From: Bacteroidetes bacterium GWA2_40_15
GTDB taxonomy: Bacteria > Bacteroidota > Bacteroidia > Bacteroidales > VadinHA17
Length of the DNA stretch: 64,000 bases
NCBI GenBank assembly: GCA_001768195.1
Contig: MENI01000021.1
Location: 44,239-108,238 of the forward strand
Direction: 5' to 3'
In this document: positions 1 to 64,000 of the stretch, piece after piece
Position numbering within the stretch: position 1 is the stretch's first letter
Layout: every line of letters begins with the position of its first letter
The notes under the pieces: generated by a model
What the model saw: the letters and a program-made list of their open reading frames with translations, nothing else
Database searches by the model: none
Told to the model about the DNA's origin: nothing
Program-made: the position numbers and the translations under genes

Positions 1-624
1 CAGGACTTCCATTGTCCCGAATTCCTTTTCGCGGGTTATTGTAACCGAAGTCATCAGTGCGCATATAAGTATCAGTATCAGGGTTATAACACCCGGGACA
101 AACATAAAATGGCTTTGCAGGCCAGGGTTGTAAAACATTTTTACTTCTGGAACGATTCGCATTGCTCCGGTAATTTGTGCCGGTGCAATTCCCATGTTGA
201 AGTCATTGACAATAGCGGTTGTATAGTTGGTGATCAGAGTGGCGGTATTGGGTTCTGAACCATCTGCTATTATGCTGAGGGAAGCCTTGCCGTCTCTTAT
301 AAGCCGCCTTCCGAAATGCTCCTCAAATATTATTACCGCCTTAGTCTTTCCCTTTTTAAGTACCCTGTCGATATCCTTATAGCTCAGCAACTCTTCAGTT
401 TTAATGAAGAATCCCGATGAAATGATTTTGTCCGATAATTTCTGTGTCATCTCATCATGAGAGAGGTCAAGAAAGGCGACACCTGCATTTTTGATATCCA
501 TGCTCACTGCAAAGCCGAATATCAATATCTGCGCAACCGGGATCCCGAACAGGATAACAAGTGTCCTGTAGTCCCTGAAGATATGGAGGAACTCTTTCCT
601 GACAAATCCGAGAAATCTGTTCAT
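1..624 (-). CDS. ABC-2 type transporter permease (partial, C-terminus beyond window)
   Basis: This is the N-terminal 208 residues of an integral membrane permease of the YhhJ/YbhR/YbhS ABC-2 type; the gene continues past base 1. I read it directly from the reverse strand. It begins MNRFLGFVRKEFLHIFRD, the usual cytoplasmic start of the family, followed by a first membrane helix (about residues 22-42, LVILFGIPVAQILIFGFAV). A long extracytoplasmic loop comes next, then a second helix around residues 175-195 (FVPGVITLILILICALM), followed by TREKEFGTMEVL, the conserved cytoplasmic motif of ABC-2 permeases. An in-frame stop lies four codons before the ATG, so the start is firm. It is the last visible gene of the leftward operon and should pair with the two ATPases. 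A second permease probably follows outside the window. Confidence 0.9.
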   Translation of the reverse strand, partial: MNRFLGFVRKEFLHIFRDYRTLVILFGIPVAQILIFGFAVSMDIKNAGVAFLDLSHDEMTQKLSDKIISSGFFIKTEELLSYKDIDRVLKKGKTKAVIIFEEHFGRRLIRDGKASLSIIADGSEPNTATLITNYTTAIVNDFNMGIAPAQITGAMRIVPEVKMFYNPGLQSHFMFVPGVITLILILICALMTSVTITREKEFGTMEVL

Positions 625-691
625 ATGATCGATTTATTTCGTCTTTAACCTTTATTTTTTGATCTTAGCTCACTCCTCCTTTATCTCATGT

Positions 692-805
692 ACTCACCCC
701 CTTCCTTCGCTCCGCTCAGGATTCCCCCTCTCTACTTTGTAAAGAGGGGGAAATCCACTATTGCACCCCCTCTTTGCGAAGCAGAGAGGGGGATGGGGGG
801 TGAGT
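692..805. repeat. Small inverted-repeat element with two internal hairpins
   Basis: This 114-bp element begins ACTCACCCCC (692-701) and ends with the exact complement GGGGGTGAGT (796-805). Inside are two further perfect hairpins, CCCCCTCT/AGAGGGGG at 724-750 and again at 766-792. It has no coding capacity of its own. It sits between the second ATPase gene and the permease gene of the same leftward operon, so it would be transcribed and would fold strongly in the mRNA. It resembles the G/C-rich REP or MITE-like elements common in Bacteroidota. Confidence 0.75.
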
Positions 806-813
806 TCGTGTCT

Positions 814-1539
814 TTATGGCCTCGCTATCTTAATAAATACATCTTCCACTGTTTCTGCATTATACTTCTTCTTCAGATTATCGGGAGTATCCAGGGCTAC
901 AATCTTTCCTTCGCTCATTATTGATATCCTGTCGCAATACTCAGCTTCATCCATGTAATGAGTTGTTACAAAAATAGTTATTCCCATGGCAGCTGTTTCA
1001 TAAATCATCTCCCAGAATTGCCTTCTTGTAATGGGATCCACTCCTCCGGTAGGTTCATCAAGAAACACTATCTTAGGCTCATGCAGCAATGCAACCGAGA
1101 ACGCCAGTTTCTGTCTGAGCCCCAGTGGCAGATCTGATATCAGTCTGTTTTCAAAAGCACGGAATCTGAGCCTGTCGAGCAGCACTCCGATTCTGCTTAC
1201 AATAAGCGAGCGGCTGAGTCCATAAATGCCTCCGTAAAGGGTGATGTTTTCTTTAACTGTAAGATCCTCATAGAGTGAAAATTTCTGGCACATATAACCA
1301 ATGTTCCTTTTTATGAGCTCTGCCTGTTTTCCGGCATCAAACCCTGCCACTGTAACTTTACCCGATGTCGGTGCTGATAGTCCTGACAGAATCCTTATTG
1401 CTGTTGTCTTTCCGGCTCCGTTTGCCCCCAGGAATCCGAATATTTCGCCTTCGTATACCTCGAAACTGAGGTTGTCATTGGCTGTAAAGCTTCCGAACTT
1501 CTTTACCAGATTCTCAACGGATATTACAGTATTTCTCAT
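814..1539 (-). CDS. ABC transporter ATP-binding protein
   Basis: A 241-residue nucleotide-binding domain that powers the efflux system encoded around it. Walker A is GANGAGKT (about residues 38-45). The signature region is degenerate, LPLGLRQKLA in place of LSGGxxQ. Walker B is IVFLDEPTGGVDP, followed by the switch His in FVTTHYMDEAEYCD. The ATG overlaps the stop of the upstream ATPase gene by four bases (1536-1539), which indicates translational coupling. Together with that gene it corresponds to the two halves of the tandem ATPase YbhF of E. coli, encoded here as two polypeptides. The altered signature suggests an asymmetric ATPase pair; this is inference. Confidence 0.93.
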   Translation of the reverse strand: MRNTVISVENLVKKFGSFTANDNLSFEVYEGEIFGFLGANGAGKTTAIRILSGLSAPTSGKVTVAGFDAGKQAELIKRNIGYMCQKFSLYEDLTVKENITLYGGIYGLSRSLIVSRIGVLLDRLRFRAFENRLISDLPLGLRQKLAFSVALLHEPKIVFLDEPTGGVDPITRRQFWEMIYETAAMGITIFVTTHYMDEAEYCDRISIMSEGKIVALDTPDNLKKKYNAETVEDVFIKIARP

Positions 1540-2453
1540 CGTCCTGCGGTCTCCATCAGTTCGAGAAAACGGTCCTCAATACCTGCCTTTGTTTCATTGA
1601 TAGTAACATCACTGATGCCATTGTTTATCAGATGTTCATTGAGCCCTGTAGGAACTATATCATCTTTGAAAGTGACATGGACAGATTCCCCAAACGGGAA
1701 TGATGTAATTGTTAACGGGAATGATCTTAAGGCAGTAATAAGCCTGTATTTCCCGGATGCTTTAATGCTGAATAGCTTCCTGCTGAATCCCGCTCTTATC
1801 TTCGCGGGAGAATCTATTGCCAGGAGTCTCCCATTCTGGATAAGTGCCACCCTGTCGCATCTCATAGCCTCATCCATATAAGGGGTGGATACAAGAATAG
1901 TGATGTTGTGCTGCTTCAGCTTTCCAAGCATGTCCCAGAACTCTGATCTTGAAACGGCATCTACGCCTGTTGTAGGCTCATCCAGGACAAGAAGACCTGG
2001 CTTATGTATGAGGGCGCAGGAGAGAGCCAGTTTCTGCTTCATTCCTCCCGATAATTTGCCGGCAGGCCTTTTCCTGAATGGTTCGATATGCGAATAAATA
2101 TCCGAGATCAGGTCATAGTTTTCGCTTACAGTAGTTCCAAAAATTGTTGCATAGAAGTTGAGATTCTCTTCCACGGACAGATCATGGTAAAGGCTGAATC
2201 GGCCGGGCATATAGCCTATTTCTTTCCTCAGCGCCTTGTATTCAGTCCTGCAGTTTTTCCCGAGTACGCTTATTTCTCCTGTATCCGGAAGGAGCAGGGT
2301 TGTTATAATCCTGAAGAGTGTTGTTTTTCCTGCACCATCAGGACCTATGAAACCGAATACTTCAGATTCATTCACCGAAAACGAAATATCTTCCAGGGCT
2401 GTTGTAGTTCCGAATTTTTTCCCGATTCCGGATGTTTCGATTGTTTTCCCCAT
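1536..2453 (-). CDS. ABC transporter ATP-binding protein
   Basis: A 305-residue ATPase subunit with a complete set of motifs: Walker A GPDGAGKTT near residue 38, an intact signature LSGGMKQKLALSCAL, Walker B LLVLDEPTTGVD and a switch His-equivalent region VSTPYMDEAMRCD. In that last stretch the usual switch His is replaced by Pro (STPYMDEA against the sister subunit's TTHYMDEA). The roughly 80 residues after the core form the C-terminal extension seen in drug-exporter ATPases. The gene starts 19 bp after the adaptor stop and overlaps the next ATPase by four bases. The pair appears complementary: one subunit has the canonical signature, the other the canonical switch His. Confidence 0.93.
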   Translation of the reverse strand: MGKTIETSGIGKKFGTTTALEDISFSVNESEVFGFIGPDGAGKTTLFRIITTLLLPDTGEISVLGKNCRTEYKALRKEIGYMPGRFSLYHDLSVEENLNFYATIFGTTVSENYDLISDIYSHIEPFRKRPAGKLSGGMKQKLALSCALIHKPGLLVLDEPTTGVDAVSRSEFWDMLGKLKQHNITILVSTPYMDEAMRCDRVALIQNGRLLAIDSPAKIRAGFSRKLFSIKASGKYRLITALRSFPLTITSFPFGESVHVTFKDDIVPTGLNEHLINNGISDVTINETKAGIEDRFLELMETAGR

Positions 2454-2472
2454 TTTGATTACAGATCTATGC

Positions 2473-3351
2473 TTAAAAAATGACCTCTCCCGGCATCCCT
2501 GATTTTAGCGACCCGTCATTTGCCACTCCAATCTCAACAGCATATACAAGTGTCACTCTTTCCTCTTTTGTCTGGATTATCTTAGGAGTAAATTCTGCCT
2601 TTTCTGCTATGAACCTGACAATGCCTTCGAATTCTTTGTATCCTTTTTCCCCGTCATCTATTCTGATGTTGCATTTCTGGCAGGTCTTAATATTGCCCAT
2701 CTGGGCCCCGCTTATATATACCTTTAATATAATTTCAGAGAGGTCAGCAACTTTGATCAGCGGTTTCCCGGCGGCTGTAATTTCTCCTGCCTCAGCATAT
2801 TTTTCAATAATTGTGCCTTTTATCGGGGACTTAACACTGCTCCTCCTTATATGTTCGCTAACAGTGTTTTTTTTAGATTCCATTACAGCCATCTCAGCCA
2901 GAACCGACTCTTTCTGGGTATTGTTTGCAGCTATCTGTTTCTGTAGTACAGCCACCTGCCCCGTAAGATCATCATATTGTTTTTGAGTGGCAGCTTCGTC
3001 CCTGAGCATATTACCAATTCTTTGGATATTGATATTGAGGTTTTCTATCTGCTGATTAAGAATCTCGTTCTGTGCATTAGTTGAGCTTATGCGGGTTCTG
3101 ACACTTTTAATGCCTGCATCAATTTCTGATCTCTGAAGGTGCAGTATAGTGGTGTCAACAAGTGCTATCAGATCTCCTGTTTCGACCAGAGTGCCTTCAA
3201 CCGGTTCAAAATCAATTATTCTCCCGGAGGTTTCTGCAGATATTATTATTTCTGCAGCTTCGAAGTTACCGTATGCATCAGCTTCTCCATTATTATTTCT
3301 GCAGCTAACTGAAATAGCAAACAGGATAATTATTAAGAGTTGGTTCTTCAT
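2473..3351 (-). CDS. HlyD/YbhG-type periplasmic adaptor lipoprotein
   Basis: A 292-residue membrane-fusion protein that should bridge the inner-membrane ABC transporter and the TolC-like channel. The N-terminus is a lipoprotein signal ending in a lipobox-like ISVSC (Cys17). It is followed by a split biotinyl-lipoyl-like domain (SAETSGRIIDFEPVEGTLVETGDLIALVDT, and later SPIKGTIIEKYAEAGEITAAGKPL), separated by a long coiled-coil hairpin (about residues 75-165, rich in Q, N, E and I). A beta-barrel domain follows. It ends SGMPGEVIF, typical of the short YbhG class. It lies between the TolC gene and the ATPases, in the usual order of ybhG-like loci. Confidence 0.92.
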   Translation of the reverse strand: MKNQLLIIILFAISVSCRNNNGEADAYGNFEAAEIIISAETSGRIIDFEPVEGTLVETGDLIALVDTTILHLQRSEIDAGIKSVRTRISSTNAQNEILNQQIENLNINIQRIGNMLRDEAATQKQYDDLTGQVAVLQKQIAANNTQKESVLAEMAVMESKKNTVSEHIRRSSVKSPIKGTIIEKYAEAGEITAAGKPLIKVADLSEIILKVYISGAQMGNIKTCQKCNIRIDDGEKGYKEFEGIVRFIAEKAEFTPKIIQTKEERVTLVYAVEIGVANDGSLKSGMPGEVIF

Positions 3352-3380
3352 ATTTGTGATTTATTGATTTATAGATACAC

Positions 3381-4673
3381 TTATTCAATTTCCTGTCCGC
3401 TAATATTCAGGTATTCGATACCGGCAAGTGAGAGATTTATCTTATGTATTTCACTGTTTATGACTGCAGATTTTTCTGAATTCAGTTCATTAAGGTATTC
3501 GGTGGCAGTTATTGTTCCGTTCCCGAACTGCGATTCGGCAGTTGAGGTGATCCTTTTCCTGAGTTCAATAAGTTCTGAATCGGTTCTGACAAGTTCCGTG
3601 AGACTGTTTATCTCGCTCATCTTTGCTTCGAGTTGTCTCCTGAGATTATCTGTCATGTCGGTTTTTCTGTTTTCGATTATTCCCTGCTGGAGGCTTATAA
3701 CCTGCTTCTCATTTCTTGCTTTGTTCCAGTCGAAAATGTTCCACTTGATTCCTGCCCCCATTATATAATAGGTATCGAAAGAGTCATTGAAAAAATCCAT
3801 TCCCGGGGGATTTCCATAACCCAGGGTGGCAAAACCAAAAGCTTTGGGCATTCTTTTGCTCTGAACCATTTTGAGTCCAGCAGAAAGCTGATCTTTTCTC
3901 AGATCGAAAACCTGAAGCTCTGGTCTTTGCAGTTCATCCGGGAGTTCTGCTGCATGATCGGGAAGGATAAACTCTGTAGAATCGCTGATCTCACTTCCTG
4001 TCATGTCAGATAATATCTTCATAAATGCATGGCGGCGTAAACGGTTTTCGGTTATCTGCTGTTCAAGCTTAAGTTTCTCTGAAGCGATTACATCAATATC
4101 CGCTTTTTTGATCACACCGTTATCTGCTGCTGATTGCATTGTGGAGATTCTTTTTACCAGGAGGTTGAAATAATTTTCCAGCAATTGCTTCTGGCGGTTA
4201 AGCAGCATTATGTTGAAATAGAAGGAATTTATCTGCCCTCTCAGCTTATAGAGGTCTGTTTCCGTCTGTTTCTCATTTATCCTCAGCTCTGCCTGTTCAA
4301 TTTCTCTTGCACTTCTGATGGCTCCTCCGTCATAAAGAACCTGGTTTATATCAAGAGTCAATTTATACTGATCCTGGGGCATAGGCCTGAATAGCGATGA
4401 CATGCCCGGAACCGATGCTGTTGCTGCTCCAAAATCTACAACATCAGAGTTATATGCCACACTTGCATTGGCATCTAAAGTGGGGAGCCATCCCTTCGCC
4501 AGGTTCTCATCCTTTATTCTGGAGATATTCGAATAAGCCTGTTTTTCGCCGGCGATGGCATTTGTCTTCATTGCCAATTCATAGCATTCTTTGAGGGTCA
4601 GTTTCTTCTGCGCCTCCAACCCGGATATTCCTGAGTTTATCATCAGGAACAGGATTAAGATTATCCTTTTCAT
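3381..4673 (-). CDS. TolC-family outer-membrane efflux protein
   Basis: A 430-residue outer-membrane channel protein. It has a Sec signal peptide (about residues 1-21, ending GLEAQ) and then the duplicated outer-membrane-efflux repeat: LTLKECYELAMKTN is the family N-terminal signature, and the helical hairpins are rich in Q, E, N and R. It provides the exit duct for the adaptor and ABC transporter encoded downstream. Its ATG overlaps the stop of the regulator gene by four bases (4670-4673), and the adaptor gene follows 29 bp after its stop. Confidence 0.93.
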   Translation of the reverse strand: MKRIILILFLMINSGISGLEAQKKLTLKECYELAMKTNAIAGEKQAYSNISRIKDENLAKGWLPTLDANASVAYNSDVVDFGAATASVPGMSSLFRPMPQDQYKLTLDINQVLYDGGAIRSAREIEQAELRINEKQTETDLYKLRGQINSFYFNIMLLNRQKQLLENYFNLLVKRISTMQSAADNGVIKKADIDVIASEKLKLEQQITENRLRRHAFMKILSDMTGSEISDSTEFILPDHAAELPDELQRPELQVFDLRKDQLSAGLKMVQSKRMPKAFGFATLGYGNPPGMDFFNDSFDTYYIMGAGIKWNIFDWNKARNEKQVISLQQGIIENRKTDMTDNLRRQLEAKMSEINSLTELVRTDSELIELRKRITSTAESQFGNGTITATEYLNELNSEKSAVINSEIHKINLSLAGIEYLNISGQEIE

Positions 4674-5281
4674 TTTGTTAAAGCTTTTATCACAAAATCA
4701 GCAGCAAATACTTTTCTCTCCTCGATGTAGGAGTCAAATGTTATATTCATTTTTTCGAATATGGCTTCGAGCAGCCCTCTGGCTGCAAACGGGAAGACAC
4801 TGATCGCGGCAATTGTTGTCATTATCTGGGGTATCGATTCCTTTGTAATGTTGTATCTGACCAGCTCATCATGATGTTGTTCCTCGAGTACACTCCATAA
4901 TTTATTAATATCGATGTTGTTAAGTATCTTTCTCATCCTTGCCGGATTACGGTTAATCTCATTGAGGATAAAAGCAGGCAGTCTTGGATTCTGCTGAAGA
5001 AATGTAATATGTTCACGGAAAAAGAACCTGATCTTCTCTTCAAGCGATAGATTTTCGCTGAATACGGGGGCAAATTTGGAAAACAGTTTACCTGCTATCT
5101 TTTCAAAAACAGCGTTAAATAGTTTGTCCTTGGTACGGTAATAATAATGTAATAGTGCTTTATTTATTGTGGCACGATCTGCAATATCCTGCATTCTGGC
5201 GCCGTCCATGCCTTTATCGAGAAAGACATCTGTTGCTGCATCAAAAATCCTTTCCTCTGTCAGCTTATCATTTTCTCCCAT
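4670..5281 (-). CDS. TetR/AcrR-family transcriptional regulator
   Basis: A 203-residue repressor with an N-terminal helix-turn-helix (about residues 8-54: ERIFDAATDVFLDKG, then MQDIADRATINKALLHYYYRTKDKLF) and a variable ligand-binding C-terminal domain. It probably controls the efflux operon it heads, as CecR controls ybhGFSR in E. coli; that role is by analogy. The frame extends upstream to 5329, but I choose the ATG at 5281. It gives the normal N-terminus for the family, and an inverted repeat fitting a TetR operator occupies 5306-5327, which would otherwise be coding. Confidence 0.9.
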   Translation of the reverse strand: MGENDKLTEERIFDAATDVFLDKGMDGARMQDIADRATINKALLHYYYRTKDKLFNAVFEKIAGKLFSKFAPVFSENLSLEEKIRFFFREHITFLQQNPRLPAFILNEINRNPARMRKILNNIDINKLWSVLEEQHHDELVRYNITKESIPQIMTTIAAISVFPFAARGLLEAIFEKMNITFDSYIEERKVFAADFVIKALTK

Positions 5282-5305
5282 TTTAACCGCTTTAATTAAT
5301 AAATA

Positions 5306-5327
5306 GGATAAACCAAATAGTTTAACC
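5306..5327. promoter_or_regulatory. Candidate TetR-family operator
   Basis: An imperfect inverted repeat, GGATAAAC-N6-GTTTAACC (7 of 8 positions symmetrical), lies 24 bp upstream of the TetR start codon. Position and symmetry fit an autoregulatory operator for the efflux operon. No binding data are available from sequence alone. Confidence 0.5.
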
Positions 5328-5452
5328 AAAAAGACAAAGTTATTACAGATATTTAATCCACCAACTTTTTTTTGAAATATTTTTTGCCAGGTAATATAAT
5401 TTGTTTATATTTAGTTATATATGGTCTCGCTGACCTGAATCCTGAATAAAAA

Positions 5453-5806
5453 ATGTTGCTGCACAATAGGAAACGCCTTAGGCTGTTGGGGTTTAATTAT
5501 TCAAGAAAACGGCATTATTTTTTTACTATCGTTGTTAAAGATCGTTTTCATTCCTTCGGTTTGATTAAGAATAAATCTATCTGTTTGTCAGCAAATGGTA
5601 TTATTGCCAGGGAACAATGGCATTGGTTAGGAAGACAGTACCCATATATTGATTTGAATTCATTTGTAATTATGCCTGATCATGTTCATGGGATTATTTT
5701 CATAAATTCTGATTATTATATTAATAATTGTGCTGGGAACAGTCGCGACTGTTCCCAACACCCCCTAAGGGTGGTAAAAATCCTGACTATGACCAATATT
5801 GGTTAA
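5453..5806 (+). pseudogene. Truncated REP-associated tyrosine transposase (RAYT, Y1 family)
   Basis: The 117-residue frame matches the N-terminal part of RAYT/IS200-type transposases: YSRKRHYFFTIVVKDR, then the HUH metal-binding motif in FVIMPDHVHGIIFIN (His-x-His). Full proteins of this family are roughly 150-240 residues with a catalytic Tyr after the HUH motif. Here homology ends about 10 residues after the motif, at a 22-bp palindrome (5735-5756), and the remaining 25 residues look random before the stop. The catalytic Tyr region is absent. G/C-run repeats (CCCCCATTCAGGGGGG, 5821-5836) follow directly. It is a remnant rather than an active enzyme. Confidence 0.8.
5735..5756. repeat. Perfect 22-bp palindrome inside the RAYT remnant
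   Basis: GGGAACAGTCG is followed immediately by its exact complement CGACTGTTCCC. It lies at the point where RAYT homology ends. RAYT enzymes act on REP-type palindromes, so this may be one of their substrate sequences lodged in a transposase copy. Confidence 0.85.
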
Positions 5807-5869
5807 AACCGGAAGATTAACCCCCATTCAGGGGGGCAGGGGGGCTGAATAGAGAGACAGTGAATCCCC

Positions 5870-6694
5870 TCAGGGTTGCAATGTGGCTTTAATTGCTTCA
5901 ATCTTTTTGATTGTTCTTTCGCCTGATTCCTTTTTCAATAGACGGTTATAATCATCAAGGCCGTTCAGATATTCATTTATGTCAGATATTATGCCTGTAA
6001 TTTCATCTGAGGTAATACTACCAGTGAGGGTCTCAATTAAGGCATTGCGATATTCCTGATTGCCTTTCAATTGTGACAGCTCATTAATCCTCTCTCTTTT
6101 ATTAGCAGGGCAGATCACATCCATATCTATTCCACGCTCCTTATAGGTAAGTCCCCCGGTGAGCCTCTTCATTTCCTGTACAGAAACAGATTTCAGATAT
6201 GACGGCACTTCAGTTTCTGAATCACTCATAGTTAATTCCCCCGATTTTATATTATAGATATACCATAGCCTGAATTTAAGGTAAATAGCTGAATCAAGTC
6301 CCCATTTCAACTCATTCTCCCATCCTGAAACAGGTTCGATCTTAAATGCTGCAGAATCGCTTCTGATCATAAGATTGAATTTCCATCTGCTCTCTGAATA
6401 GGGCAGGGAGCCATAATCCATTATTGTAACAAGGGATCTTTTAATGATATTGAACTGGTACAGGGCGACATTTTTATAGAGAGTCTTCGGAATGCCTCCG
6501 TCGGGGAAGGCTGTAATCCCTTTTGCCGGCCTGTTTGCTTTGGATGAATGAAAGAAATAAAGATTAAGTGAATCACTGTCAAAATATCCGGGAGCCTGGA
6601 ATTCGCATGTTACATTGATATCCCCGTAGCAGCCTGAAAGACCGGTTGATATGATCAGAATACCAAGGACGAACTGTAAATGCTTAATTAACAT
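5870..6694 (-). CDS. Hypothetical lipoprotein
   Basis: A 274-residue protein that I do not recognise. The start at 6694 is chosen over an in-frame ATG at 6736 because it gives a clean lipoprotein signal (MLIKHLQFVLGILIISTGLSGC, lipobox LSGC). The mature part opens with a beta-rich region (residues 25-160, many alternating aromatic and polar residues). It ends in a charged helical segment (about 185-274) with ISDINEYLNGLDDYNRLLKK. It should be anchored in the outer membrane. It is transcribed alone, convergent with the RAYT remnant. Confidence 0.75.
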   Translation of the reverse strand: MLIKHLQFVLGILIISTGLSGCYGDINVTCEFQAPGYFDSDSLNLYFFHSSKANRPAKGITAFPDGGIPKTLYKNVALYQFNIIKRSLVTIMDYGSLPYSESRWKFNLMIRSDSAAFKIEPVSGWENELKWGLDSAIYLKFRLWYIYNIKSGELTMSDSETEVPSYLKSVSVQEMKRLTGGLTYKERGIDMDVICPANKRERINELSQLKGNQEYRNALIETLTGSITSDEITGIISDINEYLNGLDDYNRLLKKESGERTIKKIEAIKATLQP

Positions 6695-6819
6695 AATATC
6701 TGGTTTCAGAGCATAAATGATACAGGTGGATTTCAAAGTTAGGATTTTTATTCCAGTTGTAAGATATCTGAAATACTCCTGAGTTAATATTCAAAAAATA
6801 ATAAACTGTTTAAATAAAA

Positions 6820-6940
6820 AAAATAGGGGTATATATTAATAATAAGATATAAATAGTTATCTTGCCCCCATAAAAAATAGGGTATAAAATGGGAAATGAA
6901 TAATAATACTAACATAGACCCCTATAAAAAGAGGGTTAAT
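6820..6940 (+). promoter_or_regulatory. Three spaced copies of an A-tract/GGGT motif upstream of the porin-like gene
   Basis: In the AT-rich region before the gene at 6985, the motif A5-7-(T/G)AGGG(G)T followed by an A/T-rich tail occurs at 6818-6830, 6872-6883 and 6925-6936. The G-runs lie 53-54 bp apart, close to five helical turns. The second and third copies are preceded by CCCC runs (6865-6869 and 6919-6922), so each can pair as an inverted C-run/G-run. The same motif with the same spacing is found upstream of amtB. This looks like a set of binding sites for one regulator; its identity is unknown. Confidence 0.5.
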
Positions 6941-6984
6941 AATAAAAAAAGAATATTTTAGTTTTACTAATTTAAATTTAAACT

Positions 6985-7677
6985 ATGAAAAAGGGAACAA
7001 GTCTTTTAGTTGCTACGATTTCCTGCTTTGTGTCAGCATCATTTGATACTGCATATTCACAGGATGATACTGATTCAAAATTTAAGGCGGGAGCTGATTT
7101 TTATAGTAATTATATATGGAGAGGTTCAAATTATGGAACTGGTCCTGTTATACAGCCATCAGCAAAATATTCCGGTAAAATACTTACAGCCGGCGCCTGG
7201 GCTTCGACCGATTTAAATGGATTTCAGGAAGCAGACTTGTTTTTAAGTTTTGCACTTCCGGCAGGTTTCAGTGCGGGATTGACTGATTATTATTTTTCAG
7301 GGCTTGAATACTTTGATTATTCTTCGGCTTCAGGCTGTCATGCTTATGAGATCAATCTTGGTTTTGCAAAAGCAGGCTTCAGTTTAAGCGGGAACTATAT
7401 AATTAATGAGGCAGGTGGCGCCGGCAGTCTTGGAGGAGATACATATTTACAGGCAGGATATTCTTTCAGCTATTTTAATGTGTTCCTGGGAGCTGGTGAC
7501 GGCTGGCATACTTTTAATCCTGATACTGGTGAAGACAAATTTGCTGTATGTAATTTGGGAATCGGGGTATTAAAATCCATCAAAGTAACAGAAACATTTA
7601 ATATACCCGTTACAGGTCAGGTAATTTTAAATCCTGACAAGGAACAGATGTTTATTGTTGTAGGATTTACATTCTGA
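6985..7677 (+). CDS. TorF/Gcw_chp-family outer-membrane protein
   Basis: A 230-residue beta-barrel protein with a Sec signal peptide (about residues 1-25, ending AYSQ) and the family hallmark FYSNYIWRGSNYG near residue 42. It then shows alternating amphipathic strands (AGAWASTDLNGFQEADLFLSFALP and later FSAGLTDYYFSG) and ends on a hydrophobic strand with a C-terminal Phe (FIVVGFTF), as expected for outer-membrane barrels. Members of this family often lie beside ammonium transporter and PII genes, as here. The suggested role is outer-membrane passage of a small nitrogen compound; this is inference from context. It shares the upstream motif array with amtB. Confidence 0.8.
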   Translation: MKKGTSLLVATISCFVSASFDTAYSQDDTDSKFKAGADFYSNYIWRGSNYGTGPVIQPSAKYSGKILTAGAWASTDLNGFQEADLFLSFALPAGFSAGLTDYYFSGLEYFDYSSASGCHAYEINLGFAKAGFSLSGNYIINEAGGAGSLGGDTYLQAGYSFSYFNVFLGAGDGWHTFNPDTGEDKFAVCNLGIGVLKSIKVTETFNIPVTGQVILNPDKEQMFIVVGFTF

Positions 7678-7754
7678 ACCAGGGATTATTTATTGCTGAC
7701 TGGCTGACCTATAGTTCAGATTTGTGTAAAATATAATAAAAAATAAAAATAGTA

Positions 7755-7860
7755 TACAAAAAACGGGGGTATATGATAAAAAAAGTTAATAAAACGAAAA
7801 TTACTACATAAAAACAGGGGTTAAAATGAAAAAAAGAATTAATATAATTGGAAATACCCT
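7755..7860 (+). promoter_or_regulatory. Two or three further copies of the A-tract/GGGT motif upstream of amtB
   Basis: AAAAAAACGGGGGTATAT (about 7757-7774) and TAAAAACAGGGGTTAAAAT (about 7809-7827) repeat the motif seen before the porin-like gene, again about 52 bp apart between G-runs. A possible reversed copy, ACCCTAAAAAC, lies at 7856-7866. The shared architecture suggests common control of both transcription units, plausibly by nitrogen status. Confidence 0.45.
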
Positions 7861-7914
7861 AAAAACAATTATGTTTGTCGCGAAATAATGATAGAATTTA
7901 AAAATTATTAAACT

Positions 7915-9249
7915 ATGAAGAAATCAAGGTGGAAAAAGGTCCTTACTATGCTGGTATTTTTGTTCTTCAGCTTAACAGGACTAAAGGCTGCAGACGGAAC
8001 CGTGATTGACACAGGAGCAACGGCCTGGATGTTAACTTCTACTGCACTGGTATTATTAATGATTCCCGGTCTCGCAATGTTTTATGGTGGACTGGTTCGC
8101 TCTAAAAATGTCCTTGGGACTATTATGCACAGTTATGTGGCGATGGGTATAATAAGTGTTTTATGGGTTATTATTGGCTACAGCATGTGTTTCGGAGGAA
8201 ATATTCTAGGTGGATGGTTCGGATGGAATCCGGATTATTTTTTTCTGAAAGGTATCGACACAAATGTAATGGAAGCCGGGATCCCTGAATATGTTTTTTC
8301 GATGTTTCAGGGGAAATTTGCAATTATCACTCCAGCTCTTATTGCCGGAGCATTTGCTGAACGGGTTTCTTTTAAAGCTTATTGTTTCTTCATTGCTCTG
8401 TGGAGTATCCTGGTATATAATCCTCTTTGCCACTGGGTTTGGGCTTCTGATGGATTTCTCTTTAATATGGGTTCAAAAGGGGCTATTGATTTTGCAGGAG
8501 GTACTGTTGTTCATATATCTGCCGGAGTCAGCGGCCTGGTTGCTGCACTCTATCTTGGGGCACGCCGCGGGTATCCTTACCAGGTAATACGTCCGAATAA
8601 TCTGGTAATAACCATGCTTGGTGCAGGTTTACTGTGGGTAGGATGGTTTGGATTCAATGCAGGCAGCAGCATATCATCAGGACTCAGTACTGCCCAGGCG
8701 CTTACAGCAACACAGGTTGCAGCAGCTGCAGGGGCACTCTCATGGATTATAATTGAAAGCAGGCATCAGGGTAAAGCGACTGCACTTGGTTTTGCCAGCG
8801 GGATCCTTGCCGGACTTGTGGCTGTCACACCGGCTGCAGGAGTAGTACAGCCATGGGGGGCAATGGTCCTTGGAATTATTGCATCCATGTTATGCTACAT
8901 GGCAATTATGTTGAAGAACAAGCTAGGATACGATGACAGCCTTGATGCCTTCGGGATTCATGGAATTGGAGGGATTACAGGAGCATTACTTCTGGTTTTC
9001 TTTATTCGTCCATCATGGATGAGTGATGCTGCAACATCAGCAGGTGGTTCCTGGACAATACTGAATCAGCTTGGCATACAAGCTCTTGCTGTTACAATTG
9101 CAATTGTTTATGCTGGTCTTGTGACATTTGCATTATTATTTATGCTTGACAGATTCATAAAGATTAAATCATCTGAAGATGATGAAATGGCAGGTCTCGA
9201 CAGATCCTATCATGGGGAGAGAGGATATGGAATGTTAAATCCCAGCTAA
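7915..9249 (+). CDS. amtB: Ammonium transporter
   Basis: A 444-residue Amt-family channel for uptake of ammonium across the inner membrane. It has a cleavable signal peptide (residues 1-25, ending LKA) and then eleven predicted helices. Hallmarks include LMIPGLAMFYGGLVRSKN near the N-terminus, the first pore His in GGTVVHISAGVSG, GWFGFNAGS in the middle, and the second pore His in DAFGIHGIGGITGAL. The cytoplasmic C-tail ends DRSYHGERGYGMLNPS, the stretch that contacts PII proteins. The PII gene follows after 26 bp, so the pair forms the classic amtB-glnK unit. Confidence 0.97.
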   Translation: MKKSRWKKVLTMLVFLFFSLTGLKAADGTVIDTGATAWMLTSTALVLLMIPGLAMFYGGLVRSKNVLGTIMHSYVAMGIISVLWVIIGYSMCFGGNILGGWFGWNPDYFFLKGIDTNVMEAGIPEYVFSMFQGKFAIITPALIAGAFAERVSFKAYCFFIALWSILVYNPLCHWVWASDGFLFNMGSKGAIDFAGGTVVHISAGVSGLVAALYLGARRGYPYQVIRPNNLVITMLGAGLLWVGWFGFNAGSSISSGLSTAQALTATQVAAAAGALSWIIIESRHQGKATALGFASGILAGLVAVTPAAGVVQPWGAMVLGIIASMLCYMAIMLKNKLGYDDSLDAFGIHGIGGITGALLLVFFIRPSWMSDAATSAGGSWTILNQLGIQALAVTIAIVYAGLVTFALLFMLDRFIKIKSSEDDEMAGLDRSYHGERGYGMLNPS

Positions 9250-9275
9250 TAATAATATCAGGTAAATTACTTAAA

Positions 9276-9620
9276 ATGAAACTAATAACCGCAATAATAA
9301 GAGAAGTTCAGCTTGACAGGGTACGTGAAGCGCTTATAGAAGCTGACATAAAAAGAATTACCGTCAGCCGTGTTTCAGGACATGGCCAGCAGAGGATCGA
9401 GGAGATGTACAGAGGTCAGATTATTATACCTGACCTTATACCTAAAATAAAGATTGAGATCGCTGTAAATGAGGCATTTGTTGATATTACGGTTGACACG
9501 ATCCTAAAGTCGGCCAGGACAAACGGGAATGGTTCAGTAGGCGATGGCAAGATATTTATAACTCCCCTGGAAGAGTGCATCAGAATACGTACCGGAGAAA
9601 GAGGAGGTACTGCAATCTGA
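9276..9620 (+). CDS. glnK: Nitrogen regulatory protein PII
   Basis: A 114-residue trimeric signalling protein that would sense 2-oxoglutarate and ATP/ADP and plug AmtB when ammonium is plentiful. The N-terminal strand MKLITAIIREVQLDRVREAL is typical. The T-loop (about residues 37-55) reads GHGQQRIEEMYRG and keeps the Tyr that corresponds to the uridylylated Tyr51. The C-terminal signature VGDGKIFITPLEECIRIRTGERG carries the nucleotide-contact residues. Its position directly behind amtB fits GlnK. Whether it is uridylylated here cannot be told from sequence. Confidence 0.95.
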   Translation: MKLITAIIREVQLDRVREALIEADIKRITVSRVSGHGQQRIEEMYRGQIIIPDLIPKIKIEIAVNEAFVDITVDTILKSARTNGNGSVGDGKIFITPLEECIRIRTGERGGTAI

Positions 9621-9658
9621 TTCAGCTATTTCTGCAGAGTATTAAACTAAAAAGGAAA

Positions 9659-10048
9659 TTAACAATCGGAAATATTTTCAGTTTTAATAAATTCAATCGG
9701 AATATCTATGACTGTGGAGATATATTCTCCACGGTCAAAAATATCCACATCATCTTCTTCATAATACCATTTAATGTGGAGTTTCCTCCGCTGTTGAATC
9801 AGCTGAGTCATTTTCTTAAGGATAGATGTAAGTACTATTGTATTAAAACTGTTCAGAAATTCCAAAGCAATTACAACTTCAGTTGAGTCTGCAGGATTAA
9901 GGAGGTAAGAATCAATCCATTTCATTACCTGCTCAGGAATTCCTGTTCTGCTTTCATCAATTGCCCGACCTTTTATTTTTATATTTCCTTTAGGCTCTAA
10001 AAGATATTCAGGAGTCTTGTTTGTTGGTAAAATATGAACTTTTTCCAT
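9659..10048 (-). CDS. SiaC-family (DUF1987) regulatory phosphoprotein
   Basis: A 129-residue single-domain protein. The family motifs are TPEYLLEPKGNIKIKGRAIDES (N-terminal), WIDSYLLNPADSTEVVIALEFLNSFNT (the site region, where SiaC is phosphorylated on a Thr/Ser in an NTSS-like motif) and HIKWYYEEDDVDIFDRGEYIS. In Pseudomonas, SiaC is phosphorylated by the kinase SiaB and dephosphorylated by SiaA, and unphosphorylated SiaC activates a diguanylate cyclase. A SiaB-type protein is encoded at 27.4 kb, so the pair may work together in trans. I start at the ATG (10048) rather than the TTG two codons upstream. The gene is monocistronic and convergent with glnK. Confidence 0.85.
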   Translation of the reverse strand: MEKVHILPTNKTPEYLLEPKGNIKIKGRAIDESRTGIPEQVMKWIDSYLLNPADSTEVVIALEFLNSFNTIVLTSILKKMTQLIQQRRKLHIKWYYEEDDVDIFDRGEYISTVIDIPIEFIKTENISDC

Positions 10049-10211
10049 TGTCAATTCTTTAGATTATAGTTCCGATCTCTCTGCCCATTAGATGCAATAT
10101 ACTAAAAATCATCCGGATATCTTAAGCAAAATGATACAAAAATTAAATGAATTCAACCGGAAAACAGTTCCATTGCCTGATTCTGCCTGACTTAGCCTTC
10201 CGGAAAGTCTT

Positions 10212-11486
10212 TTATTTGATACGCAATGACCTGATAACCTTATCGACTTCTGTTGCATACCTTTCAAAAAGAGTGGGATCGTTTGAAGGGAAATAGTAGT
10301 GAATGACGACCCGTATTCCATTTTTGTAGAGAGCTGTATAACGAACCCTGATACCAAGGTCATAAATACAGTCAAAACCTGTCGCATCTCCAACGGAAAA
10401 ATTCCGGTTTAATTTTAAATCCTTTATACCAAACCTTGTGAGAGATAATTCGAAAATCTTTGCGAAATCCTCAGGTTTTTGATCTTCTACCTTGTGGGCA
10501 TAGATAATGAGAAATGGGCTTGAATCAATTGATGAGCCTATAGAATTAAGTCTGAATCCATTCCAGTTTTCAGGCACCTTATCCTCTTCGCCAGTGGAGA
10601 CAGAGGAGCTATACTTACCAGACTTCATCTCTTCATACGGGTCTTGCTGTACTATTTTGCTGAATGACCAGCTTTTCGGTGCGGTTATTTCAAATCGGAA
10701 GGCTTCATTTCTAATGGTCACATGTTCAGACTGTTTTTGCTCTATGGCCGTGAGTGGTTTTTCATCGTTTTGTGCAATGGTTTTCATACCTCCAATTTCT
10801 ACGGTTGCATCCTTAATACACCGGACAGAATTGCCAGCCTGCATTTCGGCATAGCTCCTGATTATATTGGAACCATTAAAGTTAATATTCCTGGTCCAGA
10901 GATATTTTTCATTGTCAACAGTGGAACTCCACCAGAAAGCATAGGATTTATTGTACCAGTTTGAACCATTGTCTGATATTGAACCTCCTGCACGGGCTGT
11001 GAAACCAGTTTCGTTAGTGGCGCCATTATTTGGTTCATTCCAGTTTGCCGTACCAGTCTCTTTAAGTTTGCCTCCTGCGTCGACTTCTCCCCCCAGATAT
11101 GTTATAAGAATTGTCCAGTCCTGATCTGACGGGACATGCCAGCCGTCAGGACACAAGTTGTCTTTAATTACAGTAAACCCATTATAAAACGCTCCATAAC
11201 GGTCCTTATATACCGATGCTGAGTCATAGAGCCAGCAGTATGCCGGAGTTGTTGATGCTGCAACTGTATGGTCGGCCCATTCATTGGCATCCGCTTTAGC
11301 AAGAGGGATCTCTGTACCATCATTGAATTTTGTGGCTTTAAGGTTTTCAGCCATCCATATCTGGGTGCCTATAGTTACTGTTTTATAAATATTGCCATCA
11401 ATGTCTTCAACTGTTTGTGCCTGAACTTCTGCCAGGCAAAAGCCAAACAGGAACAGTGCACTTAACTTAATTTTCCCGGATTCCAT
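10212..11486 (-). CDS. Secreted FISUMP-domain protein with extra C-terminal domain
   Basis: A 424-residue exported protein. After a signal peptide (about residues 1-23, ending VQAQ) comes a Fibrobacter succinogenes major paralogous domain: DIDGNIYKTVTIGTQIWMAENLKATKFNDGT, then CPDGWHVPSDQDW, ending with FWWSSTVDN and SVRCIKD around residue 228. The remaining 195 residues hold a separate alpha/beta domain (FRFEITAPKSWSFSK, later SLTRFGIKDLKLNRNFSVGDATGFD), which looks like a PsbP/Mog1-type fold; that comparison is tentative. FISUMP domains are related to C-type-lectin-like folds and are thought to act at the cell surface. It is the last gene of a three-gene leftward set. Confidence 0.8.
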   Translation of the reverse strand: MESGKIKLSALFLFGFCLAEVQAQTVEDIDGNIYKTVTIGTQIWMAENLKATKFNDGTEIPLAKADANEWADHTVAASTTPAYCWLYDSASVYKDRYGAFYNGFTVIKDNLCPDGWHVPSDQDWTILITYLGGEVDAGGKLKETGTANWNEPNNGATNETGFTARAGGSISDNGSNWYNKSYAFWWSSTVDNEKYLWTRNINFNGSNIIRSYAEMQAGNSVRCIKDATVEIGGMKTIAQNDEKPLTAIEQKQSEHVTIRNEAFRFEITAPKSWSFSKIVQQDPYEEMKSGKYSSSVSTGEEDKVPENWNGFRLNSIGSSIDSSPFLIIYAHKVEDQKPEDFAKIFELSLTRFGIKDLKLNRNFSVGDATGFDCIYDLGIRVRYTALYKNGIRVVIHYYFPSNDPTLFERYATEVDKVIRSLRIK

Positions 11487-11509
11487 TTTTGTTCTGGTTT
11501 AAAATATGG

Positions 11510-12343
11510 TTATTTCTTTACAATTTCCACTCTTCTGTTAAGTGTTCGGCCTTCTTCTGTATCGTTTGATGTAACAGGGCAAATGGGACCGGCCCCATCT
11601 CCTGTCAGCCGGGAAGCTGAAATCTGATACTTCGACACAAGGTAGTTTTTAACCGATTCCCCTCTGGATCTGGATAACTTTTGGTTCATTTCATAATCAC
11701 CAGCATTGTCTGTGTGACCCACAATGTATACACTGACTCCGGGATTTTCTTTCAGAAACGCTGCAATTGAACTGATTGCTTTTTCCGATTCAGGTTTGAT
11801 ATCGGATTTCCCGGTGTCAAAAAGGATCCCGTATAAGGCTATTTTCCCCTGAGAAGCTATGCTCCCTTTAATATCCAGAGCACTGACCTCCTGTTTCATG
11901 ACATCAATTTCTATTGAAAAGATACCATAGTTATCCTGATCTTCACTGTTTGTATTTGCATTCACAAAAATCCATATTTCTTTGCCATTGTATGTGGTTC
12001 TGAAAACGTTTCCATCCGATTCTTTCAGAACTTCACCACCAACTGATTTTATTGCATTTACATGGTTCTGAAGGATCTGCAGGCCTGAGACTACCCGTTT
12101 ATTGTCCTCCTTTTTGCGGAACCAGACTTCACGGTAAATGCCTTCTTTTTTTATTGCCCTTGCCCCTCTGTCAACCAAAAATTCATAGGAGCCAAATTCA
12201 GAATAATTACAATTATCCAGATAAAAGCCATTCATTGGTGTAAAGAGTGGGATCGTTTTTTTAAGACAATCAGGATTATCCTTCTGGGCAAATAAAGCCA
12301 GGGCTAAAAAACCTAAAACTATTGATATAAGCGTTTTTTTCAT
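11510..12343 (-). CDS. OmpA-family protein with N-terminal paralogous module
   Basis: A 277-residue secreted or periplasmic protein. A signal peptide (1-19, ending LFAQ) precedes a domain of about 140 residues (PLFTPMNGFYLDNCNYSEF to SEDQDNYGIFSIEIDV). The same domain, about half identical, begins the neighbouring gene at 12419, and its layout recalls DUF4892-OmpA proteins. The C-terminal 110 residues form an OmpA-like peptidoglycan-binding domain: ILFDTGKSDIKPES, VYIVGHTDNAGD, SRSRGESVKNYLV and LNRRVEIV. It probably ties the N-terminal module to the cell wall. It lies 24 bp upstream of the FISUMP gene and is likely cotranscribed with it. Confidence 0.87.
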   Translation of the reverse strand: MKKTLISIVLGFLALALFAQKDNPDCLKKTIPLFTPMNGFYLDNCNYSEFGSYEFLVDRGARAIKKEGIYREVWFRKKEDNKRVVSGLQILQNHVNAIKSVGGEVLKESDGNVFRTTYNGKEIWIFVNANTNSEDQDNYGIFSIEIDVMKQEVSALDIKGSIASQGKIALYGILFDTGKSDIKPESEKAISSIAAFLKENPGVSVYIVGHTDNAGDYEMNQKLSRSRGESVKNYLVSKYQISASRLTGDGAGPICPVTSNDTEEGRTLNRRVEIVKK

Positions 12344-12418
12344 TATGGATTATATTTATAGATTGATAGTAAGTAAGTTCTTTTAGTTTTAATAACTATT
12401 ATTTCATTAAGCCAGGAA

Positions 12419-13903
12419 TTAAAAAGACCTTATAGGGCGAACACGCAACCCAATATTCTTATCTCCCGTAACGAGATGGAAGTCAGTATGGTTAAAATTG
12501 AAGGCATAAGCTTTATCCCTGTCAGATTCAGTAGAAGTCCACCAAAAGTCGGTACTATTAAATCCACCAAGGTTCTGCATGTATAAATTCTTATAGATTA
12601 AATACATTTCGTCTGTTGCAGGTAAAACCCAATTATAGTAATTGTTAAGTGTTGAATTGAAACATAATCTGGCAGCACAATGGGTCTTATGACATGTAGC
12701 CACAATGGTATTAGTATTGGTATAACCGGAATGTCTGTCAATTGGGATTCCGGTATCTCCTGAAACAAACCCCCCCATACAACCCCATGCTTCAAACGTG
12801 CTCTGATCGGTTTCGGAACAAACCAATCCGTGTCCCATGCCATCGTTGTAAAACACCAGGCCTCCGGCATAAAATGAACCAAATATTTGTCCGGAATTAA
12901 AACTTATCTCATTTCCATAAGTTGTATCGTCATCTGTTATCGCATAGGCTCTTACATAATATACAGTACCAGGTGATAAATCAAATAATATTCCATCTCG
13001 GGTATTTTTATTATCTGCTGTGGAAGGGTTTGAACTGGTGCTCCAGCAATAACCTCCGCTGATCATGGACTTACCGTTAGCAGATGGCGAAAATGTAGCC
13101 TTTGCAATGGCAGAAGTGCCTTTAATTTCGCTGATCTCATTAAGAACCACATTTGGCGCATTTAAGTTTAAAGAGTTGATCTTTATATTTTTAGTGTTCG
13201 CAGAGATTGAAACAGTTGATATTTTACCATAATTAATGTCCTCTGTTAAGTATTCAAATTTTTCTACTGTTGGAGGAATTACAGCACCAGAATCATTTTC
13301 TATGTAACTATCATAAGGTAATTCAATTGAACCAGCAGGATTAGCAGCTCCTTCTATTTTAACCGAACCATGCTGACTTTGTGTACTTTGGGAACCATTA
13401 ATATCTGTTGTTTCTACTGTTCCTGTCGTGCCCGGTAAATTGGATTCTTGTTTTGTTGCTTCACCTTCGATGGAAATAACACCATAATTATCCTGATCTT
13501 CACTGTATATGTTGGCATTCACAAGGATCAAGTATTCTTTACCCTGGTAAACTATTATAAATACATCCCCGTCCGAATCCGGTGCCAATTCTCCTCCTGC
13601 CGCTTTGATGGCATCGGTCTGCTGCTTAAGTATCTGTGGACCTGAAATGTGCCGGGAATTGTCCGGATTCCTTTTATACCAGGTTTCCCGGTATACTCCT
13701 TCTTTGTGTACGGACCTGCTGTTTCGGGCAATTGCAAAATCATAGTAAAAGAATTCAGAGAATTTACATTTGTCGCTCAGCGAGTAACCTTCAAAGGAAG
13801 TGAGAAACGGCAGGACAGCTTCCTTGCAATCCCGGGAATTATCCTGGGCAAATGCATACACGGAAGTACTGATTATTAAAAGTGAAAAAAGAATTATTTT
13901 CAT
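12419..13903 (-). CDS. Secreted multi-domain protein, paralogous N-terminal module plus DUF1566-like C-terminus
   Basis: A 494-residue exported protein. The ATG at 13903 is used, since it gives a good signal peptide (MKIILFSLLIISTSVYAFAQ); an in-frame ATG 27 bases upstream adds only polar residues. Residues about 25-150 repeat the N-terminal module of the OmpA-family gene downstream (KFSEFFYYDFAIARN, KEGVYRETWYKRN, NIYSEDQDNYGVISIE). A low-complexity linker and a fibronectin-like segment (GYCWSTSSNPSTADN, YYVRAYAITDDDTTYGNEISF) follow. The C-terminus is a DUF1566/Lcl domain (VLPATDEMYLIYKN, FWWTSTES, LRVRPIRSF). It is the first gene of a three-gene set assembled from interchangeable surface modules. 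Confidence 0.82.
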   Translation of the reverse strand: MKIILFSLLIISTSVYAFAQDNSRDCKEAVLPFLTSFEGYSLSDKCKFSEFFYYDFAIARNSRSVHKEGVYRETWYKRNPDNSRHISGPQILKQQTDAIKAAGGELAPDSDGDVFIIVYQGKEYLILVNANIYSEDQDNYGVISIEGEATKQESNLPGTTGTVETTDINGSQSTQSQHGSVKIEGAANPAGSIELPYDSYIENDSGAVIPPTVEKFEYLTEDINYGKISTVSISANTKNIKINSLNLNAPNVVLNEISEIKGTSAIAKATFSPSANGKSMISGGYCWSTSSNPSTADNKNTRDGILFDLSPGTVYYVRAYAITDDDTTYGNEISFNSGQIFGSFYAGGLVFYNDGMGHGLVCSETDQSTFEAWGCMGGFVSGDTGIPIDRHSGYTNTNTIVATCHKTHCAARLCFNSTLNNYYNWVLPATDEMYLIYKNLYMQNLGGFNSTDFWWTSTESDRDKAYAFNFNHTDFHLVTGDKNIGLRVRPIRSF

Positions 13904-14114
13904 AATGATCTGTATTTCAATTAATTTCATACTTATTCAAAGATATTACAAATATTTAATATAATGGTTCATTTTATCATCTAAATAACTGGAATTCATG
14001 CTGTTAATTAATTAACAATAAAATCAATCCTTAAAACTCATATTATATAGGAATTATGAAAGAATTCCCCTCTCCACATATCTGTTTTTATTTATCTCTT
14101 TTCATTTTTTTATC

Positions 14115-14122
14115 TATATTTG
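14115..14122 (+). promoter_or_regulatory. Bacteroidota-type -7 box for yifB
   Basis: TATATTTG matches the TAnnTTTG consensus and lies 34 bp upstream of the chosen yifB start. No clear TTTG is found at -33, so this rests on the -7 element alone. The 225-bp region between the divergent genes is otherwise AT-rich; it also holds a 14-bp palindrome GTTAATTAATTAAC at 14003-14016. Confidence 0.45.
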
Positions 14123-14156
14123 ATTTGTGTTTCCATAAGTGCTAAAAAATTTTCCT

Positions 14157-15695
14157 ATGTTAATCCGGACTTTCACCAGTGCCGTGAACGGTATAGATGC
14201 CGTTACAGTTACCATAGAGGTAAATGTTTCCCGCGGCGTTCGTTTCTTTCTTGTAGGATTGCCCGATGTCGCAGTCAAGGAGAGCCAGCAGAGGATTGAA
14301 TCGGCCCTTCGTGCTCTTGACCTTCACTGGCCGGGCAAACAGGTTGTGATAAACATGGCACCGGCTGATATCAGAAAAGAGGGCGCTTCATATGACCTTC
14401 CTCTCGCACTTGGAATTCTTGCAGCCGATGAGAAGGTAAGCAGGGCAGAAATTGAGTCGTATATAATAATAGGAGAGCTTTCGCTTGACGGGACCCTGCA
14501 GCCGGTCAAAGGAGTTCTCCCGATTGCCATGCGTGCACGGGATGAAGGATTTAAAGGGATTATTGTACCGGTAAGAAATGCAAAGGAGGCTGCAGTTGTT
14601 GGTGGTCTTGACGTATATGGAATGGTCACACTGGGAGAGGTTGTTGAATTTTTCAACGGTATAAAAAAGTTCGATCCTGTTAGGGTAGACCTGGTGGAGA
14701 TCTTTAATGCTGAAGCAAACAAATATGATATTGATTTCTCTGATGTTCAGGGACAGGAGAATGTAAAGCGTGCACTGGAGGTTGCGGCCGCAGGAGGACA
14801 TAATATAATAATGATTGGTCCCCCGGGAGCAGGTAAAACGATGCTGGCAAAACGTTTGCCCACAATAATCCCTCCTCTGACACTTGAGGAGGCTCTTGAA
14901 ACGACAAAAATCCATTCGGTGGCAGGCAAAATTGATGATCATTGTGCACTGATGACAAGGAGGCCTTTCCGAAGTCCCCACCATACAATATCCGACGTGG
15001 CTCTGGTAGGCGGGGGTACTTTCCCACAGCCCGGGGAAATTTCCCTGGGTCACAACGGCGTTTTATTCCTCGATGAACTACCCGAGTTTAAACGTACTGT
15101 GCTGGAGGTGATGCGCCAGCCACTGGAGGACAGGGTAATAACAATATCACGGGCAAAATCGACTGTTGATTACCCTGCAAGCTTTATGCTTGTAGCCAGC
15201 ATGAATCCATGTCCCTGCGGATTTCATAATCATCCGGAGAAGGAATGCATGTGTTCCCCTGGAATGGTGCAAAAATACCTGAACAGGATCTCAGGTCCTT
15301 TGCTTGACCGGATAGATATCCATATTGAGGTAGTTCCGGTAAACTATGACAAGCTTGCAGATGCGGGAAGCACTGAGCACTCATCTTCTGTAAGGGAGAG
15401 GGTAGTGAAAGCAAGGAATGTTCAGGCCCGGCGCTTTGAAGCGGTGAAGGGGATCTATTCAAATGCCCAGATGACATCATCGATGCAACGTAAGTATTGT
15501 CAGCTCGATGAAGCCGGAGGCAGGCTTCTTAAGACGGCAATGGAGCTTAGAGGATTATCCGCAAGGGCATACGACAGGATACTGAAGGTTGCCAGGACAA
15601 TTGCCGATCTGGACGAATCTGAGCACATTCTTGCAGAACACATATCAGAAGCGATTAATTACCGTAACCTTGATAAGGAGGGTTGGGCCGGCTGA
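14157..15695 (+). CDS. YifB/ComM-family Mg-chelatase-like AAA+ ATPase
   Basis: A 512-residue AAA+ protein of the ComM/YifB group, a hexameric helicase that promotes branch migration during natural transformation in Proteobacteria. Domains in order: an N-terminal Lon-protease-like S5 fold (residues 1-170, GVRFFLVGLPDVAVKESQQRI, and PADIRKEGASYDLPLALG); an AAA+ core with Walker A GPPGAGKTML and Walker B GVLFLDELPEF; a zinc-binding-like loop CPCGFHNHPEKECMCSP; and a C-terminal lid with LSARAYDRILKVARTIADL. I begin at the ATG at 14157 because it gives the usual MLIRTFTSAVNGIDA start; a GTG six codons upstream is also in frame. A T-rich hairpin after the stop (15716-15745) may be its terminator. 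Confidence 0.95.
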   Translation: MLIRTFTSAVNGIDAVTVTIEVNVSRGVRFFLVGLPDVAVKESQQRIESALRALDLHWPGKQVVINMAPADIRKEGASYDLPLALGILAADEKVSRAEIESYIIIGELSLDGTLQPVKGVLPIAMRARDEGFKGIIVPVRNAKEAAVVGGLDVYGMVTLGEVVEFFNGIKKFDPVRVDLVEIFNAEANKYDIDFSDVQGQENVKRALEVAAAGGHNIIMIGPPGAGKTMLAKRLPTIIPPLTLEEALETTKIHSVAGKIDDHCALMTRRPFRSPHHTISDVALVGGGTFPQPGEISLGHNGVLFLDELPEFKRTVLEVMRQPLEDRVITISRAKSTVDYPASFMLVASMNPCPCGFHNHPEKECMCSPGMVQKYLNRISGPLLDRIDIHIEVVPVNYDKLADAGSTEHSSSVRERVVKARNVQARRFEAVKGIYSNAQMTSSMQRKYCQLDEAGGRLLKTAMELRGLSARAYDRILKVARTIADLDESEHILAEHISEAINYRNLDKEGWAG

Positions 15696-16010
15696 GCTTG
15701 GCTCCAATCGAAGAGGCCGATTTTTTTTTGCCGAAAAAATCCGGCAGGGCTGGTTAAACAGAAAAAGGAGGGGTTAATGAATTTTTTTCATGATTTATCA
15801 GGCAAAAGCTGACATTTTTAATAGATAATGTAGAAAATATCAACATATGTTGAATAAATAAACAATCGAATCAATACGCTTATTTTACAGTGGTTTGAGA
15901 GTATAAAAAATATACACTGTATATAAATTCAACACATTGGTGTCGGGATAAGTTCCGGAGAATAATGTGTAAATATCATAAAAACAAGGTATTAGGCCTT
16001 GTTTTTTTAT
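15696..16010 (+). terminator. Intergenic region with two terminator-like hairpins and a palindromic site
   Basis: This 315-bp stretch has no gene I can support. An imperfect hairpin GCCGATTTTTT/AAAAAATCCGGC (15716-15745) follows yifB. A perfect 14-bp palindrome TCAACATATGTTGA lies at 15840-15853, and a related half-site TCAACACATTGGTG lies at 15929-15942. GTATA-N5-TATAC is at 15901-15915. At 15981-16008, AAAACAAGG-N7-CCTTGTTTT followed by more Ts is a good intrinsic terminator. It insulates the downstream promoter or ends a short transcript made from within the region. Confidence 0.6.
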
Positions 16011-16027
16011 TTGGCACCATCCTTGGT
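16011..16027 (+). promoter_or_regulatory. Candidate sigma-54 promoter of the redox cluster
   Basis: TTGGCACCATCCTTGGT fits the sigma-54 pattern TGGCAC-N5-TTGC: the -24 GG is at 16013-16014 and the -12 element at 16025-16026, with exact spacing. Only the -12 C is changed, to G. It follows an intrinsic terminator directly and is 81 bp from the first gene of the cluster. The cluster encodes an NtrC-type activator, and the palindrome at 15840-15853, about 160 bp upstream, is a possible activator site. Confidence 0.6.
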
Positions 16028-16108
16028 AATAAGGAATCTGAGAGAATGATCAGCCAGAATAAAGAAATGAGGAAAAATCAAAAAAATAAGAATAAATAAC
16101 ATATAGCT

Positions 16109-17782
16109 ATGAAAAGGTCATTTGTCTTTTTAACCGGTTTATTGATCTTCAGCAGCAGTCTGATATACGGCAGATCTTCTCCGGTATCAGATACGTTGAG
16201 GATTATGAGTACCCCTGATCTGTATCCTCTTGCGTCAGCATGGGCTGAGAATTATGGCTCTGTAACCACAGGAGTGAGCGTAAAGGTAATCATGGCCTCT
16301 GACATTAAAGAAGCTGAAGATTTGATCAGCAGAGGGATGATTGGTTTTGTTTCAGCCAGAAATTATCCCGGTTTCAGAAATGGATCAGGATGGAACACAA
16401 TTATAGGGCGGGATATCATTGTTCCGGTAATAAGTAATCAGAATCCGGCTCTTGAAAAAATAAATCAGCATGGCTTGTCAGCTGTTGTGTTGTTGCAAAT
16501 AATGAACAACAAGAATGGAGAAAAGTGGAATTCGATAATTACTGACTCTGAAAATGCACCTGTAAATTATTACTGGGTAAAGGATGAATCAGTAATAGCC
16601 GGTCTTGCAGGATTTCTCGGAACCGATAAAATAAACATGGCAGGTAGAGAGGTTACCGGCAGCGAAGCTCTGATCACAGCAATTCGAAAAGATCCTTATG
16701 GAATAGGTTTTTGCAGGCTTACTGGTGTGGCAGACTTGAAAAATCAGACTCTGGCAGAGGGATTAAGCTTTTTGCCAATTGACAACAACAATAATGGCAC
16801 TCTTGATTACAGTGAAAAAATCTATGGTGACTTTAACCAGTTGTCAAGAGGCATATGGATCGGCAAATATCCGAAAAGCCTCTGTTCAAATATCTATGCT
16901 GCAGGTATAAGCCAGCCTGAAGGCGAAGCAACTGTTGCTTTTCTGAGATGGGTGCTCACCGACGGCCAGAAATTCCTTTATGATAATGGTTACAATGATC
17001 TTCTGATTACCGAGAGACAAAAATCTGTTGACCGGTTATATGAAACAGAAGTATTTACTACAGCTGTGTCAGAAGCAAGGTCTCCGTTTGTTGTCCTTCT
17101 GTTTCTGTTTGCAGCAGCGCTTGTTATAGTTATAACTGTCAGCCAGGTAGTAAAATATGAAGGAAGATCCAGGAGCATCTCTACTGTATTGCTCCCGCAA
17201 TCCGACAGGGTGTTTGGTGAATCTGCAGTTTTAATACCCCAGGGTCTCTATTTTGACAAGGCACACACCTGGGCCTTCATGGAACAGGATGGAATGGTGA
17301 AGATAGGGATTGATGATTTCCTGCAGCATATAACAGGTACGATCACCAGGGTTAAAATGAAGAAAGATGGCAGTAAAGTCAAGAAAGGGGAACAGATTCT
17401 CTCACTCATACAGAATGGAAAGCATCTCGATCTCTACGCACCTGTTTCAGGTACAATCAGAGAACATAACTCAGTTCTTGAAACCAATTCAGACCTCATA
17501 AATTCCTCTCCATATAATGAAGGCTGGGTTTATAAAATAGAGCCGTTGAACTGGCACAGGGAAATCCAGTTATTGTTCTATGCCGAAAAATACAGACAAT
17601 ACCTGACTCAGGAATTCTCGCGTCTTAAGTGTTTTCTGACAACAGTTCTTAATGCAGGAAATGAGAAATACAGCCATGCGGTGCTCCAGGACGGAGGTGA
17701 AGTAAGTGACGGGGTCCTTTCACAAATGGGACCGGAAGTATGGGAAGATTTCCAGACAAATTTTGTTGATATGTCAAAATAA
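16109..17782 (+). CDS. PstS-like periplasmic domain fused via a membrane helix to a GcvH-like domain
   Basis: A 557-residue fusion. Signal peptide 1-21. Residues about 28-315 resemble PstS/PBP-like-2 solute-binding proteins (LRIMSTPDLYPLASAWAENYG, then GREVTGSEALITAIRKDPYGIGF, later YPKSLCSNIYAAG). One helix spans about 328-350. Residues about 365-490 match glycine-cleavage H protein: HTWAFMEQDGMVKIGIDDF, LYAPVSGTI and SPYNEGWVYKIEP, with Lys438 in NGKHLDLYAP at the lipoyl-lysine position. A final segment (LQDGGEVSDGVLSQMGPEVWEDFQ) is shared with the protein at 19961 and is not part of H protein. The H-like domain would be cytoplasmic. No glycine-cleavage or phosphate-transport genes are nearby, so neither textbook role is supported. 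It is the first gene of the cluster. Confidence 0.85.
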   Translation: MKRSFVFLTGLLIFSSSLIYGRSSPVSDTLRIMSTPDLYPLASAWAENYGSVTTGVSVKVIMASDIKEAEDLISRGMIGFVSARNYPGFRNGSGWNTIIGRDIIVPVISNQNPALEKINQHGLSAVVLLQIMNNKNGEKWNSIITDSENAPVNYYWVKDESVIAGLAGFLGTDKINMAGREVTGSEALITAIRKDPYGIGFCRLTGVADLKNQTLAEGLSFLPIDNNNNGTLDYSEKIYGDFNQLSRGIWIGKYPKSLCSNIYAAGISQPEGEATVAFLRWVLTDGQKFLYDNGYNDLLITERQKSVDRLYETEVFTTAVSEARSPFVVLLFLFAAALVIVITVSQVVKYEGRSRSISTVLLPQSDRVFGESAVLIPQGLYFDKAHTWAFMEQDGMVKIGIDDFLQHITGTITRVKMKKDGSKVKKGEQILSLIQNGKHLDLYAPVSGTIREHNSVLETNSDLINSSPYNEGWVYKIEPLNWHREIQLLFYAEKYRQYLTQEFSRLKCFLTTVLNAGNEKYSHAVLQDGGEVSDGVLSQMGPEVWEDFQTNFVDMSK

Positions 17783-17832
17783 CAACATTTTTTTTAAAAT
17801 GGTCTTTTAATAAGTAACTAAAATTATGAATT

Positions 17833-18702
17833 ATGAGTGTTGATCGACGAAATTTTTTAAAAGCTCTGGGGATCGCCGGGAGCACGCTTGCAATGGGGAA
17901 GAGCTTTGGCTCCCCGCCTGTTAGTAAGAGTGATACAGAGTTCTTCGGGATTCTATATGATTCAACGCTTTGCGTTGGCTGTCAGGCTTGTGAAACTGCA
18001 TGCGCTGAAAAATACGGATTTCCTTTACCTGAGACTGTGCCAGCGGCTGGAGAATTACGTGAAACCAATGAGGCAAGACGCGTAGTTATCAATTGTTATA
18101 ATACCTCCAAAGGGGAGATGTATATGAGAAGGGCTTGTAACCATTGTAACAATCCTGCCTGTGCATCAGCATGTCTCACAAAAGCAATGCTGAAAACCGA
18201 TGGGGGTCCTGTGATCTGGCGTGAAGAAAAATGCATGGGATGCAGGTCATGTATGATTTCATGTCCGTTCGATATACCAAAGTTTGAATACAACAGTCCG
18301 AATCCGAAAATAAATAAGTGCAGAATGTGTTATGAACTTCTACTGGAAGGTGAAAAACCGGTTTGTGTTGAGAATTGCCCGGCAGAAGCCCTCCTTTTCG
18401 GGAAAAGAAGAGACCTTATAGAGATTGCAAGAACCAGGATCTATTCAGAACCTGATAAATATTATCACGAAATATACGGAGAGAATGAAGTTGGTGGAAC
18501 CGGAGTACTTTATATCAGTTCAGTTCCTTTTAAGGAATTGGGATTGAGGACTGATCTGGGAAACAAATCGTATCCGGAATATAACAAGACATTCCTCTAT
18601 TCGGTTCCACTTGTACTGATACTCTGGCCGGCATTTTTACTTGGTCTGCATAGCGCTTTTGTTCAAGGGAAAAATAAGAAACAAAAAGAAGAAGAGTCAT
18701 GA
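17833..18702 (+). CDS. Tat-exported ferredoxin-type electron-transfer subunit (HybA-like)
   Basis: A 289-residue iron-sulfur protein. The N-terminus has a twin-arginine signal, DRRNFLKALGIAGSTLAMG. Four Cys clusters follow, enough for four [4Fe-4S] centres: CVGCQACETAC (about residue 48), CNHCNNPACASAC, CMGCRSCMISC, and CRMCYELLLEGEKPVCVENC. A C-terminal helix (FLYSVPLVLILWPAFLLGL, about 255-275) anchors it to the membrane, as in HybA. It should pass electrons between an unknown periplasmic partner and the NrfD/HybB-type subunit encoded next, whose start overlaps its stop by four bases. Hydrogenase or molybdopterin catalytic subunits, normal partners of this family, are absent here. Confidence 0.93.
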   Translation: MSVDRRNFLKALGIAGSTLAMGKSFGSPPVSKSDTEFFGILYDSTLCVGCQACETACAEKYGFPLPETVPAAGELRETNEARRVVINCYNTSKGEMYMRRACNHCNNPACASACLTKAMLKTDGGPVIWREEKCMGCRSCMISCPFDIPKFEYNSPNPKINKCRMCYELLLEGEKPVCVENCPAEALLFGKRRDLIEIARTRIYSEPDKYYHEIYGENEVGGTGVLYISSVPFKELGLRTDLGNKSYPEYNKTFLYSVPLVLILWPAFLLGLHSAFVQGKNKKQKEEES

Positions 18703-19982
18703 ACAGAGAAGAAAACACTGGGTTTTTAAAATTCATCATGTATGAATTAAAACCTAAAGGAAAATTGTTAACTCCCTTCAATATAATTTCCATGATTACA
18801 ATACTGGCAGCGGTAGTTATTCTGGTAATTCGTTTTACAAGTGGTTTGGGTTCAGTCGGACATGCTTCCCAGGAACGTCCATGGGGGCTATGGATTAATT
18901 TCAACGTAATCACAGGTGTCGCTTTTGCCGGAGGAGCTTTTGTCGTCACATTCATGGTATATATTCTGGGACTGGAGAAATACCGTCCAATTGTCAGAGC
19001 AACAGTACTGTATGCTCTGCTCGCCTATATCTTTTATGCGGGTGCACTTTTGCTTGACCTGGGGCGCCCCTGGAAGGTTATAAACCCAATTATTGGTAAC
19101 TCCTTTGGAATAAGCTCTGTCCTGTTTCTTGTTGCATGGCATTTCCTTCTTTATATGGGTTCATTATTTATTGAGTTCTTCCCGACTGTAACTGAATGGA
19201 TTTCCCTGAAGCCTCAACGAAGATTCTTTGCTTCGCTTACCCTTGGCGTTGTAATATTTGGAATCGCACTCTCCACTTTACATCAATCCGGTCTTGGTGC
19301 ACTTTTTCTAATGGCTAAGCCGAAGATACATCCTCTGTGGTATTCAGAGTTCATACCTATTCTTTTCTTCCTGTCAAGTATATTTGCAGGACTTTCATTG
19401 GTAATAGTTTTAGAGACTATTGGTCAGAGAGTATTCGGTAAAAACATGTCATTTTTAAATAAAAGTTCCCACAGGGATATAATGTTAAGCCTTTCAAGAA
19501 TTTGTACAATATCAATGTTCGTTTATTTCTTTATGACAGTACTGGTTTTTTTGCATGGCAAGAATTTTCAATATCTTAATACGCTGTGGGGTTCATGGTA
19601 TCTTGTTGAAGTCCTGGGGTTTGTGTTATTTCCCTGTATATTGTTCCTGTTTGGATACAGGCGACTCAATATAAAATTAGTTCGTATCGGAGCAGTATTG
19701 ACAATAATAGGAATCATCCTGAACAGACTCAATATCTCGACTATCGCATATCACTGGTATGACAGTGCATTGCATTTTCCGACATGGATGGAAATTGTAG
19801 TAAGTTTTGCAGTAATATTTCTCCAGATCCTGGTATTCCGGGCGATTGTCAGAAGAATGCCGGTATATACAGAATCTCCATCCTGGGTAGTTGAAGAAAA
19901 ACAAATCAGATCGATCACAGTTAAAGACAAATTGTTCAAATTAAATACAAGGAGGGAAAAATGGAAAGTTTCAGCAGAGTAG
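18699..19982 (+). CDS. NrfD/HybB-family quinone-interacting membrane subunit
   Basis: A 427-residue integral membrane protein with about ten helices. The N-terminal pattern GLWINFNVITGVAFAGGAFVVTFMVYILGLEKYRPIVRATVL and LLLDLGRPWKVINPI is characteristic of HybB and related NrfD proteins that exchange electrons with the quinone pool. The middle part has WHFLLYMGSLFIEFFP and STLHQSGLGALFLMAKPKIHPLWYSEFIPI, also family hallmarks. It carries no haem or Fe-S motif. Its start is coupled to the ferredoxin gene (ATGA overlap) and its end overlaps the next gene by 22 bp, so all three are one translational unit. Confidence 0.93.
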   Translation: MNREENTGFLKFIMYELKPKGKLLTPFNIISMITILAAVVILVIRFTSGLGSVGHASQERPWGLWINFNVITGVAFAGGAFVVTFMVYILGLEKYRPIVRATVLYALLAYIFYAGALLLDLGRPWKVINPIIGNSFGISSVLFLVAWHFLLYMGSLFIEFFPTVTEWISLKPQRRFFASLTLGVVIFGIALSTLHQSGLGALFLMAKPKIHPLWYSEFIPILFFLSSIFAGLSLVIVLETIGQRVFGKNMSFLNKSSHRDIMLSLSRICTISMFVYFFMTVLVFLHGKNFQYLNTLWGSWYLVEVLGFVLFPCILFLFGYRRLNIKLVRIGAVLTIIGIILNRLNISTIAYHWYDSALHFPTWMEIVVSFAVIFLQILVFRAIVRRMPVYTESPSWVVEEKQIRSITVKDKLFKLNTRREKWKVSAE

Positions 19983-20683
19983 ATATTTTCGATACAAAAG
20001 GAATTGAATATCTGTTTGTTATCGGTTATTTATTATTCCTGATCATTTTCTGGAATATAGCTAACCGGCATGAAAGAATGATAACGCAAGTTAAAAAAAT
20101 GATGAACACTCTTTCTGCCGGTATTCTAAGAATTCCACAAGGATTATTCTACAACAGGTATCATACCTGGACCCATCTTGAAGAATCCGGAGCAGCAAAA
20201 GTAGGAATGGATGATTTTCTTCAGCATGTCATTGGAGAAGTAAAATTCACCCTGCTTAAGAAGCCTGGTGAACTGGTCGAAAAAGGAGAAATAATGACAC
20301 AAATCAATCGGGATGGCAAGCACCTCAAAATCTTTTCACCTATTTCGGGAGTAATTCTGAAGTCAAACTCATTACTCAATGAGAATCCTGAGATCTTAAA
20401 TGAAGATCCATATGAAAAAGGTTGGATTTATAAAATCAAACCATCTGATTGGAGAAAAGATATAAATACATATTTTTTGGCTGAAGAGGCAACAAAATGG
20501 GCAACAAATGAACTGGAAAGATTTAAAGAGTTTCTGACCGGAGGGGCGATGAGAAAATATTCCAGCGAGCCTTCAATGATATTATTACAGGATGGGGGTG
20601 AAATAAGAGACAATGTGCTTTCCGATCTGCCTGATGAAGTGTGGATAGATTTCCAGAAGCTATTTCTGAATTTTGGTCATTAA
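19961..20683 (+). CDS. Membrane-anchored GcvH-like protein
   Basis: A 240-residue protein with an N-terminal membrane helix (about residues 13-34, YLFVIGYLLFLIIFWNIAN) and a cytoplasmic domain like glycine-cleavage H protein (about 55-165): HTWTHLEESGAAKVGMDDFLQHVIGEV, FSPISGVIL, and NEDPYEKGWIYKIKP. Lys120 in DGKHLKIFSP occupies the lipoyl-lysine position. The C-terminal 70 residues (LQDGGEIRDNVLSDLPDEVWIDFQ) are shared with the PstS-GcvH fusion at 16109, so this module recurs twice in the operon. A purine-rich AGGAGGGAAAA, unusual for this phylum, lies just before the start. It overlaps the NrfD gene. Function unknown; it may carry a lipoyl arm for electron or thiol transfer at the membrane. 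Confidence 0.85.
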   Translation: MESFSRVDIFDTKGIEYLFVIGYLLFLIIFWNIANRHERMITQVKKMMNTLSAGILRIPQGLFYNRYHTWTHLEESGAAKVGMDDFLQHVIGEVKFTLLKKPGELVEKGEIMTQINRDGKHLKIFSPISGVILKSNSLLNENPEILNEDPYEKGWIYKIKPSDWRKDINTYFLAEEATKWATNELERFKEFLTGGAMRKYSSEPSMILLQDGGEIRDNVLSDLPDEVWIDFQKLFLNFGH

Positions 20684-20694
20684 AAAATAATTTT

Positions 20695-20726
20695 AAAACC
20701 GGTGTCTGTAATCACCGGTTTTTTTT
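20695..20726 (+). terminator. Intrinsic terminator after the redox genes
   Basis: AAAACCGGTG, an 8-base loop, then CACCGGTTTTTTTT. It starts 11 bases after the GcvH-like stop and separates the four redox genes from the sensor kinases. It also shows that the GTG at 20702 cannot be the start of the next gene, since that lies in the stem. Confidence 0.9.
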
Positions 20727-20761
20727 GTATTTTGTATAGGACAACAGCTTATCATTATTTT

Positions 20762-22447
20762 TTGGGATTAAATCACAAAAAGAGATTAAATTATACATCA
20801 AAAAAGGTGACTGATTTAAAAAGAAGAATAAAATTCCGATCCACAATTTATGGTCAGGTTGTCCATATTATCACAATATTGTCTGTTTTTCTGTTTTTAT
20901 CATTCGGTACCATATTCAGAACCATAAACAAGGAATATCTGAATACGGTAATACAACAAAACGGGAACAATATCGGGTCTATTGTTGAGGGAGCTTTATA
21001 CCATTCAATGCTCACAAATGACAGAAGTGCCCTTCGAAATACACTTGATGTTATTAATACATTACCGGGCATTGAAGATGTGAACATGTATGATTCTCAG
21101 GACAATCTTGTCTATTCACCCTTCTCATCCGATTCAGTCGGGTACAACAATCCGAACTGTAAAGATTGCCACACCAATATCAATACCATGTTTTCCAGAA
21201 AAACAAAGTCTTTCAGAATTGTGAGTCTTGACAGTGAATGTGAAATGAGCAAAAAAGCTTACGATTTCAGACTCCTGCTAATCAGGTCACCTATACTAAA
21301 TGAAAAATCCTGTTATACAAGTTCCTGTCATGCCCATAAGGAAAGTGATGACTTGCTGGGTTCATTTGTTATAAGAATACCTCTGGAAGATCTTGATAAA
21401 TCAGTTAAAAAGTCTTCTACGAATTTTTTCCTGCTTGCCGCCCTGACAACTATTTTAATGTTAACATTTTTAATGTTTTTCACGAGGAGGAAAATAAAGA
21501 ATCCATTAAATGCAATAATAATGGCCAGTGAAGCTGTTTCGAGAGGTGATATAAGTAAAAGACTGGAGATTAAACCCAATCAGTTGAACGACATCAATAT
21601 GGTTTCCAGCGCATTTAATGAGATGCTTGATAATCTGGCTTCGGCATCGAACGAGTTACAGAATTGGTCACAGCAACTTGAATATAAAGTACAAAAAAAA
21701 TCAGAAGAATTATCTGAAATACAAAATGAATTGATACATGTTGAGCGGATAGCTTCGCTTGGTAAATTATCCTCCTCTGTAGCACATGAAATAAATAATC
21801 CGTTATCGGGTGTTTTAACATATACTAAGTTAGTTCAGAAACAAATACATAAGCTTACATTGGATGATGCCGAAAAGATGCCAATGTTAAAATATTTAAA
21901 AGTGATTGAAGAAGAGACAAAACGTTGTGGCGACATCGTTAAGGGCTTACTGGATTTTTCAAGAAAGGATCAACAAGACTTTAAAATTAACCAGCTGCAC
22001 AAAATTTTAAGGGAATCTTACTCTTTGATGGAACACCAGATGAAGATGGCGAACATTAATTTTTTCACAGATTTTTCAGCCGGTTGCGATTTGGTAAATA
22101 GTAGTGAGAATCAAATAAAGCAGGCTTGTATTGCCATTCTGCTGAATGCTTCCGAAGCCATTTTTGAGAATGGCGAAATTCTGATGAAAACCAGTAACCC
22201 GGATGAAGATAATATCATGATCGAAATAAGGGATAATGGTATAGGAATTGCGCCTGAAGATATTCCTCATATTTTTGAGCCATTTTTCTCTACCAAGGGA
22301 AAGGCAACCGGGATAGGGCTGGGATTGGCAATTGTTCATGGTATTGTACAAAACCACAATGGGAAAGTGGAAGTAGATTCTGAATTGGGGAAGGGAACAA
22401 CTATTTCTATTATTTTACCTGTAATTAATGATCAGAAATTGTTTTAA
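20762..22447 (+). CDS. Sensor histidine kinase with putative c-type-haem periplasmic domain (copy 1)
   Basis: A 561-residue membrane kinase. Two helices (about 36-56 and 220-240) flank a periplasmic domain of roughly 160 residues. That domain contains CKDCH (residues 133-137), a conserved CEMS motif, and CYTSSCH (184-190): the CxxCH and CX4CH patterns of covalent haem attachment. HAMP (about 245-295, ending NEMLDNL), coiled coil, HisKA with SSSVAHEINNP (His342) and HATPase (DNGIGIAPEDIPHIFEPF, GIGLGLAIVHG) follow. I use a TTG start at 20762, because LGLN there aligns with the MGLNN start of the paralogue at 22500 and upstream GTG 20702 lies in a terminator; GTG 20807 is an alternative. It probably reports redox state or a haem ligand to the NtrC-type regulator at 24169. 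Confidence 0.88.
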   Translation: MGLNHKKRLNYTSKKVTDLKRRIKFRSTIYGQVVHIITILSVFLFLSFGTIFRTINKEYLNTVIQQNGNNIGSIVEGALYHSMLTNDRSALRNTLDVINTLPGIEDVNMYDSQDNLVYSPFSSDSVGYNNPNCKDCHTNINTMFSRKTKSFRIVSLDSECEMSKKAYDFRLLLIRSPILNEKSCYTSSCHAHKESDDLLGSFVIRIPLEDLDKSVKKSSTNFFLLAALTTILMLTFLMFFTRRKIKNPLNAIIMASEAVSRGDISKRLEIKPNQLNDINMVSSAFNEMLDNLASASNELQNWSQQLEYKVQKKSEELSEIQNELIHVERIASLGKLSSSVAHEINNPLSGVLTYTKLVQKQIHKLTLDDAEKMPMLKYLKVIEEETKRCGDIVKGLLDFSRKDQQDFKINQLHKILRESYSLMEHQMKMANINFFTDFSAGCDLVNSSENQIKQACIAILLNASEAIFENGEILMKTSNPDEDNIMIEIRDNGIGIAPEDIPHIFEPFFSTKGKATGIGLGLAIVHGIVQNHNGKVEVDSELGKGTTISIILPVINDQKLF

Positions 22448-22499
22448 ATATAACCTGATTAGCAACAGTGTCTTTTTAATTTATGTAGTAAATATTGCG

Positions 22500-24167
22500 A
22501 TGGGATTAAATAATATGAAATCACATAGAGATAGAAAATTAGTATCAGAATTTAAGGCTTTTATTAAATCCTTTTCATCGATTTATGGGCAGGTGGTTTT
22601 AATCATCGCGATATTATCTGTATTTCTTTTTATTTCGTTTGGGACAATTTTCAGAACAGTAAATAAGGAATATATGGAAAATACTATCCAGCAAAGTGGT
22701 AACAATGTGTGTATGTTTGTTGAAGGCGCTTTGTATCAGCATATGCTGGAGAACGATAAAACGGCATTAATAAATACCCTTAATATAATTAATAAAATGC
22801 CTGGTATCGAGGATGTTAATATGTATGATGATAAGGATAATCTGGTTCATTCATCCTTCCCCAATGATTCACTGGCCCACGGTAATCCAAATTGTAAAGT
22901 CTGCCATGAGAATTTTACTTCCATGTTTCCTCGAAAAGAAAAATCTTTTAAGATCATAAATGTTGACAGCAAATGTGATATGAGCCCTAAAGATTACAGT
23001 TTCAGGCTTCTCTTAATCAAATCACCCATTTTAAATGAAAAGTCGTGTTATACAGGCAGCTGTCATGCTCATAAGGAAAGTGATGAAGTGCTCGGTTCCC
23101 TGGTTATCAGGATCCCTCTGGAAGATCTTGATGCAAACCTGAATAAGTCTTCATTATTAGCTGTAACGACAACAATATTGCTGGTGACTTTATTAATATA
23201 TTTCACCAAAATAAAAATCAAAAATCCATTAAAAGCCATAATAAAAGCCAGTGAAGCTGTTTCAAAAGGTGATAAAAGTAAAAGACTGGAAGTAAAATCC
23301 AATCAGTTGAACGACATCAATATGGTTTCCAGCGCATTTAATGAGATGCTTGATAATTTGCAATCGGCAACTACCGAGTTGCAAAATTGGTCACAACAGC
23401 TTGAATATAAGGTACAGAAGAAGTCAGAAGAGTTATCGGAAATACAAAATGAATTGATACATATTGAACGGATAGCATCGCTTGGCAAATTATCCTCTTC
23501 TGTTGCACATGAAATAAATAATCCGTTGGCAGGTGTTTTAACATATACAAAGTTGGTTCATAAGCAACTGAGCAAGCTTGAAGTAGATGGCGCCGATAAA
23601 ATACCAATGTTGAAATATTTGAAAGTGATCGAAGAAGAAACAAAACGTTGCGGTGAGATTGTTAAAGGCTTGCTGGATTTTTCAAGAAAAGATCAGCTGA
23701 ACTTTGAAAGCAAAACTCTGCACAGAATATTAAACGAAGCTTATTCTTTAATGGCCCACCAGATGAAAATAGCAAATGTCAGCTTTGTTACAGATTTTGC
23801 TGCCAGCCGGGATTTAATATTTTGTAGTGAGAATCAAATTAAGCAAGCCTGTATTGCAATTCTGATGAATGCATCTGAAGCTGTTTTTGATAACGGGGAA
23901 ATTCTGATGAAGACGAGTAATCCCGACAAAAATAATATTAGACTTGAAATATCAGATAATGGAGTAGGCATTGATCCTGAGGATATTCCGCACATTTTTG
24001 AACCTTTTTTCTCTGCCAAGAAAAAAGCAAGTGGTGTTGGATTAGGATTAGCCATTGTCCATGGAATTATTCAAAGTCATAATGGGAAAATAGAAGTTGA
24101 TTCTAATTTGGGAAAGGGAACAACTATATCTATTATTTTACCTTTAATAATGAATAAAAAGAAATAA
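22500..24167 (+). CDS. Sensor histidine kinase with putative c-type-haem periplasmic domain (copy 2)
   Basis: A 555-residue paralogue of the kinase before it, closely similar throughout, so the two arose by tandem duplication. The periplasmic domain keeps CKVCH (132-136), CDMS, and CYTGSCH (183-189). HAMP, HisKA with SSSVAHEINNP (His337) and HATPase (DNGVGIDPEDIPHIFEPF, GVGLGLAIVHG) are intact, so both copies should be active kinases. I start at the ATG at 22500 (MGLNNMK); a frame extending to 22428 overlaps the end of copy 1 and is probably untranslated. The response-regulator gene begins one base after its stop. Divergence is greatest in the linker between the second helix and the haem-like domain. 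Confidence 0.9.
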   Translation: MGLNNMKSHRDRKLVSEFKAFIKSFSSIYGQVVLIIAILSVFLFISFGTIFRTVNKEYMENTIQQSGNNVCMFVEGALYQHMLENDKTALINTLNIINKMPGIEDVNMYDDKDNLVHSSFPNDSLAHGNPNCKVCHENFTSMFPRKEKSFKIINVDSKCDMSPKDYSFRLLLIKSPILNEKSCYTGSCHAHKESDEVLGSLVIRIPLEDLDANLNKSSLLAVTTTILLVTLLIYFTKIKIKNPLKAIIKASEAVSKGDKSKRLEVKSNQLNDINMVSSAFNEMLDNLQSATTELQNWSQQLEYKVQKKSEELSEIQNELIHIERIASLGKLSSSVAHEINNPLAGVLTYTKLVHKQLSKLEVDGADKIPMLKYLKVIEEETKRCGEIVKGLLDFSRKDQLNFESKTLHRILNEAYSLMAHQMKIANVSFVTDFAASRDLIFCSENQIKQACIAILMNASEAVFDNGEILMKTSNPDKNNIRLEISDNGVGIDPEDIPHIFEPFFSAKKKASGVGLGLAIVHGIIQSHNGKIEVDSNLGKGTTISIILPLIMNKKK

Positions 24168-24168
24168 A

Positions 24169-25509
24169 ATGGCAAAAAACATTTCAATTCTAATTGTTGA
24201 CGATGAAGATTCTGTAAGAGAATCATTATACAACTGGTTCATCGAAGACGGGTATAACGTCGGCTGTGCTGAAAACGCCAAGCAAGCTTTGTCAATTCTT
24301 GAATCGAAGAATTTTGATATCATCCTTGCTGACATTAAGATGCCCGGAATGGATGGTCTGGAAATGCACAGACGAATCAGATCTTTAAATAAAGATGCGA
24401 TTGTGATTATAATGACAGCTTTTGCATCGGTAATCACTGCTGTTCAGGCTTTAAAAGACGGAGCATATGATTATATTACAAAGCCCTTTGACCCTGACGA
24501 CCTGTCGCATTTAATCAGAAATGCAGCCAGACAGATTACCTTAAAATCAGAAAATGAGGCTTTAAGAAATAAAATTGTTTCATTGGAGAATGTTGAAGAT
24601 CTTATCGGGAACAGTGAAGCGATGATAAAGGTTCTTAAAGAGATTGAGAGAGTAGCGCAATCAAATTCCCCGGTCATTATTACAGGGGAGAGCGGTACAG
24701 GCAAGGAACTTGTTGCAAGAGCTATTCATTCCAATTCGCAACGTAAATTTTCACCATTAGTCAGTGTACATTGCGGCGCTTTGACTGAAAGCTTGCTTGA
24801 AAGTGAATTATTCGGGCATGAAAAAGGAGCATTCACGGGTGCTATGTTCAATCGTAAAGGGCGGTTCGAGATGGCGGATGGTGGAACCATTTTCCTCGAT
24901 GAAATTGCTACCATTTCTCCTAAAATGCAAATTGAATTACTACGTGTGCTGGAAACAAAAACTTTTGTACGGGTAGGGGGTAATAAAGAAATTACGTCCG
25001 ATTTCAGGGTTATTTGCGCATCAAATAAAGATTTGAATCAAATGGTGAAAAACGGAACTTTTCGTGAAGACCTCTATTACCGGTTAAATGTTGTAAACAT
25101 TAAGATTCCTCCACTTCGTGAGAGAATTGAAGATATTCCCATGCTTGTGGATCATTTCATTAAAGTTTATTGTACTTCCATGAGCAGAAATATTATGTCA
25201 ATTGACAAAGCGGCACTGAAACGCCTTGAAACATATGACTTCCCGGGGAATATTCGTGAACTTGAAAACATGATTGAACGCGCAATTGTAATTGGAAATG
25301 AAAAGGAAATCCGTTTAAAGGATCTTCCATTTGAAAGAGATGTTGCCAGCAGTTCCATCGAAAGCCTGGACGACCTCGAAAAGAAATTCATACTTCAGAT
25401 TCTAAATAAATACGACTGGAATATATCCCGTTCGGCAAAAGCCCTGAAAGTGGATAGAGTTACGCTTTACAACAAAATAAAGAAATATGACCTAAAGCCT
25501 TCGAAATAA
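24169..25509 (+). CDS. NtrC-family sigma-54-dependent response regulator
   Basis: A 446-residue activator. The receiver domain (1-120) has phosphoacceptor Asp55 in ILADIKMPG and Lys105 in YITKPFDP. The AAA+ domain (about 140-375) has Walker A GESGTGKEL, the sigma-54-contact loop GAFTGA, Walker B GGTIFLDEIA and the arginine-finger region FREDLYYRLNV. The Fis-type DNA-binding domain (about 405-446) ends WNISRSAKALKVDRVTLYNKIKKY. It sits directly after the two haem-type sensor kinases and should be phosphorylated by them. Its likely target is the sigma-54-like promoter at 16011 ahead of the redox genes; this link is inference. Confidence 0.96.
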   Translation: MAKNISILIVDDEDSVRESLYNWFIEDGYNVGCAENAKQALSILESKNFDIILADIKMPGMDGLEMHRRIRSLNKDAIVIIMTAFASVITAVQALKDGAYDYITKPFDPDDLSHLIRNAARQITLKSENEALRNKIVSLENVEDLIGNSEAMIKVLKEIERVAQSNSPVIITGESGTGKELVARAIHSNSQRKFSPLVSVHCGALTESLLESELFGHEKGAFTGAMFNRKGRFEMADGGTIFLDEIATISPKMQIELLRVLETKTFVRVGGNKEITSDFRVICASNKDLNQMVKNGTFREDLYYRLNVVNIKIPPLRERIEDIPMLVDHFIKVYCTSMSRNIMSIDKAALKRLETYDFPGNIRELENMIERAIVIGNEKEIRLKDLPFERDVASSSIESLDDLEKKFILQILNKYDWNISRSAKALKVDRVTLYNKIKKYDLKPSK

Positions 25510-25546
25510 CAATAATAATTCACATATTCACAAAGTCCGGGATTAA

Positions 25547-26107
25547 TTGAATGAGCATAGTATTTTATTAATTTCTCATGGTCATTTCGAGAATGATTTT
25601 CTTGAGAAGCTGGCAAGGGAGGTGACACGCGAATTTCTTCTTCCGGTTTCCATTGAAGAAAGTCATATAGATTTGGATGAGTTTTATGATCCTATGCGAC
25701 GGCAATATAATGGTAACAAAATAATAAAAAAGATCGATTCAATGTCATCAAACCAATTTATCAAAAAGGTTGGACTATTCCGGGTAGATTTATTTATTCC
25801 CATCCTCACCTATATTTTTGGACAGGCAGTTTTAAATGGTACTACAGGAATTTCATCGCTGTACCGGCTGCGAAACGAACAATACGGGATGAAAAAGGAT
25901 GATGATTTGCTGTTTGACCGCTTCAGAAAAGTGATTATTCATGAACTGGGCCATACCTTTGGGCTAGTTCACTGCAATGTTCCAACCTGTGTTATGAGAT
26001 CGAGTACATATGTTGAAGACATCGATCAGAAAGATATTAGAATATGCAGTCATTGCCGGACTTTATTAAGCGAAACAACACCATCATTTTCCAACTATAA
26101 AACATGA
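25547..26107 (+). CDS. Archaemetzincin-family zinc metalloprotease
   Basis: A 186-residue protein with the full archaemetzincin (M54) signature: HELGHTFGLVHC (His132, Glu133, His136, His142, Cys143), then Cys148 and Met150 in CVM, then CSHC (Cys167, Cys170). This gives one catalytic zinc and one structural zinc. The N-terminal ILLISHGHFEND fits the family fold. There is no signal peptide, so it is cytoplasmic. The start is a TTG, as no in-frame ATG occurs before residue 50. It lies 37 bp after the response regulator, so it may belong to the same transcript. Substrates of bacterial archaemetzincins are not known to me. Confidence 0.9.
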   Translation: MNEHSILLISHGHFENDFLEKLAREVTREFLLPVSIEESHIDLDEFYDPMRRQYNGNKIIKKIDSMSSNQFIKKVGLFRVDLFIPILTYIFGQAVLNGTTGISSLYRLRNEQYGMKKDDDLLFDRFRKVIIHELGHTFGLVHCNVPTCVMRSSTYVEDIDQKDIRICSHCRTLLSETTPSFSNYKT

Positions 26108-26111
26108 TATT

Positions 26112-27308
26112 ATGATGAAAATCAGCCTTCTTGGTACCGGTCTTATCGGAACTTTTTACACTATGTCACTGCATGCACACAGGCGGAAAGATGTTATTCA
26201 TACCGTATGCTCAATACCTGAGTCATCAGCGAGGGATTTTGCCATGAAATATGACATCCCGAAGTATACTGAAAACATGAAGGAAGCTATTGAGGACGAT
26301 GAGACTGAGGTTGTTATTGTTGCTCTTCCCAACTACCTTCATAAGGATGCAATTCTTATGGCCTGCAAGGCTAAAAAGCACATCCTGTGTACAAAACCTC
26401 TGGCATTGAATGCTGAAGAAGCAAGAGAGGTGCTTGATGCTGTTGAGAAAGCCGGTGTATTTCATGGTTATCTCGAAGATCTGGTTTACACACCAAAAAC
26501 ATTGAAAGCAATTGATATGGTAAATAACGGGTCATGTGGCAGGATTTTATGGACAAGATCGAGGGAAGCCCATTCAGGTCCACATAGCGCGTGGTTCTGG
26601 GATAAAAAGCAATCGGGTGGCGGGGCTCTTGTGGATATGGGATGTCATTGTATTGAGATTGGAAGGAGCTTTATAGGCAAGGATATTAAACCTGTTGAAG
26701 CTATGTGCTGGGCTGAAACCCAGGTTAAGCCAATTGAAGCTGAGGATCATGCTATTGCTCTGATAAAATACGAAAATGGGGCTATATCGCAGGTTGAGGT
26801 CAGCTGGAATTTCAGGGGGGGAATGGATCTGAGGGATGAAGTCTCGGGAACCGAAGGAACTATACGACTTGATCACTGGTTAAGGACAGGGTTTGAAGTA
26901 TTTACCACAGGCAGTACCGGCAAATATGTATCTGAGAAGACGGAGAGTGATTCAGGATGGCTGTTTCCTGTTGGTGATGAGGTCCATGCTCTTGGTTATC
27001 CGCATATGTTTACCGACATGCTCGATTCGCTTGAGCAGAACAGACAGCCGCGTGAGACATTCTATGACGGATATGTGGTAAATGCCATTATGGATGCCTG
27101 TTACAAATCAGCAAAATCGAAGAAGTGGGAAAATATTGATCTTGTCGTATGGAGAGGGAAAGAAGGTATAACCTCAAATGTTGAACTTATTGATTTTGAC
27201 GACCACCATTTCCTTATAAAAAAAGAGAAGATGCCTGACGGAAAGATAAAACTGATGCTAAAGGAGAAATCAACAGGCAGCATTGTTCAGAAATATGTCG
27301 ATGAGTGA
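26112..27308 (+). CDS. Gfo/Idh/MocA-family NAD(P)-dependent oxidoreductase
   Basis: A 398-residue dehydrogenase-like protein. The Rossmann domain (1-120) has the dinucleotide motif LGTGLIGTFY and the family motif HILCTKPLALNAEEA (the EKP-type catalytic Lys region, here TKP). The C-terminal alpha/beta domain has GGGALVDMGCHCIEIGRSFIG and, further on, a short beta-rich extension to residue 398 (WRGKEGITSNVELIDFDDHHFL). Substrates in this family are usually sugars, inositols or their derivatives; nothing here narrows that. It starts 4 bp after the archaemetzincin stop, but a shared function is not evident. Confidence 0.9.
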   Translation: MMKISLLGTGLIGTFYTMSLHAHRRKDVIHTVCSIPESSARDFAMKYDIPKYTENMKEAIEDDETEVVIVALPNYLHKDAILMACKAKKHILCTKPLALNAEEAREVLDAVEKAGVFHGYLEDLVYTPKTLKAIDMVNNGSCGRILWTRSREAHSGPHSAWFWDKKQSGGGALVDMGCHCIEIGRSFIGKDIKPVEAMCWAETQVKPIEAEDHAIALIKYENGAISQVEVSWNFRGGMDLRDEVSGTEGTIRLDHWLRTGFEVFTTGSTGKYVSEKTESDSGWLFPVGDEVHALGYPHMFTDMLDSLEQNRQPRETFYDGYVVNAIMDACYKSAKSKKWENIDLVVWRGKEGITSNVELIDFDDHHFLIKKEKMPDGKIKLMLKEKSTGSIVQKYVDE

Positions 27309-27393
27309 ATTTATCAGCGATCCACGACCTGATTTGTTGAAGTAATCATTTTTTACTACTTTTATCACCGTTAACATAAAAGATCTTCATTAC

Positions 27394-28512
27394 ATGGAGC
27401 TTACGCGCATTATACGCGACAAAATGATGAAGGAACGCCTTATGTTCGCGTACAGGGGCGTGGTGACCAATGAAAATTCTGTTCCGCTCCTGATGCTCCT
27501 TGAAAATGAGATGAAGAGTTCGGAATACGGATATCTGGGACGAAAGAGACTTTTTATGTTCGTTCTTGAAAGCCTTCAGAACGTGCAAAGGCACAGTAAC
27601 AAAAATCAGCACGCCAATATGTCCCTTGTTGTCTATTCAAAAACTGACAACGGGTATACTGTCAGTACAGGAAATGTGATCCCCAATGAGAATATAGATA
27701 TCTTAAAATCAAAGCTTGATGAGGTTAACAATCTGGCGACCGAGGATATCAGAAATGTCTACAGGCAGATGCTGAATAACGCTGAACTGAGCAGTAAGGG
27801 AGGAGCAGGTCTCGGGCTGATTGAAATGGCCAAGAAAACAGGGAACAGGCTCGACTATGCTTTTTACACTATTAACAAAGAATTCTCTTATTATATATTA
27901 AGTAAGACCGTTGATTCAGGCGGTACAGGTTCACATGATTCAGAAAAAGGAGGACAGTTTGACGGGACATCTGTTACCCTGCTTGAAAAACTGATGGATG
28001 AAAAGGATATATATCTGATCTGGTCGGGTCATGTCTCCCCTGAAGTGGGGAAGGAAGTTATCTCTTTTGCTGAGACAAAACTTACGGAACAGGATATTGA
28101 GGGCAGACAAAGAAAAAGAGTGTTCAGTACACTTGTTGAATTGCTTGACAATGTGGGGAATTACAGTCCTGGCCGGGAAGTAGAAGAAAAATACGGAAAG
28201 CCTTTTGCCATGATCAGGCTGGTTGGCAGGGTATACTATCTCAGTACCGGGAATCTTATCCTCAAATCCAAGGTTGTACAGCTGAAAGAGAAGCTGGACG
28301 CCGTCAATAAGCTGGATAAGGATGGGCTCAAAGAGATGTTTATAAAATCACTGACCGATCAGGAAAGCGATATCGACAGCACAGGGAATATGGGGTTGAT
28401 AGAGATGGTTAAAAAATCAGGAAATAAGCTGACTTACATTTTTGAGGATATAAATGAAGAGTATTCCTACTATATGCTTACTGTCGGTGTTAAAGAAAAC
28501 ATTAACAGTTAA
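27394..28512 (+). CDS. Tandem-duplicated SiaB-family (DUF6272) kinase-like protein
   Basis: A 372-residue protein made of two SiaB-like domains. Domain 1 (about 1-170) has FVLESLQNVQRHSNK, YTVSTGNVIPNENI and GAGLGLIEMAKKTGNRLDYAFY. Domain 2 (about 188-367) has STLVELLDNVGNYSPG, YYLSTGNLILKSKV and GNMGLIEMVKKSGNKLTYIFE. SiaB is a single-domain GHKL-fold protein kinase that phosphorylates SiaC; most relatives are about 180 residues, so this is a doubled form. Domain 2 has lost the glycine-rich GAGLG lid, keeping NMG. A SiaC-like protein is encoded at 9.7 kb. The 3' end overlaps the convergent hydrolase gene by four bases. Confidence 0.83.
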   Translation: MELTRIIRDKMMKERLMFAYRGVVTNENSVPLLMLLENEMKSSEYGYLGRKRLFMFVLESLQNVQRHSNKNQHANMSLVVYSKTDNGYTVSTGNVIPNENIDILKSKLDEVNNLATEDIRNVYRQMLNNAELSSKGGAGLGLIEMAKKTGNRLDYAFYTINKEFSYYILSKTVDSGGTGSHDSEKGGQFDGTSVTLLEKLMDEKDIYLIWSGHVSPEVGKEVISFAETKLTEQDIEGRQRKRVFSTLVELLDNVGNYSPGREVEEKYGKPFAMIRLVGRVYYLSTGNLILKSKVVQLKEKLDAVNKLDKDGLKEMFIKSLTDQESDIDSTGNMGLIEMVKKSGNKLTYIFEDINEEYSYYMLTVGVKENINS

Positions 28513-29255
28513 TTAATTTTCCTGAAATTTAGTTGCTGCCCATCCCAGTCTGCATAGTTGCCTGTAGTAATCCAGTCCCCGAGGAAAATAATTTCTGAAC
28601 GCTGATTGAGCCTGTATATCATGGCAAGATGACGGTGACCAAAAATGAAATAGTCTATTGTTTCATTCTCAAGAATTCCCCTGGCGTACCTGATGAGATC
28701 TTCATTTTCATCTCCAAGGAATTCTTTGTTAATGCCCTTACCAAGTCTGGAATTCTGAGACCAGTTAAGTCCTATTCCAACACCTATTGAGGGATGCAAA
28801 GCTGAATACATCCTTTGCAGGGGTTTGTTCCTGAATATTGAAAGAAGGATTTTATAGCTTTTGTCTTTTGTTCCCAGTCCTTCGCCGTGGGCCAGATGGA
28901 ATCTTTTACCATCGAAATCAGTAGTAACGGGAGTGGTATGTAATGTCATACCACATTCTTCCGACAGGTAATTTCCAACCCACATGTCGTGGTTCCCTGT
29001 GAAAAAATGGACTGGAATACCAGAATCTGTTAATGAAGAAACGGTTCCCAGGAATCTTGTGAAACCTTTAGGAACAACGAGCTTGTACTCCCACCAGAAA
29101 TCAAAAATATCACCGAGAAGGTAGATCTCTTTTGCATCGGGCGCAATAGAATTCATCCATGCAACAACTTTTTTCTCCCTTTCAACGGGAGGTGTACCGG
29201 TTGGCAGACCAAGGTGAAAATCAGAAGAAAAATATATTTTACCCTTATCTTTCAC
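28509..29255 (-). CDS. LpxH-like UDP-2,3-diacylglucosamine diphosphatase (calcineurin-like fold)
   Basis: A 248-residue metallophosphoesterase, probably for the lipid A pathway step from UDP-2,3-diacylglucosamine to lipid X. Metal-binding motifs are present in order: SSDFHLG (D and H), LLGDIFDFWWEY, GNHDMWV, HGEGLG and FGHRHLAM. The FWW in the second motif is typical of LpxH rather than general phosphoesterases. The start is a GTG 9 bp after the thioredoxin-like gene, since no nearby ATG is in frame. It is likely cotranscribed with the two upstream lipoprotein genes. Confidence 0.87.
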   Translation of the reverse strand: MKDKGKIYFSSDFHLGLPTGTPPVEREKKVVAWMNSIAPDAKEIYLLGDIFDFWWEYKLVVPKGFTRFLGTVSSLTDSGIPVHFFTGNHDMWVGNYLSEECGMTLHTTPVTTDFDGKRFHLAHGEGLGTKDKSYKILLSIFRNKPLQRMYSALHPSIGVGIGLNWSQNSRLGKGINKEFLGDENEDLIRYARGILENETIDYFIFGHRHLAMIYRLNQRSEIIFLGDWITTGNYADWDGQQLNFRKIN

Positions 29256-29264
29256 AGCAGAGGG

Positions 29265-30425
29265 CTAATTATTGAAAAGCTGTTCAAGCTTAAGTTTCAG
29301 GGTTCTTCCATGAAGATTTGAAGCCACAATATTGCCTTCCCTGTCAAAGAGGTAGTTTGCAGGCAGTTCTCTTACATTAAAGAGACGTGCAGTAACCGGA
29401 TTTCCCGGCTCATCCTCCCTGGTACTTATCCAGGGCAACTCATCAAATTTCACTGCAGACTTCCACATATTTTCATTGGGATCAAGGTTGATCTGGTATA
29501 TTTCAAATCCCTTTTTATTGTACAGGCTGTAGTATTTCTTTAGTTCAAGGTTTTCGGCGATACATTCTTTTGACTGAACCGACCAGAAAGTCAGAAGTAC
29601 ATATTTCCCTCTTTGTGATTCGAGAGAAATCCTTTTTCCTTCAGGATTCAGAAGATCGGGATTAAGTTGTAAAGGCTCGATCTGTTCTGATAATCTCTCA
29701 AGCTGACCGGCATACATTTGCGACAACTCATTCTCAAAATCCCTTGCCAGTGCCTGGACATGCTTTGAATTCGGGTAGTACTTTTTAAGAGAGTCGGTTA
29801 CTATCTTAAGATATTGAAGATCTTTAGGATCATACAGAACATAAGTGTCGGGGTCGATATGCTGGTAAAGAGCTTTTATGGAAGCGAGAGAAGTGGTATT
29901 GGTGATTATAAATTCTATATTCTTTCTTCTTTGCTCTTTAATAAGGTCATTGAACCTGGTTTCAAGCATTGGTCCTGTAATATCAAATCCGGGTTCGCCT
30001 GTAGCGCTGGCGTAGGCGTTACTGAGCGAATCCAGTTTCTTCCTGGTTTCGATAAGATTATTGTCGAGCACCTGAAGTTTCTCAGATCCTGCAGACCCGG
30101 TTACAGAATAGTTTTCATAGAGGGCTGTGGTGTCAAAATGCATCCTGATATTTTCACCGGGTTCTGCAAGGAGTGTTATAAAATTATCCGGGGAGAGGCT
30201 TAACTGGTAGAAATCAGGCTCAGAGGCCTTGATCCTGAAACGGAATTTGCCATTTCTGGTAATTTTTGCAGAATCGATCAATACAGGAGTATCCAGGTCG
30301 AGACGGTTAAAATAGATATGATGTGATGTTTTACCTTTGATTACGCCACGTACATTAAATGAACTTTTCTCTTTACATCCGGAATAGATGATAATGATGG
30401 CTGTCAGGAATAATATTCGTTTCAT
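29265..30425 (-). CDS. Thioredoxin-fold lipoprotein with degenerate active site
   Basis: A 386-residue lipoprotein (signal ending IYSGC, Cys17). It has an N-terminal DUF4369-type beta domain (FNVRGVIKGKTSHHIYFNRLD), a helical middle, and a C-terminal TlpA/ResA-like thioredoxin fold from about residue 250. The active-site position reads WSVQSKEC, so the first Cys of CxxC is Ser285 and only Cys288 remains. The downstream cis-Pro region LPANYLFD is kept. It probably cannot do ordinary dithiol exchange and may bind or hold a partner. It is a paralogue of the protein at 30460, whose site is intact. Confidence 0.88.
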   Translation of the reverse strand: MKRILFLTAIIIIYSGCKEKSSFNVRGVIKGKTSHHIYFNRLDLDTPVLIDSAKITRNGKFRFRIKASEPDFYQLSLSPDNFITLLAEPGENIRMHFDTTALYENYSVTGSAGSEKLQVLDNNLIETRKKLDSLSNAYASATGEPGFDITGPMLETRFNDLIKEQRRKNIEFIITNTTSLASIKALYQHIDPDTYVLYDPKDLQYLKIVTDSLKKYYPNSKHVQALARDFENELSQMYAGQLERLSEQIEPLQLNPDLLNPEGKRISLESQRGKYVLLTFWSVQSKECIAENLELKKYYSLYNKKGFEIYQINLDPNENMWKSAVKFDELPWISTREDEPGNPVTARLFNVRELPANYLFDREGNIVASNLHGRTLKLKLEQLFNN

Positions 30426-30459
30426 TCAAAATCGGATCACAAGTTTACTGTAATGAGAT

Positions 30460-31626
30460 TTATTTGTTAAAAATTTCAGATAATTTTATTTCGAGCTGTT
30501 CTCCCCTTAAGTTTGAAGCTATTATCCGGCCTTCCTTATCGAGGAGGTAATTAGCTGGTATTGATTCAATCTTGTAGAGCGGAACTACAACAGAATTCCA
30601 GTATTTGACATCACTTACATGGATCCATTTATCAAGCTGGTCATCCTTAATACCTTTTATCCATGCCTCCCTGGTTTTGTCAAGAGACACCTGGTAGATC
30701 TGAAATCCTTTCTTATGGTAGAGATTATATGCTTTCATAAGATTCGGACTTTCCTTCCTGCATGGCAGGCACCATGAGGCCCAGAAATCAAGAAGAACAT
30801 ATGATCCACGTGTTGAGGAGAGATTAATAATGTCTCCTTCAGGAGTAGGCAGTGAAATTTCAGGAGCTTCATTTCCCTGATTGGAAGCAGCTGTCTCATC
30901 TGATTTGATTTCAATATTTGACGCCATCTCCTGTATTTGTTCATGCAGCGAAATGACAAGCTCGTTCTTAGGATAATTGGCAGATAAAGAAGAGTCAACT
31001 CTGATGAAGTATTTCATATCCTGTGCCGGATTCATGACATATACATTCGGAGCAATCTGCTGATAGAGAGCAACCAGGCTGACAAGTGATGTAAGGTTAT
31101 TATCAATATAGGTTTTGGTATAGGAGTTAATTTCGCTGAGGTATATTTGTGCCATGCTGTCGAGCGATTCGATAACTGCAGGCAATTCAGGATTGTTCAT
31201 GTTCTCCATGTAAATAGTATTCAGGTTGCTGAATTTTTTTATGGAGCGTCTCAGGGTAAAATTGTAGTCAACCATTGATTCCGTAGCCTTTGATCCGGTA
31301 ATTGAAACAGGATAACTCAAAGAATCAAAATAGGTATTCATTTTTAATTTGTCGCCGGGTTCAAGCAACATGGTAAGGAAATTGCTTTCGTTGATTTTCA
31401 GCAGGTAGAAAGAAATAGCTTTTACTTCTCTTTTGAATGTAAAATTTCCATCAGCTGAAACCAGTGATGAGTCGACCCTTTTTAGTTCATCGGGTCTCAA
31501 TTCCTCAAGATATATATATCTTCCGGCAGCAGGCTTCATTAATGTTCCGGATATCTCTGCAATATTGTTCCTGCAACCGGCTAAAATTGTTATCACAACT
31601 AAGTATAGAATAAACTTTTTATTCAT
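30460..31626 (-). CDS. TlpA-type thiol-disulfide oxidoreductase lipoprotein
   Basis: A 388-residue lipoprotein (signal ending ILAGC) of the DUF4369-thioredoxin class frequent in Bacteroidota. The N-terminal domain is AEISGTLMKPAAGRYIYLEELR. After a helical stretch (about 130-230) comes the redoxin domain, with the intact catalytic WASWCLPC (Cys286, Cys289) and cis-Pro segment IPANYLLD. It should act in the periplasm as a reductant, for example in cytochrome c maturation or for disulfides. That would be relevant if the kinases at 20.8-24.2 kb carry c-type haem. It is first of the leftward trio that ends with the LpxH-like gene. Confidence 0.9.
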   Translation of the reverse strand: MNKKFILYLVVITILAGCRNNIAEISGTLMKPAAGRYIYLEELRPDELKRVDSSLVSADGNFTFKREVKAISFYLLKINESNFLTMLLEPGDKLKMNTYFDSLSYPVSITGSKATESMVDYNFTLRRSIKKFSNLNTIYMENMNNPELPAVIESLDSMAQIYLSEINSYTKTYIDNNLTSLVSLVALYQQIAPNVYVMNPAQDMKYFIRVDSSLSANYPKNELVISLHEQIQEMASNIEIKSDETAASNQGNEAPEISLPTPEGDIINLSSTRGSYVLLDFWASWCLPCRKESPNLMKAYNLYHKKGFQIYQVSLDKTREAWIKGIKDDQLDKWIHVSDVKYWNSVVVPLYKIESIPANYLLDKEGRIIASNLRGEQLEIKLSEIFNK

Positions 31627-31740
31627 CTAATCTGTTATTAATAAAAATATTTTAAAATAATGAAGTGCAAAGTTATTCTTTTTTTCATCCGGCCGCACTT
31701 TTATTTAGTTTTATTAATTTTCTTTGTACCCTGATGTCTG

Positions 31741-31772
31741 TTTGCAGAGATGAAATAAAATTTCTATCTTAG
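31741..31772 (+). promoter_or_regulatory. Bacteroidota-type promoter of the glycogen operon
   Basis: TTTG at 31741-31744, then 20 bases, then TATCTTAG at 31765-31772 (7 of 8 positions of TAnnTTTG). The first gene starts 34 bp downstream. It lies in the 180-bp region between the divergent thioredoxin-like and debranching genes. Confidence 0.65.
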
Positions 31773-31806
31773 ATAAAGTTTAAAAAACAAAACAATCTCA
31801 ATTTCT

Positions 31807-33756
31807 ATGAGTTACATTAAGTTTGATAAAAGCCAGGTAGTTAATCTCGAGTATTCGTTAAGCAGGGAAATGATAAGGAGTAACAGGGCCGGCTCATATT
31901 CATCAACCACTATTGTGGGCTGTAACACCAGAAAGTATCATGGAATGCTGATTTGCCCGGTTGATCAGCTGGGTGGAGAAAGGCATGTGCTGCTTTCAAC
32001 AATAGATATTACCGTTGTCAATAATGACAAAAGTTTTAATATCGGTTTAAGAAAATACAAGGGCGATTATTTCAATCCCAAGGGGCATAAGTATCTGGAA
32101 GACTTTAATACCGACAGTATTCCGGCGAGGATTTACAGGGTCGGAGAAGTACTTCTGAAGATTGATCGGCTTTTGGTTCACTACGAGGAACAATTTATGC
32201 AAAGGATGACTATACTGGAAGCTTCTGAACCAATGAAGATTCAGATGCGTCCGTTTCTGGCATTCAGAAGCATTCATGAACTGACTCATGCCAATATGAC
32301 TGCAAATACAAAAGTTGATTTTATTGAAAATGGCATAAGAGCTAAATTATATGAAGGATTTCCGTTCCTGAACCTACAGTTTTCAACTAAAGTGGAATTT
32401 GTTCCTGTTCCCGACTGGTTCCTGGGCATTGAGTATCCTGAAGAACAGAAGAGGGGATATGACTATTCCGAGGATCTGTTTACTCCGGGTTTTTTTGAGT
32501 TTGATGCCAAAGAGGGAGATGTAATTGTTTTTTCAGCTTCCACAAAGGAAGAAAAGACTTCAGGACTTAAACAGAAGTTTACAAAGACAGTTTCAGGCAA
32601 GATTCCCAGGAGCAATTTTGTAAACTGTTTAAAAAATGCTGCACAACAGTTTATTGAGAAGAGGGGAGGCAACACGGTTCTTATTGCCGGATACCATTGG
32701 TTTGGAGCATGGGGCAGGGATACATTTATCTCCCTTCCGGGGCTTGCGCTGGCAAGGCATCGCCTGGCTCTTTACAGGGATGTTATTGACACACAGGTAA
32801 GCAGGATGAAGGATGGTTTGTTCCCAAATACCGGCAATGCCGGAAGGCATACATATAATTCGGCAGATGCACCTCTGTGGTTCTTCTGGTCTTTACAGCA
32901 ATATTTTGAGCAAAAGGGAACCGACTGCTGGGAAAGGTACGGGGATGCAGCAAAATCTGTTATCAATGCGTTTGCAAAGGGGACAATATATAATATCCGT
33001 ATGAGCGAAAATGGCCTTATCTATGCTGATGCTCCGGAAAAAGCACTTACCTGGATGGACGCTGTTGTTAACGGCGTTCCTGTTACACAAAGGGCTGGCT
33101 ATGCTGTTGAAATAAATGCACTATGGTATAACGCGGTATGCTTCGCACTTGAAATGGCAAAAGAGGCTAAAGACAAGAAATTCATTTCGGAATTCGGTCA
33201 TCTGCCGGAACTTATCAGGAAGTCCTTTCTGGAGATGTTCTGGGATGAAAAGGCCGGATATCTTGCTGATTATGTAAACAATGAAGAAGGCAGGAATACT
33301 TTTGTAAGGCCAAATATGGTCATTGCAGTATCACTTCCTTATTCAATGCTTGAAAAGGAGCAGATGAAAATGGTGCTGGATGTGGCTGATAAGGAACTTG
33401 TTACTCCAAGAGGTCTGAGGACTCTCTCCCCGAAAAACAAATTCTATAAGGGTTTATATCAGGGCAATCAGGAAGAGAGAGACAGCGCCTATCATCAGGG
33501 TACAGTCTGGCCATGGTTATTAGGACCTTTCTGTGAGGGGTGGCTGAAAGTATACGGACTGCAGGGGGTGGCAAAAGTAAGGAGCCTGATATACGGGCTT
33601 GAAGAGGTAATGAGTGAAGCCGGAATCAGCACATTGTCGGAAATTCATGATGGTGATCCTCCTCATGCCCCGCATGGAGCTATATCCCAGGCATGGAGTG
33701 TAGGAGAAGTGCTTAGAATAATCGATATTCTTGAAACCAGGTATTCTAAAAAGTAA
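31807..33756 (+). CDS. Glycogen debranching enzyme (amylo-alpha-1,6-glucosidase, GH133-like)
   Basis: A 649-residue enzyme that removes alpha-1,6 branch stubs. The N-terminal domain (about 1-260) begins with the typical SLSREMIRSNRAGSYSSTTIVGCNTRKYHGMLI. The C-terminal (alpha/alpha)6 catalytic domain carries IAGYHWFGAWGRDTFISLPGLAL, TYNSADAPLWFFWSLQQY, LTWMDAVVNG and YHQGTVWPWLLGPF, all family landmarks including the acidic residues at WGRD and TWMD. It is the first gene of a four-gene operon with 12- to 24-bp spacings. There is no signal peptide, so it acts on cytoplasmic glycogen. Confidence 0.95.
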   Translation: MSYIKFDKSQVVNLEYSLSREMIRSNRAGSYSSTTIVGCNTRKYHGMLICPVDQLGGERHVLLSTIDITVVNNDKSFNIGLRKYKGDYFNPKGHKYLEDFNTDSIPARIYRVGEVLLKIDRLLVHYEEQFMQRMTILEASEPMKIQMRPFLAFRSIHELTHANMTANTKVDFIENGIRAKLYEGFPFLNLQFSTKVEFVPVPDWFLGIEYPEEQKRGYDYSEDLFTPGFFEFDAKEGDVIVFSASTKEEKTSGLKQKFTKTVSGKIPRSNFVNCLKNAAQQFIEKRGGNTVLIAGYHWFGAWGRDTFISLPGLALARHRLALYRDVIDTQVSRMKDGLFPNTGNAGRHTYNSADAPLWFFWSLQQYFEQKGTDCWERYGDAAKSVINAFAKGTIYNIRMSENGLIYADAPEKALTWMDAVVNGVPVTQRAGYAVEINALWYNAVCFALEMAKEAKDKKFISEFGHLPELIRKSFLEMFWDEKAGYLADYVNNEEGRNTFVRPNMVIAVSLPYSMLEKEQMKMVLDVADKELVTPRGLRTLSPKNKFYKGLYQGNQEERDSAYHQGTVWPWLLGPFCEGWLKVYGLQGVAKVRSLIYGLEEVMSEAGISTLSEIHDGDPPHAPHGAISQAWSVGEVLRIIDILETRYSKK

Positions 33757-33768
33757 AACAGGTCAGAT

Positions 33769-35061
33769 ATGCGTGTATTAATGTTCGGGTGGGAATTTCC
33801 GCCGCATATTTCAGGTGGTTTGGGAACAGCCAGCTATGGTCTGACCAAGGGTATGGCAACATTCGGCGATCTGGAAGTGATTTTTGTTGTTCCAAAGGCC
33901 TGGGGTGATGAAGATCAGTCCATAGTAAAGCTGATTGGTGCCAATCAGGTACCAGTGGCCTATAAGAAGGTTCATTATCAGGGATTCAAAAGGCCTATTG
34001 AAAAAATTGAGATTGAGTCAAAGATCGTTCCCTATACTGATCCGGAGGATTTCTGGAGAATGACACGTTCGGAGGTTTCAGGGTATAAACTTATGGTACA
34101 TACCAATAATAGTGGTATGGTTGATTTCTCGGGCCGTTATGACAGAAACCTGATGGATGAGATTTATAAATATTCTGTGGTCGCTTCCGTTATAGCATCT
34201 GAAAATGATTTTGATATTATCCATGCTCACGACTGGCTGGCGTATCCGGCAGGGATAGCAGCTATGGAAGCCTCAGGAAAACCGCTGATCATACATGTTC
34301 ATGCAACTGACTTTGACCGTAGCGGAGGAAATGTAAACCCCGATGTTTACCACATCGAAAAGAGGGGTATGGATGCCGCTTCCAAAATCATTACCGTAAG
34401 TAACCTTACAAGGGAAATTGTTATCAACAGATACAATATTCATCCCGACAAGGTTGAGACAGTTTATAATGCTGTGGAACCTGTTTCATTTTCCGGTGAA
34501 AGTATAAGACTGAAAGGGTTTGATGAAAAAGTTGTTACTTTTTTAGGTCGGATTACCATGCAGAAAGGACCAGAGTATTTTATTGAAGCTGCCAATAAAG
34601 TACTTAAGGTAATGGATAATGTGAGGTTTGTGATGGCAGGATCAGGTGATATGATGGAAAGAATGATGAGACGGGCCGCAGCTTTAAGGATAACAGACCG
34701 GTTTCATTTTACCGGATTTCTTAAAGGTCACGATGTTTTTACTATGCTTGAGATGAGTGATGTTTATATAATGCCATCTGTATCGGAACCTTTCGGGATT
34801 TCACCTCTGGAAGCGATGCAATCACATGTACCGGTGATCATAAGTAAGCAATCGGGAGTGTCTGAGATACTTACACATGCTGTAAAAACCGATTTCTGGG
34901 ACATTGATGCAATGGCCGATGCAATATATGGGATATTAAATTATCCCGACCTAGCCAGAATGATCATTAAGAATGGCAAAGAGGAGGTTATCAGGCTGAA
35001 GTGGGATAATTCGGCACGGCATGTAAGAGATATATACTACAGGGTAATAGAAAATAAATAA
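33769..35061 (+). CDS. GT4-family glycosyltransferase, probable glucan synthase
   Basis: A 430-residue GT-B transferase. The N-terminus MRVLMFGWEFPPHISGGLGTASYGL is the donor/acceptor Gly-rich start of glycogen-synthase-like GT4/GT5 proteins. IIHAHDWLAYPAG follows, and the C-terminal domain has FLGRITMQKGPEYFIEA and VSEPFGISPLEAM, the E-x7-E nucleotide-sugar motif. In the operon it lies 12 bp after the debranching enzyme and 9 bp before the GH57 gene. The likely role is addition of glucose to glycogen or a maltooligosaccharide primer. The donor (UDP- or ADP-glucose) cannot be told from sequence, and no glgC-type gene is seen here. Confidence 0.88.
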   Translation: MRVLMFGWEFPPHISGGLGTASYGLTKGMATFGDLEVIFVVPKAWGDEDQSIVKLIGANQVPVAYKKVHYQGFKRPIEKIEIESKIVPYTDPEDFWRMTRSEVSGYKLMVHTNNSGMVDFSGRYDRNLMDEIYKYSVVASVIASENDFDIIHAHDWLAYPAGIAAMEASGKPLIIHVHATDFDRSGGNVNPDVYHIEKRGMDAASKIITVSNLTREIVINRYNIHPDKVETVYNAVEPVSFSGESIRLKGFDEKVVTFLGRITMQKGPEYFIEAANKVLKVMDNVRFVMAGSGDMMERMMRRAAALRITDRFHFTGFLKGHDVFTMLEMSDVYIMPSVSEPFGISPLEAMQSHVPVIISKQSGVSEILTHAVKTDFWDIDAMADAIYGILNYPDLARMIIKNGKEEVIRLKWDNSARHVRDIYYRVIENK

Positions 35062-35070
35062 TGTTAAGAT

Positions 35071-36663
35071 ATGAGATCAAACGGTAAAAAGGCAATATGC
35101 TTTTACTTCCAGGTGCATCAGCCTTTCAGGTTAAAGCGATACAGGTTTTTTGATCTTGGACATGATCATTATTATTATGATGATTTCTCCAACGAATCCA
35201 TCATGAGAAAAGTGGCAGCGAAATGCTATCTCCCTGCCAATAAAATAATACTGGATCTTATTGAAAAGCACAAGGGTAAGTTTAAGGTTACTTTCAGTAT
35301 TACAGGTATTGCCATTAACCAGTTCAGGTTATATGCCCCTGAAGTGCTTGAGTCGTTCCGGAATCTGGCTGAAACCGGGATGGTGGAATTCCTTGCTGAA
35401 ACCAACTCGCATTCACTTGCATCGCTGAAGAGCAGGAGCGAATTTGAGCACCAGGTCAACCTACATAAAGAGATGGTTAAGAAATACCTGGGAGTTGAGC
35501 CAACCTCATTCAGGAATACAGAGCTGATATATTCAGATGAGATAGGTTCATGGGTTGCAGATATGGGTTATAAGGCAATGTTAACAGAAGGCGCCAAGCA
35601 TATACTGGGATGGAAGAGCCCTAATTTTCTTTATTGTAATGCTATGAATCCACGTCTGAAGGTTCTGCTGAGGAATTTTGTTCTGAGCGATGACATCGCT
35701 TTCAGGTTTTCAAACAAAGAATGGATAGCATGGCCGCTAACAGCTGACAAATATGCCGGCTGGATCAATAAACTTGCTCCTTCAAGTGAACTTCTGAACA
35801 TCTTTCTTGACTACGAAACATTCGGTGAACACAACTGGAAGGAATCAGGGATATTTGATTTCCTTGCCCATATGCCGGGTGCAATTCTGAAGAAAACACC
35901 CTTCAAATTCATGACTGCATCAGAGGTTGCAGACAAACTTCAGCCTGTTTCGGCAATGAATATTCAGAATCCGATATCATGGGCCGATGAGGAAAGGGAT
36001 ATTACTGCATGGCTTGGGAATGAACTCCAGGCTGCTGCCCTTGAAAAGCTTTATAGCCTTTCCAGGAAAGTCAACAGGTGTGATGATGATCATCTGAAGA
36101 AAGACTGGGAGTATCTGCAATCGAGTGACCATTTTTATTATATGGCCACCAAGTTCTTTTCCGACGGAGCGGTACATGCATATTTTAATCCTTACGAGAG
36201 TCCGTACGATGCGTTTATGAACTATATGAACGTTCTGAGCGATTTTGAAATACGTCTTCGCAGATGTTTTCCCGATACTGCCGAACAGGACCAGATTTTC
36301 AAACTTGGGACACAGGTTATCGAAAAGGATATGGTAATTGAAAAACAGTCAGAGGAGATTGAAAAGCTAAAGAGGAAGGTTTCCAGAATAAAGCCTGCTG
36401 TTAAACCTGCTGTTAAGAAATTAACAAAGGCATCTGAGCTGATAATTGAATGGAACAGATCTGAAAAGAAAGCTGCAGAAAAAAGTTCAGCGACTGTCAA
36501 AAAAAGGTCCGGTAAAACAACCAGTGGAAAGGTAATAGAGGAACCTGTCAGGAAGACTAAGGAAAAAGTACCTTCCAAAAAGATATCTTCAACAAAGAAA
36601 ATTACTGCTGCAAAAAAAACAGGTACTAAAGCAAAAGTAACCAGGCAAAAAAAATCCAAATAA
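35071..36663 (+). CDS. GH57-family glycoside hydrolase with basic C-terminal tail
   Basis: A 530-residue cytoplasmic GH57 enzyme (alpha-amylase or glucanotransferase type). Family motifs: CFYFQVHQPFRL at the start, HSLASL, FRNTELIYS with the nucleophile Glu, and FLDYETFGEHNW with the acid/base Asp. The catalytic part ends near residue 415. A coiled coil (EKDMVIEKQSEEIEKLKRK) and about 95 Lys/Ala/Ser/Thr-rich residues (VKKRSGKTTSGK, KKITAAKKTGTKAK) follow; these are not part of GH57 and are presumably disordered. The tail could bind nucleic acid or polyanions. The gene is embedded in the glycogen operon. Confidence 0.93.
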   Translation: MRSNGKKAICFYFQVHQPFRLKRYRFFDLGHDHYYYDDFSNESIMRKVAAKCYLPANKIILDLIEKHKGKFKVTFSITGIAINQFRLYAPEVLESFRNLAETGMVEFLAETNSHSLASLKSRSEFEHQVNLHKEMVKKYLGVEPTSFRNTELIYSDEIGSWVADMGYKAMLTEGAKHILGWKSPNFLYCNAMNPRLKVLLRNFVLSDDIAFRFSNKEWIAWPLTADKYAGWINKLAPSSELLNIFLDYETFGEHNWKESGIFDFLAHMPGAILKKTPFKFMTASEVADKLQPVSAMNIQNPISWADEERDITAWLGNELQAAALEKLYSLSRKVNRCDDDHLKKDWEYLQSSDHFYYMATKFFSDGAVHAYFNPYESPYDAFMNYMNVLSDFEIRLRRCFPDTAEQDQIFKLGTQVIEKDMVIEKQSEEIEKLKRKVSRIKPAVKPAVKKLTKASELIIEWNRSEKKAAEKSSATVKKRSGKTTSGKVIEEPVRKTKEKVPSKKISSTKKITAAKKTGTKAKVTRQKKSK

Positions 36664-36687
36664 ATACTGTAAATAACTAATTTTTAA

Positions 36688-39600
36688 ATGATAAAATTGG
36701 ACTTTCTTTTTGAGACCAGCTGGGAAGTATGTAATAAAGTAGGGGGGATACATACGGTAGTCTCAACAAAAGCACTCAATATTGTCGAAGAGCTCGGAGA
36801 TAATTATATTCTTATAGGACCAGATGTCTGGCGGGAAGATAATATAAATCCTGAATTCATCCCGGATGAGGAATTGTTCTCTGACTGGAAGCTAAAAGCC
36901 AATTCTGAAGGATTGAAGGTTAAAACCGGACGATGGAACATTGCCGGCAAACCAATTGTTATTCTTTTGGATTTCACTCCTTATTTCGGGCAGCAGAATG
37001 AAGTTTTTGCAGAATTCTGGGAGACATACAAGCTTGACAGCATATCAGGCCAGTGGGATTATGTTGAACCTGCTCTTTTTGGTTATGCGGCAGGGAAGGT
37101 CATTGAAAGTTATTCATTATTTTATCCTGACCAGAATCGTATAGTTGCACAGTTCCATGAATGGATGACCGGAACCGGGGTATTGTACCTGAAGAAGAAT
37201 GTACCCTGGATTGCAACATCTTTCACAACTCATGCTACCGTTCTCGGCAGGTGTATAGCCGGCAATAACCGTCCTCTTTATGGTAAAATTGAGAGTTATA
37301 ATCCCATTCAGATTTCAAGGGAATTCAATGTTGTTGCCAAACAATCACTTGAAAAGACTTCCGCTGCAGAAGCTGATGTGTTTACAACTGTCAGTGAAAT
37401 TACAGGGAAGGAATGCAGGTACTTTCTTGGAAAGCCGGTTGACATAGTGACACCAAACGGATTTGAGGATTCATTCGTACCAGGGCCAGATTCCTTTGAC
37501 ACAAAAAGAACCATTGCACGGGAAAAGCTGATCAAAGTGGCTGAGGCCATTTTGGGTTATTCTCTGCCTGTGGATTGTGTACTGGTTGTAAACAGCGGGA
37601 GATATGAATTCAGGAATAAAGGAGTTGATATATTCATAGATTCGCTTGGTGAACTGAAGAAAAAGGACAAATTACAGAAAGAGTGTGTTGCCTTCATCCT
37701 TATGCCTGCATACCACAAAGGTCCCCGCCAGGATATTGTCGATATTCTTTACAATGACGCAATACCAACAGGATGGGATAAATACCTCAGCCACAGTCTT
37801 CACTATCCTTCAACTGATCCGGTTCTGAACAGAATTGTTGAAAACGGACTCGATAATGACGAAAAATCACAGGTCAAGCTGATCTTTGTACCATCATACT
37901 TAAATGGTAATGACGGGATTTTCAATATTCCTTATTTTGACCTGCTGATAGGATTTGATTTATCTGTTTTCCCTTCATATTATGAACCATGGGGTTATAC
38001 TCCTCTTGAGAGTCTTATGTTTTCAATACCTACTGCAACAACTTCCTTATCAGGTTTTGGCCTGTGGGTAAAAACTTATTTTAAAGAGCCGGGTAATGGC
38101 ATCCGGGTAATCGACAGAAATGACGATAATGAAAAAGAGGTTGTGCATGAGCTCAGGAAATTCATGGATCTGTTCATTGGATTAAGCGATGCTGAAGTTG
38201 CAGAGGCAAGGAGAAAGGCTTATGAAATATCCCGGATAGCCATGTGGGATACCCTGGTTGAGCATTATCTGACGGCATATGATATTGCCCTGACAAAAAG
38301 CAGCGAGAGGAGAGGAGGTGAACCCCGTGAATTTGCAAGGTTTGTTGAGGCACCAGGATTGGTTATCCGTAAACCCCACCAGATACCTGTATGGAAAGAT
38401 ATTTATGTACAGAGCGATGTTCCCGAAAAGCTTGGATTTCTTAAAGTACTTTCTGATAATCTCTGGTGGTCGTGGAATTCGGAAGCTGAAAAACTGCTCC
38501 GGAGCCTTGATCCGTCTCTCTGGGATGAAGTAGGGCATAACCCTAAACTGCTTCTTGAGAAAATAGACTATAAGAGACTGCTGGTACTTGAAGATGATGA
38601 TGGATTTATTGCTGAACTTAAGGCAATTGAGGATAAATTTATTGTCTACACCGGAAGACCGGATAACATTAACGATCCTTCTGTGGCTTACTTTTCCATG
38701 GAGTTCGGTATACATCAGTGTCTGAAGATCTATTCAGGAGGTCTGGGAATACTGGCCGGTGATTACCTGAAGGAAGCAAGCGACTCAAACCTTAATATCA
38801 CCGGGGTAGGTCTGCTTTACAGATTTGGCTATTTCAAACAGAAGATAGGGCCAAGAGGAGAACAACTGCCAATTTACGACTCAGAAGATTTTTCACGTCT
38901 TCCGATACGTCCTGTTAAAGACAGCGATGGGAATCAACTTAGTGTGAGCCTTGCATGGCCCGGCAGAATGGTAAGGATCCGTGTGTGGGAAGCAATGATA
39001 GGTAAAGTAAGGCTAATCCTTCTGGATACCGATTGTGATGAGAATATTAATGAAGATCGGTATGTAACACATCATCTTTACGGAGGAGATAACGAAAACA
39101 GGCTCAAACAGGAACTTGTTCTCGGTATCGGAGGCATACGGGTACTTGAGGCGCTGGAGATTAAGCCGGATTTATACCATAGCAACGAAGGTCATTCGGC
39201 TTTTATAGGTCTTGAGAGATTGAGGAAACTGATTGAAGATCATCATCTCACCTTTAACCAGGCGCTTGAGGTTGTAAGATCATCCACCCTGTTTACAACA
39301 CATACACCTGTTCCTGCCGGTCACGATTCTTTTGAAGAAGATGTTCTCCGCAAATATATTTCCCACTATCAAAACCGTCTGAATATCTCATGGGGTGAAT
39401 TGATGGCACTGGGGCATTGTGAAAGCGACCACGACAGGAAATTCAATATGAGTTATCTGGCATCACGGATGTCACAGGAGGTAAATGGGGTAAGTAAACT
39501 ACATGGAAAGGTCAGCCGGCAGATGTTTAATAAGCTATGGCCAGGCTATCTGAAAGAGGAATTATTCATAGGTCATGTAACAAATGGTGTACATCATCCG

Positions 39601-40917
39601 ACATGGACTGCTCCGGAGTGGAGAAAAATATACAGGGAACTTACAGGCAATACTGATTTTGACCAGACCGACAGGAGCCTCTGGGAAAAGCTCTATACAA
39701 TAGAAGACAAGAGGATTTACGAGATAAAGACACGACTTAAGAAAAACCTGTTTGCAAATATCAGGAAGAGGCTTCAGACAGATATGATGGATAAACATGT
39801 CAGCCCGCGTACATTGCTTAATATCAGCACTCATCTTGATGAAAAGGCGCTTACAATAGGTTTTGCACGCCGTTTTGCAACATATAAACGGGCTGCTCTT
39901 CTTTTCCGCGATCTTGATCGTCTCGACCAGATCGTTAATAATCCTGATAAACCTGTCCAGTTCATATATGCAGGTAAAGCACATCCTAATGACGGAGGAG
40001 GGCAGGACCTGATAAAGAGGATCTTTGAGATATCACAGATGCCACGATTTACAGGAAAAGTAATCTTCATTGAGAATTATGATATTGAACTGGCAAAACA
40101 CATGGTAAGTGGAGTTGACATCTGGCTGAATACACCGACACGACCACTCGAAGCTTCAGGTACAAGTGGCGAAAAAGCAGCAATGAACGGAACAATGCAT
40201 TTCAGTGTCCTTGATGGATGGTGGGTGGAAGGTTATCATGCTTTTGCAGGCTGGGCATTACCGGAAAAAAGATCTTTCGAGAACCAGGAACTTCAGGACG
40301 ATGTGGATGCAGAGACCATATATAATATGCTTGAGTATGAGATTATACCTGCCTATTACTCTTTTAATGATCAGGGTGTCCCGGCCGAGTGGATAAGCCG
40401 GGTCAAGAATACGATGGTAAAGATCGCTCCTGAGTTCACAATGAAGCGACAGATAGATGACTATTACGGGAAATATTATAATAAGCTGGCGAAGCGTAAT
40501 AAGCATCTTATTAAAAATGATTTTGAGAAGGCAAAAGAGATTGCTGCCTGGAAAAACAAGATGAGAGCGGAATGGGATAATATTGAAGTTATCAATTACA
40601 GCTTTGAAAAGAACGAAGAGAATATTTACAGATCAGGACACGATTACAAGGCTGAAATTGCGCTTCATGTTAAGAATATCCCAAAAGAAAATGTTGGCGT
40701 TGAGTTCATTATTACCAGGTTGAATAAGAATGGTGAATACAGATATGTTGACAGGGAGGAATTCAAACTGATAAGCTGTAAGACAGGGAAATGCCTTTAC
40801 AGGGCTACACTTGTGCCAGAAAGGGCAGGTTCATTCTATTACGGGATAAGGATATTTCCGAAACATGAAGATCTGCCTCACAGACAGGATTTCTATCTTC
40901 TTCGCTGGATTGATTAA
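36688..40917 (+). CDS. Bifunctional fusion: GT3 glycogen synthase + GT35 alpha-glucan phosphorylase
   Basis: A 1409-residue fusion of opposing activities. Residues 1-550 are a GT3 (animal/fungal-type) glycogen synthase: LFETSWEVCNKVGGIHTVVSTKA, QFHEWMTGTGVLYLK, VTPNGFEDSF and FPSYYEPWGYTPLESLM. From about residue 565 comes a glucan phosphorylase of the short GlgP type: NLWWSWNSEAEKLLRSLDP, AYFSMEFGIHQCLKIYSGGLGILAGD, TTHTPVPAGHDSFE, IYAGKAHPNDGGGQDLIKRI and EASGTSGEKAAMNG, with the pyridoxal-phosphate Lys at about 1163. A further beta-rich segment (about 1300-1409) completes it. Synthesis and phosphorolysis are encoded in one chain with both halves apparently intact. Its stop overlaps the convergent branching-enzyme gene by four bases. 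Confidence 0.95.
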   Translation: MIKLDFLFETSWEVCNKVGGIHTVVSTKALNIVEELGDNYILIGPDVWREDNINPEFIPDEELFSDWKLKANSEGLKVKTGRWNIAGKPIVILLDFTPYFGQQNEVFAEFWETYKLDSISGQWDYVEPALFGYAAGKVIESYSLFYPDQNRIVAQFHEWMTGTGVLYLKKNVPWIATSFTTHATVLGRCIAGNNRPLYGKIESYNPIQISREFNVVAKQSLEKTSAAEADVFTTVSEITGKECRYFLGKPVDIVTPNGFEDSFVPGPDSFDTKRTIAREKLIKVAEAILGYSLPVDCVLVVNSGRYEFRNKGVDIFIDSLGELKKKDKLQKECVAFILMPAYHKGPRQDIVDILYNDAIPTGWDKYLSHSLHYPSTDPVLNRIVENGLDNDEKSQVKLIFVPSYLNGNDGIFNIPYFDLLIGFDLSVFPSYYEPWGYTPLESLMFSIPTATTSLSGFGLWVKTYFKEPGNGIRVIDRNDDNEKEVVHELRKFMDLFIGLSDAEVAEARRKAYEISRIAMWDTLVEHYLTAYDIALTKSSERRGGEPREFARFVEAPGLVIRKPHQIPVWKDIYVQSDVPEKLGFLKVLSDNLWWSWNSEAEKLLRSLDPSLWDEVGHNPKLLLEKIDYKRLLVLEDDDGFIAELKAIEDKFIVYTGRPDNINDPSVAYFSMEFGIHQCLKIYSGGLGILAGDYLKEASDSNLNITGVGLLYRFGYFKQKIGPRGEQLPIYDSEDFSRLPIRPVKDSDGNQLSVSLAWPGRMVRIRVWEAMIGKVRLILLDTDCDENINEDRYVTHHLYGGDNENRLKQELVLGIGGIRVLEALEIKPDLYHSNEGHSAFIGLERLRKLIEDHHLTFNQALEVVRSSTLFTTHTPVPAGHDSFEEDVLRKYISHYQNRLNISWGELMALGHCESDHDRKFNMSYLASRMSQEVNGVSKLHGKVSRQMFNKLWPGYLKEELFIGHVTNGVHHPTWTAPEWRKIYRELTGNTDFDQTDRSLWEKLYTIEDKRIYEIKTRLKKNLFANIRKRLQTDMMDKHVSPRTLLNISTHLDEKALTIGFARRFATYKRAALLFRDLDRLDQIVNNPDKPVQFIYAGKAHPNDGGGQDLIKRIFEISQMPRFTGKVIFIENYDIELAKHMVSGVDIWLNTPTRPLEASGTSGEKAAMNGTMHFSVLDGWWVEGYHAFAGWALPEKRSFENQELQDDVDAETIYNMLEYEIIPAYYSFNDQGVPAEWISRVKNTMVKIAPEFTMKRQIDDYYGKYYNKLAKRNKHLIKNDFEKAKEIAAWKNKMRAEWDNIEVINYSFEKNEENIYRSGHDYKAEIALHVKNIPKENVGVEFIITRLNKNGEYRYVDREEFKLISCKTGKCLYRATLVPERAGSFYYGIRIFPKHEDLPHRQDFYLLRWID

Positions 40918-42941
40918 ATATCTGTTGCATTCTTTACTGCCTCCTTCCTGAAGACCAGAGCTGTCCGCGACGGGAGGTAAAGATAAAGGTATACAGGCGC
41001 ATTTATTATACTTCTCTCTGCTTTCCTGACAGAAAGGTATACTGCATTTTTGTCTATTCTGTTGTAACCTCCCAGTACTGTATCATCTGTATCCAGTACT
41101 ATCCTGAATTTGCCCATAACAGGGATCCCATAATCGGTGAATGAGTTGGTGGGATGAAAGTTAAAGACAAACAGAAAGTCGCCTCTCATATAAGCGATTA
41201 CCTTGTCGTAATTGTTATCATATATCCTTGTTATATACAGATCATCAAGCATTCTGAAATCATGGTGCAGCTTCACCATCATCTTGTCGAACAGTGAAAG
41301 AAAATAGTATTTAAGATCTTTGTTTTTTGCAAGGGTCCATTGCCGGCGTGCATATTTATAGCTCCAGTTATTTCCTTCCCGCGGGAAGTCAATCCATTCG
41401 GGATGCCCGAATTCATTACCCATGAAATTGAGGTACCCTCCGGCTGATGTGCTGAAAGTAATGAGCCTTATCATCTTGTGCAGTGCTATTCCCCTGTCCA
41501 TGTTGAAACTGTGATATTCCTTATTCATGCCGGAGTACATCTCTGCATCGAGCATTCGGAATATCAGGGTTTTATCGCCGACAAGAGCCTGGTCGTGTGA
41601 TTCACAGTATGATATGATCTTTTCCTCAGGACGGTGAGTTGTAAGTTCATACATAAGTTTTCCCATATCCCAGTTTTCATCAGGGGTTTCTTTAACCAGC
41701 TTTATCCAGAAATCAGGTACTCCCATTGACAGCCTGAAATCGAAGCCATAGCCTTTTTTGCCGGTATCCGCAGCAAGACCGGGCATGCCGCTCATCTCTT
41801 CAGCAACTGTAATAGCGGATGGTTTGTACTGGTGGATCATTTTATTTGCAAGATAAAGGTAGATAAGGGCATCTTCATCCTGGTTCCCATCGTAGTACTC
41901 AGCATATGATGTAAAATTCTTTTCCAGCCCGTGGTCATAGTATATCATACTTGTTACACCGTCGAACCTGAATCCATCGAATTTATACTCTTCAAGCCAG
42001 TACCTGCAGTTTGAAAGCAGAAAGTGAATTACACTGTCCTTTCCGTAATCGAAGCATAATGAATCCCATGCTCTGTGCAATCGCCTGTCGCCGGTATGAA
42101 AATATTGACCCGGATTGCCATCGAACAGGGCAAGCCCTTCACTTACATTCGTAACCGAGTGTGAGTGAACCAGGTCCATAATTACGGATATACCAGCCTC
42201 ATGGGCTTTATCAATCAGTTCTTTAAGTTCCTCCGGAGTACCGAACCGCGATGAAGCAGCAAAAAAATTTGAAACATGATAACCGAATGATCCGTAAAAG
42301 GGATGTTCCTGGATAGCCATCAGCTGAATTGTGTTATAACCGGCTTCGGTAATTAAGGGGAGGACATTTTCAGCAAACTCAGCATAGGTCCCGACTTTTT
42401 CCATTTGAGATGCCATGCCAATATGAGCTTCATAAATCATCAATGCGGTTTTGCCGGGCCTGTGATCTTTTGTTTTCCATTTATACCGGACAGGAGAATC
42501 CCAGACCTGTGCACAAAAGATCTTGGTCACATCATCCTGGATAACCCGACTGGCATAGGAGGGAATCCGCTCTCCTTTTCCTGCCTGCCAGTGAACCGAA
42601 AGTTTGTAGAGATCTTCGTGGTTCATGGCTTCAAGGGGGAGCCTGATCTCCCAGTCGCCATAGTCATTTATCCTCTTCATGGAGTATTCCTGAATCTCCT
42701 TCCATCCATTGAAGGTTCCGGTTATGAAGATCTGAGTTGCATTTGGAGCCCAGTCCCGGAATATCCAGTGATCCTTATAGCGATGCAATCCATAATGATA
42801 ATGGCCAAGTGCAAAATCAGAAAGCAGGCCATCGCCTGTCAGTTGCTTTTCTTTTGAAATACATTTGTTAATGCGGCTGTTAATGACACCTGTGAAAGGC
42901 TTTAGCCAGGGGTCGGAATTATAGAAACTTCCAGACTTCAT
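40914..42941 (-). CDS. glgB: 1,4-alpha-glucan branching enzyme (GH13)
   Basis: A 675-residue branching enzyme that introduces alpha-1,6 links into glycogen. The N-terminal CBM48 domain has HYGLHRYKDHWIFRDWAPNATQIFITGTFNGW. The GH13 barrel has MDLVHSHS, FRFDGVTSM (nucleophile Asp), VAEEMSGMPG (acid/base Glu) and CESHDQALVGDKT (transition-state Asp). The C-terminal all-beta domain ends around GGYNRIDKNAVYLS. The sequence style (VTSMIYYDHGLEKNFT) is that of the eukaryote-like GH13_8 group. It is transcribed against the operon that holds the other glycogen genes. Confidence 0.96.
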   Translation of the reverse strand: MKSGSFYNSDPWLKPFTGVINSRINKCISKEKQLTGDGLLSDFALGHYHYGLHRYKDHWIFRDWAPNATQIFITGTFNGWKEIQEYSMKRINDYGDWEIRLPLEAMNHEDLYKLSVHWQAGKGERIPSYASRVIQDDVTKIFCAQVWDSPVRYKWKTKDHRPGKTALMIYEAHIGMASQMEKVGTYAEFAENVLPLITEAGYNTIQLMAIQEHPFYGSFGYHVSNFFAASSRFGTPEELKELIDKAHEAGISVIMDLVHSHSVTNVSEGLALFDGNPGQYFHTGDRRLHRAWDSLCFDYGKDSVIHFLLSNCRYWLEEYKFDGFRFDGVTSMIYYDHGLEKNFTSYAEYYDGNQDEDALIYLYLANKMIHQYKPSAITVAEEMSGMPGLAADTGKKGYGFDFRLSMGVPDFWIKLVKETPDENWDMGKLMYELTTHRPEEKIISYCESHDQALVGDKTLIFRMLDAEMYSGMNKEYHSFNMDRGIALHKMIRLITFSTSAGGYLNFMGNEFGHPEWIDFPREGNNWSYKYARRQWTLAKNKDLKYYFLSLFDKMMVKLHHDFRMLDDLYITRIYDNNYDKVIAYMRGDFLFVFNFHPTNSFTDYGIPVMGKFRIVLDTDDTVLGGYNRIDKNAVYLSVRKAERSIINAPVYLYLYLPSRTALVFRKEAVKNATDI

Positions 42942-43021
42942 GGGATTTACTATAAGAGGGTTATTTACTATAAAAGTACAAAAACAAAATCATTTTGTTG
43001 TTTCTATTAGTCGGGGTTTGC

Positions 43022-43029
43022 TATTTTTG
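43022..43029 (+). promoter_or_regulatory. Bacteroidota-type -7 box for ribF
   Basis: TATTTTTG matches TAnnTTTG and ends 18 bp before the ribF ATG. TTG at 42998-43000 lies 21 bases upstream as a partial -33 element. Confidence 0.5.
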
Positions 43030-43047
43030 CGGTTATAATACCCGGTT

Positions 43048-43974
43048 ATGGTTATTCATTATGGTTATGAGGATCTGGTAATTGTTTCCCCGGTAGTGAC
43101 TCTTGGCATTTTTGACGGAGTTCACCGTGGGCACATGGTGCTGATCGATTGTCTCATAAAAAGAGCAAAAGAGACCGGTGGAGAGTCTGTTGTAATTACA
43201 TTTTCACCCCATCCGCGGCTTGTTCTTGAAAGGGATCATCTGAATCTGACTTTTCTGACAACCCCCGATGAGAAAAAAGACCTCCTTGAAAAAGCAGGTA
43301 TTGATCATCTTGTAATTATTGATTTCAGCAGGGAATTCAGCAGGATGCATGCATGTGATTTTGTAAAGGATATACTTGCAGACAGGATTGGTACAAAATA
43401 TCTTATTGTAGGGCATGATCATCACTTCGGAAGAAACGGAGAAGGCGATTTTGACACAATAAGGCAATGTTCCGGCTTACACGATTTCAGACTTGAAAAA
43501 GTACAGGGTTTGCAAACCGAAGGGGGGACAATAAGCTCCTCATTAATAAGGGACGCACTGCTTAGCGGCCGACTCGATAATGCCAACAAACTGCTGGGAT
43601 ATGAGTATTCACTTACCGGGACAATAGTGGAAGGGAAAAAAATCGGACGTTCCATCGGATTTCCTACAGCGAATATCAGGCCTGAAATCCATAAGCTGAT
43701 TCCCGGTAACGGAGTTTATGCCGTAGAGGTGATAACAGATGATGGATCCTATCCGGGGATGCTTAGCATAGGGACTAATCCTACAATCAACAAAGAGAAT
43801 GGAATACGGAGTATTGAAGTTAATATTCTGAACTTTGACAGAGATATTTACGGCAACAATTTAACTGTTATCTTTCGGAAGAGGCTGAGAGATGAATTTA
43901 AGTTTGACAATGTTGAACAACTTGCCTTTCAGATGTCAAGAGACAAAGAAGATACTCTGAAACTATTTACCTGA
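43048..43974 (+). CDS. ribF: Bifunctional riboflavin kinase / FAD synthetase
   Basis: A 308-residue enzyme that makes FMN and FAD from riboflavin. The N-terminal FAD synthetase domain (1-180) has the nucleotidyltransferase motif [12 protein letters not shown], then [14 protein letters not shown] and [12 protein letters not shown] (the ISSTxxR-like motif). The C-terminal riboflavin kinase domain (185-308) has [19 protein letters not shown] and [11 protein letters not shown]. Length is normal for the family. It stands alone, just upstream of ahcY, whose promoter overlaps its 3' end. Confidence 0.97.
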
Positions 43975-43998
43975 ATACATTACTTTTTATTATCTTTG
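43966..43998 (+). promoter_or_regulatory. Bacteroidota-type promoter of ahcY
   Basis: TTTA at 43966-43969, then 21 bases, then a perfect -7 box TATCTTTG at 43991-43998. It ends 20 bp before the ahcY ATG. The -33 part lies inside the last codons of ribF. Confidence 0.7.
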
Positions 43999-44018
43999 CA
44001 GACTTTAAAATTAATTTT

Positions 44019-45434
44019 ATGAATGTAACAATTGATACAATGCGTTACCGGGTCAAAGATATCTCCCTGGCGGAATTCGGACGTAAAGAGATTGAAATAG
44101 CTGAAAAAGAAATGCCGGGATTGCTGGCAATAAGAAAGAAATATTCATCTGAGAAGCCGCTGAAAGGGGCACGTGTAACCGGTTCTTTGCACATGACAGT
44201 TCAGACGGCGGTATTAATCGAGACTCTTGCAGAACTTGGCGCCGATGTACGCTGGGCAAGCTGTAATATATTTTCAACCCAGGATCATGCTGCTGCTGCA
44301 ATAGCTGCAGCGGGAATTCCGGTATTTGCGTGGAAGGGTGAAACACTTGAAGAGTACTGGTGGTGTACCGATCAGGCTCTTGCATTTCCGGAAGGTAAAG
44401 GTCCTCATCTTATTGTTGATGATGGAGGAGATGCTTCACTGATGGTGCATCTTGGCTACAGGGCTGAGAAAAACCCTGAATTACTTGACAAAAAACCCGA
44501 TTCAAGGGAAGAAGCTATCATCCTTTCGACACTGAAAGATATTCTCACAAAAGATCCTCATAGATGGCACCGGGCAGTAACCGACCTTAAAGGTATATCG
44601 GAAGAGACAACAACAGGAGTGCACCGCCTTTACCAGATGATGGAGAATGGAGAATTACTTGTACCTGCGATAAATGTAAATGATTCTGTAACAAAATCAA
44701 AGTTCGACAATCTTTACGGATGCCGTGAATCGCTTGCTGATGGTATTAAAAGAGCAACTGATGTTATGATAGCCGGGAAAGTAGTTGTTGTATGCGGTTA
44801 TGGCGATGTTGGAAAAGGCTGTGCAAGGTCAATGAAGTCTTACGGAGCAAGGGTTATTGTTACGGAAATCGATCCTATATGCGCACTTCAGGCTGCTATG
44901 GAAGGATTTGAAGTGAAGACGGTTGAAGAGACTCTTTATGAAGGTAATATTTATGTAACTGCAACCGGTAACAGGGATGTGATTACCGTTGAGCATATGA
45001 AGAAAATGAAAGATCAGGCAATTGTATGTAATATCGGTCATTTCGATAATGAGATACAGGTAGACAATCTTAATGATCTGAAAGGTGTAAAGAAGATAAA
45101 TATTAAGCCGCAGGTTGATAAGTATGTTTTTCCCGATGGACATTCAATTTTTATGCTGGCAGAGGGAAGGCTGGTAAACCTTGGATGCGCTACAGGCCAT
45201 CCATCCTTTGTAATGAGCAACTCATTCAGCAATCAGACACTTGCCCAGATTGACCTGTGGCAGAAAAACTACAAGATCGGAGTTTACAGGTTATCTAAAG
45301 AACTGGATGAAGAGGTTGCCCGTCTGCACCTCGAACAGCTTGGTGTTAATCTTACCAGGCTCACAAAGGATCAGGCTGAATATATAAGTGTTCCTGTTGC
45401 AGGTCCGTATAAGCCTGACCATTACAGGTATTAG
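44019..45434 (+). CDS. ahcY: Adenosylhomocysteinase
   Basis: A 471-residue NAD-dependent S-adenosyl-L-homocysteine hydrolase, which recycles the by-product of methylation to adenosine and homocysteine. Landmarks: [65 protein letters not shown] (adenosine/catalytic region), the NAD-binding [24 protein letters not shown], and the C-terminal tail KPDHYRY with the conserved Lys and Tyr. It has the roughly 40-residue insert of the longer bacterial class ([24 protein letters not shown]). Confidence 0.98.
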
Positions 45435-45476
45435 AAATATTTAAGAAAACAGACTTTTGAGACACCCTCTTTTTTC

Positions 45477-45962
45477 TTAAAAGTTATTCCAGACTCTTAC
45501 ACGTCTTCCATCAAAACTTGTCTTGTAGTTTTTAAGAGGATACCTTCCAATCCCTTCAGTCGGTGTGCCATTTACCGGAAGGCCGTATTTTGTCTTGCAT
45601 ACAGGACAAACAGCATAGAGTGTGTTTGAGTTGTCAACATCAATTCTTGGCGCCGAACCATCAGCAGCATAATCGTGGGGGCATGTCCTGTCGTAGGCGA
45701 AAAACTCTTCAACTCCGGCGTGGACTATTATCCCGTTTCCTGAAAATCCTGCAGAACGGTAACCATAATTATTTGTTCGTTCATCAACCGTTATGGTTCC
45801 TCCGACAGCATTCAGATTAATAAATTCAGGATCAGCCAGGTCAAGGGTAAAGTCGACGTAAACATCGGGAATGACATCATTTTTGCTCTTCTTACAGGAA
45901 CTTAAAGACCAAACAAAAGATAGTGCAATTAAAAAAAAAGTTATTTTTGAAAATGATGTCAC
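45477..45962 (-). CDS. Rieske-like lipoprotein with His-to-Cys ligand change
   Basis: A 161-residue lipoprotein (GTG start; signal ending SLSSC, Cys23). The mature part has the Rieske layout: VEEFFAYDRTCPHDYAADG gives Cys94 and His96, and TLYAVCPVCKTKYGL gives Cys119 and Cys122. A classic Rieske site is CxH...CxxH, so the last ligand is Cys here, giving potentially three Cys and one His, or a different metal. GRYPLKNYKTSFDGRRVRVWN closes the fold as in Rieske proteins. It is probably an outer- or inner-membrane-anchored periplasmic protein. No partner oxidoreductase lies next to it. Confidence 0.75.
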   Translation of the reverse strand: MTSFSKITFFLIALSFVWSLSSCKKSKNDVIPDVYVDFTLDLADPEFINLNAVGGTITVDERTNNYGYRSAGFSGNGIIVHAGVEEFFAYDRTCPHDYAADGSAPRIDVDNSNTLYAVCPVCKTKYGLPVNGTPTEGIGRYPLKNYKTSFDGRRVRVWNNF

Positions 45963-46044
45963 AATAAATATTTTAACAACACAAAATTAACAATAGGTCC
46001 GTAAAGCAAACGTTAATGGAAGGTATTTATTTCAATAGGTTCAG

Positions 46045-46392
46045 ATGAAAACTTTAGCTTTCAGGAATTTTCTGATAATTATATTGTCACTAATATTAAG
46101 TACCGCAGCTGCTGAGACAGGATATTCAGTAGCAGGTATCTCTTCAGAAATGACCTTGATGCAACCAAGGAAGGCAAAAAAAGCCCAGAGGAAACAGGAT
46201 GCCAGAGAGAAAAAAAAGAAAGCAGCAATCAAGGATGGCAGCAAAGAAGCACAAAAGAGATCATACGAGATCCAGTCGCCTGAAGTACAGGCCCGTATGA
46301 AGCTGAACAAAAAAGATGCTGCTGCCCGCGATAAGGCAAAGAAGAAGAATAACAAGTCAATAACCAGAAAAGGAGCAAAAAAATACAGGTAA
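46045..46392 (+). CDS. Small secreted basic protein, function unknown
   Basis: A 115-residue protein with a signal peptide (about 1-22, ending STAAA) and a strongly basic, Lys/Ala-rich remainder (AKKAQRKQDAREKKKKAAIKDG, and KKDAAARDKAKKKNNKS) with almost no hydrophobic core. It is likely helical or disordered and may bind a polyanion in the periplasm. I do not recognise a family. It is a single gene, with greA downstream behind its own promoter. Confidence 0.65.
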   Translation: MKTLAFRNFLIIILSLILSTAAAETGYSVAGISSEMTLMQPRKAKKAQRKQDAREKKKKAAIKDGSKEAQKRSYEIQSPEVQARMKLNKKDAAARDKAKKKNNKSITRKGAKKYR

Positions 46393-46444
46393 ACTGATTT
46401 TCCGGGTTTAATCAGCTGTAAAACACTTTATAACAGCATTTTTA

Positions 46445-46476
46445 TTTGTAAATAACAAAATTATTTTATATATTTG
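46445..46476 (+). promoter_or_regulatory. Bacteroidota-type promoter of greA
   Basis: TTTG at 46445-46448, exactly 20 bases, then TATATTTG at 46469-46476: a full match to the phylum consensus at both elements. The predicted start of transcription falls at about 46481-46485, where a strong hairpin begins. Confidence 0.75.
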
Positions 46477-46480
46477 TTCT

Positions 46481-46517
46481 GAAGAGTTCCGGCAAAGCCG
46501 GAATTCTTCTTATTTTT
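46481..46517 (+). terminator. Terminator-like hairpin at the 5' end of the greA transcript
   Basis: GAAGAGTTCCGGC pairs with GCCGGAATTCTTC over a 3-base loop (13 pairs, one G-T), followed by TTATTTTTT. Upstream genes could end here. However, the greA promoter lies immediately before it, so greA transcripts would begin with this structure. Confidence 0.75.
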
Positions 46518-46535
46518 TAACTATAAGAGAGAAAA

Positions 46536-47009
46536 ATGTCAGAGATTATTTATGTGACAGAGGATGGTCTTCAGAAGCTCAAAGAAGAGCTTGAACATCT
46601 GAGAGGTGTTGAACGACCAATGATCTCAAGGCAGATTGCAGATGCCAGAGATAAGGGTGATCTTTCTGAAAATGCCGAGTATGCTGCTGCGAAAGAGGCA
46701 CAGGGAATGCTTGAAATGAAGATTAACAAGCTGGAAGATATAGTTGCCCGTTCACGGATTATTGATGAAACCAGGATTAATACCTCCTCGGTACAGATAC
46801 TGAACAGGGTAAAGATCAGGAACAGATCCAATAACAGCGTTATGGAGTATCAGCTGGTTCCTGAAAGTGAAGCAAATTTCAAACTCGGAAAAATTGCAGT
46901 CAGCTCTCCCATTGCGCAGGGGCTGTTAGGGAAGAAGGTAGGTGATGTTGTACAGATAAAAGTTCCCTCAGGCGTAATTCCATTCGAGATAGTTGAAATA
47001 TCATTATAG
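46536..47009 (+). CDS. greA: Transcription elongation factor GreA
   Basis: A 157-residue factor that rescues backtracked RNA polymerase by stimulating transcript cleavage. The N-terminal coiled coil (MSEIIYVTEDGLQKLKEELEHL, ARDKGDLSENAEYAAAKEAQG) keeps the acidic tip residues Asp and Glu in GDLSENAEY. The C-terminal FKBP-like domain ends VPSGVIPFEIVEIS. Length and motifs are standard. The HIT-family gene follows after 6 bp. Confidence 0.98.
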   Translation: MSEIIYVTEDGLQKLKEELEHLRGVERPMISRQIADARDKGDLSENAEYAAAKEAQGMLEMKINKLEDIVARSRIIDETRINTSSVQILNRVKIRNRSNNSVMEYQLVPESEANFKLGKIAVSSPIAQGLLGKKVGDVVQIKVPSGVIPFEIVEISL

Positions 47010-47015
47010 ATTGCG

Positions 47016-47414
47016 ATGGCAACTATATTCACCCGCATAATAAATGGTGACATCCCATGCTATAAGATAGCTGAGGATGACAATTTTTTTGCCTTTCTCG
47101 ACATTAATCCGTTAAAGGCAGGACATACTCTTGTAGTACCTAAAAGAGAGACAGATTATCTGTTTGACCTGGAGGACGATGATCTTACAGGAATAATGCT
47201 TTTCTCAAAAAAAGTGGCTGCTGCTATCAGGATTGCTTATCCGTGCAACCGGATTGGTGTTGCAGTTCTGGGACTTGAAGTGCCCCATGCTCACATCCAC
47301 CTGATACCTATGGATAGCATGGAGGATGTCAATTTTAAAAATCCCAAGCTGAAATTTACTCCGGAGGAGTTTAGGGAGATTGCTGCAAATATCAGCAAGT
47401 ACGTGATCTTATAA
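47016..47414 (+). CDS. HIT-family nucleotide-binding protein
   Basis: A 132-residue histidine-triad protein, probably a nucleoside phosphoramidase or dinucleotide hydrolase. FTRIINGDIPCYKIAEDDNFFAFLDINPLKAGHTLVVPK is the conserved N-terminal half. The triad reads VPHAHIHLIPM. No extra domains. It is cotranscribed with greA (6 bp apart) and followed after 31 bp by the ComF-family gene. Confidence 0.96.
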   Translation: MATIFTRIINGDIPCYKIAEDDNFFAFLDINPLKAGHTLVVPKRETDYLFDLEDDDLTGIMLFSKKVAAAIRIAYPCNRIGVAVLGLEVPHAHIHLIPMDSMEDVNFKNPKLKFTPEEFREIAANISKYVIL

Positions 47415-47445
47415 TTATTATCTTTAGGGTAATAATGCCCGCTGC

Positions 47446-48147
47446 ATGAATTACCTGTATGATTTGTGGGATGACTTCCTCAGTCTCCTATTTCCACGCA
47501 TTTGCTATGGCTGTGGCAATCATCTGCTCCGGAATGAGAACCTTATATGTACTGAATGTTACGTGGTTATTCCAAGGACCAATTATCACATTCAAAAGGA
47601 AAATCCCGTCGCACAGCTATTCTGGGGAAGATGTCTGATTGAGTCTGCTGCTGCATTCTCATATTATAATAAGGGGAGCAGGATAAGGAATCTTATACAT
47701 AATTTAAAATATAAAGGGATAAGAGAGATTGGCTTTGAACTGGGAAAAATTTACGGATTAACGTTGAAATCATCAGGTTTTACTGATAATATTGACATAA
47801 TAATACCAGTGCCTCTTCATCCGGCAAAGGAAAGGGCCAGGGGCTTTAATCAGTGCAAGGTAATATCATCGGGGCTTGCCGATGCAACCGGGCTGCCTGT
47901 AAACACTACCTCATTTGAAAGAGTACAGGCTTCTTCAACACAGACAAAGCGCTCGAGATACGACAGGTGGGTTAATGTTGAAGGGATATTCAGGGTCACT
48001 GATCCTGATTCTTTAGGGGGCAGGCATATATTACTGGTAGATGATGTTATAACCACAGGATCCACAATGGAATCATGCGTAAATGAACTGCTTAAGACAG
48101 AAGAAGTGAAAGTAAGCGTAGTGGCAATTGCATTTGCACCAGCTTAA
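47446..48147 (+). CDS. ComF-family phosphoribosyltransferase-like protein
   Basis: A 233-residue protein with an N-terminal zinc-ribbon (CYGCGNHLLRNENLICTECY) and a C-terminal phosphoribosyltransferase domain with the PRPP-binding motif ILLVDDVITTGSTMESC. VPVPLHPAKERARGFNQC is the ComF hallmark. In naturally transformable bacteria ComF is needed for uptake of single-stranded DNA, possibly with the ComM homologue at 14.2 kb. A direct role here is inference. Confidence 0.94.
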   Translation: MNYLYDLWDDFLSLLFPRICYGCGNHLLRNENLICTECYVVIPRTNYHIQKENPVAQLFWGRCLIESAAAFSYYNKGSRIRNLIHNLKYKGIREIGFELGKIYGLTLKSSGFTDNIDIIIPVPLHPAKERARGFNQCKVISSGLADATGLPVNTTSFERVQASSTQTKRSRYDRWVNVEGIFRVTDPDSLGGRHILLVDDVITTGSTMESCVNELLKTEEVKVSVVAIAFAPA

Positions 48148-48154
48148 CAATAAT

Positions 48155-48721
48155 TTATTTTTTTACTCTTCGGGGATTCTTATTCATAAAATCCTTCCAG
48201 CTGTTGTAACCTTTTTCGTGTGCAGGATTATTAGTCTGGTAAAAGTGACATAATGCTGCTGCAAGGCCGTCTGTCGCATCCAGCTTAATGTCAGTGAGCT
48301 TGAATTTCAGAATATTCATGAGCATGGCAGCCACCTGTTCTTTGGAGGCAGCACCCTGACCCGTTATCGACATCTTTATTTTCCTGGGAGCATACTCAAA
48401 AATCGGCATCGAACGTGACAGGGCTGCAGCAATAGCAGCACCCTGGGCTCTCCCCAGCTTGAGCATCGATTGAACATTCTTGCCATAAAAAGGAGCTTCA
48501 ATTGCCAGCTCATCGGGATGGTATTCATCGATTATCCCTGCAGTTCTTTCGAAAATGTGTTTCAGCTTAAGGTAATGGTCATCATATTTTGAAAGATCAA
48601 TTGATCCTATTGTGATAAGTTCAGGGATGTTGCCAACAGTTTTTATCACTCCGTAACCTGTTATACTGGTCCCCGGATCAATACCCAGGATTATCCTTTC
48701 TTTAGGTTCTGCCTTCAACAA
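48155..48721 (-). CDS. ruvC: Crossover junction endodeoxyribonuclease RuvC
   Basis: A 188-residue Holliday-junction resolvase. [16 protein letters not shown] carries the first catalytic Asp, [23 protein letters not shown] the Glu and the DNA-binding loop, and the last acidic pair lies in [16 protein letters not shown]. No ATG is in frame near the front, so the start is a TTG at 48721, 16 bp after the S41 protease gene. Length is normal. It converges with the ComF-family gene, 7 bp apart. Confidence 0.96.
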
Positions 48722-48737
48722 GTACGAGTTTAGTTAT

Positions 48738-50039
48738 TTATTCTTCAATTAGATACGCGTTGCTTATCACTGCAGGGCTTTCTGTAAACTGAACTGAACG
48801 CTGATAGTTATAAATACCTTTTGCCGACACTGATCCGTTTTCGAGATAATATATTGCTTCTTTCAGGCAGGCCTCATTCCTGTTGCCCCAGTCATGGGTA
48901 ATATCATCAGGCACATACTTTTCAGGGAAGAATCCGTCATAGAATTCACCTTCTCCAAGTGTATTTTCAAGTTCAAATGAAATTGGCCAGAACATATATG
49001 CTGTTTTGTGTTTAAAACCATACATCCCCACAGGCTTGCCGTTAGTAGTGTCACCTATGGTCCTGACTTCCATGACTGGTTTAAGTCCGTTGATAAGATC
49101 CTCACTTGCTGATCCTGTTGCCCTTGTGGTAATTGCAATCATTTTGGGAACGGATACTGGAGCAGTTACAGTACTGTAATTATACGTTTTATTTCTTGCT
49201 GCCTGCTGTTCATTATGCTTGAAGTTCAGAAATGGTTTTTCAAAATAGGAAGATCCTGCTATATAGGCAGCAAGTTTCTGTAGCACAGAAATATCTCCTC
49301 CTCCGTTATAACGCAGATCAACAATGATATTGTTGATATTATTCTGTTTGAAAAAAGCAAAAGCAGTCTGAAGTTCTGCATTGGATGGCTCAACGAACTG
49401 TTCAAAAACCAGGTGACCAGTTACTCCGGTTTTAAGTACAAGGGTATCAAAGTGGAGCACAGTATTGAGTGTGAAGGTTGATTTTGTCGTTGTTATTATT
49501 GAGTCTTTTCCTTCAGGTGTTACAAAAAGGAATGTATTGGTTACTCCAGCCTGGGATGGTCCTATCAGATCCCTGTAAGCTACCCCGTCTCCGGCAAGAA
49601 ATATAGGAGCAAGATCAGTACCATTCAGTTTTTTAATGATCCATCCTCTTCTGACTCCAAATGGATACATTGGAGAGTTGTTGTAGATCTGTGCAATTCT
49701 GGTTTTATTTGTCCCGTCAAGGCCGATCCTTATACCATGTCCTACGAATATGGCCTGACTTTGCGCCAGGTAATCATCATAATCCTGAACATAGCTCCAT
49801 CTGTCGAGCTTTTTATACCTCATTGCCTCGAGAAGTTCATAAGGTCCATGGTAGTTTTCCTTGGTAACTACAGGCATAAGCTTGTCCCATAAATAATAGG
49901 ATTGCATTATATTATAAAGTTCATCCCTTGCTATTTCATCATCAGTCGGAACCTTCGTATCAGAAGGGTCTTCTTTCTTCTCACATGATGAAAAAGCGAT
50001 AAGTGATAATGCAAGCAGAAAAATAATAAACCTTTTCAT
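48738..50039 (-). CDS. S41-family C-terminal-processing-like peptidase lipoprotein
   Basis: A 433-residue lipoprotein (signal ending AFSSC, Cys19). It has a helical N-terminal region (DELYNIMQSYYLWDKLMP) typical of Bacteroidota S41 proteins, and a PDZ-like middle (GIRIGLDGTNKTRIAQIYNNSPMYPFGVRRGWIIKKLNG). The S41 catalytic domain has VDLRYNGGGDISVLQKLA and the nucleophile region TRATGSASEDLINGL (Ser), with a possible Lys downstream. It should be periplasm-facing and cleave exported proteins. It is upstream of ruvC in the same direction. Confidence 0.92.
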   Translation of the reverse strand: MKRFIIFLLALSLIAFSSCEKKEDPSDTKVPTDDEIARDELYNIMQSYYLWDKLMPVVTKENYHGPYELLEAMRYKKLDRWSYVQDYDDYLAQSQAIFVGHGIRIGLDGTNKTRIAQIYNNSPMYPFGVRRGWIIKKLNGTDLAPIFLAGDGVAYRDLIGPSQAGVTNTFLFVTPEGKDSIITTTKSTFTLNTVLHFDTLVLKTGVTGHLVFEQFVEPSNAELQTAFAFFKQNNINNIIVDLRYNGGGDISVLQKLAAYIAGSSYFEKPFLNFKHNEQQAARNKTYNYSTVTAPVSVPKMIAITTRATGSASEDLINGLKPVMEVRTIGDTTNGKPVGMYGFKHKTAYMFWPISFELENTLGEGEFYDGFFPEKYVPDDITHDWGNRNEACLKEAIYYLENGSVSAKGIYNYQRSVQFTESPAVISNAYLIEE

Positions 50040-50074
50040 TTATTTCGTTTGTGTATATATTTCACAATAAGTTG

Positions 50075-50082
50075 CAAATATA
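50075..50082 (-). promoter_or_regulatory. Bacteroidota-type -7 box for the S41 peptidase
   Basis: On the minus strand this reads TATATTTG, a full match to TAnnTTTG, 35 bp upstream of the S41 start. No clear -33 TTTG is found. Confidence 0.45.
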
Positions 50083-50086
50083 ACGA

Positions 50087-50977
50087 TTAAAGGGCATGCT
50101 TTGTTTTATAGCTCTGTACAAAAATTCCTGCAATTATAAGGAATAAGCCTATCGGCGTTGTAAACCAGATAGGTTCGTGAATTATAAAGTGAAGAAATAC
50201 AAGGGAGAAGAACGGAGCCAGGTAGACAAGATTGCTGACCTTATCTGTTGTTTTAGCCATTTTCAGAGCTTTAAGCCAAAAAAGGAATGTAATGCCCATT
50301 TCAAACACACCAATATAAACAGCTGCGATAATTCCCTTTAGCCCAATAGCTTCGTGCCATTTTCCGGTTAATATCATTGCGATGACAAGATAGGCTGATC
50401 CGAACAGAAAATTGAGAAGAAGTTTTACCGCTTCATCTCTTTTATCCCTGACATTGAGAATGAAATAGAATGCCCAGAAAACTGAACTGCCTGAAGCTAA
50501 AAGTACTCCGGTAAGATTTGCATTGCCCGGATGTAATAACCTTCCCTGTGAGGAGATCACATATACGCCAATGAAACTGATAATTAAAGCGACAAAACTT
50601 TTTCTCTGGATTTTCTGTCCGAGCAACGGAACAGATAGAAATACGAGTATAATGGGCCAGATCATATTCAAAGGCTGGGCTACCTGGCCTGGCAGGAGAG
50701 AGTATGCCTTGAGAAGAATGAGGTAATAGATGAATGGATTTATAAATCCCAGAATTGCTGAGTTCAGTAATTCCCTGCCGCTGGATAGTTTCAGGAGTCC
50801 TGTTTTTTTCTGCACTATTACTACTGCCATCAGTACCAATGCAGATGTTATCGATGCAATGGTCAGCATTGTCAGGATATTGAGCTCTCCAAGACTTATC
50901 TTAAAGGCTGTTGGAACCGTTGCCCAGAAGAACACAGCCAGTCCGGCGTAGATATATGATAATTTGGTTTTATTCAT
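50087..50977 (-). CDS. EamA/DMT-family membrane transporter
   Basis: A 296-residue inner-membrane protein with ten predicted helices in two EamA repeats (about 1-140 and 150-290): YAGLAVFFWATVPTAFKISLG begins the first, and SSVFWAFYFILNVRDKRDEAVKLLL the second. The family exports or imports small metabolites such as amino acids; the substrate is unknown. It is followed by the S41 gene in the same direction. Upstream lies the repeat-rich region at 51.0-51.4 kb. Confidence 0.92.
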   Translation of the reverse strand: MNKTKLSYIYAGLAVFFWATVPTAFKISLGELNILTMLTIASITSALVLMAVVIVQKKTGLLKLSSGRELLNSAILGFINPFIYYLILLKAYSLLPGQVAQPLNMIWPIILVFLSVPLLGQKIQRKSFVALIISFIGVYVISSQGRLLHPGNANLTGVLLASGSSVFWAFYFILNVRDKRDEAVKLLLNFLFGSAYLVIAMILTGKWHEAIGLKGIIAAVYIGVFEMGITFLFWLKALKMAKTTDKVSNLVYLAPFFSLVFLHFIIHEPIWFTTPIGLFLIIAGIFVQSYKTKHAL

Positions 50978-51055
50978 ATTATTGTCCTCACTTCATGGGG
51001 GTAGTGGGCTTAGCCGTCAACTTAAGTTTGGGATTAAAAATCCGTAGATCAGAAT

Positions 51056-51421
51056 AAGTTTCCCCTCCTTTTGAAGGAGGGGTGGCCGCAATACAAATAT
51101 AGTCAATGCATTGCAAAGTTAGTTTGCGGCCGGGGTGGTTGATTAGTCTATCAAATCGATTCATTTCTTTTAATTTAAGACTATCCTTATTTGACTTTTC
51201 AAATAATCAAGATTCCTTAACACAAATTTGTTTTCAAACCATAATATCATGAATCCAAAGCTCACTTGTAATTATTTTAATCCTTAAATTATAGTTTATT
51301 TCAGTCGATAAATGGTGCTCTGTCAAGTAAATAAATCAACCACCCCGGCCGGGGAAAAGCATTGTAAACATCAGATAATCAACCATCCCGGCCACCCCTC
51401 CTTCAAAAGGAGGGGAAACTT
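51056..51421. repeat. MITE-like element with 33-bp terminal inverted repeats
   Basis: The 515-bp gap between the EamA and serS genes has no gene. It holds a 366-bp element whose ends, 51056-51088 and 51389-51421, are exact reverse complements (33 bp), each containing the palindrome CCCCTCCTTTTGAAGGAGGGG. A second nested pair, GGCCGGGGTGGTTGATT (51128-51144) and its complement (51335-51351), lies inside. The central 190 bp is AT-rich and non-coding. The structure suits a non-autonomous element or a pair of REP units mobilised by a RAYT-type enzyme. Confidence 0.85.
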
Positions 51422-51492
51422 TTTACACATTCCTTTTGCAAACAACAATCTTAAGCTGACGGCTATGCGGCAGGGGGGCAAAAATCCGGAAA

Positions 51493-52767
51493 CTAATTGA
51501 TCATATCAAACCCGGTATATGGTACCAGTACTTTGGGCACTTTAATACCTTCCTCTGTCTGGTTGTTCTCGAGTATAGCTGCAACTATCCTGGGCAATGC
51601 CAGGGCGCTTCCGTTTAAAGTGTGTACGAGCTTTGTCTGTTTATCACCTTTTTCCTTAAACCTGCATTTCAGCCTGTTAGCCTGAAATGATTCGAAGTTT
51701 GAGACGGAACTAACCTCAAGCCACCGTTTCTGGGCTGCCGCCCATACTTCAAAATCGTATGTAAGGGCAGAAGTGAATGACATATCACCTCCACACAGCC
51801 TGATGATACGATATGGAAGATCGAGGCGGGCGACAAGGCTTTCAACATGATTTACCATATCATTGAGCGACTCATATGAAAAGTCGGGATGGGCTATCTG
51901 TACTATTTCAACCTTATCAAACTGATGGAGACGGTTGAGTCCGCGTACATGAGCACCCCACGAACCCGCCTCCCTTCTGAAGCATGGTGTATATGCAATG
52001 TTTTTAACCGGAAGTACCTCAGCATTCATGATCACGTCCCTGTAGATATTTGTAACCGGCACCTCGGCAGTTGGAATGAGATAAAAATTATCGAGAGTTG
52101 CATGGTACATTTGCCCCTCTTTATCAGGCAGCTGACCGGTTCCGAATCCCGAGTCCTCATTAACCATGATAGGAGGTATAACTTCCCTGTAGCCTGCCTT
52201 TACACCTTCATCGAGGAAAAAACTGATAAGAGCCCTTTGCAGTTTCGCACCTTTACCCAGATAAACAGGGAAACCTGCACCGGTGAGTTTTATCCCGAGA
52301 TCAAAATCAATGATATCATATTTCTTTATCAGGTCCCAGTGAGGCAGGGCTTTATCGGAAATCTCAGGCATAATACCGCCCTGTAGTACTGTAACATTTT
52401 CTTCAGCACTTTTTCCATGTGGAACAGATTTATGCGGCAGGTTTGGCAGTTTGATAATCTCATTCTTAAGTTCATTTTCAATCGGAATAATCTTATCAGA
52501 AAGGACTTTAATCTCTTCTTTAAGAGAGTATGTCTTTTGCCTGGCTGCTTCAGCCTCTTCTCTCTTCCCATATTTCATCAACTCCCCGATCTCTTTTGAG
52601 ATGATGTTCATCTCATTCTGCCTGGAGTCGGTTTTTGTCTGTATCTCGCGTCGTGAAGAGTCAAGCAGGAGGATTTTACCTATTATTTCGTCGGCTTTAA
52701 AGTTTTTAACCTTAAGCCTTTCAATTACAAAATTTTTGTTTTCGCGGATCTGATTAATTGTTAACAT
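51493..52767 (-). CDS. serS: Seryl-tRNA synthetase
   Basis: A 424-residue class II aminoacyl-tRNA synthetase. MLTINQIRENKNFVIERLKVKNF begins the N-terminal coiled-coil arm that grips tRNA-Ser. Class II motif 2 is CFRREAGSWGAHVRGLNRLHQFDKVEIV and motif 3 is NGSALALPRIVAAILENNQTEEG. The TAEVP and GDMSF elements of the serine and ATP site are also present. It ends FDMIN and has standard length. Confidence 0.98.
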   Translation of the reverse strand: MLTINQIRENKNFVIERLKVKNFKADEIIGKILLLDSSRREIQTKTDSRQNEMNIISKEIGELMKYGKREEAEAARQKTYSLKEEIKVLSDKIIPIENELKNEIIKLPNLPHKSVPHGKSAEENVTVLQGGIMPEISDKALPHWDLIKKYDIIDFDLGIKLTGAGFPVYLGKGAKLQRALISFFLDEGVKAGYREVIPPIMVNEDSGFGTGQLPDKEGQMYHATLDNFYLIPTAEVPVTNIYRDVIMNAEVLPVKNIAYTPCFRREAGSWGAHVRGLNRLHQFDKVEIVQIAHPDFSYESLNDMVNHVESLVARLDLPYRIIRLCGGDMSFTSALTYDFEVWAAAQKRWLEVSSVSNFESFQANRLKCRFKEKGDKQTKLVHTLNGSALALPRIVAAILENNQTEEGIKVPKVLVPYTGFDMIN

Positions 52768-52783
52768 ATTCGGGCAGGTATTA

Positions 52784-52811
52784 AAAAAAATGCAGGCTTA
52801 CGTAAGCCTGC
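52784..52811 (-). terminator. Intrinsic terminator downstream of rpmA
   Basis: The perfect palindrome GCAGGCTTACGTAAGCCTGC (52792-52811) is followed on the minus strand by A then T8. It ends the leftward rplU-rpmA transcript just before serS. Confidence 0.9.
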
Positions 52812-52822
52812 CGCAAAATTAT

Positions 52823-52871
52823 GAAAAACTCCCGATAATGCTTTCCGGATGCAGAAAAGAATTTCGGGAGT
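52823..52871 (-). terminator. Second terminator downstream of rpmA
   Basis: Minus-strand ACTCCCGA and TCGGGAGT form a stem closing a 28-base loop, followed by TTTTTC. It lies directly after the rpmA stop, 12 bp before the stronger palindrome, so the two form a tandem terminator. Confidence 0.7.
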
Positions 52872-52893
52872 CAGTGCCTTAAGAGGTAATATG

Positions 52894-53154
52894 CTATTCT
52901 GTAACCGGTTTTACCGATACATAAGTCTTATTATCTTTCTTTCTTTTGAACTCAATTTCTCCGTCGATAAGTGCAAAAAGAGTATGGTCCTTACCAAGGC
53001 CGACATTAAGTCCGGCATTATGTTTTGTTCCCCTCTGGCGAACAATTATACTGCCTGCTTTAGCTGCCTGGCCTCCGAAGAGCTTCACCCCAAGCCTTTT
53101 GCTCTGTGAGTCGCGTCCGTTACGTGAGCTGCCTGCCCCTTTCTTGTGTGCCAT
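52894..53154 (-). CDS. rpmA: 50S ribosomal protein L27
   Basis: An 86-residue ribosomal protein. [29 protein letters not shown] is the invariant L27 N-terminus, which reaches the peptidyl-transferase centre. It is followed by [33 protein letters not shown]. It starts with MAHKKG directly, so no N-terminal cleavage is needed. It forms the usual L21-L27 operon with the gene at 53195 (40 bp apart). Confidence 0.99.
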
Positions 53155-53194
53155 AATTATATATTTTTAAGATGCTTGTACTATTAACTATTGA

Positions 53195-53722
53195 TTATTT
53201 TTTTCCTTTAGCCGGTTTCTTTGTTGAAGGTTTTTTTGAAGCAGGTTTTTTCTCAGCTGGTTTCTTCTCAGTACTCTTCTTAGCCGGTGCTTCTTCTTTT
53301 TTGGCTGCAGTTTTTTTAGCAGGAGCTTTTTTTACCTTCACTGATTCTTCTGTAACCCTGGCCTCTTTTATTTTGGGCTCAGCTTTTTTAACTGCTTTTT
53401 TTGGAGCTCCTTTCGGGCCAATACTTACTATTTCAACCTGTGAAAAGTTCTGGCGATGGCCGTTTTTAATCCTGTAACCTTTTTTTCTCTTCTTCTTGAA
53501 AACAATTACTTTATCACCTCTCATATGGTCAAGTACAACGCCATCAACCACAAAATCACTGATCACCGGTTCTCCGATAGTTATTTTTCCATTATCCTCA
53601 ATAAGAAGTACTTTATCAAATTCTAAATTTGCTCCTTCTTCTGCCTCCAGGCGGTGGACAAAAATCTTTTTACCTTCCTCTACTTTAAACTGCTGGCCTG
53701 CAATTTCTACGATTGCGTACAT
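53195..53722 (-). CDS. rplU: 50S ribosomal protein L21 with long basic C-terminal extension
   Basis: A 175-residue L21. The normal protein (about 103 residues) is complete: MYAIVEIAGQQFKVEEGKKIFVHRL, KVIVFKKKRKKGYRIKNGHRQNFSQVEIVSIG. After it come about 70 extra residues rich in Lys, Ala, Pro and Ser (APAKKTAAKKEEAPAKKS, then KKPAEKKPASKKPSTKK), presumably disordered and rRNA-binding. Extended L21 proteins are known in some Bacteroidota. It is first in the operon with rpmA. Confidence 0.97.
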   Translation of the reverse strand: MYAIVEIAGQQFKVEEGKKIFVHRLEAEEGANLEFDKVLLIEDNGKITIGEPVISDFVVDGVVLDHMRGDKVIVFKKKRKKGYRIKNGHRQNFSQVEIVSIGPKGAPKKAVKKAEPKIKEARVTEESVKVKKAPAKKTAAKKEEAPAKKSTEKKPAEKKPASKKPSTKKPAKGKK

Positions 53723-53816
53723 TATTTATCTGTTTTATGTTACTCCGTGAGGCGTATATCATCTTCTGATAATATAACTTCAATTGCCCCTGGCGGATTT
53801 ATTCAAATTCGGACTG

Positions 53817-53846
53817 CAAAGATATACAAATTAAGTAAATTACAAA
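53817..53846 (-). promoter_or_regulatory. Bacteroidota-type promoter of rplU-rpmA
   Basis: On the minus strand TTTG (53846-53843), 18 bases, then TATCTTTG (53824-53817). It leaves a leader of about 90 bases before rplU, long enough for an autogenous control element, though I recognise no known L21 leader fold. The rest of this 332-bp divergent gap is AT-rich and without genes. Confidence 0.55.
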
Positions 53847-54000
53847 CCAGGCAGCTGATTATTTACTGTTTATGGTGCTTTATTATAGTGCTTAATCAAC
53901 AGAAAATGATTTATTGTAAATTGATATAATTCTCAACTTCATCTTATTCTGGTGTTAATAAAAAAGGAATTGTTAACTGCAGTGTTACTTCTATTATCTT

Positions 54001-54008
54001 TATATTTG
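54001..54008 (+). promoter_or_regulatory. Bacteroidota-type -7 box for the DUF151 nuclease gene
   Basis: TATATTTG matches TAnnTTTG, 46 bp upstream of the start at 54055. The -33 element is not convincing. Confidence 0.45.
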
Positions 54009-54054
54009 TCTTAAATACTATGCATAGTAATTATTTTATGCATAAATAATTGAC

Positions 54055-54648
54055 ATGAAGAGAGTTAAGCTTAAAGTGACAGGAATTTCCTATAGTCAGA
54101 CACAATCGGGAGCATATGCCCTTATACTGAATGAGGAGAAAGGCGACAGAAGAATTCCGATAATAATAGGGGGATTTGAGGCGCAGGCAATTGTCATTAA
54201 GCTGGAGAACCTCAATCCTCCTCGTCCTCTTACTCATGACCTGTTCAGGATGTTTGCCGATGAATTCAGGATATCCATACTGGAAGTGTTTATATATAAG
54301 CTTGAAGAGGGAGTTTTCTTCTCCAAGCTAATATGTAATAACGGGGAGAAAGAGATATCTATTGACAGCAGGACGTCTGATGCAGTAGCACTGGCCCTGA
54401 GATTCGGCTGCCCCATTTTCATTACCGAAGAGATACTGGAGAAGGCCGGAATTACAATTAATCCTGAGAATACAGATACATCAGCCGGTAGCTCTGTCGA
54501 CAGCATTCTGGAGCCTGAAACATCAAAATATGATTCATTTCCCGATGAGGAGCTCTATAAGATGATCGATGATGCCGTCAGAACCGAAGACTACGAGAAG
54601 GCAGCAGCAGTAAGGGATGAGATTGAGAAAAGAAAAAGAAAGAAATGA
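54055..54648 (+). CDS. DUF151 bifunctional-nuclease-family protein with UVR motif
   Basis: A 197-residue protein. The DUF151 domain (1-135) has LILNEEKGDRRIPIIIGGFEAQAIVIKLENLNPPRPLTHDLF and IDSRTSDAVALALRFGCPIF, the family core. The C-terminal 35 residues (LYKMIDDAVRTEDYEKAAAVRDEIEKR) match a UVR motif, the helical hairpin through which UvrB and UvrC or McsA contact partners. DUF151 members in plants and bacteria have been reported as DNase/RNase proteins. This common Bacteroidota arrangement may tether the nuclease to a partner protein. Confidence 0.9.
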   Translation: MKRVKLKVTGISYSQTQSGAYALILNEEKGDRRIPIIIGGFEAQAIVIKLENLNPPRPLTHDLFRMFADEFRISILEVFIYKLEEGVFFSKLICNNGEKEISIDSRTSDAVALALRFGCPIFITEEILEKAGITINPENTDTSAGSSVDSILEPETSKYDSFPDEELYKMIDDAVRTEDYEKAAAVRDEIEKRKRKK

Positions 54649-54694
54649 TTATGCCCTGACCCGTGTTCAGTTTTACAAAATCAAGAATGTAGTT

Positions 54695-56644
54695 ATGAAT
54701 AAAAAGAATTTCCTGTCTGCACTGTTCTTATGCCTTGTTTTGTCATCCATGGCAAAAGATTATAAAGTAACCTCTCCCGATGGCAGTATCTCTGTGGTTG
54801 TAACAAAAGAGGCTGAATTAAAATGGTATGTAACTTATGAGGGAAAAGAAATTATGAGATCATCAGCCTCTTCAATGGAGCTTGCAGGCAGCAGGATCCC
54901 ACTTGAAAAGGACAGGATCAGGAAATCATCGCTTGACAGGGAGAAGGAGACCATTATTCCTGTTGTGCCAACCAAGAGATCTGAGGTGATCAGCGAATAT
55001 AATAAACTGGAAATGACTTTTACATCAGGTTCTGCGGTTGAATTCAGGGTATATGACGATGGCATGGCATACAGGTTTAAATCTTCAATGCAAGGAGAAA
55101 TAACTGTTGTAAAGGAGATATCTGAGATCGGATTTCCAGCAGGATCAAAATCGTGGTATCCTCTTGAGGAGAGTTTTATGTCGCATAATGAAAGGGTATT
55201 CATCCCGTCTTCTGTTGATACCTTGAATAACACCCATCTTGCCAGCCTTCCTGTCCTGTTCCAGGTAAGCGGTACCAATATTCTGATCACAGAATCTGAT
55301 ATTGAAGACTACCCAGGAATGTGGTTGCGGGGAGCAGGAAATGGAAAGTTCACCTGTGTATGGCCTCAATATCCTGATAAAGAAGTGCTTAAAGAAGATC
55401 GCAACCTGTTCATTTCCAGTACTAAAGATTATATTGCAAAAACGAGTGGTGCAAGAACATTCCCCTGGAGGGTATTTGTTATCGCATCAAATGATGCAAA
55501 ACTTGTTGAAAGCGAACTCGTATTCAAACTGGCACAACCGAATAAGATTGAAGATACAAAATGGATTAAGCCAGGTCAGGTGGCATGGGACTGGTGGAAT
55601 GCAAACAATATTTATGGTGTTGATTTCAGGGCCGGGATAAACAATGATACTTATAAGTATTATATTGATTTTGCTTCTTCAAATGGCATAGAATATATTA
55701 TTCTTGATGAGGGCTGGTATAAGCTCGGCGATGTTATGGAGCAGGCCCCCGGCATAGATATACAGGAGCTTTGCAGATATGCTGAAAGTAAAAATGTGGG
55801 AGTGATACTCTGGGTTGTGTGGAACACTTTATGGGATAAGATTGATGAAGCCCTGCCGCTATGGGAAAAGTGGGGAGTAAAAGGAATAAAGGCCGATTTC
55901 ATGCAGAGGGATGATCAGAAGATTGTCAACTTCTATCATGAAGCAATTAAAAAGACAGCTGAACACCATATGCTTATTGATTTCCACGGGGCCTATAAGC
56001 CTGATGGCATAGGCCGTACATGGCCGAATGCACTCACCCGCGAAGGGGTTAAAGGGATGGAAAACAACAAGTGGAGCAAAGACATAAACCCCGAGCATGA
56101 TGTAACTCTTCCTTTTACAAGGATGGTTGCCGGACCAATGGATTATACACCTGGCGCAATGATCAATATGGACAGTGCCAACTTCACTCCTCAGTTTACC
56201 AGGCCAGAGAGCCAGGGAACAAGAGTCCACCAGGTAGCATTGTACATTATTTATGAAAGTCCTCTTCAGATGCTTTCTGATAGTCCTTCAAACTATATCA
56301 GAGAGCCTGAAACAACCGGTTTTATTGTTAAGATCCCTGTGGTCTGGGATGATATTAAGGTACTTGATGCAAAGGTCGGAGATTATTTACTGCTTGCACG
56401 ACGTTCGGGAGAGGAATGGTTTGTAGGAGCTCTTACTGACTGGAAAAGCCGTGAACTGATTCTTGATCTCTCATTTCTCCCGGCAGGAGAGTATAAAATG
56501 GATATTTTCCAGGATGGCGTAAATGCGGACAGATATACAGGTGATTATAAGCATCTTATTATTAATGTCAGATCGGGTGAAAAAATGAAAATTCAGCTGG
56601 CTCCGGGTGGCGGATATGCTGCAAGACTAACTCAGGTACAATAA
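54695..56644 (+). CDS. GH97-family glycoside hydrolase
   Basis: A 649-residue exported enzyme; the family includes alpha-glucosidase SusB and alpha-galactosidases. The ATG at 54695 is used, since it gives a signal peptide (MNKKNFLSALFLCLVLSSMA); a frame reaching to 54617 overlaps the nuclease gene. The N-terminal beta-sandwich (about 20-290) has SPDGSISVVVT and the (beta/alpha)8 barrel has WDWWNANNIYGVDFRAGINNDTYKYYIDFA, IILDEGWYKLGD, GIKADFMQRDDQ, LIDFHGAYKPDGIGRTWPN and GPMDYTPGAM. I cannot decide between the inverting and the retaining subgroup. It is placed between unrelated housekeeping genes, with no sus genes nearby. Confidence 0.94.
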   Translation: MNKKNFLSALFLCLVLSSMAKDYKVTSPDGSISVVVTKEAELKWYVTYEGKEIMRSSASSMELAGSRIPLEKDRIRKSSLDREKETIIPVVPTKRSEVISEYNKLEMTFTSGSAVEFRVYDDGMAYRFKSSMQGEITVVKEISEIGFPAGSKSWYPLEESFMSHNERVFIPSSVDTLNNTHLASLPVLFQVSGTNILITESDIEDYPGMWLRGAGNGKFTCVWPQYPDKEVLKEDRNLFISSTKDYIAKTSGARTFPWRVFVIASNDAKLVESELVFKLAQPNKIEDTKWIKPGQVAWDWWNANNIYGVDFRAGINNDTYKYYIDFASSNGIEYIILDEGWYKLGDVMEQAPGIDIQELCRYAESKNVGVILWVVWNTLWDKIDEALPLWEKWGVKGIKADFMQRDDQKIVNFYHEAIKKTAEHHMLIDFHGAYKPDGIGRTWPNALTREGVKGMENNKWSKDINPEHDVTLPFTRMVAGPMDYTPGAMINMDSANFTPQFTRPESQGTRVHQVALYIIYESPLQMLSDSPSNYIREPETTGFIVKIPVVWDDIKVLDAKVGDYLLLARRSGEEWFVGALTDWKSRELILDLSFLPAGEYKMDIFQDGVNADRYTGDYKHLIINVRSGEKMKIQLAPGGGYAARLTQVQ

Positions 56645-56659
56645 TTCTTCAGGAAGTTA

Positions 56660-57454
56660 ATGAAGCAATATCTTAATCTGCTTGATCATGTGCTGGTAAA
56701 CGGCACTCAAAAGACCGACCGGACAGGTACAGGCACAGTAAGCATTTTTGGTTACCAGATGAGGTTCAATCTTGAGGATGGTTTTCCTGTAATGACAACC
56801 AAGAAACTTCACCTGAGATCCATTATTCATGAGCTGTTGTGGTTTATCTCGGGTGATACAAATACAAGGTATCTCAATGATAACGGAGTAAGAATATGGA
56901 ATGAATGGGCTGATAAGGATGGAAACCTGGGACCGGTTTACGGTTATCAGTGGCGTTCATGGCCTGCTGATAATGGCCGGAAGATAGATCAGTTGGCGAA
57001 TGTAATTGAGTCAATACGAAGGTCGCCTGATTCACGCAGGCATATAGTTAATGCATGGAATGTCGGGGAGCTTGAAAAAATGGCTCTGCCTCCTTGTCAT
57101 ATTCTCTTTCAGTTTTATGTTGCGGATGGAAAGTTATCATGCCAGTTATACCAGCGAAGCGCAGATATTTTTTTAGGTGTACCTTTTAATATTGCATCCT
57201 ATGCATTACTGACTTTGATGGTTGCGCAGGTAACGGGGTTGAAGCCAGGCGATTTTATCCATACACTTGGCGATGCACACATATATCTTAACCACCTGGA
57301 GCATGTGAAGCTTCAGCTTACGCGGGAACCATACAAGCTGCCTCAGATGACAATCAATCCTTCAGTTACTGATATTCCTGGTTTCAGGTATGAGGATTTT
57401 ACCCTTACCGATTATGTTGCGCATCCTCATATTAAAGGAGAAATATCTGTCTAA
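56660..57454 (+). CDS. thyA: Thymidylate synthase
   Basis: A 264-residue ThyA that converts dUMP to dTMP with methylene-tetrahydrofolate. [31 protein letters not shown], the active-site [11 protein letters not shown] (Cys), [25 protein letters not shown] and [17 protein letters not shown] are all canonical. 264 residues equals the short bacterial form. The folA gene, which regenerates its cofactor, follows 101 bp downstream, separated by a REP-type repeat. Confidence 0.99.
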
Positions 57455-57504
57455 AAGAGACAGGCTAAAGGCAACAGACATCAGGCGACTGGGAAGCATA
57501 AGTT

Positions 57505-57520
57505 CCCCTCCCTGGAGGGG
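57505..57520. repeat. REP-like palindrome between thyA and folA
   Basis: CCCCTCCCTGGAGGGG followed by TTAGGGGTGGGTT. It is of the same general type as the repeats at 0.7, 51.1 and 51.4 kb and lies in a 101-bp gap that is otherwise featureless. Confidence 0.7.
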
Positions 57521-57555
57521 TTAGGGGTGGGTTAAAACACAGAGAAAAATAGAAT

Positions 57556-58041
57556 ATGATATCAATTATTGTTGCAGTTTCGGATGATTGGGGAATCGGT
57601 AAGGATAATGAGCTTTTATGGCATATCTCTGAAGATCTTAAAAGATTCAAACGTCTTACAACAGGTAAAACTGTGATAATGGGCAAGAAAACCTGGTATT
57701 CACTTCCAAAAAGACCTTTGCCGGAAAGAAGGAATATTGTGTTAACCGATATCCCTTTTGAGATCATTGATGGCTCTGAAACAGTTTATTCCATTGATGA
57801 GGCATTAACCATGTGCTCAAAAGAAGAGGAAGCCTTTGTGATAGGAGGAGGAAGTATTTACAGGCAGTTTATTCCGAAAGCTGACAGGCTTTATATAACA
57901 CACGTACACATGAAGGCTCCTGCCGATATCTACTTTCCGGAGATTGATCGGGCAATATGGAAGATTACAGAAGAAGAACATTTCCCGGTCAGCGATACCA
58001 ACACCATACCCTATACCTATATAATATATAAGAGGAAATAG
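57556..58041 (+). CDS. folA: Dihydrofolate reductase
   Basis: A 161-residue NADPH-dependent DHFR. ISIIVAVSDDWGIGKDNELLWHISEDLKRFK is the N-terminal substrate site with the catalytic acid position (Glu/Asp in SEDLKRFK), then GKTVIMGKKTWYSLPKRPLPERRNIVLT for NADPH binding and FVIGGGSIYRQFIPKADRLYITHVH. Length is standard. It supports the thymidylate cycle with thyA just upstream. Confidence 0.98.
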   Translation: MISIIVAVSDDWGIGKDNELLWHISEDLKRFKRLTTGKTVIMGKKTWYSLPKRPLPERRNIVLTDIPFEIIDGSETVYSIDEALTMCSKEEEAFVIGGGSIYRQFIPKADRLYITHVHMKAPADIYFPEIDRAIWKITEEEHFPVSDTNTIPYTYIIYKRK

Positions 58042-58191
58042 TATTGGCCACGCCATGGTATGTCCCTTCGTCAGATTGACAGCCATTTACATATTATAAT
58101 GAAGAATTATTTTTTTCGGGATTAAACCTTTTCATTTCTTCCTAATCTAAAAGATATAAAGAAAACACATTAACCTAAAAAAAGAAGATTT

Positions 58192-59058
58192 ATGAAAACA
58201 CGGATTATTACATTAATAGCTGCAGCGATGATTGTATCACTGTTTTCTTGCCAGAAAGATACATCTCTGCTGGATGATGAGAGCGTTAACCTAGCTGATG
58301 ATGATGCTTTTACAGAGGCAATCTTTGAGGATGTATTCAGCACTGCTGACAATGCTTCAATCATTGCAGAAGGTATGACCAAGGGGGAAGAATCAAAGTC
58401 AGGAACGGAGGTTGTGGTTGATTCCTGCCCGACAATTACCGTTTCACGTCCTGGTCCTGCATTATGGCCGAAGACAATCACTGTTGATTACGGTACCGGT
58501 TGCGAAGGGCTCAATGATAATGTAAGAAAAGGTAAGATTGTTATAGAGGTAACTGCTCCGAGAATGCAGGAAGGGGCAAAGAGAACAGTAACTTTTGTTG
58601 ATTACTACTTCAATGATATTAAAGTAGAGGGTACAAAAGTTCTTGAAACTGTTGGTTTTAATACGGACCAGCACCTGGTTGTCCTGGTTAAACTGACAGA
58701 TGGAAGACTTACCTTACCTGATGGCAAGACAATAGAACGATCTGTAAACCACCAGAGGGAATGGATTGCTGGTCTTCTGACCAGGAATATCTGGGATGAT
58801 GAATGCCTCGTAACAGGTACAGTAACAGGCACAGATATTAACGGAATGGCTTATACCAATACAATTATTACAGCACTGCACTGGACAAGAGCATGCAGGT
58901 TTATTGTAAGCGGAGTTGTGAAGATAGAGAGGGGAGATGCTGCACCGGTCATGCTCGATTTCGGAACTGGCGATTGTGATGCAAAGGCTGTCATTACTCG
59001 TGGCGATGAGTCGAGAGAGATAACTCTGAGGAACAGGCACCGTATGTTTCAGAACTGA
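58192..59058 (+). CDS. Hypothetical lipoprotein
   Basis: A 288-residue protein with a lipoprotein signal (MKTRIITLIAAAMIVSLFSC, lipobox LFSC). An acidic N-terminal linker (DDESVNLADDDAFTEAIFEDVF) is followed by a beta-rich domain with repeated GKI/VKV strands (TITVDYGTGCEGLNDNVRKGKIVIEV and VMLDFGTGDCDAKAVITRG). Two similar D(Y/F)GTG(C/D)C motifs, at about residues 101-107 and 262-268, suggest an internal duplication. I do not recognise its function. It is followed by an intrinsic terminator. Confidence 0.75.
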   Translation: MKTRIITLIAAAMIVSLFSCQKDTSLLDDESVNLADDDAFTEAIFEDVFSTADNASIIAEGMTKGEESKSGTEVVVDSCPTITVSRPGPALWPKTITVDYGTGCEGLNDNVRKGKIVIEVTAPRMQEGAKRTVTFVDYYFNDIKVEGTKVLETVGFNTDQHLVVLVKLTDGRLTLPDGKTIERSVNHQREWIAGLLTRNIWDDECLVTGTVTGTDINGMAYTNTIITALHWTRACRFIVSGVVKIERGDAAPVMLDFGTGDCDAKAVITRGDESREITLRNRHRMFQN

Positions 59059-59081
59059 ATATTATAACAGATATTACAGTC

Positions 59082-59111
59082 AGGGGCATTCAACAGGATG
59101 CCCCTTTGTTT
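59082..59111 (+). terminator. Intrinsic terminator after the lipoprotein gene
   Basis: AGGGGCAT, 8 bases, ATGCCCCT, then TTGTTTT. It lies between the convergent lipoprotein and clpX genes and could serve both directions, though the T-run favours the plus strand. Confidence 0.8.
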
Positions 59112-60325
59112 TATGATGCCTTTAGAATTTTAAGGTTGATCCGCTGCAGCTTATGTGATGCATACTCGGTGGTTATCTCAATTTCACCTGCCTGATCAGA
59201 AGGCATTTCGAACATGGCATCGAGCATTATCGTTTCGCAGATAGATCTCAGCCCGCGTGCGCCAAGTTTGAATTCAATAGCTTTATCAACAATATAATCA
59301 AGTACTTCTTCGTCAAAGGAGAGCTTGATATTGTCCATTTTGAACAGCTTGATATATTGTTTTACAAGTGCATTCTTCGGTTCTGTAAGGATCGCTCTGA
59401 GTGCCTTCCTGTCGAGCGGTTCGAGGTGTGTCAGTACAGGAAGCCTTCCTATTATTTCAGGTATCAGCCCGTATGACCTCAGATCCTGTGGGGCAATATA
59501 TTGCAGCAGATTATCCTTATTTACCTTATCTCTGATTTTGGATGCTCCGAATCCAACTATCTGAGTATTAAGGCGTTGTGCTATTTTCTTCTCAATACCC
59601 TCAAAAGCTCCGCCACAAATGAACAGTATGTTTTTTGTATCTACCGGGATCATTTTCTGTTCCGGATGTTTACGTCCGCCCTGAGGAGGAACATTTACGA
59701 TTGAGCCCTCAAGCAGTTTGAGAAGTCCCTGCTGTACACCTTCGCCTGAAACATCGCGGGTGATGGATGGATTATCTCCTTTGCGGGCGATCTTATCGAT
59801 CTCATCAATAAAAACAATCCCTTTTTCGGCAGCCTTAACATCATAATCAGCATTCTGCAGAAGCCGGGTGAGGAGGCTTTCGATATCTTCGCCAACGTAG
59901 CCTGCTTCAGTAAGTACTGTGGCATCAACAATTGTGAAAGGGACATGCAGCATTTTAGCAACTGTCCTTGCAAGAAGTGTCTTTCCTGTACCTGTCTCAC
60001 CGGCAAGGATAATATTTGATTTTTCAATCTCTATATCATCAGTATCAGGTTTTTGCATCAGCCTTTTATAGTGATTGTACACAGCTACCGAGATGATCTT
60101 CTTTGCCATATCCTGGCCAATAACATACTGGTCGAGGAAGTTCTTTATTTCGGCCGGTTTAAGCAGGTTAATTGCATCAAGAGCAACATTCTTCTTGGTT
60201 GCCAGCTCTTCGTTCATTATGCTGTGAGCCTGCTCGATGCAGTGGTCACAGATATGCCCTTCGAGACCAGCTATCAGAATATTGGCCTCTTTCTTGGTCC
60301 TGCCACAGAATGAGCATTTATCCAT
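59111..60325 (-). CDS. clpX: ATP-dependent Clp protease ATP-binding subunit ClpX
   Basis: A 404-residue AAA+ unfoldase. The N-terminal zinc domain has [26 protein letters not shown] (about 4-38). Walker A is GETGTGKT, Walker [18 protein letters not shown] and the sensor/pore region [14 protein letters not shown]. The ClpP-docking loop is IVGFGA (the IGF loop equivalent). It feeds substrates to ClpP, encoded 6 bp upstream in the same operon. Confidence 0.99.
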
Positions 60326-60331
60326 AGATAC

Positions 60332-61009
60332 TTATTTTTGAGTCTTCTGGAGTATTTCGTCAATCATTCCATAATCCTTGGCTTCCTGCGATGTCATCCA
60401 GTAGTCCCTGTCAGAGTCTTTTTCAACTTTTTCAAAGGTGTTTCCGGAGTGGAGGGCTATGATCTCATAAAGTTCCTTTTTCAGTTTTACGATCTCGCGT
60501 ACTGTGATCTCGATATCTGATGCCGGACCTTCGACACCTCCCATAGGCTGGTGGATCATTATTCTTGAGTGTTTCAGAGCTGATCTCTTGCCTTTCTTTC
60601 CTGCGGTAAGAAGGACTGCCCCCATGGAGGCTGCCATTCCGGTGCAGATAGTTGCTATTTCAGCAGATATGTACTGCATAGTATCGTAGATGCCGAGACC
60701 GGCATTTACCGAACCTCCGGGAGTGTTGAAATATATCTGGATATCTTTTCCGGGATCAGCTGAATCGAGGTAAAGCAGCTGTGCCTGTATGATATTGGCA
60801 ACATAGTCATCAATCGGAAGTCCGAGGAAAATTATCCTGTCCATCATAAGCCGCGAAAAGACATCCATTGATGCTATGTTCAGTTGTCTTTCCTCTATAA
60901 TTGTGGGGGATATGTAACTACCGTATATGGAGTTGTACTTATGCAGGCTGAGGCTGCTGACTCCGCGTTTGTCTTTTGCAAATTTCCCGAAATCATCAAG
61001 CAGATTCAT
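60332..61009 (-). CDS. clpP: ATP-dependent Clp protease proteolytic subunit ClpP
   Basis: A 225-residue serine peptidase. The catalytic Ser is in CTGMAASMGAVLLTAG, the His in RIMIHQPMGGVEG, and the Asp in KVEKDSDRDYWMTSQEAKDYG. SRLMMDRIIFLGLPIDD is the usual beginning of the folded part; the first 30 residues are the pro-region. It lies between tig and clpX in the conserved tig-clpP-clpX order. Confidence 0.99.
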   Translation of the reverse strand: MNLLDDFGKFAKDKRGVSSLSLHKYNSIYGSYISPTIIEERQLNIASMDVFSRLMMDRIIFLGLPIDDYVANIIQAQLLYLDSADPGKDIQIYFNTPGGSVNAGLGIYDTMQYISAEIATICTGMAASMGAVLLTAGKKGKRSALKHSRIMIHQPMGGVEGPASDIEITVREIVKLKKELYEIIALHSGNTFEKVEKDSDRDYWMTSQEAKDYGMIDEILQKTQK

Positions 61010-61080
61010 GGTTTTTCTGTATTAAATTAGCCGGTAAAGATAATAAAAAAATAACTTTTTATTGTGCAATGTGTTGATTA

Positions 61081-62430
61081 TTATTCAAAAAGCTTATTGA
61101 ATTCATCAACAGTTACGCTTTTATTTTCAATTTTTGGAAGGTCCTTCATCAGCAGAATTACCTTTTCTTCGAGGATCTTATCTGCGATTCTCTTTGCATC
61201 TTCTTCTCTTTTAAGGGTCTCTTTTGCATAGTTGGTTATATGTTCATCGGTGACATAAAACAATCCATACTGCTGAAACTGATACCTTGTAATGTTCTCA
61301 GCCTCTTTAAGGAGTTCTTCTTCGCTGATCTTCACCTCGTTCTCGCGGGCAACCTTGTTTCTTATCAGCTGCCATTTAAGATCTTTCCGGAAGTTGTCGA
61401 ATTCAGTGTCGATCTGATCCCGGGTTGTATTTTCATGAACTCTCAGAAGCCATTTCTTCAGAAATTCTTCAGGAAGCTGAAGATCTGTCTTTTCGAGAGC
61501 AAGGGCCTTAATATCCATCATCAGTTTGAAATCACTCTCGCGTTTAAGGTTCATTGCTATCTCTTCCTCAAGTTTTTTCATGAACTCCTCTTCATTGCCA
61601 ACAATTCCCTCGCCGTAGATCTTGTCGAATAGCTCTTTCCCCACTTCGGCAGGGTAAAACCGGCTTATTGAGTTAATTGTAAACCTGAAATTTCCATTGA
61701 TATTTTCGATCTCTTCCTTTTTCATCCTCAGGATACCTGCTATCTCAGTATCGTTTGGAAATGCTTTCCTGATATCGAAGTCGATTGTATCATTAAGAGC
61801 TTTACCGATGAATTGCTTTTTGATATCATCATCCTTGATTATGTCAATTCCCAATGAAGTTTCATCAGTTACCGGTCCTCCGGGAAGAGAATTACCTTCG
61901 TCGTCGACAGCTTCTATCTTCCCTTTTATGACATCTTTATCCTCAGTTGAATCAGCTTGTTTCAGTTCACCAAAACGTCTGGTATAGTTATTCAGGTAAT
62001 CGTTCTTCATTTTTTCATCAATGATGATCTCATGGAGGGTTACCTTATTCTTTTTTGATAGCTTCAGTTCCACAGCAGGAGTCAGGCCAAGTTCGAATGA
62101 GAAGGTGAAATCTGACTCTATATCGAAGTCCGTTTTTTCATTCTCATCAAGTTTTGGGAGGGGATCGCCCAGGATCTCAATTTTTTCATCAGAAAGATAC
62201 TTCCGGATGCTTTCAGTGACCAATTTATTTATTTCGTCTATCTGAACAGCCTTGCCATACATTTTTTTTACAAGGCCTATAGGGACCATTCCCGGGCGGA
62301 ATCCTTTAATATTTGCCTTTTTCCTGTAATCTTTAAGGATGGTTTCAACTTTGTCTTCATAATCGGGTTTGCTGATCTCAACCTTCAGTACTGCATTCAG
62401 CTCGTCGATGTTTTCTCTGGTGATATTCAT
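61081..62430 (-). CDS. tig: Trigger factor
   Basis: A 449-residue ribosome-associated chaperone. The N-terminal ribosome-binding domain keeps a variant of the signature (KANIKGFRPGMVPIGLVKKMYG, corresponding to GFRxGKxP). The middle region corresponds to the FKBP-like domain but is degenerate (KDVIKGKIEAVDDEGNSLPGG), as usual in Bacteroidota. The C-terminal helical arms (300-449) complete the cradle. The operon continues with clpP (71 bp) and clpX. Confidence 0.95.
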   Translation of the reverse strand: MNITRENIDELNAVLKVEISKPDYEDKVETILKDYRKKANIKGFRPGMVPIGLVKKMYGKAVQIDEINKLVTESIRKYLSDEKIEILGDPLPKLDENEKTDFDIESDFTFSFELGLTPAVELKLSKKNKVTLHEIIIDEKMKNDYLNNYTRRFGELKQADSTEDKDVIKGKIEAVDDEGNSLPGGPVTDETSLGIDIIKDDDIKKQFIGKALNDTIDFDIRKAFPNDTEIAGILRMKKEEIENINGNFRFTINSISRFYPAEVGKELFDKIYGEGIVGNEEEFMKKLEEEIAMNLKRESDFKLMMDIKALALEKTDLQLPEEFLKKWLLRVHENTTRDQIDTEFDNFRKDLKWQLIRNKVARENEVKISEEELLKEAENITRYQFQQYGLFYVTDEHITNYAKETLKREEDAKRIADKILEEKVILLMKDLPKIENKSVTVDEFNKLFE

Positions 62431-62453
62431 TTCAAATTTTGTTTATTGCATAG

Positions 62454-62501
62454 TTAAAAAAAACCGCCAAATTGCACTTTATAAGAGGTTGCAGGCGGTT
62501 T
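62454..62501 (-). terminator. Intrinsic terminator of tRNA-Leu
   Basis: On the minus strand AAACCGCC and GGCGGTTT pair across a 25-base loop (itself with TGCA/TGCA), followed by a long T-run. It lies 10 bp after the tRNA 3' end and 24 bp before the tig start. Confidence 0.8.
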
Positions 62502-62510
62502 GACACATTG

Positions 62511-62593
62511 TGCGGATGAAGGGACTCGAACCCCCACGTCACGAAGACACAAGATCCTAAGTCTTGCTCGGCTACCAATTACGACACATCCGC
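62511..62593 (-). tRNA. tRNA-Leu (anticodon TAG)
   Basis: On the minus strand the acceptor arm GCGGATG/CATCCGC encloses a D-arm with GGTAG, an anticodon stem CAAGA/TCTTG with loop CTTAGGA (anticodon TAG, reading CTA), a class II long variable arm and the T-loop TTCGAGT. The discriminator base is A at 62511; CCA is not encoded. The length of 83 bases and the long variable arm fit leucine. Confidence 0.93.
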
Positions 62594-63016
62594 GGTAAAA
62601 TTCCCCGCAAAAGTATAATAAATTCCATTCAAAACAAATCGGAGCTGTTACCGGCAGGGTCAACGCATTTAAATTTTAATGGTATCCGGTATAATGCACA
62701 TAAGTTCTTTGATTTTTCTATTCGATGGGAGATTCCTCATCCCGCATGTGCGGGATGAGGAATGACAATTCATTTTAGTTCGGGGGGGTAGTGATGGAGG
62801 CTCGCCCGGGCGAGCCTCCATCACTACCCCCTTTAACTCCTATAAAAGCCTGTCATTCCGAGCGTTAGCGAGGAATCTCATACTCCCTGCTCTGTATCAC
62901 TAAATCATTACTTTTAAGTGAAACTCATTTCAGCCAGGTTCTATGAGTCATTATTCCCCATCGTACAATTATACTTTAACCAACCCGGATTTGATTTTAT
63001 TACTGATTGACGACAA
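62594..63016. repeat. Repeat region with two long palindromes before the ISAs1 transposase
   Basis: This 423-bp gap has no gene I can support. It holds a 32-bp palindrome (62732-62763; ATTCCTCATCCCGCA and complement, one central mismatch) and a perfect 48-bp palindrome (62784-62831; GGGGGTAGTGATGGAGGCT and onward). Then TGTCATTCCGAGCG-TTAG-CGAGGAATCTC lies at 62851-62879. GAGATTCCTC near 62730 is inverted in GAGGAATCTC near 62870, so the set is bounded by short inverted repeats, like a composite REP/BIME unit. The left end of the IS element probably lies within 62890-63016. Confidence 0.8.
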
Positions 63017-64000
63017 TCATATTTTTAGGATTTTCAACAAGAAGTTGTTATCCCATCCGGCTTTAAGCCTTTTTGTTCTAAGACTCAACTTTTTTGAGTC
63101 TTCCTGTTTAAGCAGGTTCAAGACTATTTTTCTTACGATTGCAAAATTTTGTGCGGAGTTTTTATCACGTTTTCTCTGTTCATCTTCTCTGAAAGTCATA
63201 TCGAGGGTCCAATGGAGACTATTTTCAACACCCCAGTGCATACGTATGTATTTATTAAAAGCCTCTGCTTCATCGTTTAAGCTACTGATATAGAGTCTTG
63301 TCTCCGTTGTTTTCTTTTCGTTAATCTCTCTTTCGGAGGTGATTTGAATGACAGATTTGAGATCACTCCACTTTTCTTTATCTTCAAGCAGATGGATTTG
63401 ATTATAAACCTTACAGTTTCTGGTCTCAATTCGACCATGCCCTTTTTCAACCATTTCATTCTCCGAGTCTGGCTTCATCTGCTTACAAAGATTTTCAACA
63501 TCTTCTTTCAAATAGGTTTGATTCCCTTTTAATGCAAGAATGTAATTGGCTTGATTGTCAATAATGACTTTTGCTATATTCTTTTGTGTCCCCATGGCAT
63601 CAATAGTAACAATGCTTCCTTTTATGGCAATCATTTCAAGTAATTCAGGTATGGCTGTAATTTCATTTGATTTACCATCAACTTTACGTTGTCCAAGAAC
63701 AAGCTGATTGCTATTTGCCCACGCACTTATAATATGTATGGGTGACTTCTCGTGGAAGCTATCTTTTGAGCCGGGAATTGTTTTCCCGTCAATCGCGATA
63801 ACCTCTTTGTCAATATTGTTGTCCCTTAAAGAATTAACCCAACTGATAAATATAACCTCGAACTTATCGGGCCTAAGCATTGAAAAAACCCTGTTAATTG
63901 TATCATGTGAAGGAATGCCATTGGGCAGATAAAGTATCTTTTTCAGAAAATCGATCCGCACTTTACCGAATTCTTCTATTGAATCCCACGACTCAGCTCC
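63017..64000 (-). CDS. ISAs1-family (H-repeat) transposase, 5' part beyond window
   Basis: At least 328 residues of a DDE transposase; the frame is open to base 64000, so the gene continues right. AESWDSIEEFGKVRIDFL and LPNGIPSHDTINRVFS mark the N-terminal ISAs1 domain. Catalytic residues appear in order: VIAIDGKTI (Asp), TIDAMGTQK (Asp), and the late Glu in or near HWGVENSLHWTLDMTFREDE. It ends NNFLLKILKI, a normal C-terminus, and no frameshift is seen in the visible part, so the element may be active. Terminal inverted repeats were not identified. A GTG at 63961 is not the real start. Confidence 0.92.
   Translation of the reverse strand, partial: GAESWDSIEEFGKVRIDFLKKILYLPNGIPSHDTINRVFSMLRPDKFEVIFISWVNSLRDNNIDKEVIAIDGKTIPGSKDSFHEKSPIHIISAWANSNQLVLGQRKVDGKSNEITAIPELLEMIAIKGSIVTIDAMGTQKNIAKVIIDNQANYILALKGNQTYLKEDVENLCKQMKPDSENEMVEKGHGRIETRNCKVYNQIHLLEDKEKWSDLKSVIQITSEREINEKKTTETRLYISSLNDEAEAFNKYIRMHWGVENSLHWTLDMTFREDEQRKRDKNSAQNFAIVRKIVLNLLKQEDSKKLSLRTKRLKAGWDNNFLLKILKI

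Follow-up and report, generated by a model that had tools for sequence, protein, structure and literature searches.

The closest described counterparts of the electron-transfer genes considered here are the Hmc/Nhc-type complexes of sulfate reducers, whose topology leads from quinone to a periplasmic cytochrome, together with the HybA/HybB pair of hydrogenase-2 and the Qrc complex. For the accompanying kinases, the comparison system is provided by the sCache_heme (DUF3365/Tll0287) sensors such as GSU0935, as presented in the accessible part of PMC12889525. Very little is known of the biological importance of the archaemetzincin family, according to the portion of PMC3427221 that was available. 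The operon of PMC12419801 (accessible text), in which VanZ and SprA accompany a GcvH-like lipoyl carrier, differs from the gene set reported below, and no paper describing that set was found in the literature searched, whose coverage mostly excludes subscription journals.

Within the window, the 64-kb stretch of DNA that was analyzed, we focused on the gene run from 15829 to 26107, all on the + strand. It encodes in a single run a PstS-like-TM-GcvH protein (PG), a Tat Fe-S protein (FeS), an NrfD/HybB subunit (NrfD), a TM-GcvH protein (GcvL), two c-haem kinases (HK1 and HK2), an NtrC-type regulator (RR) and an archaemetzincin (AMZ). All genes were found where the initial annotation had placed them, although the unit, which it began at 16011, has enhancer-like sites already from 15829. 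We read this run as a redox-sensing control set that is attached, here and in related loci, to interchangeable quinone:cytochrome c complexes. Its features are as follows.

15829..15845, + strand: enhancer-like palindrome 1 (TGTTG-N7-CAACA, 1 mismatch), by sequence pattern
15848..15864, + strand: enhancer-like palindrome 2, by sequence pattern
15918..15934, + strand: enhancer-like palindrome 3 (2 mismatches), by sequence pattern
16011..16027, + strand: sigma-54-type -24/-12 promoter TTGGCAC-N5-TTGG, by sequence pattern
16109..17782, + strand: PG, with signal peptide, PstS-like periplasmic domain, TM, GcvH-like domain and C-terminal LQDGGE domain
16175-17068, + strand: PG PstS-like periplasmic domain, by distant profile/PDB relation
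17081-17152, + strand: PG TM, with TM and topology judged by eye
17237-17611, + strand: PG GcvH-like domain, by the GCV_H profile (96.8 bits)
17612-17779, + strand: PG C-terminal LQDGGE domain; a structure model covers this and the GcvH domain
17833..18702, + strand: FeS, HybA/HmcB-like, with Tat signal, 16 cluster cysteines and C-terminal TM, by Fer4 family and alignment
18699..19982, + strand: NrfD, HybB/HmcC-like membrane quinone subunit, by NrfD profile and alignment
19961..20683, + strand: GcvL, with N-terminal TM (20000-20065), GcvH-like domain (GCV_H profile) and LQDGGE domain
20702..22447, + strand: HK1, with periplasmic sensor, HAMP, HisKA and HATPase, by Pfam/NCBIfam profiles; CxxCH at 21158-21172, CX4CHAH at 21311-21337
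22428..24167, + strand: HK2, HK1 duplicate with the same motifs, by Pfam/NCBIfam profiles; CxxCH at 22893-22907, CX4CHAH at 23046-23072
24169..25509, + strand: RR, NtrC-type, REC-sigma54-Fis, by profiles; GAFTGA at 24826-24843
25547..26107, + strand: AMZ, with HExxHxxGxxHCx4CxMx16CxxC at 25940-26056; NCBIfam archaemetzincin, 158.7 bits against a cutoff of 145

The seven gene kinds recur in constant order in many Bacteroidota, mostly uncultured. In a search that covered this phylum, the complete unit in the window's order was present in 50 of the 80 closest named relatives (21 of the 80 reach the end of their stretch), and the same order also occurs in other families of the phylum. Since it is repeated in relatives, the arrangement is more than a chance neighborhood, and judged by this synteny the run is a true unit, in agreement with the single system proposed by the initial annotation. 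FeS and NrfD overlap by 4 bp and NrfD and GcvL by 22 bp, as previously described, and HK1 and HK2 by 20 bp. A plasmid search for named relatives in other groups gave no sign of the module among the matches listed: the GcvH-like matches (best 15 of 138) were mostly annotated gcvH, and the remainder were HybB-like proteins (15 of 15 records).

We then considered the Fe-S/NrfD pair. FeS carries a Tat signal (model score 21.7 against a cutoff of 16.7), and all 16 cysteines of its four clusters are kept in 68/68 sequences, while the equivalents of HybB R89, Y99, E148 and H184 are kept in 65 (plus one K), 66, 66 and 66 of 66. These four residues matter in E. coli HybB, as stated in the accessible part of PMC8076601. 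The retention of the cysteines and of the four residues makes quinone-linked electron transfer by the pair likely on sequence grounds, in line with the quinone-linked pair lacking a catalytic subunit that the initial annotation had described. Both proteins score best against Hmc profiles, with 303 bits for HmcB and 361.8 bits for HmcC, and would share the Hmc topology, but fall below the curated cutoffs of 420 and 550, and the main form of the unit has no hexadecahaem HmcA-like cytochrome. To our knowledge, neither GcvH-like proteins nor c-haem kinases nor AMZ are part of Hmc. With hydrogenase-2, the likeness extends to the alignment of all 16 FeS cluster cysteines with HybA and to the four functional HybB residues; however, the unit has no hydrogenase genes, and the scores remain below cutoff (HybA 214 against 263, HybB 207 against 450). 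The difference from Qrc lies in the absence of QrcA and QrcB from the window and in an NrfD score of only 69 against the QrcD profile.

Both flanks were available in 31 named loci; no flanking family is present in more than three of these, and no conserved catalytic subunit lies beside the unit. A polysulfide-reductase-like molybdoenzyme cluster was rejected as a hidden adjacent catalytic subunit: it lies upstream in only two loci (L063 and L102), its Fe-S family being found in L083 too, and is too rare to be counted as a partner. The main form also encodes no partner cytochrome. Cytochrome c7 matches occur in 31/32 module genomes versus 50/86 other genomes, a difference that ancestry or genome size may explain; in one module genome (G013) they include the module's own cytochrome.

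The sister sets bear on the identity of the partner. There, the GcvH-like domain occurs as a fusion with response-regulator receivers or with cytochrome b, or as a neighbor on the flanks of a Qrc complex. In the cytochrome b-GcvH fusion set, a multihaem cytochrome replaces FeS and NrfD, and sister cluster L199, like L200, L203 and L208, has Qrc-like genes with GcvH-like neighbors and HK-AMZ-RR beside them. The Qrc assignment is supported by scores above cutoff for QrcD (589.5 versus 570) and QrcA (231.8 versus 180), while QrcB (326 versus 440) and QrcC (368 versus 400) fall below. The idea of a module without a known adjacent partner stands for the two-flank loci, where no catalytic subunit is conserved, but not for the sister clusters, which hold known electron-transfer partners, multihaem cytochromes or the Qrc complex. 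What these clusters suggest is a partnership with cytochrome c, not catalysis by GcvH. Eight genomes retain PG-HK-RR-AMZ with the redox trio missing, so the set can do without the redox pair. That NrfD had merely relocated in these genomes was rejected, as no NrfD relative was found at E 1e-10 in 8/8, two of them being only 75-78% complete. What emerges would be a reusable control set paired with four quinone:cytochrome arrangements: FeS-NrfD, FeS-NrfD-multihaem cytochrome, Qrc, and cytochrome b plus multihaem cytochrome.

On the regulatory side, HK1 carries CxxCH at residues 153-157 and CX4CHAH at 204-212, and HK2 carries the same motifs at 156-160 and 207-215, so that two c-haems apiece are possible. 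The c-haem-type sensors proposed from CxxCH are therefore recovered in both kinases, and CX4CHAH adds a second motif to that account. The sensor model resembles GSU0935 and WalK at moderate confidence (pLDDT 75) and with low TM-scores (0.34 by query for GSU0935), suggesting a likeness to the sCache_heme sensors, which combine a periplasmic Cache/PAS-like fold with a c-haem motif in a kinase sensor; the second motif sets the window kinases apart, and a DUF3365 Pfam match was not found at E 0.01. HK2 is a local duplication: two kinases occur in 4/80 named loci, the four that stand closest to the window in a quick version of the tree. RR has the features of an NtrC-type regulator, namely REC, an AAA+ domain with GAFTGA and a Fis-type HTH.

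The promoter region is consistent with the sigma-54-type control suggested earlier. The promoter is the window's single match to TGGCAY-N5-TTG, with 1.6 expected by chance. A relaxed element, TGG[CT]A-N6-TTG, lies upstream of PG in 68/71 relatives versus 14/325 control upstreams. Palindromes are found there in 69/71 relatives versus 18/325 controls, most commonly near -182, -163 and -93 relative to the -24 element. Under closer inspection, the -24 part is conserved and the -12 part is usually TTGA rather than TTGC; the strict pattern TGG[CT]N7TTGC fits 1/71 PG upstreams. In genome scans, 7 of 10 composite-pattern matches (23 genomes) lie at module promoters and 3 elsewhere, against none in the reversed control, whereas the tandem-palindrome pattern (34 genomes) has 10 of 16 places at module promoters and 6 elsewhere, the reversed control likewise giving 6. 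The scans recovered the module promoter in only 7/23 and 10/34 genomes, respectively. Both patterns appear to point mainly to the operon itself, and the three composite matches elsewhere leave room for other regulator targets. With a defined promoter and palindromes, the regulator's target would be directly testable in cultured Sunxiuqinia, of which S. dokdonensis (L073) and S. elliptica (L130) each carry the complete unit.

What, then, does the GcvH-like domain do? The domain takes the fold of the H protein (1onl; TM-score by target 0.91) and matches the GCV_H profile. The initial annotation let it replace or serve the catalytic part, perhaps through a lipoyl arm. However, the domains of PG and GcvL are membrane-tethered, carry an added C-terminal domain and have no lipoyl lysine: the corresponding column is G in 44/53 sequences and K in 1/53, the PDB alignment agrees on the missing lysine, and the structure model places N60-G61 at the hairpin tip. 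A K or R follows one position later in 51/53, but in model domains a lysine moved by one place blocks lipoylation. Because glycine occupies the lysine position, the lipoyl-arm idea fails, and we consider it highly improbable; a normal GcvH is encoded elsewhere in the same genome (L031). We instead read the domain as a docking or regulatory one, which would give the GcvH fold a non-carrier role. The other half of the supposed PstS-GcvH fusion stands only as a distant PstS-like binding domain, missing the PstS family cutoff (TIGR02136, 16.8 versus 206.6) and remaining subthreshold for PBP_like_2 (19.3 versus 27). One might imagine a ligand-sensing two-component system comparable to TorT/TorS, in which this domain would act together with the kinase as an oxyanion receptor and the redox trio would be optional cargo. 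The closest PDB relatives of the domain are phosphate-binding proteins (E 1.7e-8), and PG stays beside HK-RR-AMZ in loci lacking the trio, although PG served to collect all of these loci. Yet the binding domain is the least conserved portion of PG, and the first gene in the other families of the phylum encodes TM-GcvH alone, which rules out ligand binding as a shared function; we regard this explanation as unlikely.

Alternatively, Fe-S/NrfD could be non-respiratory and relay the redox state of the quinone pool to the kinase haems, the whole set acting as a redox-sensing relay. The two c-haem motifs lie in the periplasm, where FeS would be, and both the promoter scans, which point mainly to the operon, and the lack of a conserved catalytic or cytochrome neighbor in the main form would fit. 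Against this, the short forms suggest that the kinase is independent of NrfD, the Qrc genes and multihaem cytochromes of the sister sets look respiratory, and HybB-type ion-path residues are conserved, which leaves the relay doubtful. As for separate operons adjoining by chance, each gene family is common on its own, but the synteny described above refutes this reading, and its probability is negligible.

The reading we prefer, an autoregulated redox operon, seems to us about evenly balanced between right and wrong. Through its haems, the kinase would sense whether periplasmic cytochromes are reduced or oxidized (or would sense NO; the signal is a guess) and would phosphorylate the NtrC-type regulator, which would switch on its own operon. 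Fe-S/NrfD would then shuttle electrons between the pool of menaquinone and multihaem cytochromes whose genes lie elsewhere, with the GcvH-like domains docking or regulating at the cytoplasmic face; contacts among the proteins of the set are putative. In sister systems without the NtrC regulator, two receiver-GcvH (REC-GcvH) fusions stand at its place, suggesting that the GcvH-like domain itself is probably the kinase output there. It is tempting to speculate, and we do so tentatively, that this is a signaling domain of a new kind, in which an H-protein fold that lacks lipoate and has a C-terminal domain of its own, membrane-tethered or fused to cytochrome b or phospho-receivers, joins two-component signaling directly to NrfD-type quinone:cytochrome c complexes. 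A periplasmic haem kinase would thus control both electron flow and transcription, with the archaemetzincin as proteolytic arm.

AMZ would probably trim or clear a component of the set, which is a guess. Like the archaemetzincins (M54), it exceeds the NCBIfam cutoff and has the full zinc and cysteine motif, HExxHxxGxxHC-C-M-CxxC being present in 71/74 sequences from two overlapping locus sets, but it has X16 before CxxC instead of the X17 given in the accessible part of PMC3427221. In a comparison of 395 genomes, for which co-occurrence was taken from two listings and matches reaching the C-terminal part were chosen by hand, 24 genomes had AMZ without the GcvH-plus-C-terminal domain, 20 of them in the window's own class; in two of those viewed closely, AMZ is longer and adjoins neither kinase nor regulator. 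In the loci looked at, all but two AMZ genes adjoin a kinase-regulator pair, and bacterial archaemetzincins thereby gain a genomic context. At least two palindromes also lie upstream of AMZ in 8/57 cases, exceeding the control rate.

In the unit on the forward strand of the window, at about 15829 to 26107, we confirmed the eight genes at the positions assigned to them by the initial annotation, with gene overlaps of 4, 22 and 20 bp. Family profiles assign the genes as follows:

PG: signal peptide, PstS-like domain, one transmembrane (TM) segment, GCV_H domain, and a C-terminal region that matches no Pfam family
FeS: Fe-S protein with a Tat signal
NrfD: membrane quinone subunit of the NrfD family
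GcvL: TM segment and GCV_H domain
HK1 and HK2: kinases
RR: NtrC-type regulator
AMZ: archaemetzincin

The redox pair formed by FeS and NrfD is well supported. All 16 cluster cysteines of FeS are kept in 68/68 sequences and align with those of HybA, while NrfD retains the equivalents of HybB R89 (65 R and one K of 66) and of Y99, E148 and H184 (66/66). Substitution of these four HybB residues lowers hydrogen oxidation, and they are tied to ion translocation, according to an excerpt of PMC8076601. The top curated profiles for FeS and NrfD are HmcB and HmcC, although both score below the cut-off. We sought a description of the gene set in the literature and found no paper describing it.

PG-like fusions were found in 31 of 118 family genomes, in a search whose returned matches did not include the window's own copy. 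Of the 20 regions fetched around them, 11 carry the complete order PG-FeS-NrfD-GcvL-HK-RR-AMZ, five the short form PG-HK-RR-AMZ, three are cut by a contig end, and one has other genes where FeS and NrfD would stand. A scan of named genomes gave 277 relatives, and the best 80, all titled Bacteroidota, overlap with the family set in that several loci come from the same genomes. Among these 80, the complete order is present in 46, and in four more with two kinases; HK-RR-AMZ precedes PG in one, and FeS, NrfD and GcvL are jointly missing in four. Of the remaining 25, 21 reach the end of their stretch within 900 bases (including L128, which is PG-HK, and L065, without a called FeS gene), L060 and L102 lack a called FeS gene, and L090 and L109 are incomplete inside. 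No flanking family recurs in more than three of the 31 named loci having both flanks, so PG and AMZ are the ends of the unit, and no catalytic neighbor is conserved. Because the genome searches covered Bacteroidota, this range is a range within that phylum. Directly upstream of the unit in two loci (L063 2095-8429, L102 2116-8397) lies a polysulfide-reductase-like molybdoenzyme cluster, identified by Pfam on the L063 copy, with Fe-S, NrfD-like, two YeeE-like membrane and two rhodanese-like proteins, the last two kinds called by eye. Downstream of the unit, window 27394-28512 encodes a 372-residue protein with two halves that look similar by eye, and a relative lies near AMZ in the close family loci L034, L036, L037, L039 and L041.

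The strongest clue comes from the sister systems. In L046, FeS and NrfD are replaced by two proteins, a multihaem cytochrome and a fusion of cytochrome b with the GcvH-like domain, and a search of that genome found no NrfD relative. Six loci (L177, L178, L181, L197, L206, L207) have the order FeS-NrfD-multihaem cytochrome-kinase-REC.GcvH-TM.REC.GcvH (REC, receiver domain) without AMZ in the set, and L198 has them rearranged; these assignments come from Pfam for L177 and for the cytochrome of L198, and otherwise from similarity to L177 and reading. Qrc-like genes with GcvH-like proteins at one or both sides and HK-AMZ-RR adjoining occur in L199 (QrcD and QrcA above cut-offs, QrcB and QrcC below), L200 and L203 (checked by Pfam only) and L208 (by arrangement only), and the arrangement is partly seen in L195 and L196. 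L193 and L194 have HK-RR-AMZ by itself, and in L202 it is close to a multihaem cytochrome. In the loci examined, what varies is a complex of the quinone:cytochrome c type, which may also be absent, and what usually stays constant is a sensor, a regulator and a GcvH-like domain. A control set serving quinone:cytochrome complexes is the best common reading. A search found no NrfD relative in any of 8/8 genomes with the short form but did find one in 3/3 full-form controls, and on a quick 68-row tree the eight short-form rows require seven changes. The simplest reading is that FeS, NrfD and GcvL were repeatedly lost, with the control set retained. The genome of L181 has both classes of the module, the AMZ-bearing one and the one with receiver-GcvH fusions, arranged back to back.

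The initial annotation had envisaged a possible lipoyl arm on the GcvH-like domains. The model of the domain (pLDDT 89.4) has the H-protein fold followed by helices, with a TM-score to 1onl of 0.91 by target. In the alignment with solved H proteins, the lipoyl-lysine position is a glycine, and among 53 sequences this column holds G in 44 and K in one, followed by a column with K in 42 and R in nine. Shifting the lipoyl lysine by one place is known to block lipoylation in model domains. Judged from this column, lipoylation is therefore unlikely, and the proposed arm falls away. A normal GcvH (L031) is encoded elsewhere in the same genome as the window, its lipoyl motif intact by eye. In the other families of the phylum, the first gene by eye encodes a TM-GcvH protein that lacks a PstS-like domain. 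The second GcvH-like protein there frequently bears four cysteines in an N-terminal motif, which may be a metal or Fe-S site (L165 11299-12126, L170 10509-11357 and others).

In the kinase sensor, CxxCH and CHAH are at least 95% conserved across 68 kinases; a separate alignment of 41 sensors was chosen for CHAH and hence is no test of it. The sensor model, of moderate confidence (pLDDT 75), has its closest matches in GSU0935, a c-haem sensor (E 5.5e-5, TM-score 0.34 by query), and WalK (0.51). A preprint (PMC12889525) describes Cache domains that bear haem, those joined to signalling modules acting as NO sensors; the window kinases have no match to the Pfam family of these domains. Which signal the kinase reads, we infer. 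Kinases of the receiver-GcvH class show, by eye, an insert resembling a zinc ribbon within their ATPase part (L177 10303-12153, L178 5304-7175, L181 13165-15033).

The AMZ zinc motif is complete in 71/74 sequences. Across 395 genomes in the phylum, 30/33 with the GcvH-plus-C-terminal domain carry AMZ, versus 24/362 without it. In loci collected via the GcvH-like domain, 57/57, 17/17 and 15/15 AMZ genes (the first two sets overlapping) have a kinase and a regulator no more than 3 kb away on their own strand. The same holds for 11/13 AMZ genes in a set whose regions were mostly centered on AMZ, where the two exceptions are 289-residue forms. Longer archaemetzincins of this kind, with neither kinase nor regulator beside them, lie in genomes of the window's class (L204 7705-8574, L205 7003-7872). 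The role of AMZ, like that of the GcvH-like domain, we infer. Cytochrome c7 matches occur in 31/32 module genomes (in one, G013, one match is the module's own cytochrome) versus 50/86 other family genomes, a distribution that fits a multihaem partner but has kinship and genome size as confounders.

The promoter is likewise well supported. Strict TGG[CT]N7TTGC occurs in 1/71 PG upstream regions versus 9/325 controls. On reading the PG upstreams we recognized TTGGCAY-N5-TTG, and TGG[CT]A-N6-TTG, a pattern picked on these same loci and thus tested by comparison with other genes and controls, is present in 68/71 versus 14/325 controls, FeS 1/71, NrfD 0/67, GcvL 1/62, HK 0/65, RR 3/62 and AMZ 0/57. 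All 69 upstreams with this -24 element (those of the window and 68 loci) carry the palindrome TGTTG-N7-CAACA with at most two mismatches; 35 have three copies and 22 have two, and the commonest positions are near -182, -163 and -93. At least two palindromes occur in 69/71 PG upstreams versus 18/325 controls, FeS 1/71, NrfD 0/67, GcvL 2/62, HK 1/65, RR 0/62 and AMZ 8/57. The window has three palindrome sites and a single TGGCAY-N5-TTG in 64 kb (1.6 expected), which taken alone is no more than chance. In 8/18 loci of the phylum's other families, three with TTGC, a similar element under a looser pattern, without a control run, lies no more than 120 bases upstream of the first GcvH gene. A scan of 23 genomes with the composite pattern gave 10 matches, seven at module promoters and three elsewhere (reversed control, 0), and a tandem-palindrome scan of 34 genomes gave 16 places, 10 at module promoters and six elsewhere (reversed control, 6), promoters being assigned from position. 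We read these scans as suggesting mainly self-regulation, both patterns being insensitive. Just upstream of the -24 element in the window, at about 15984-16010, a terminator-like hairpin with a T run after it is seen by eye between the palindromes and the promoter.
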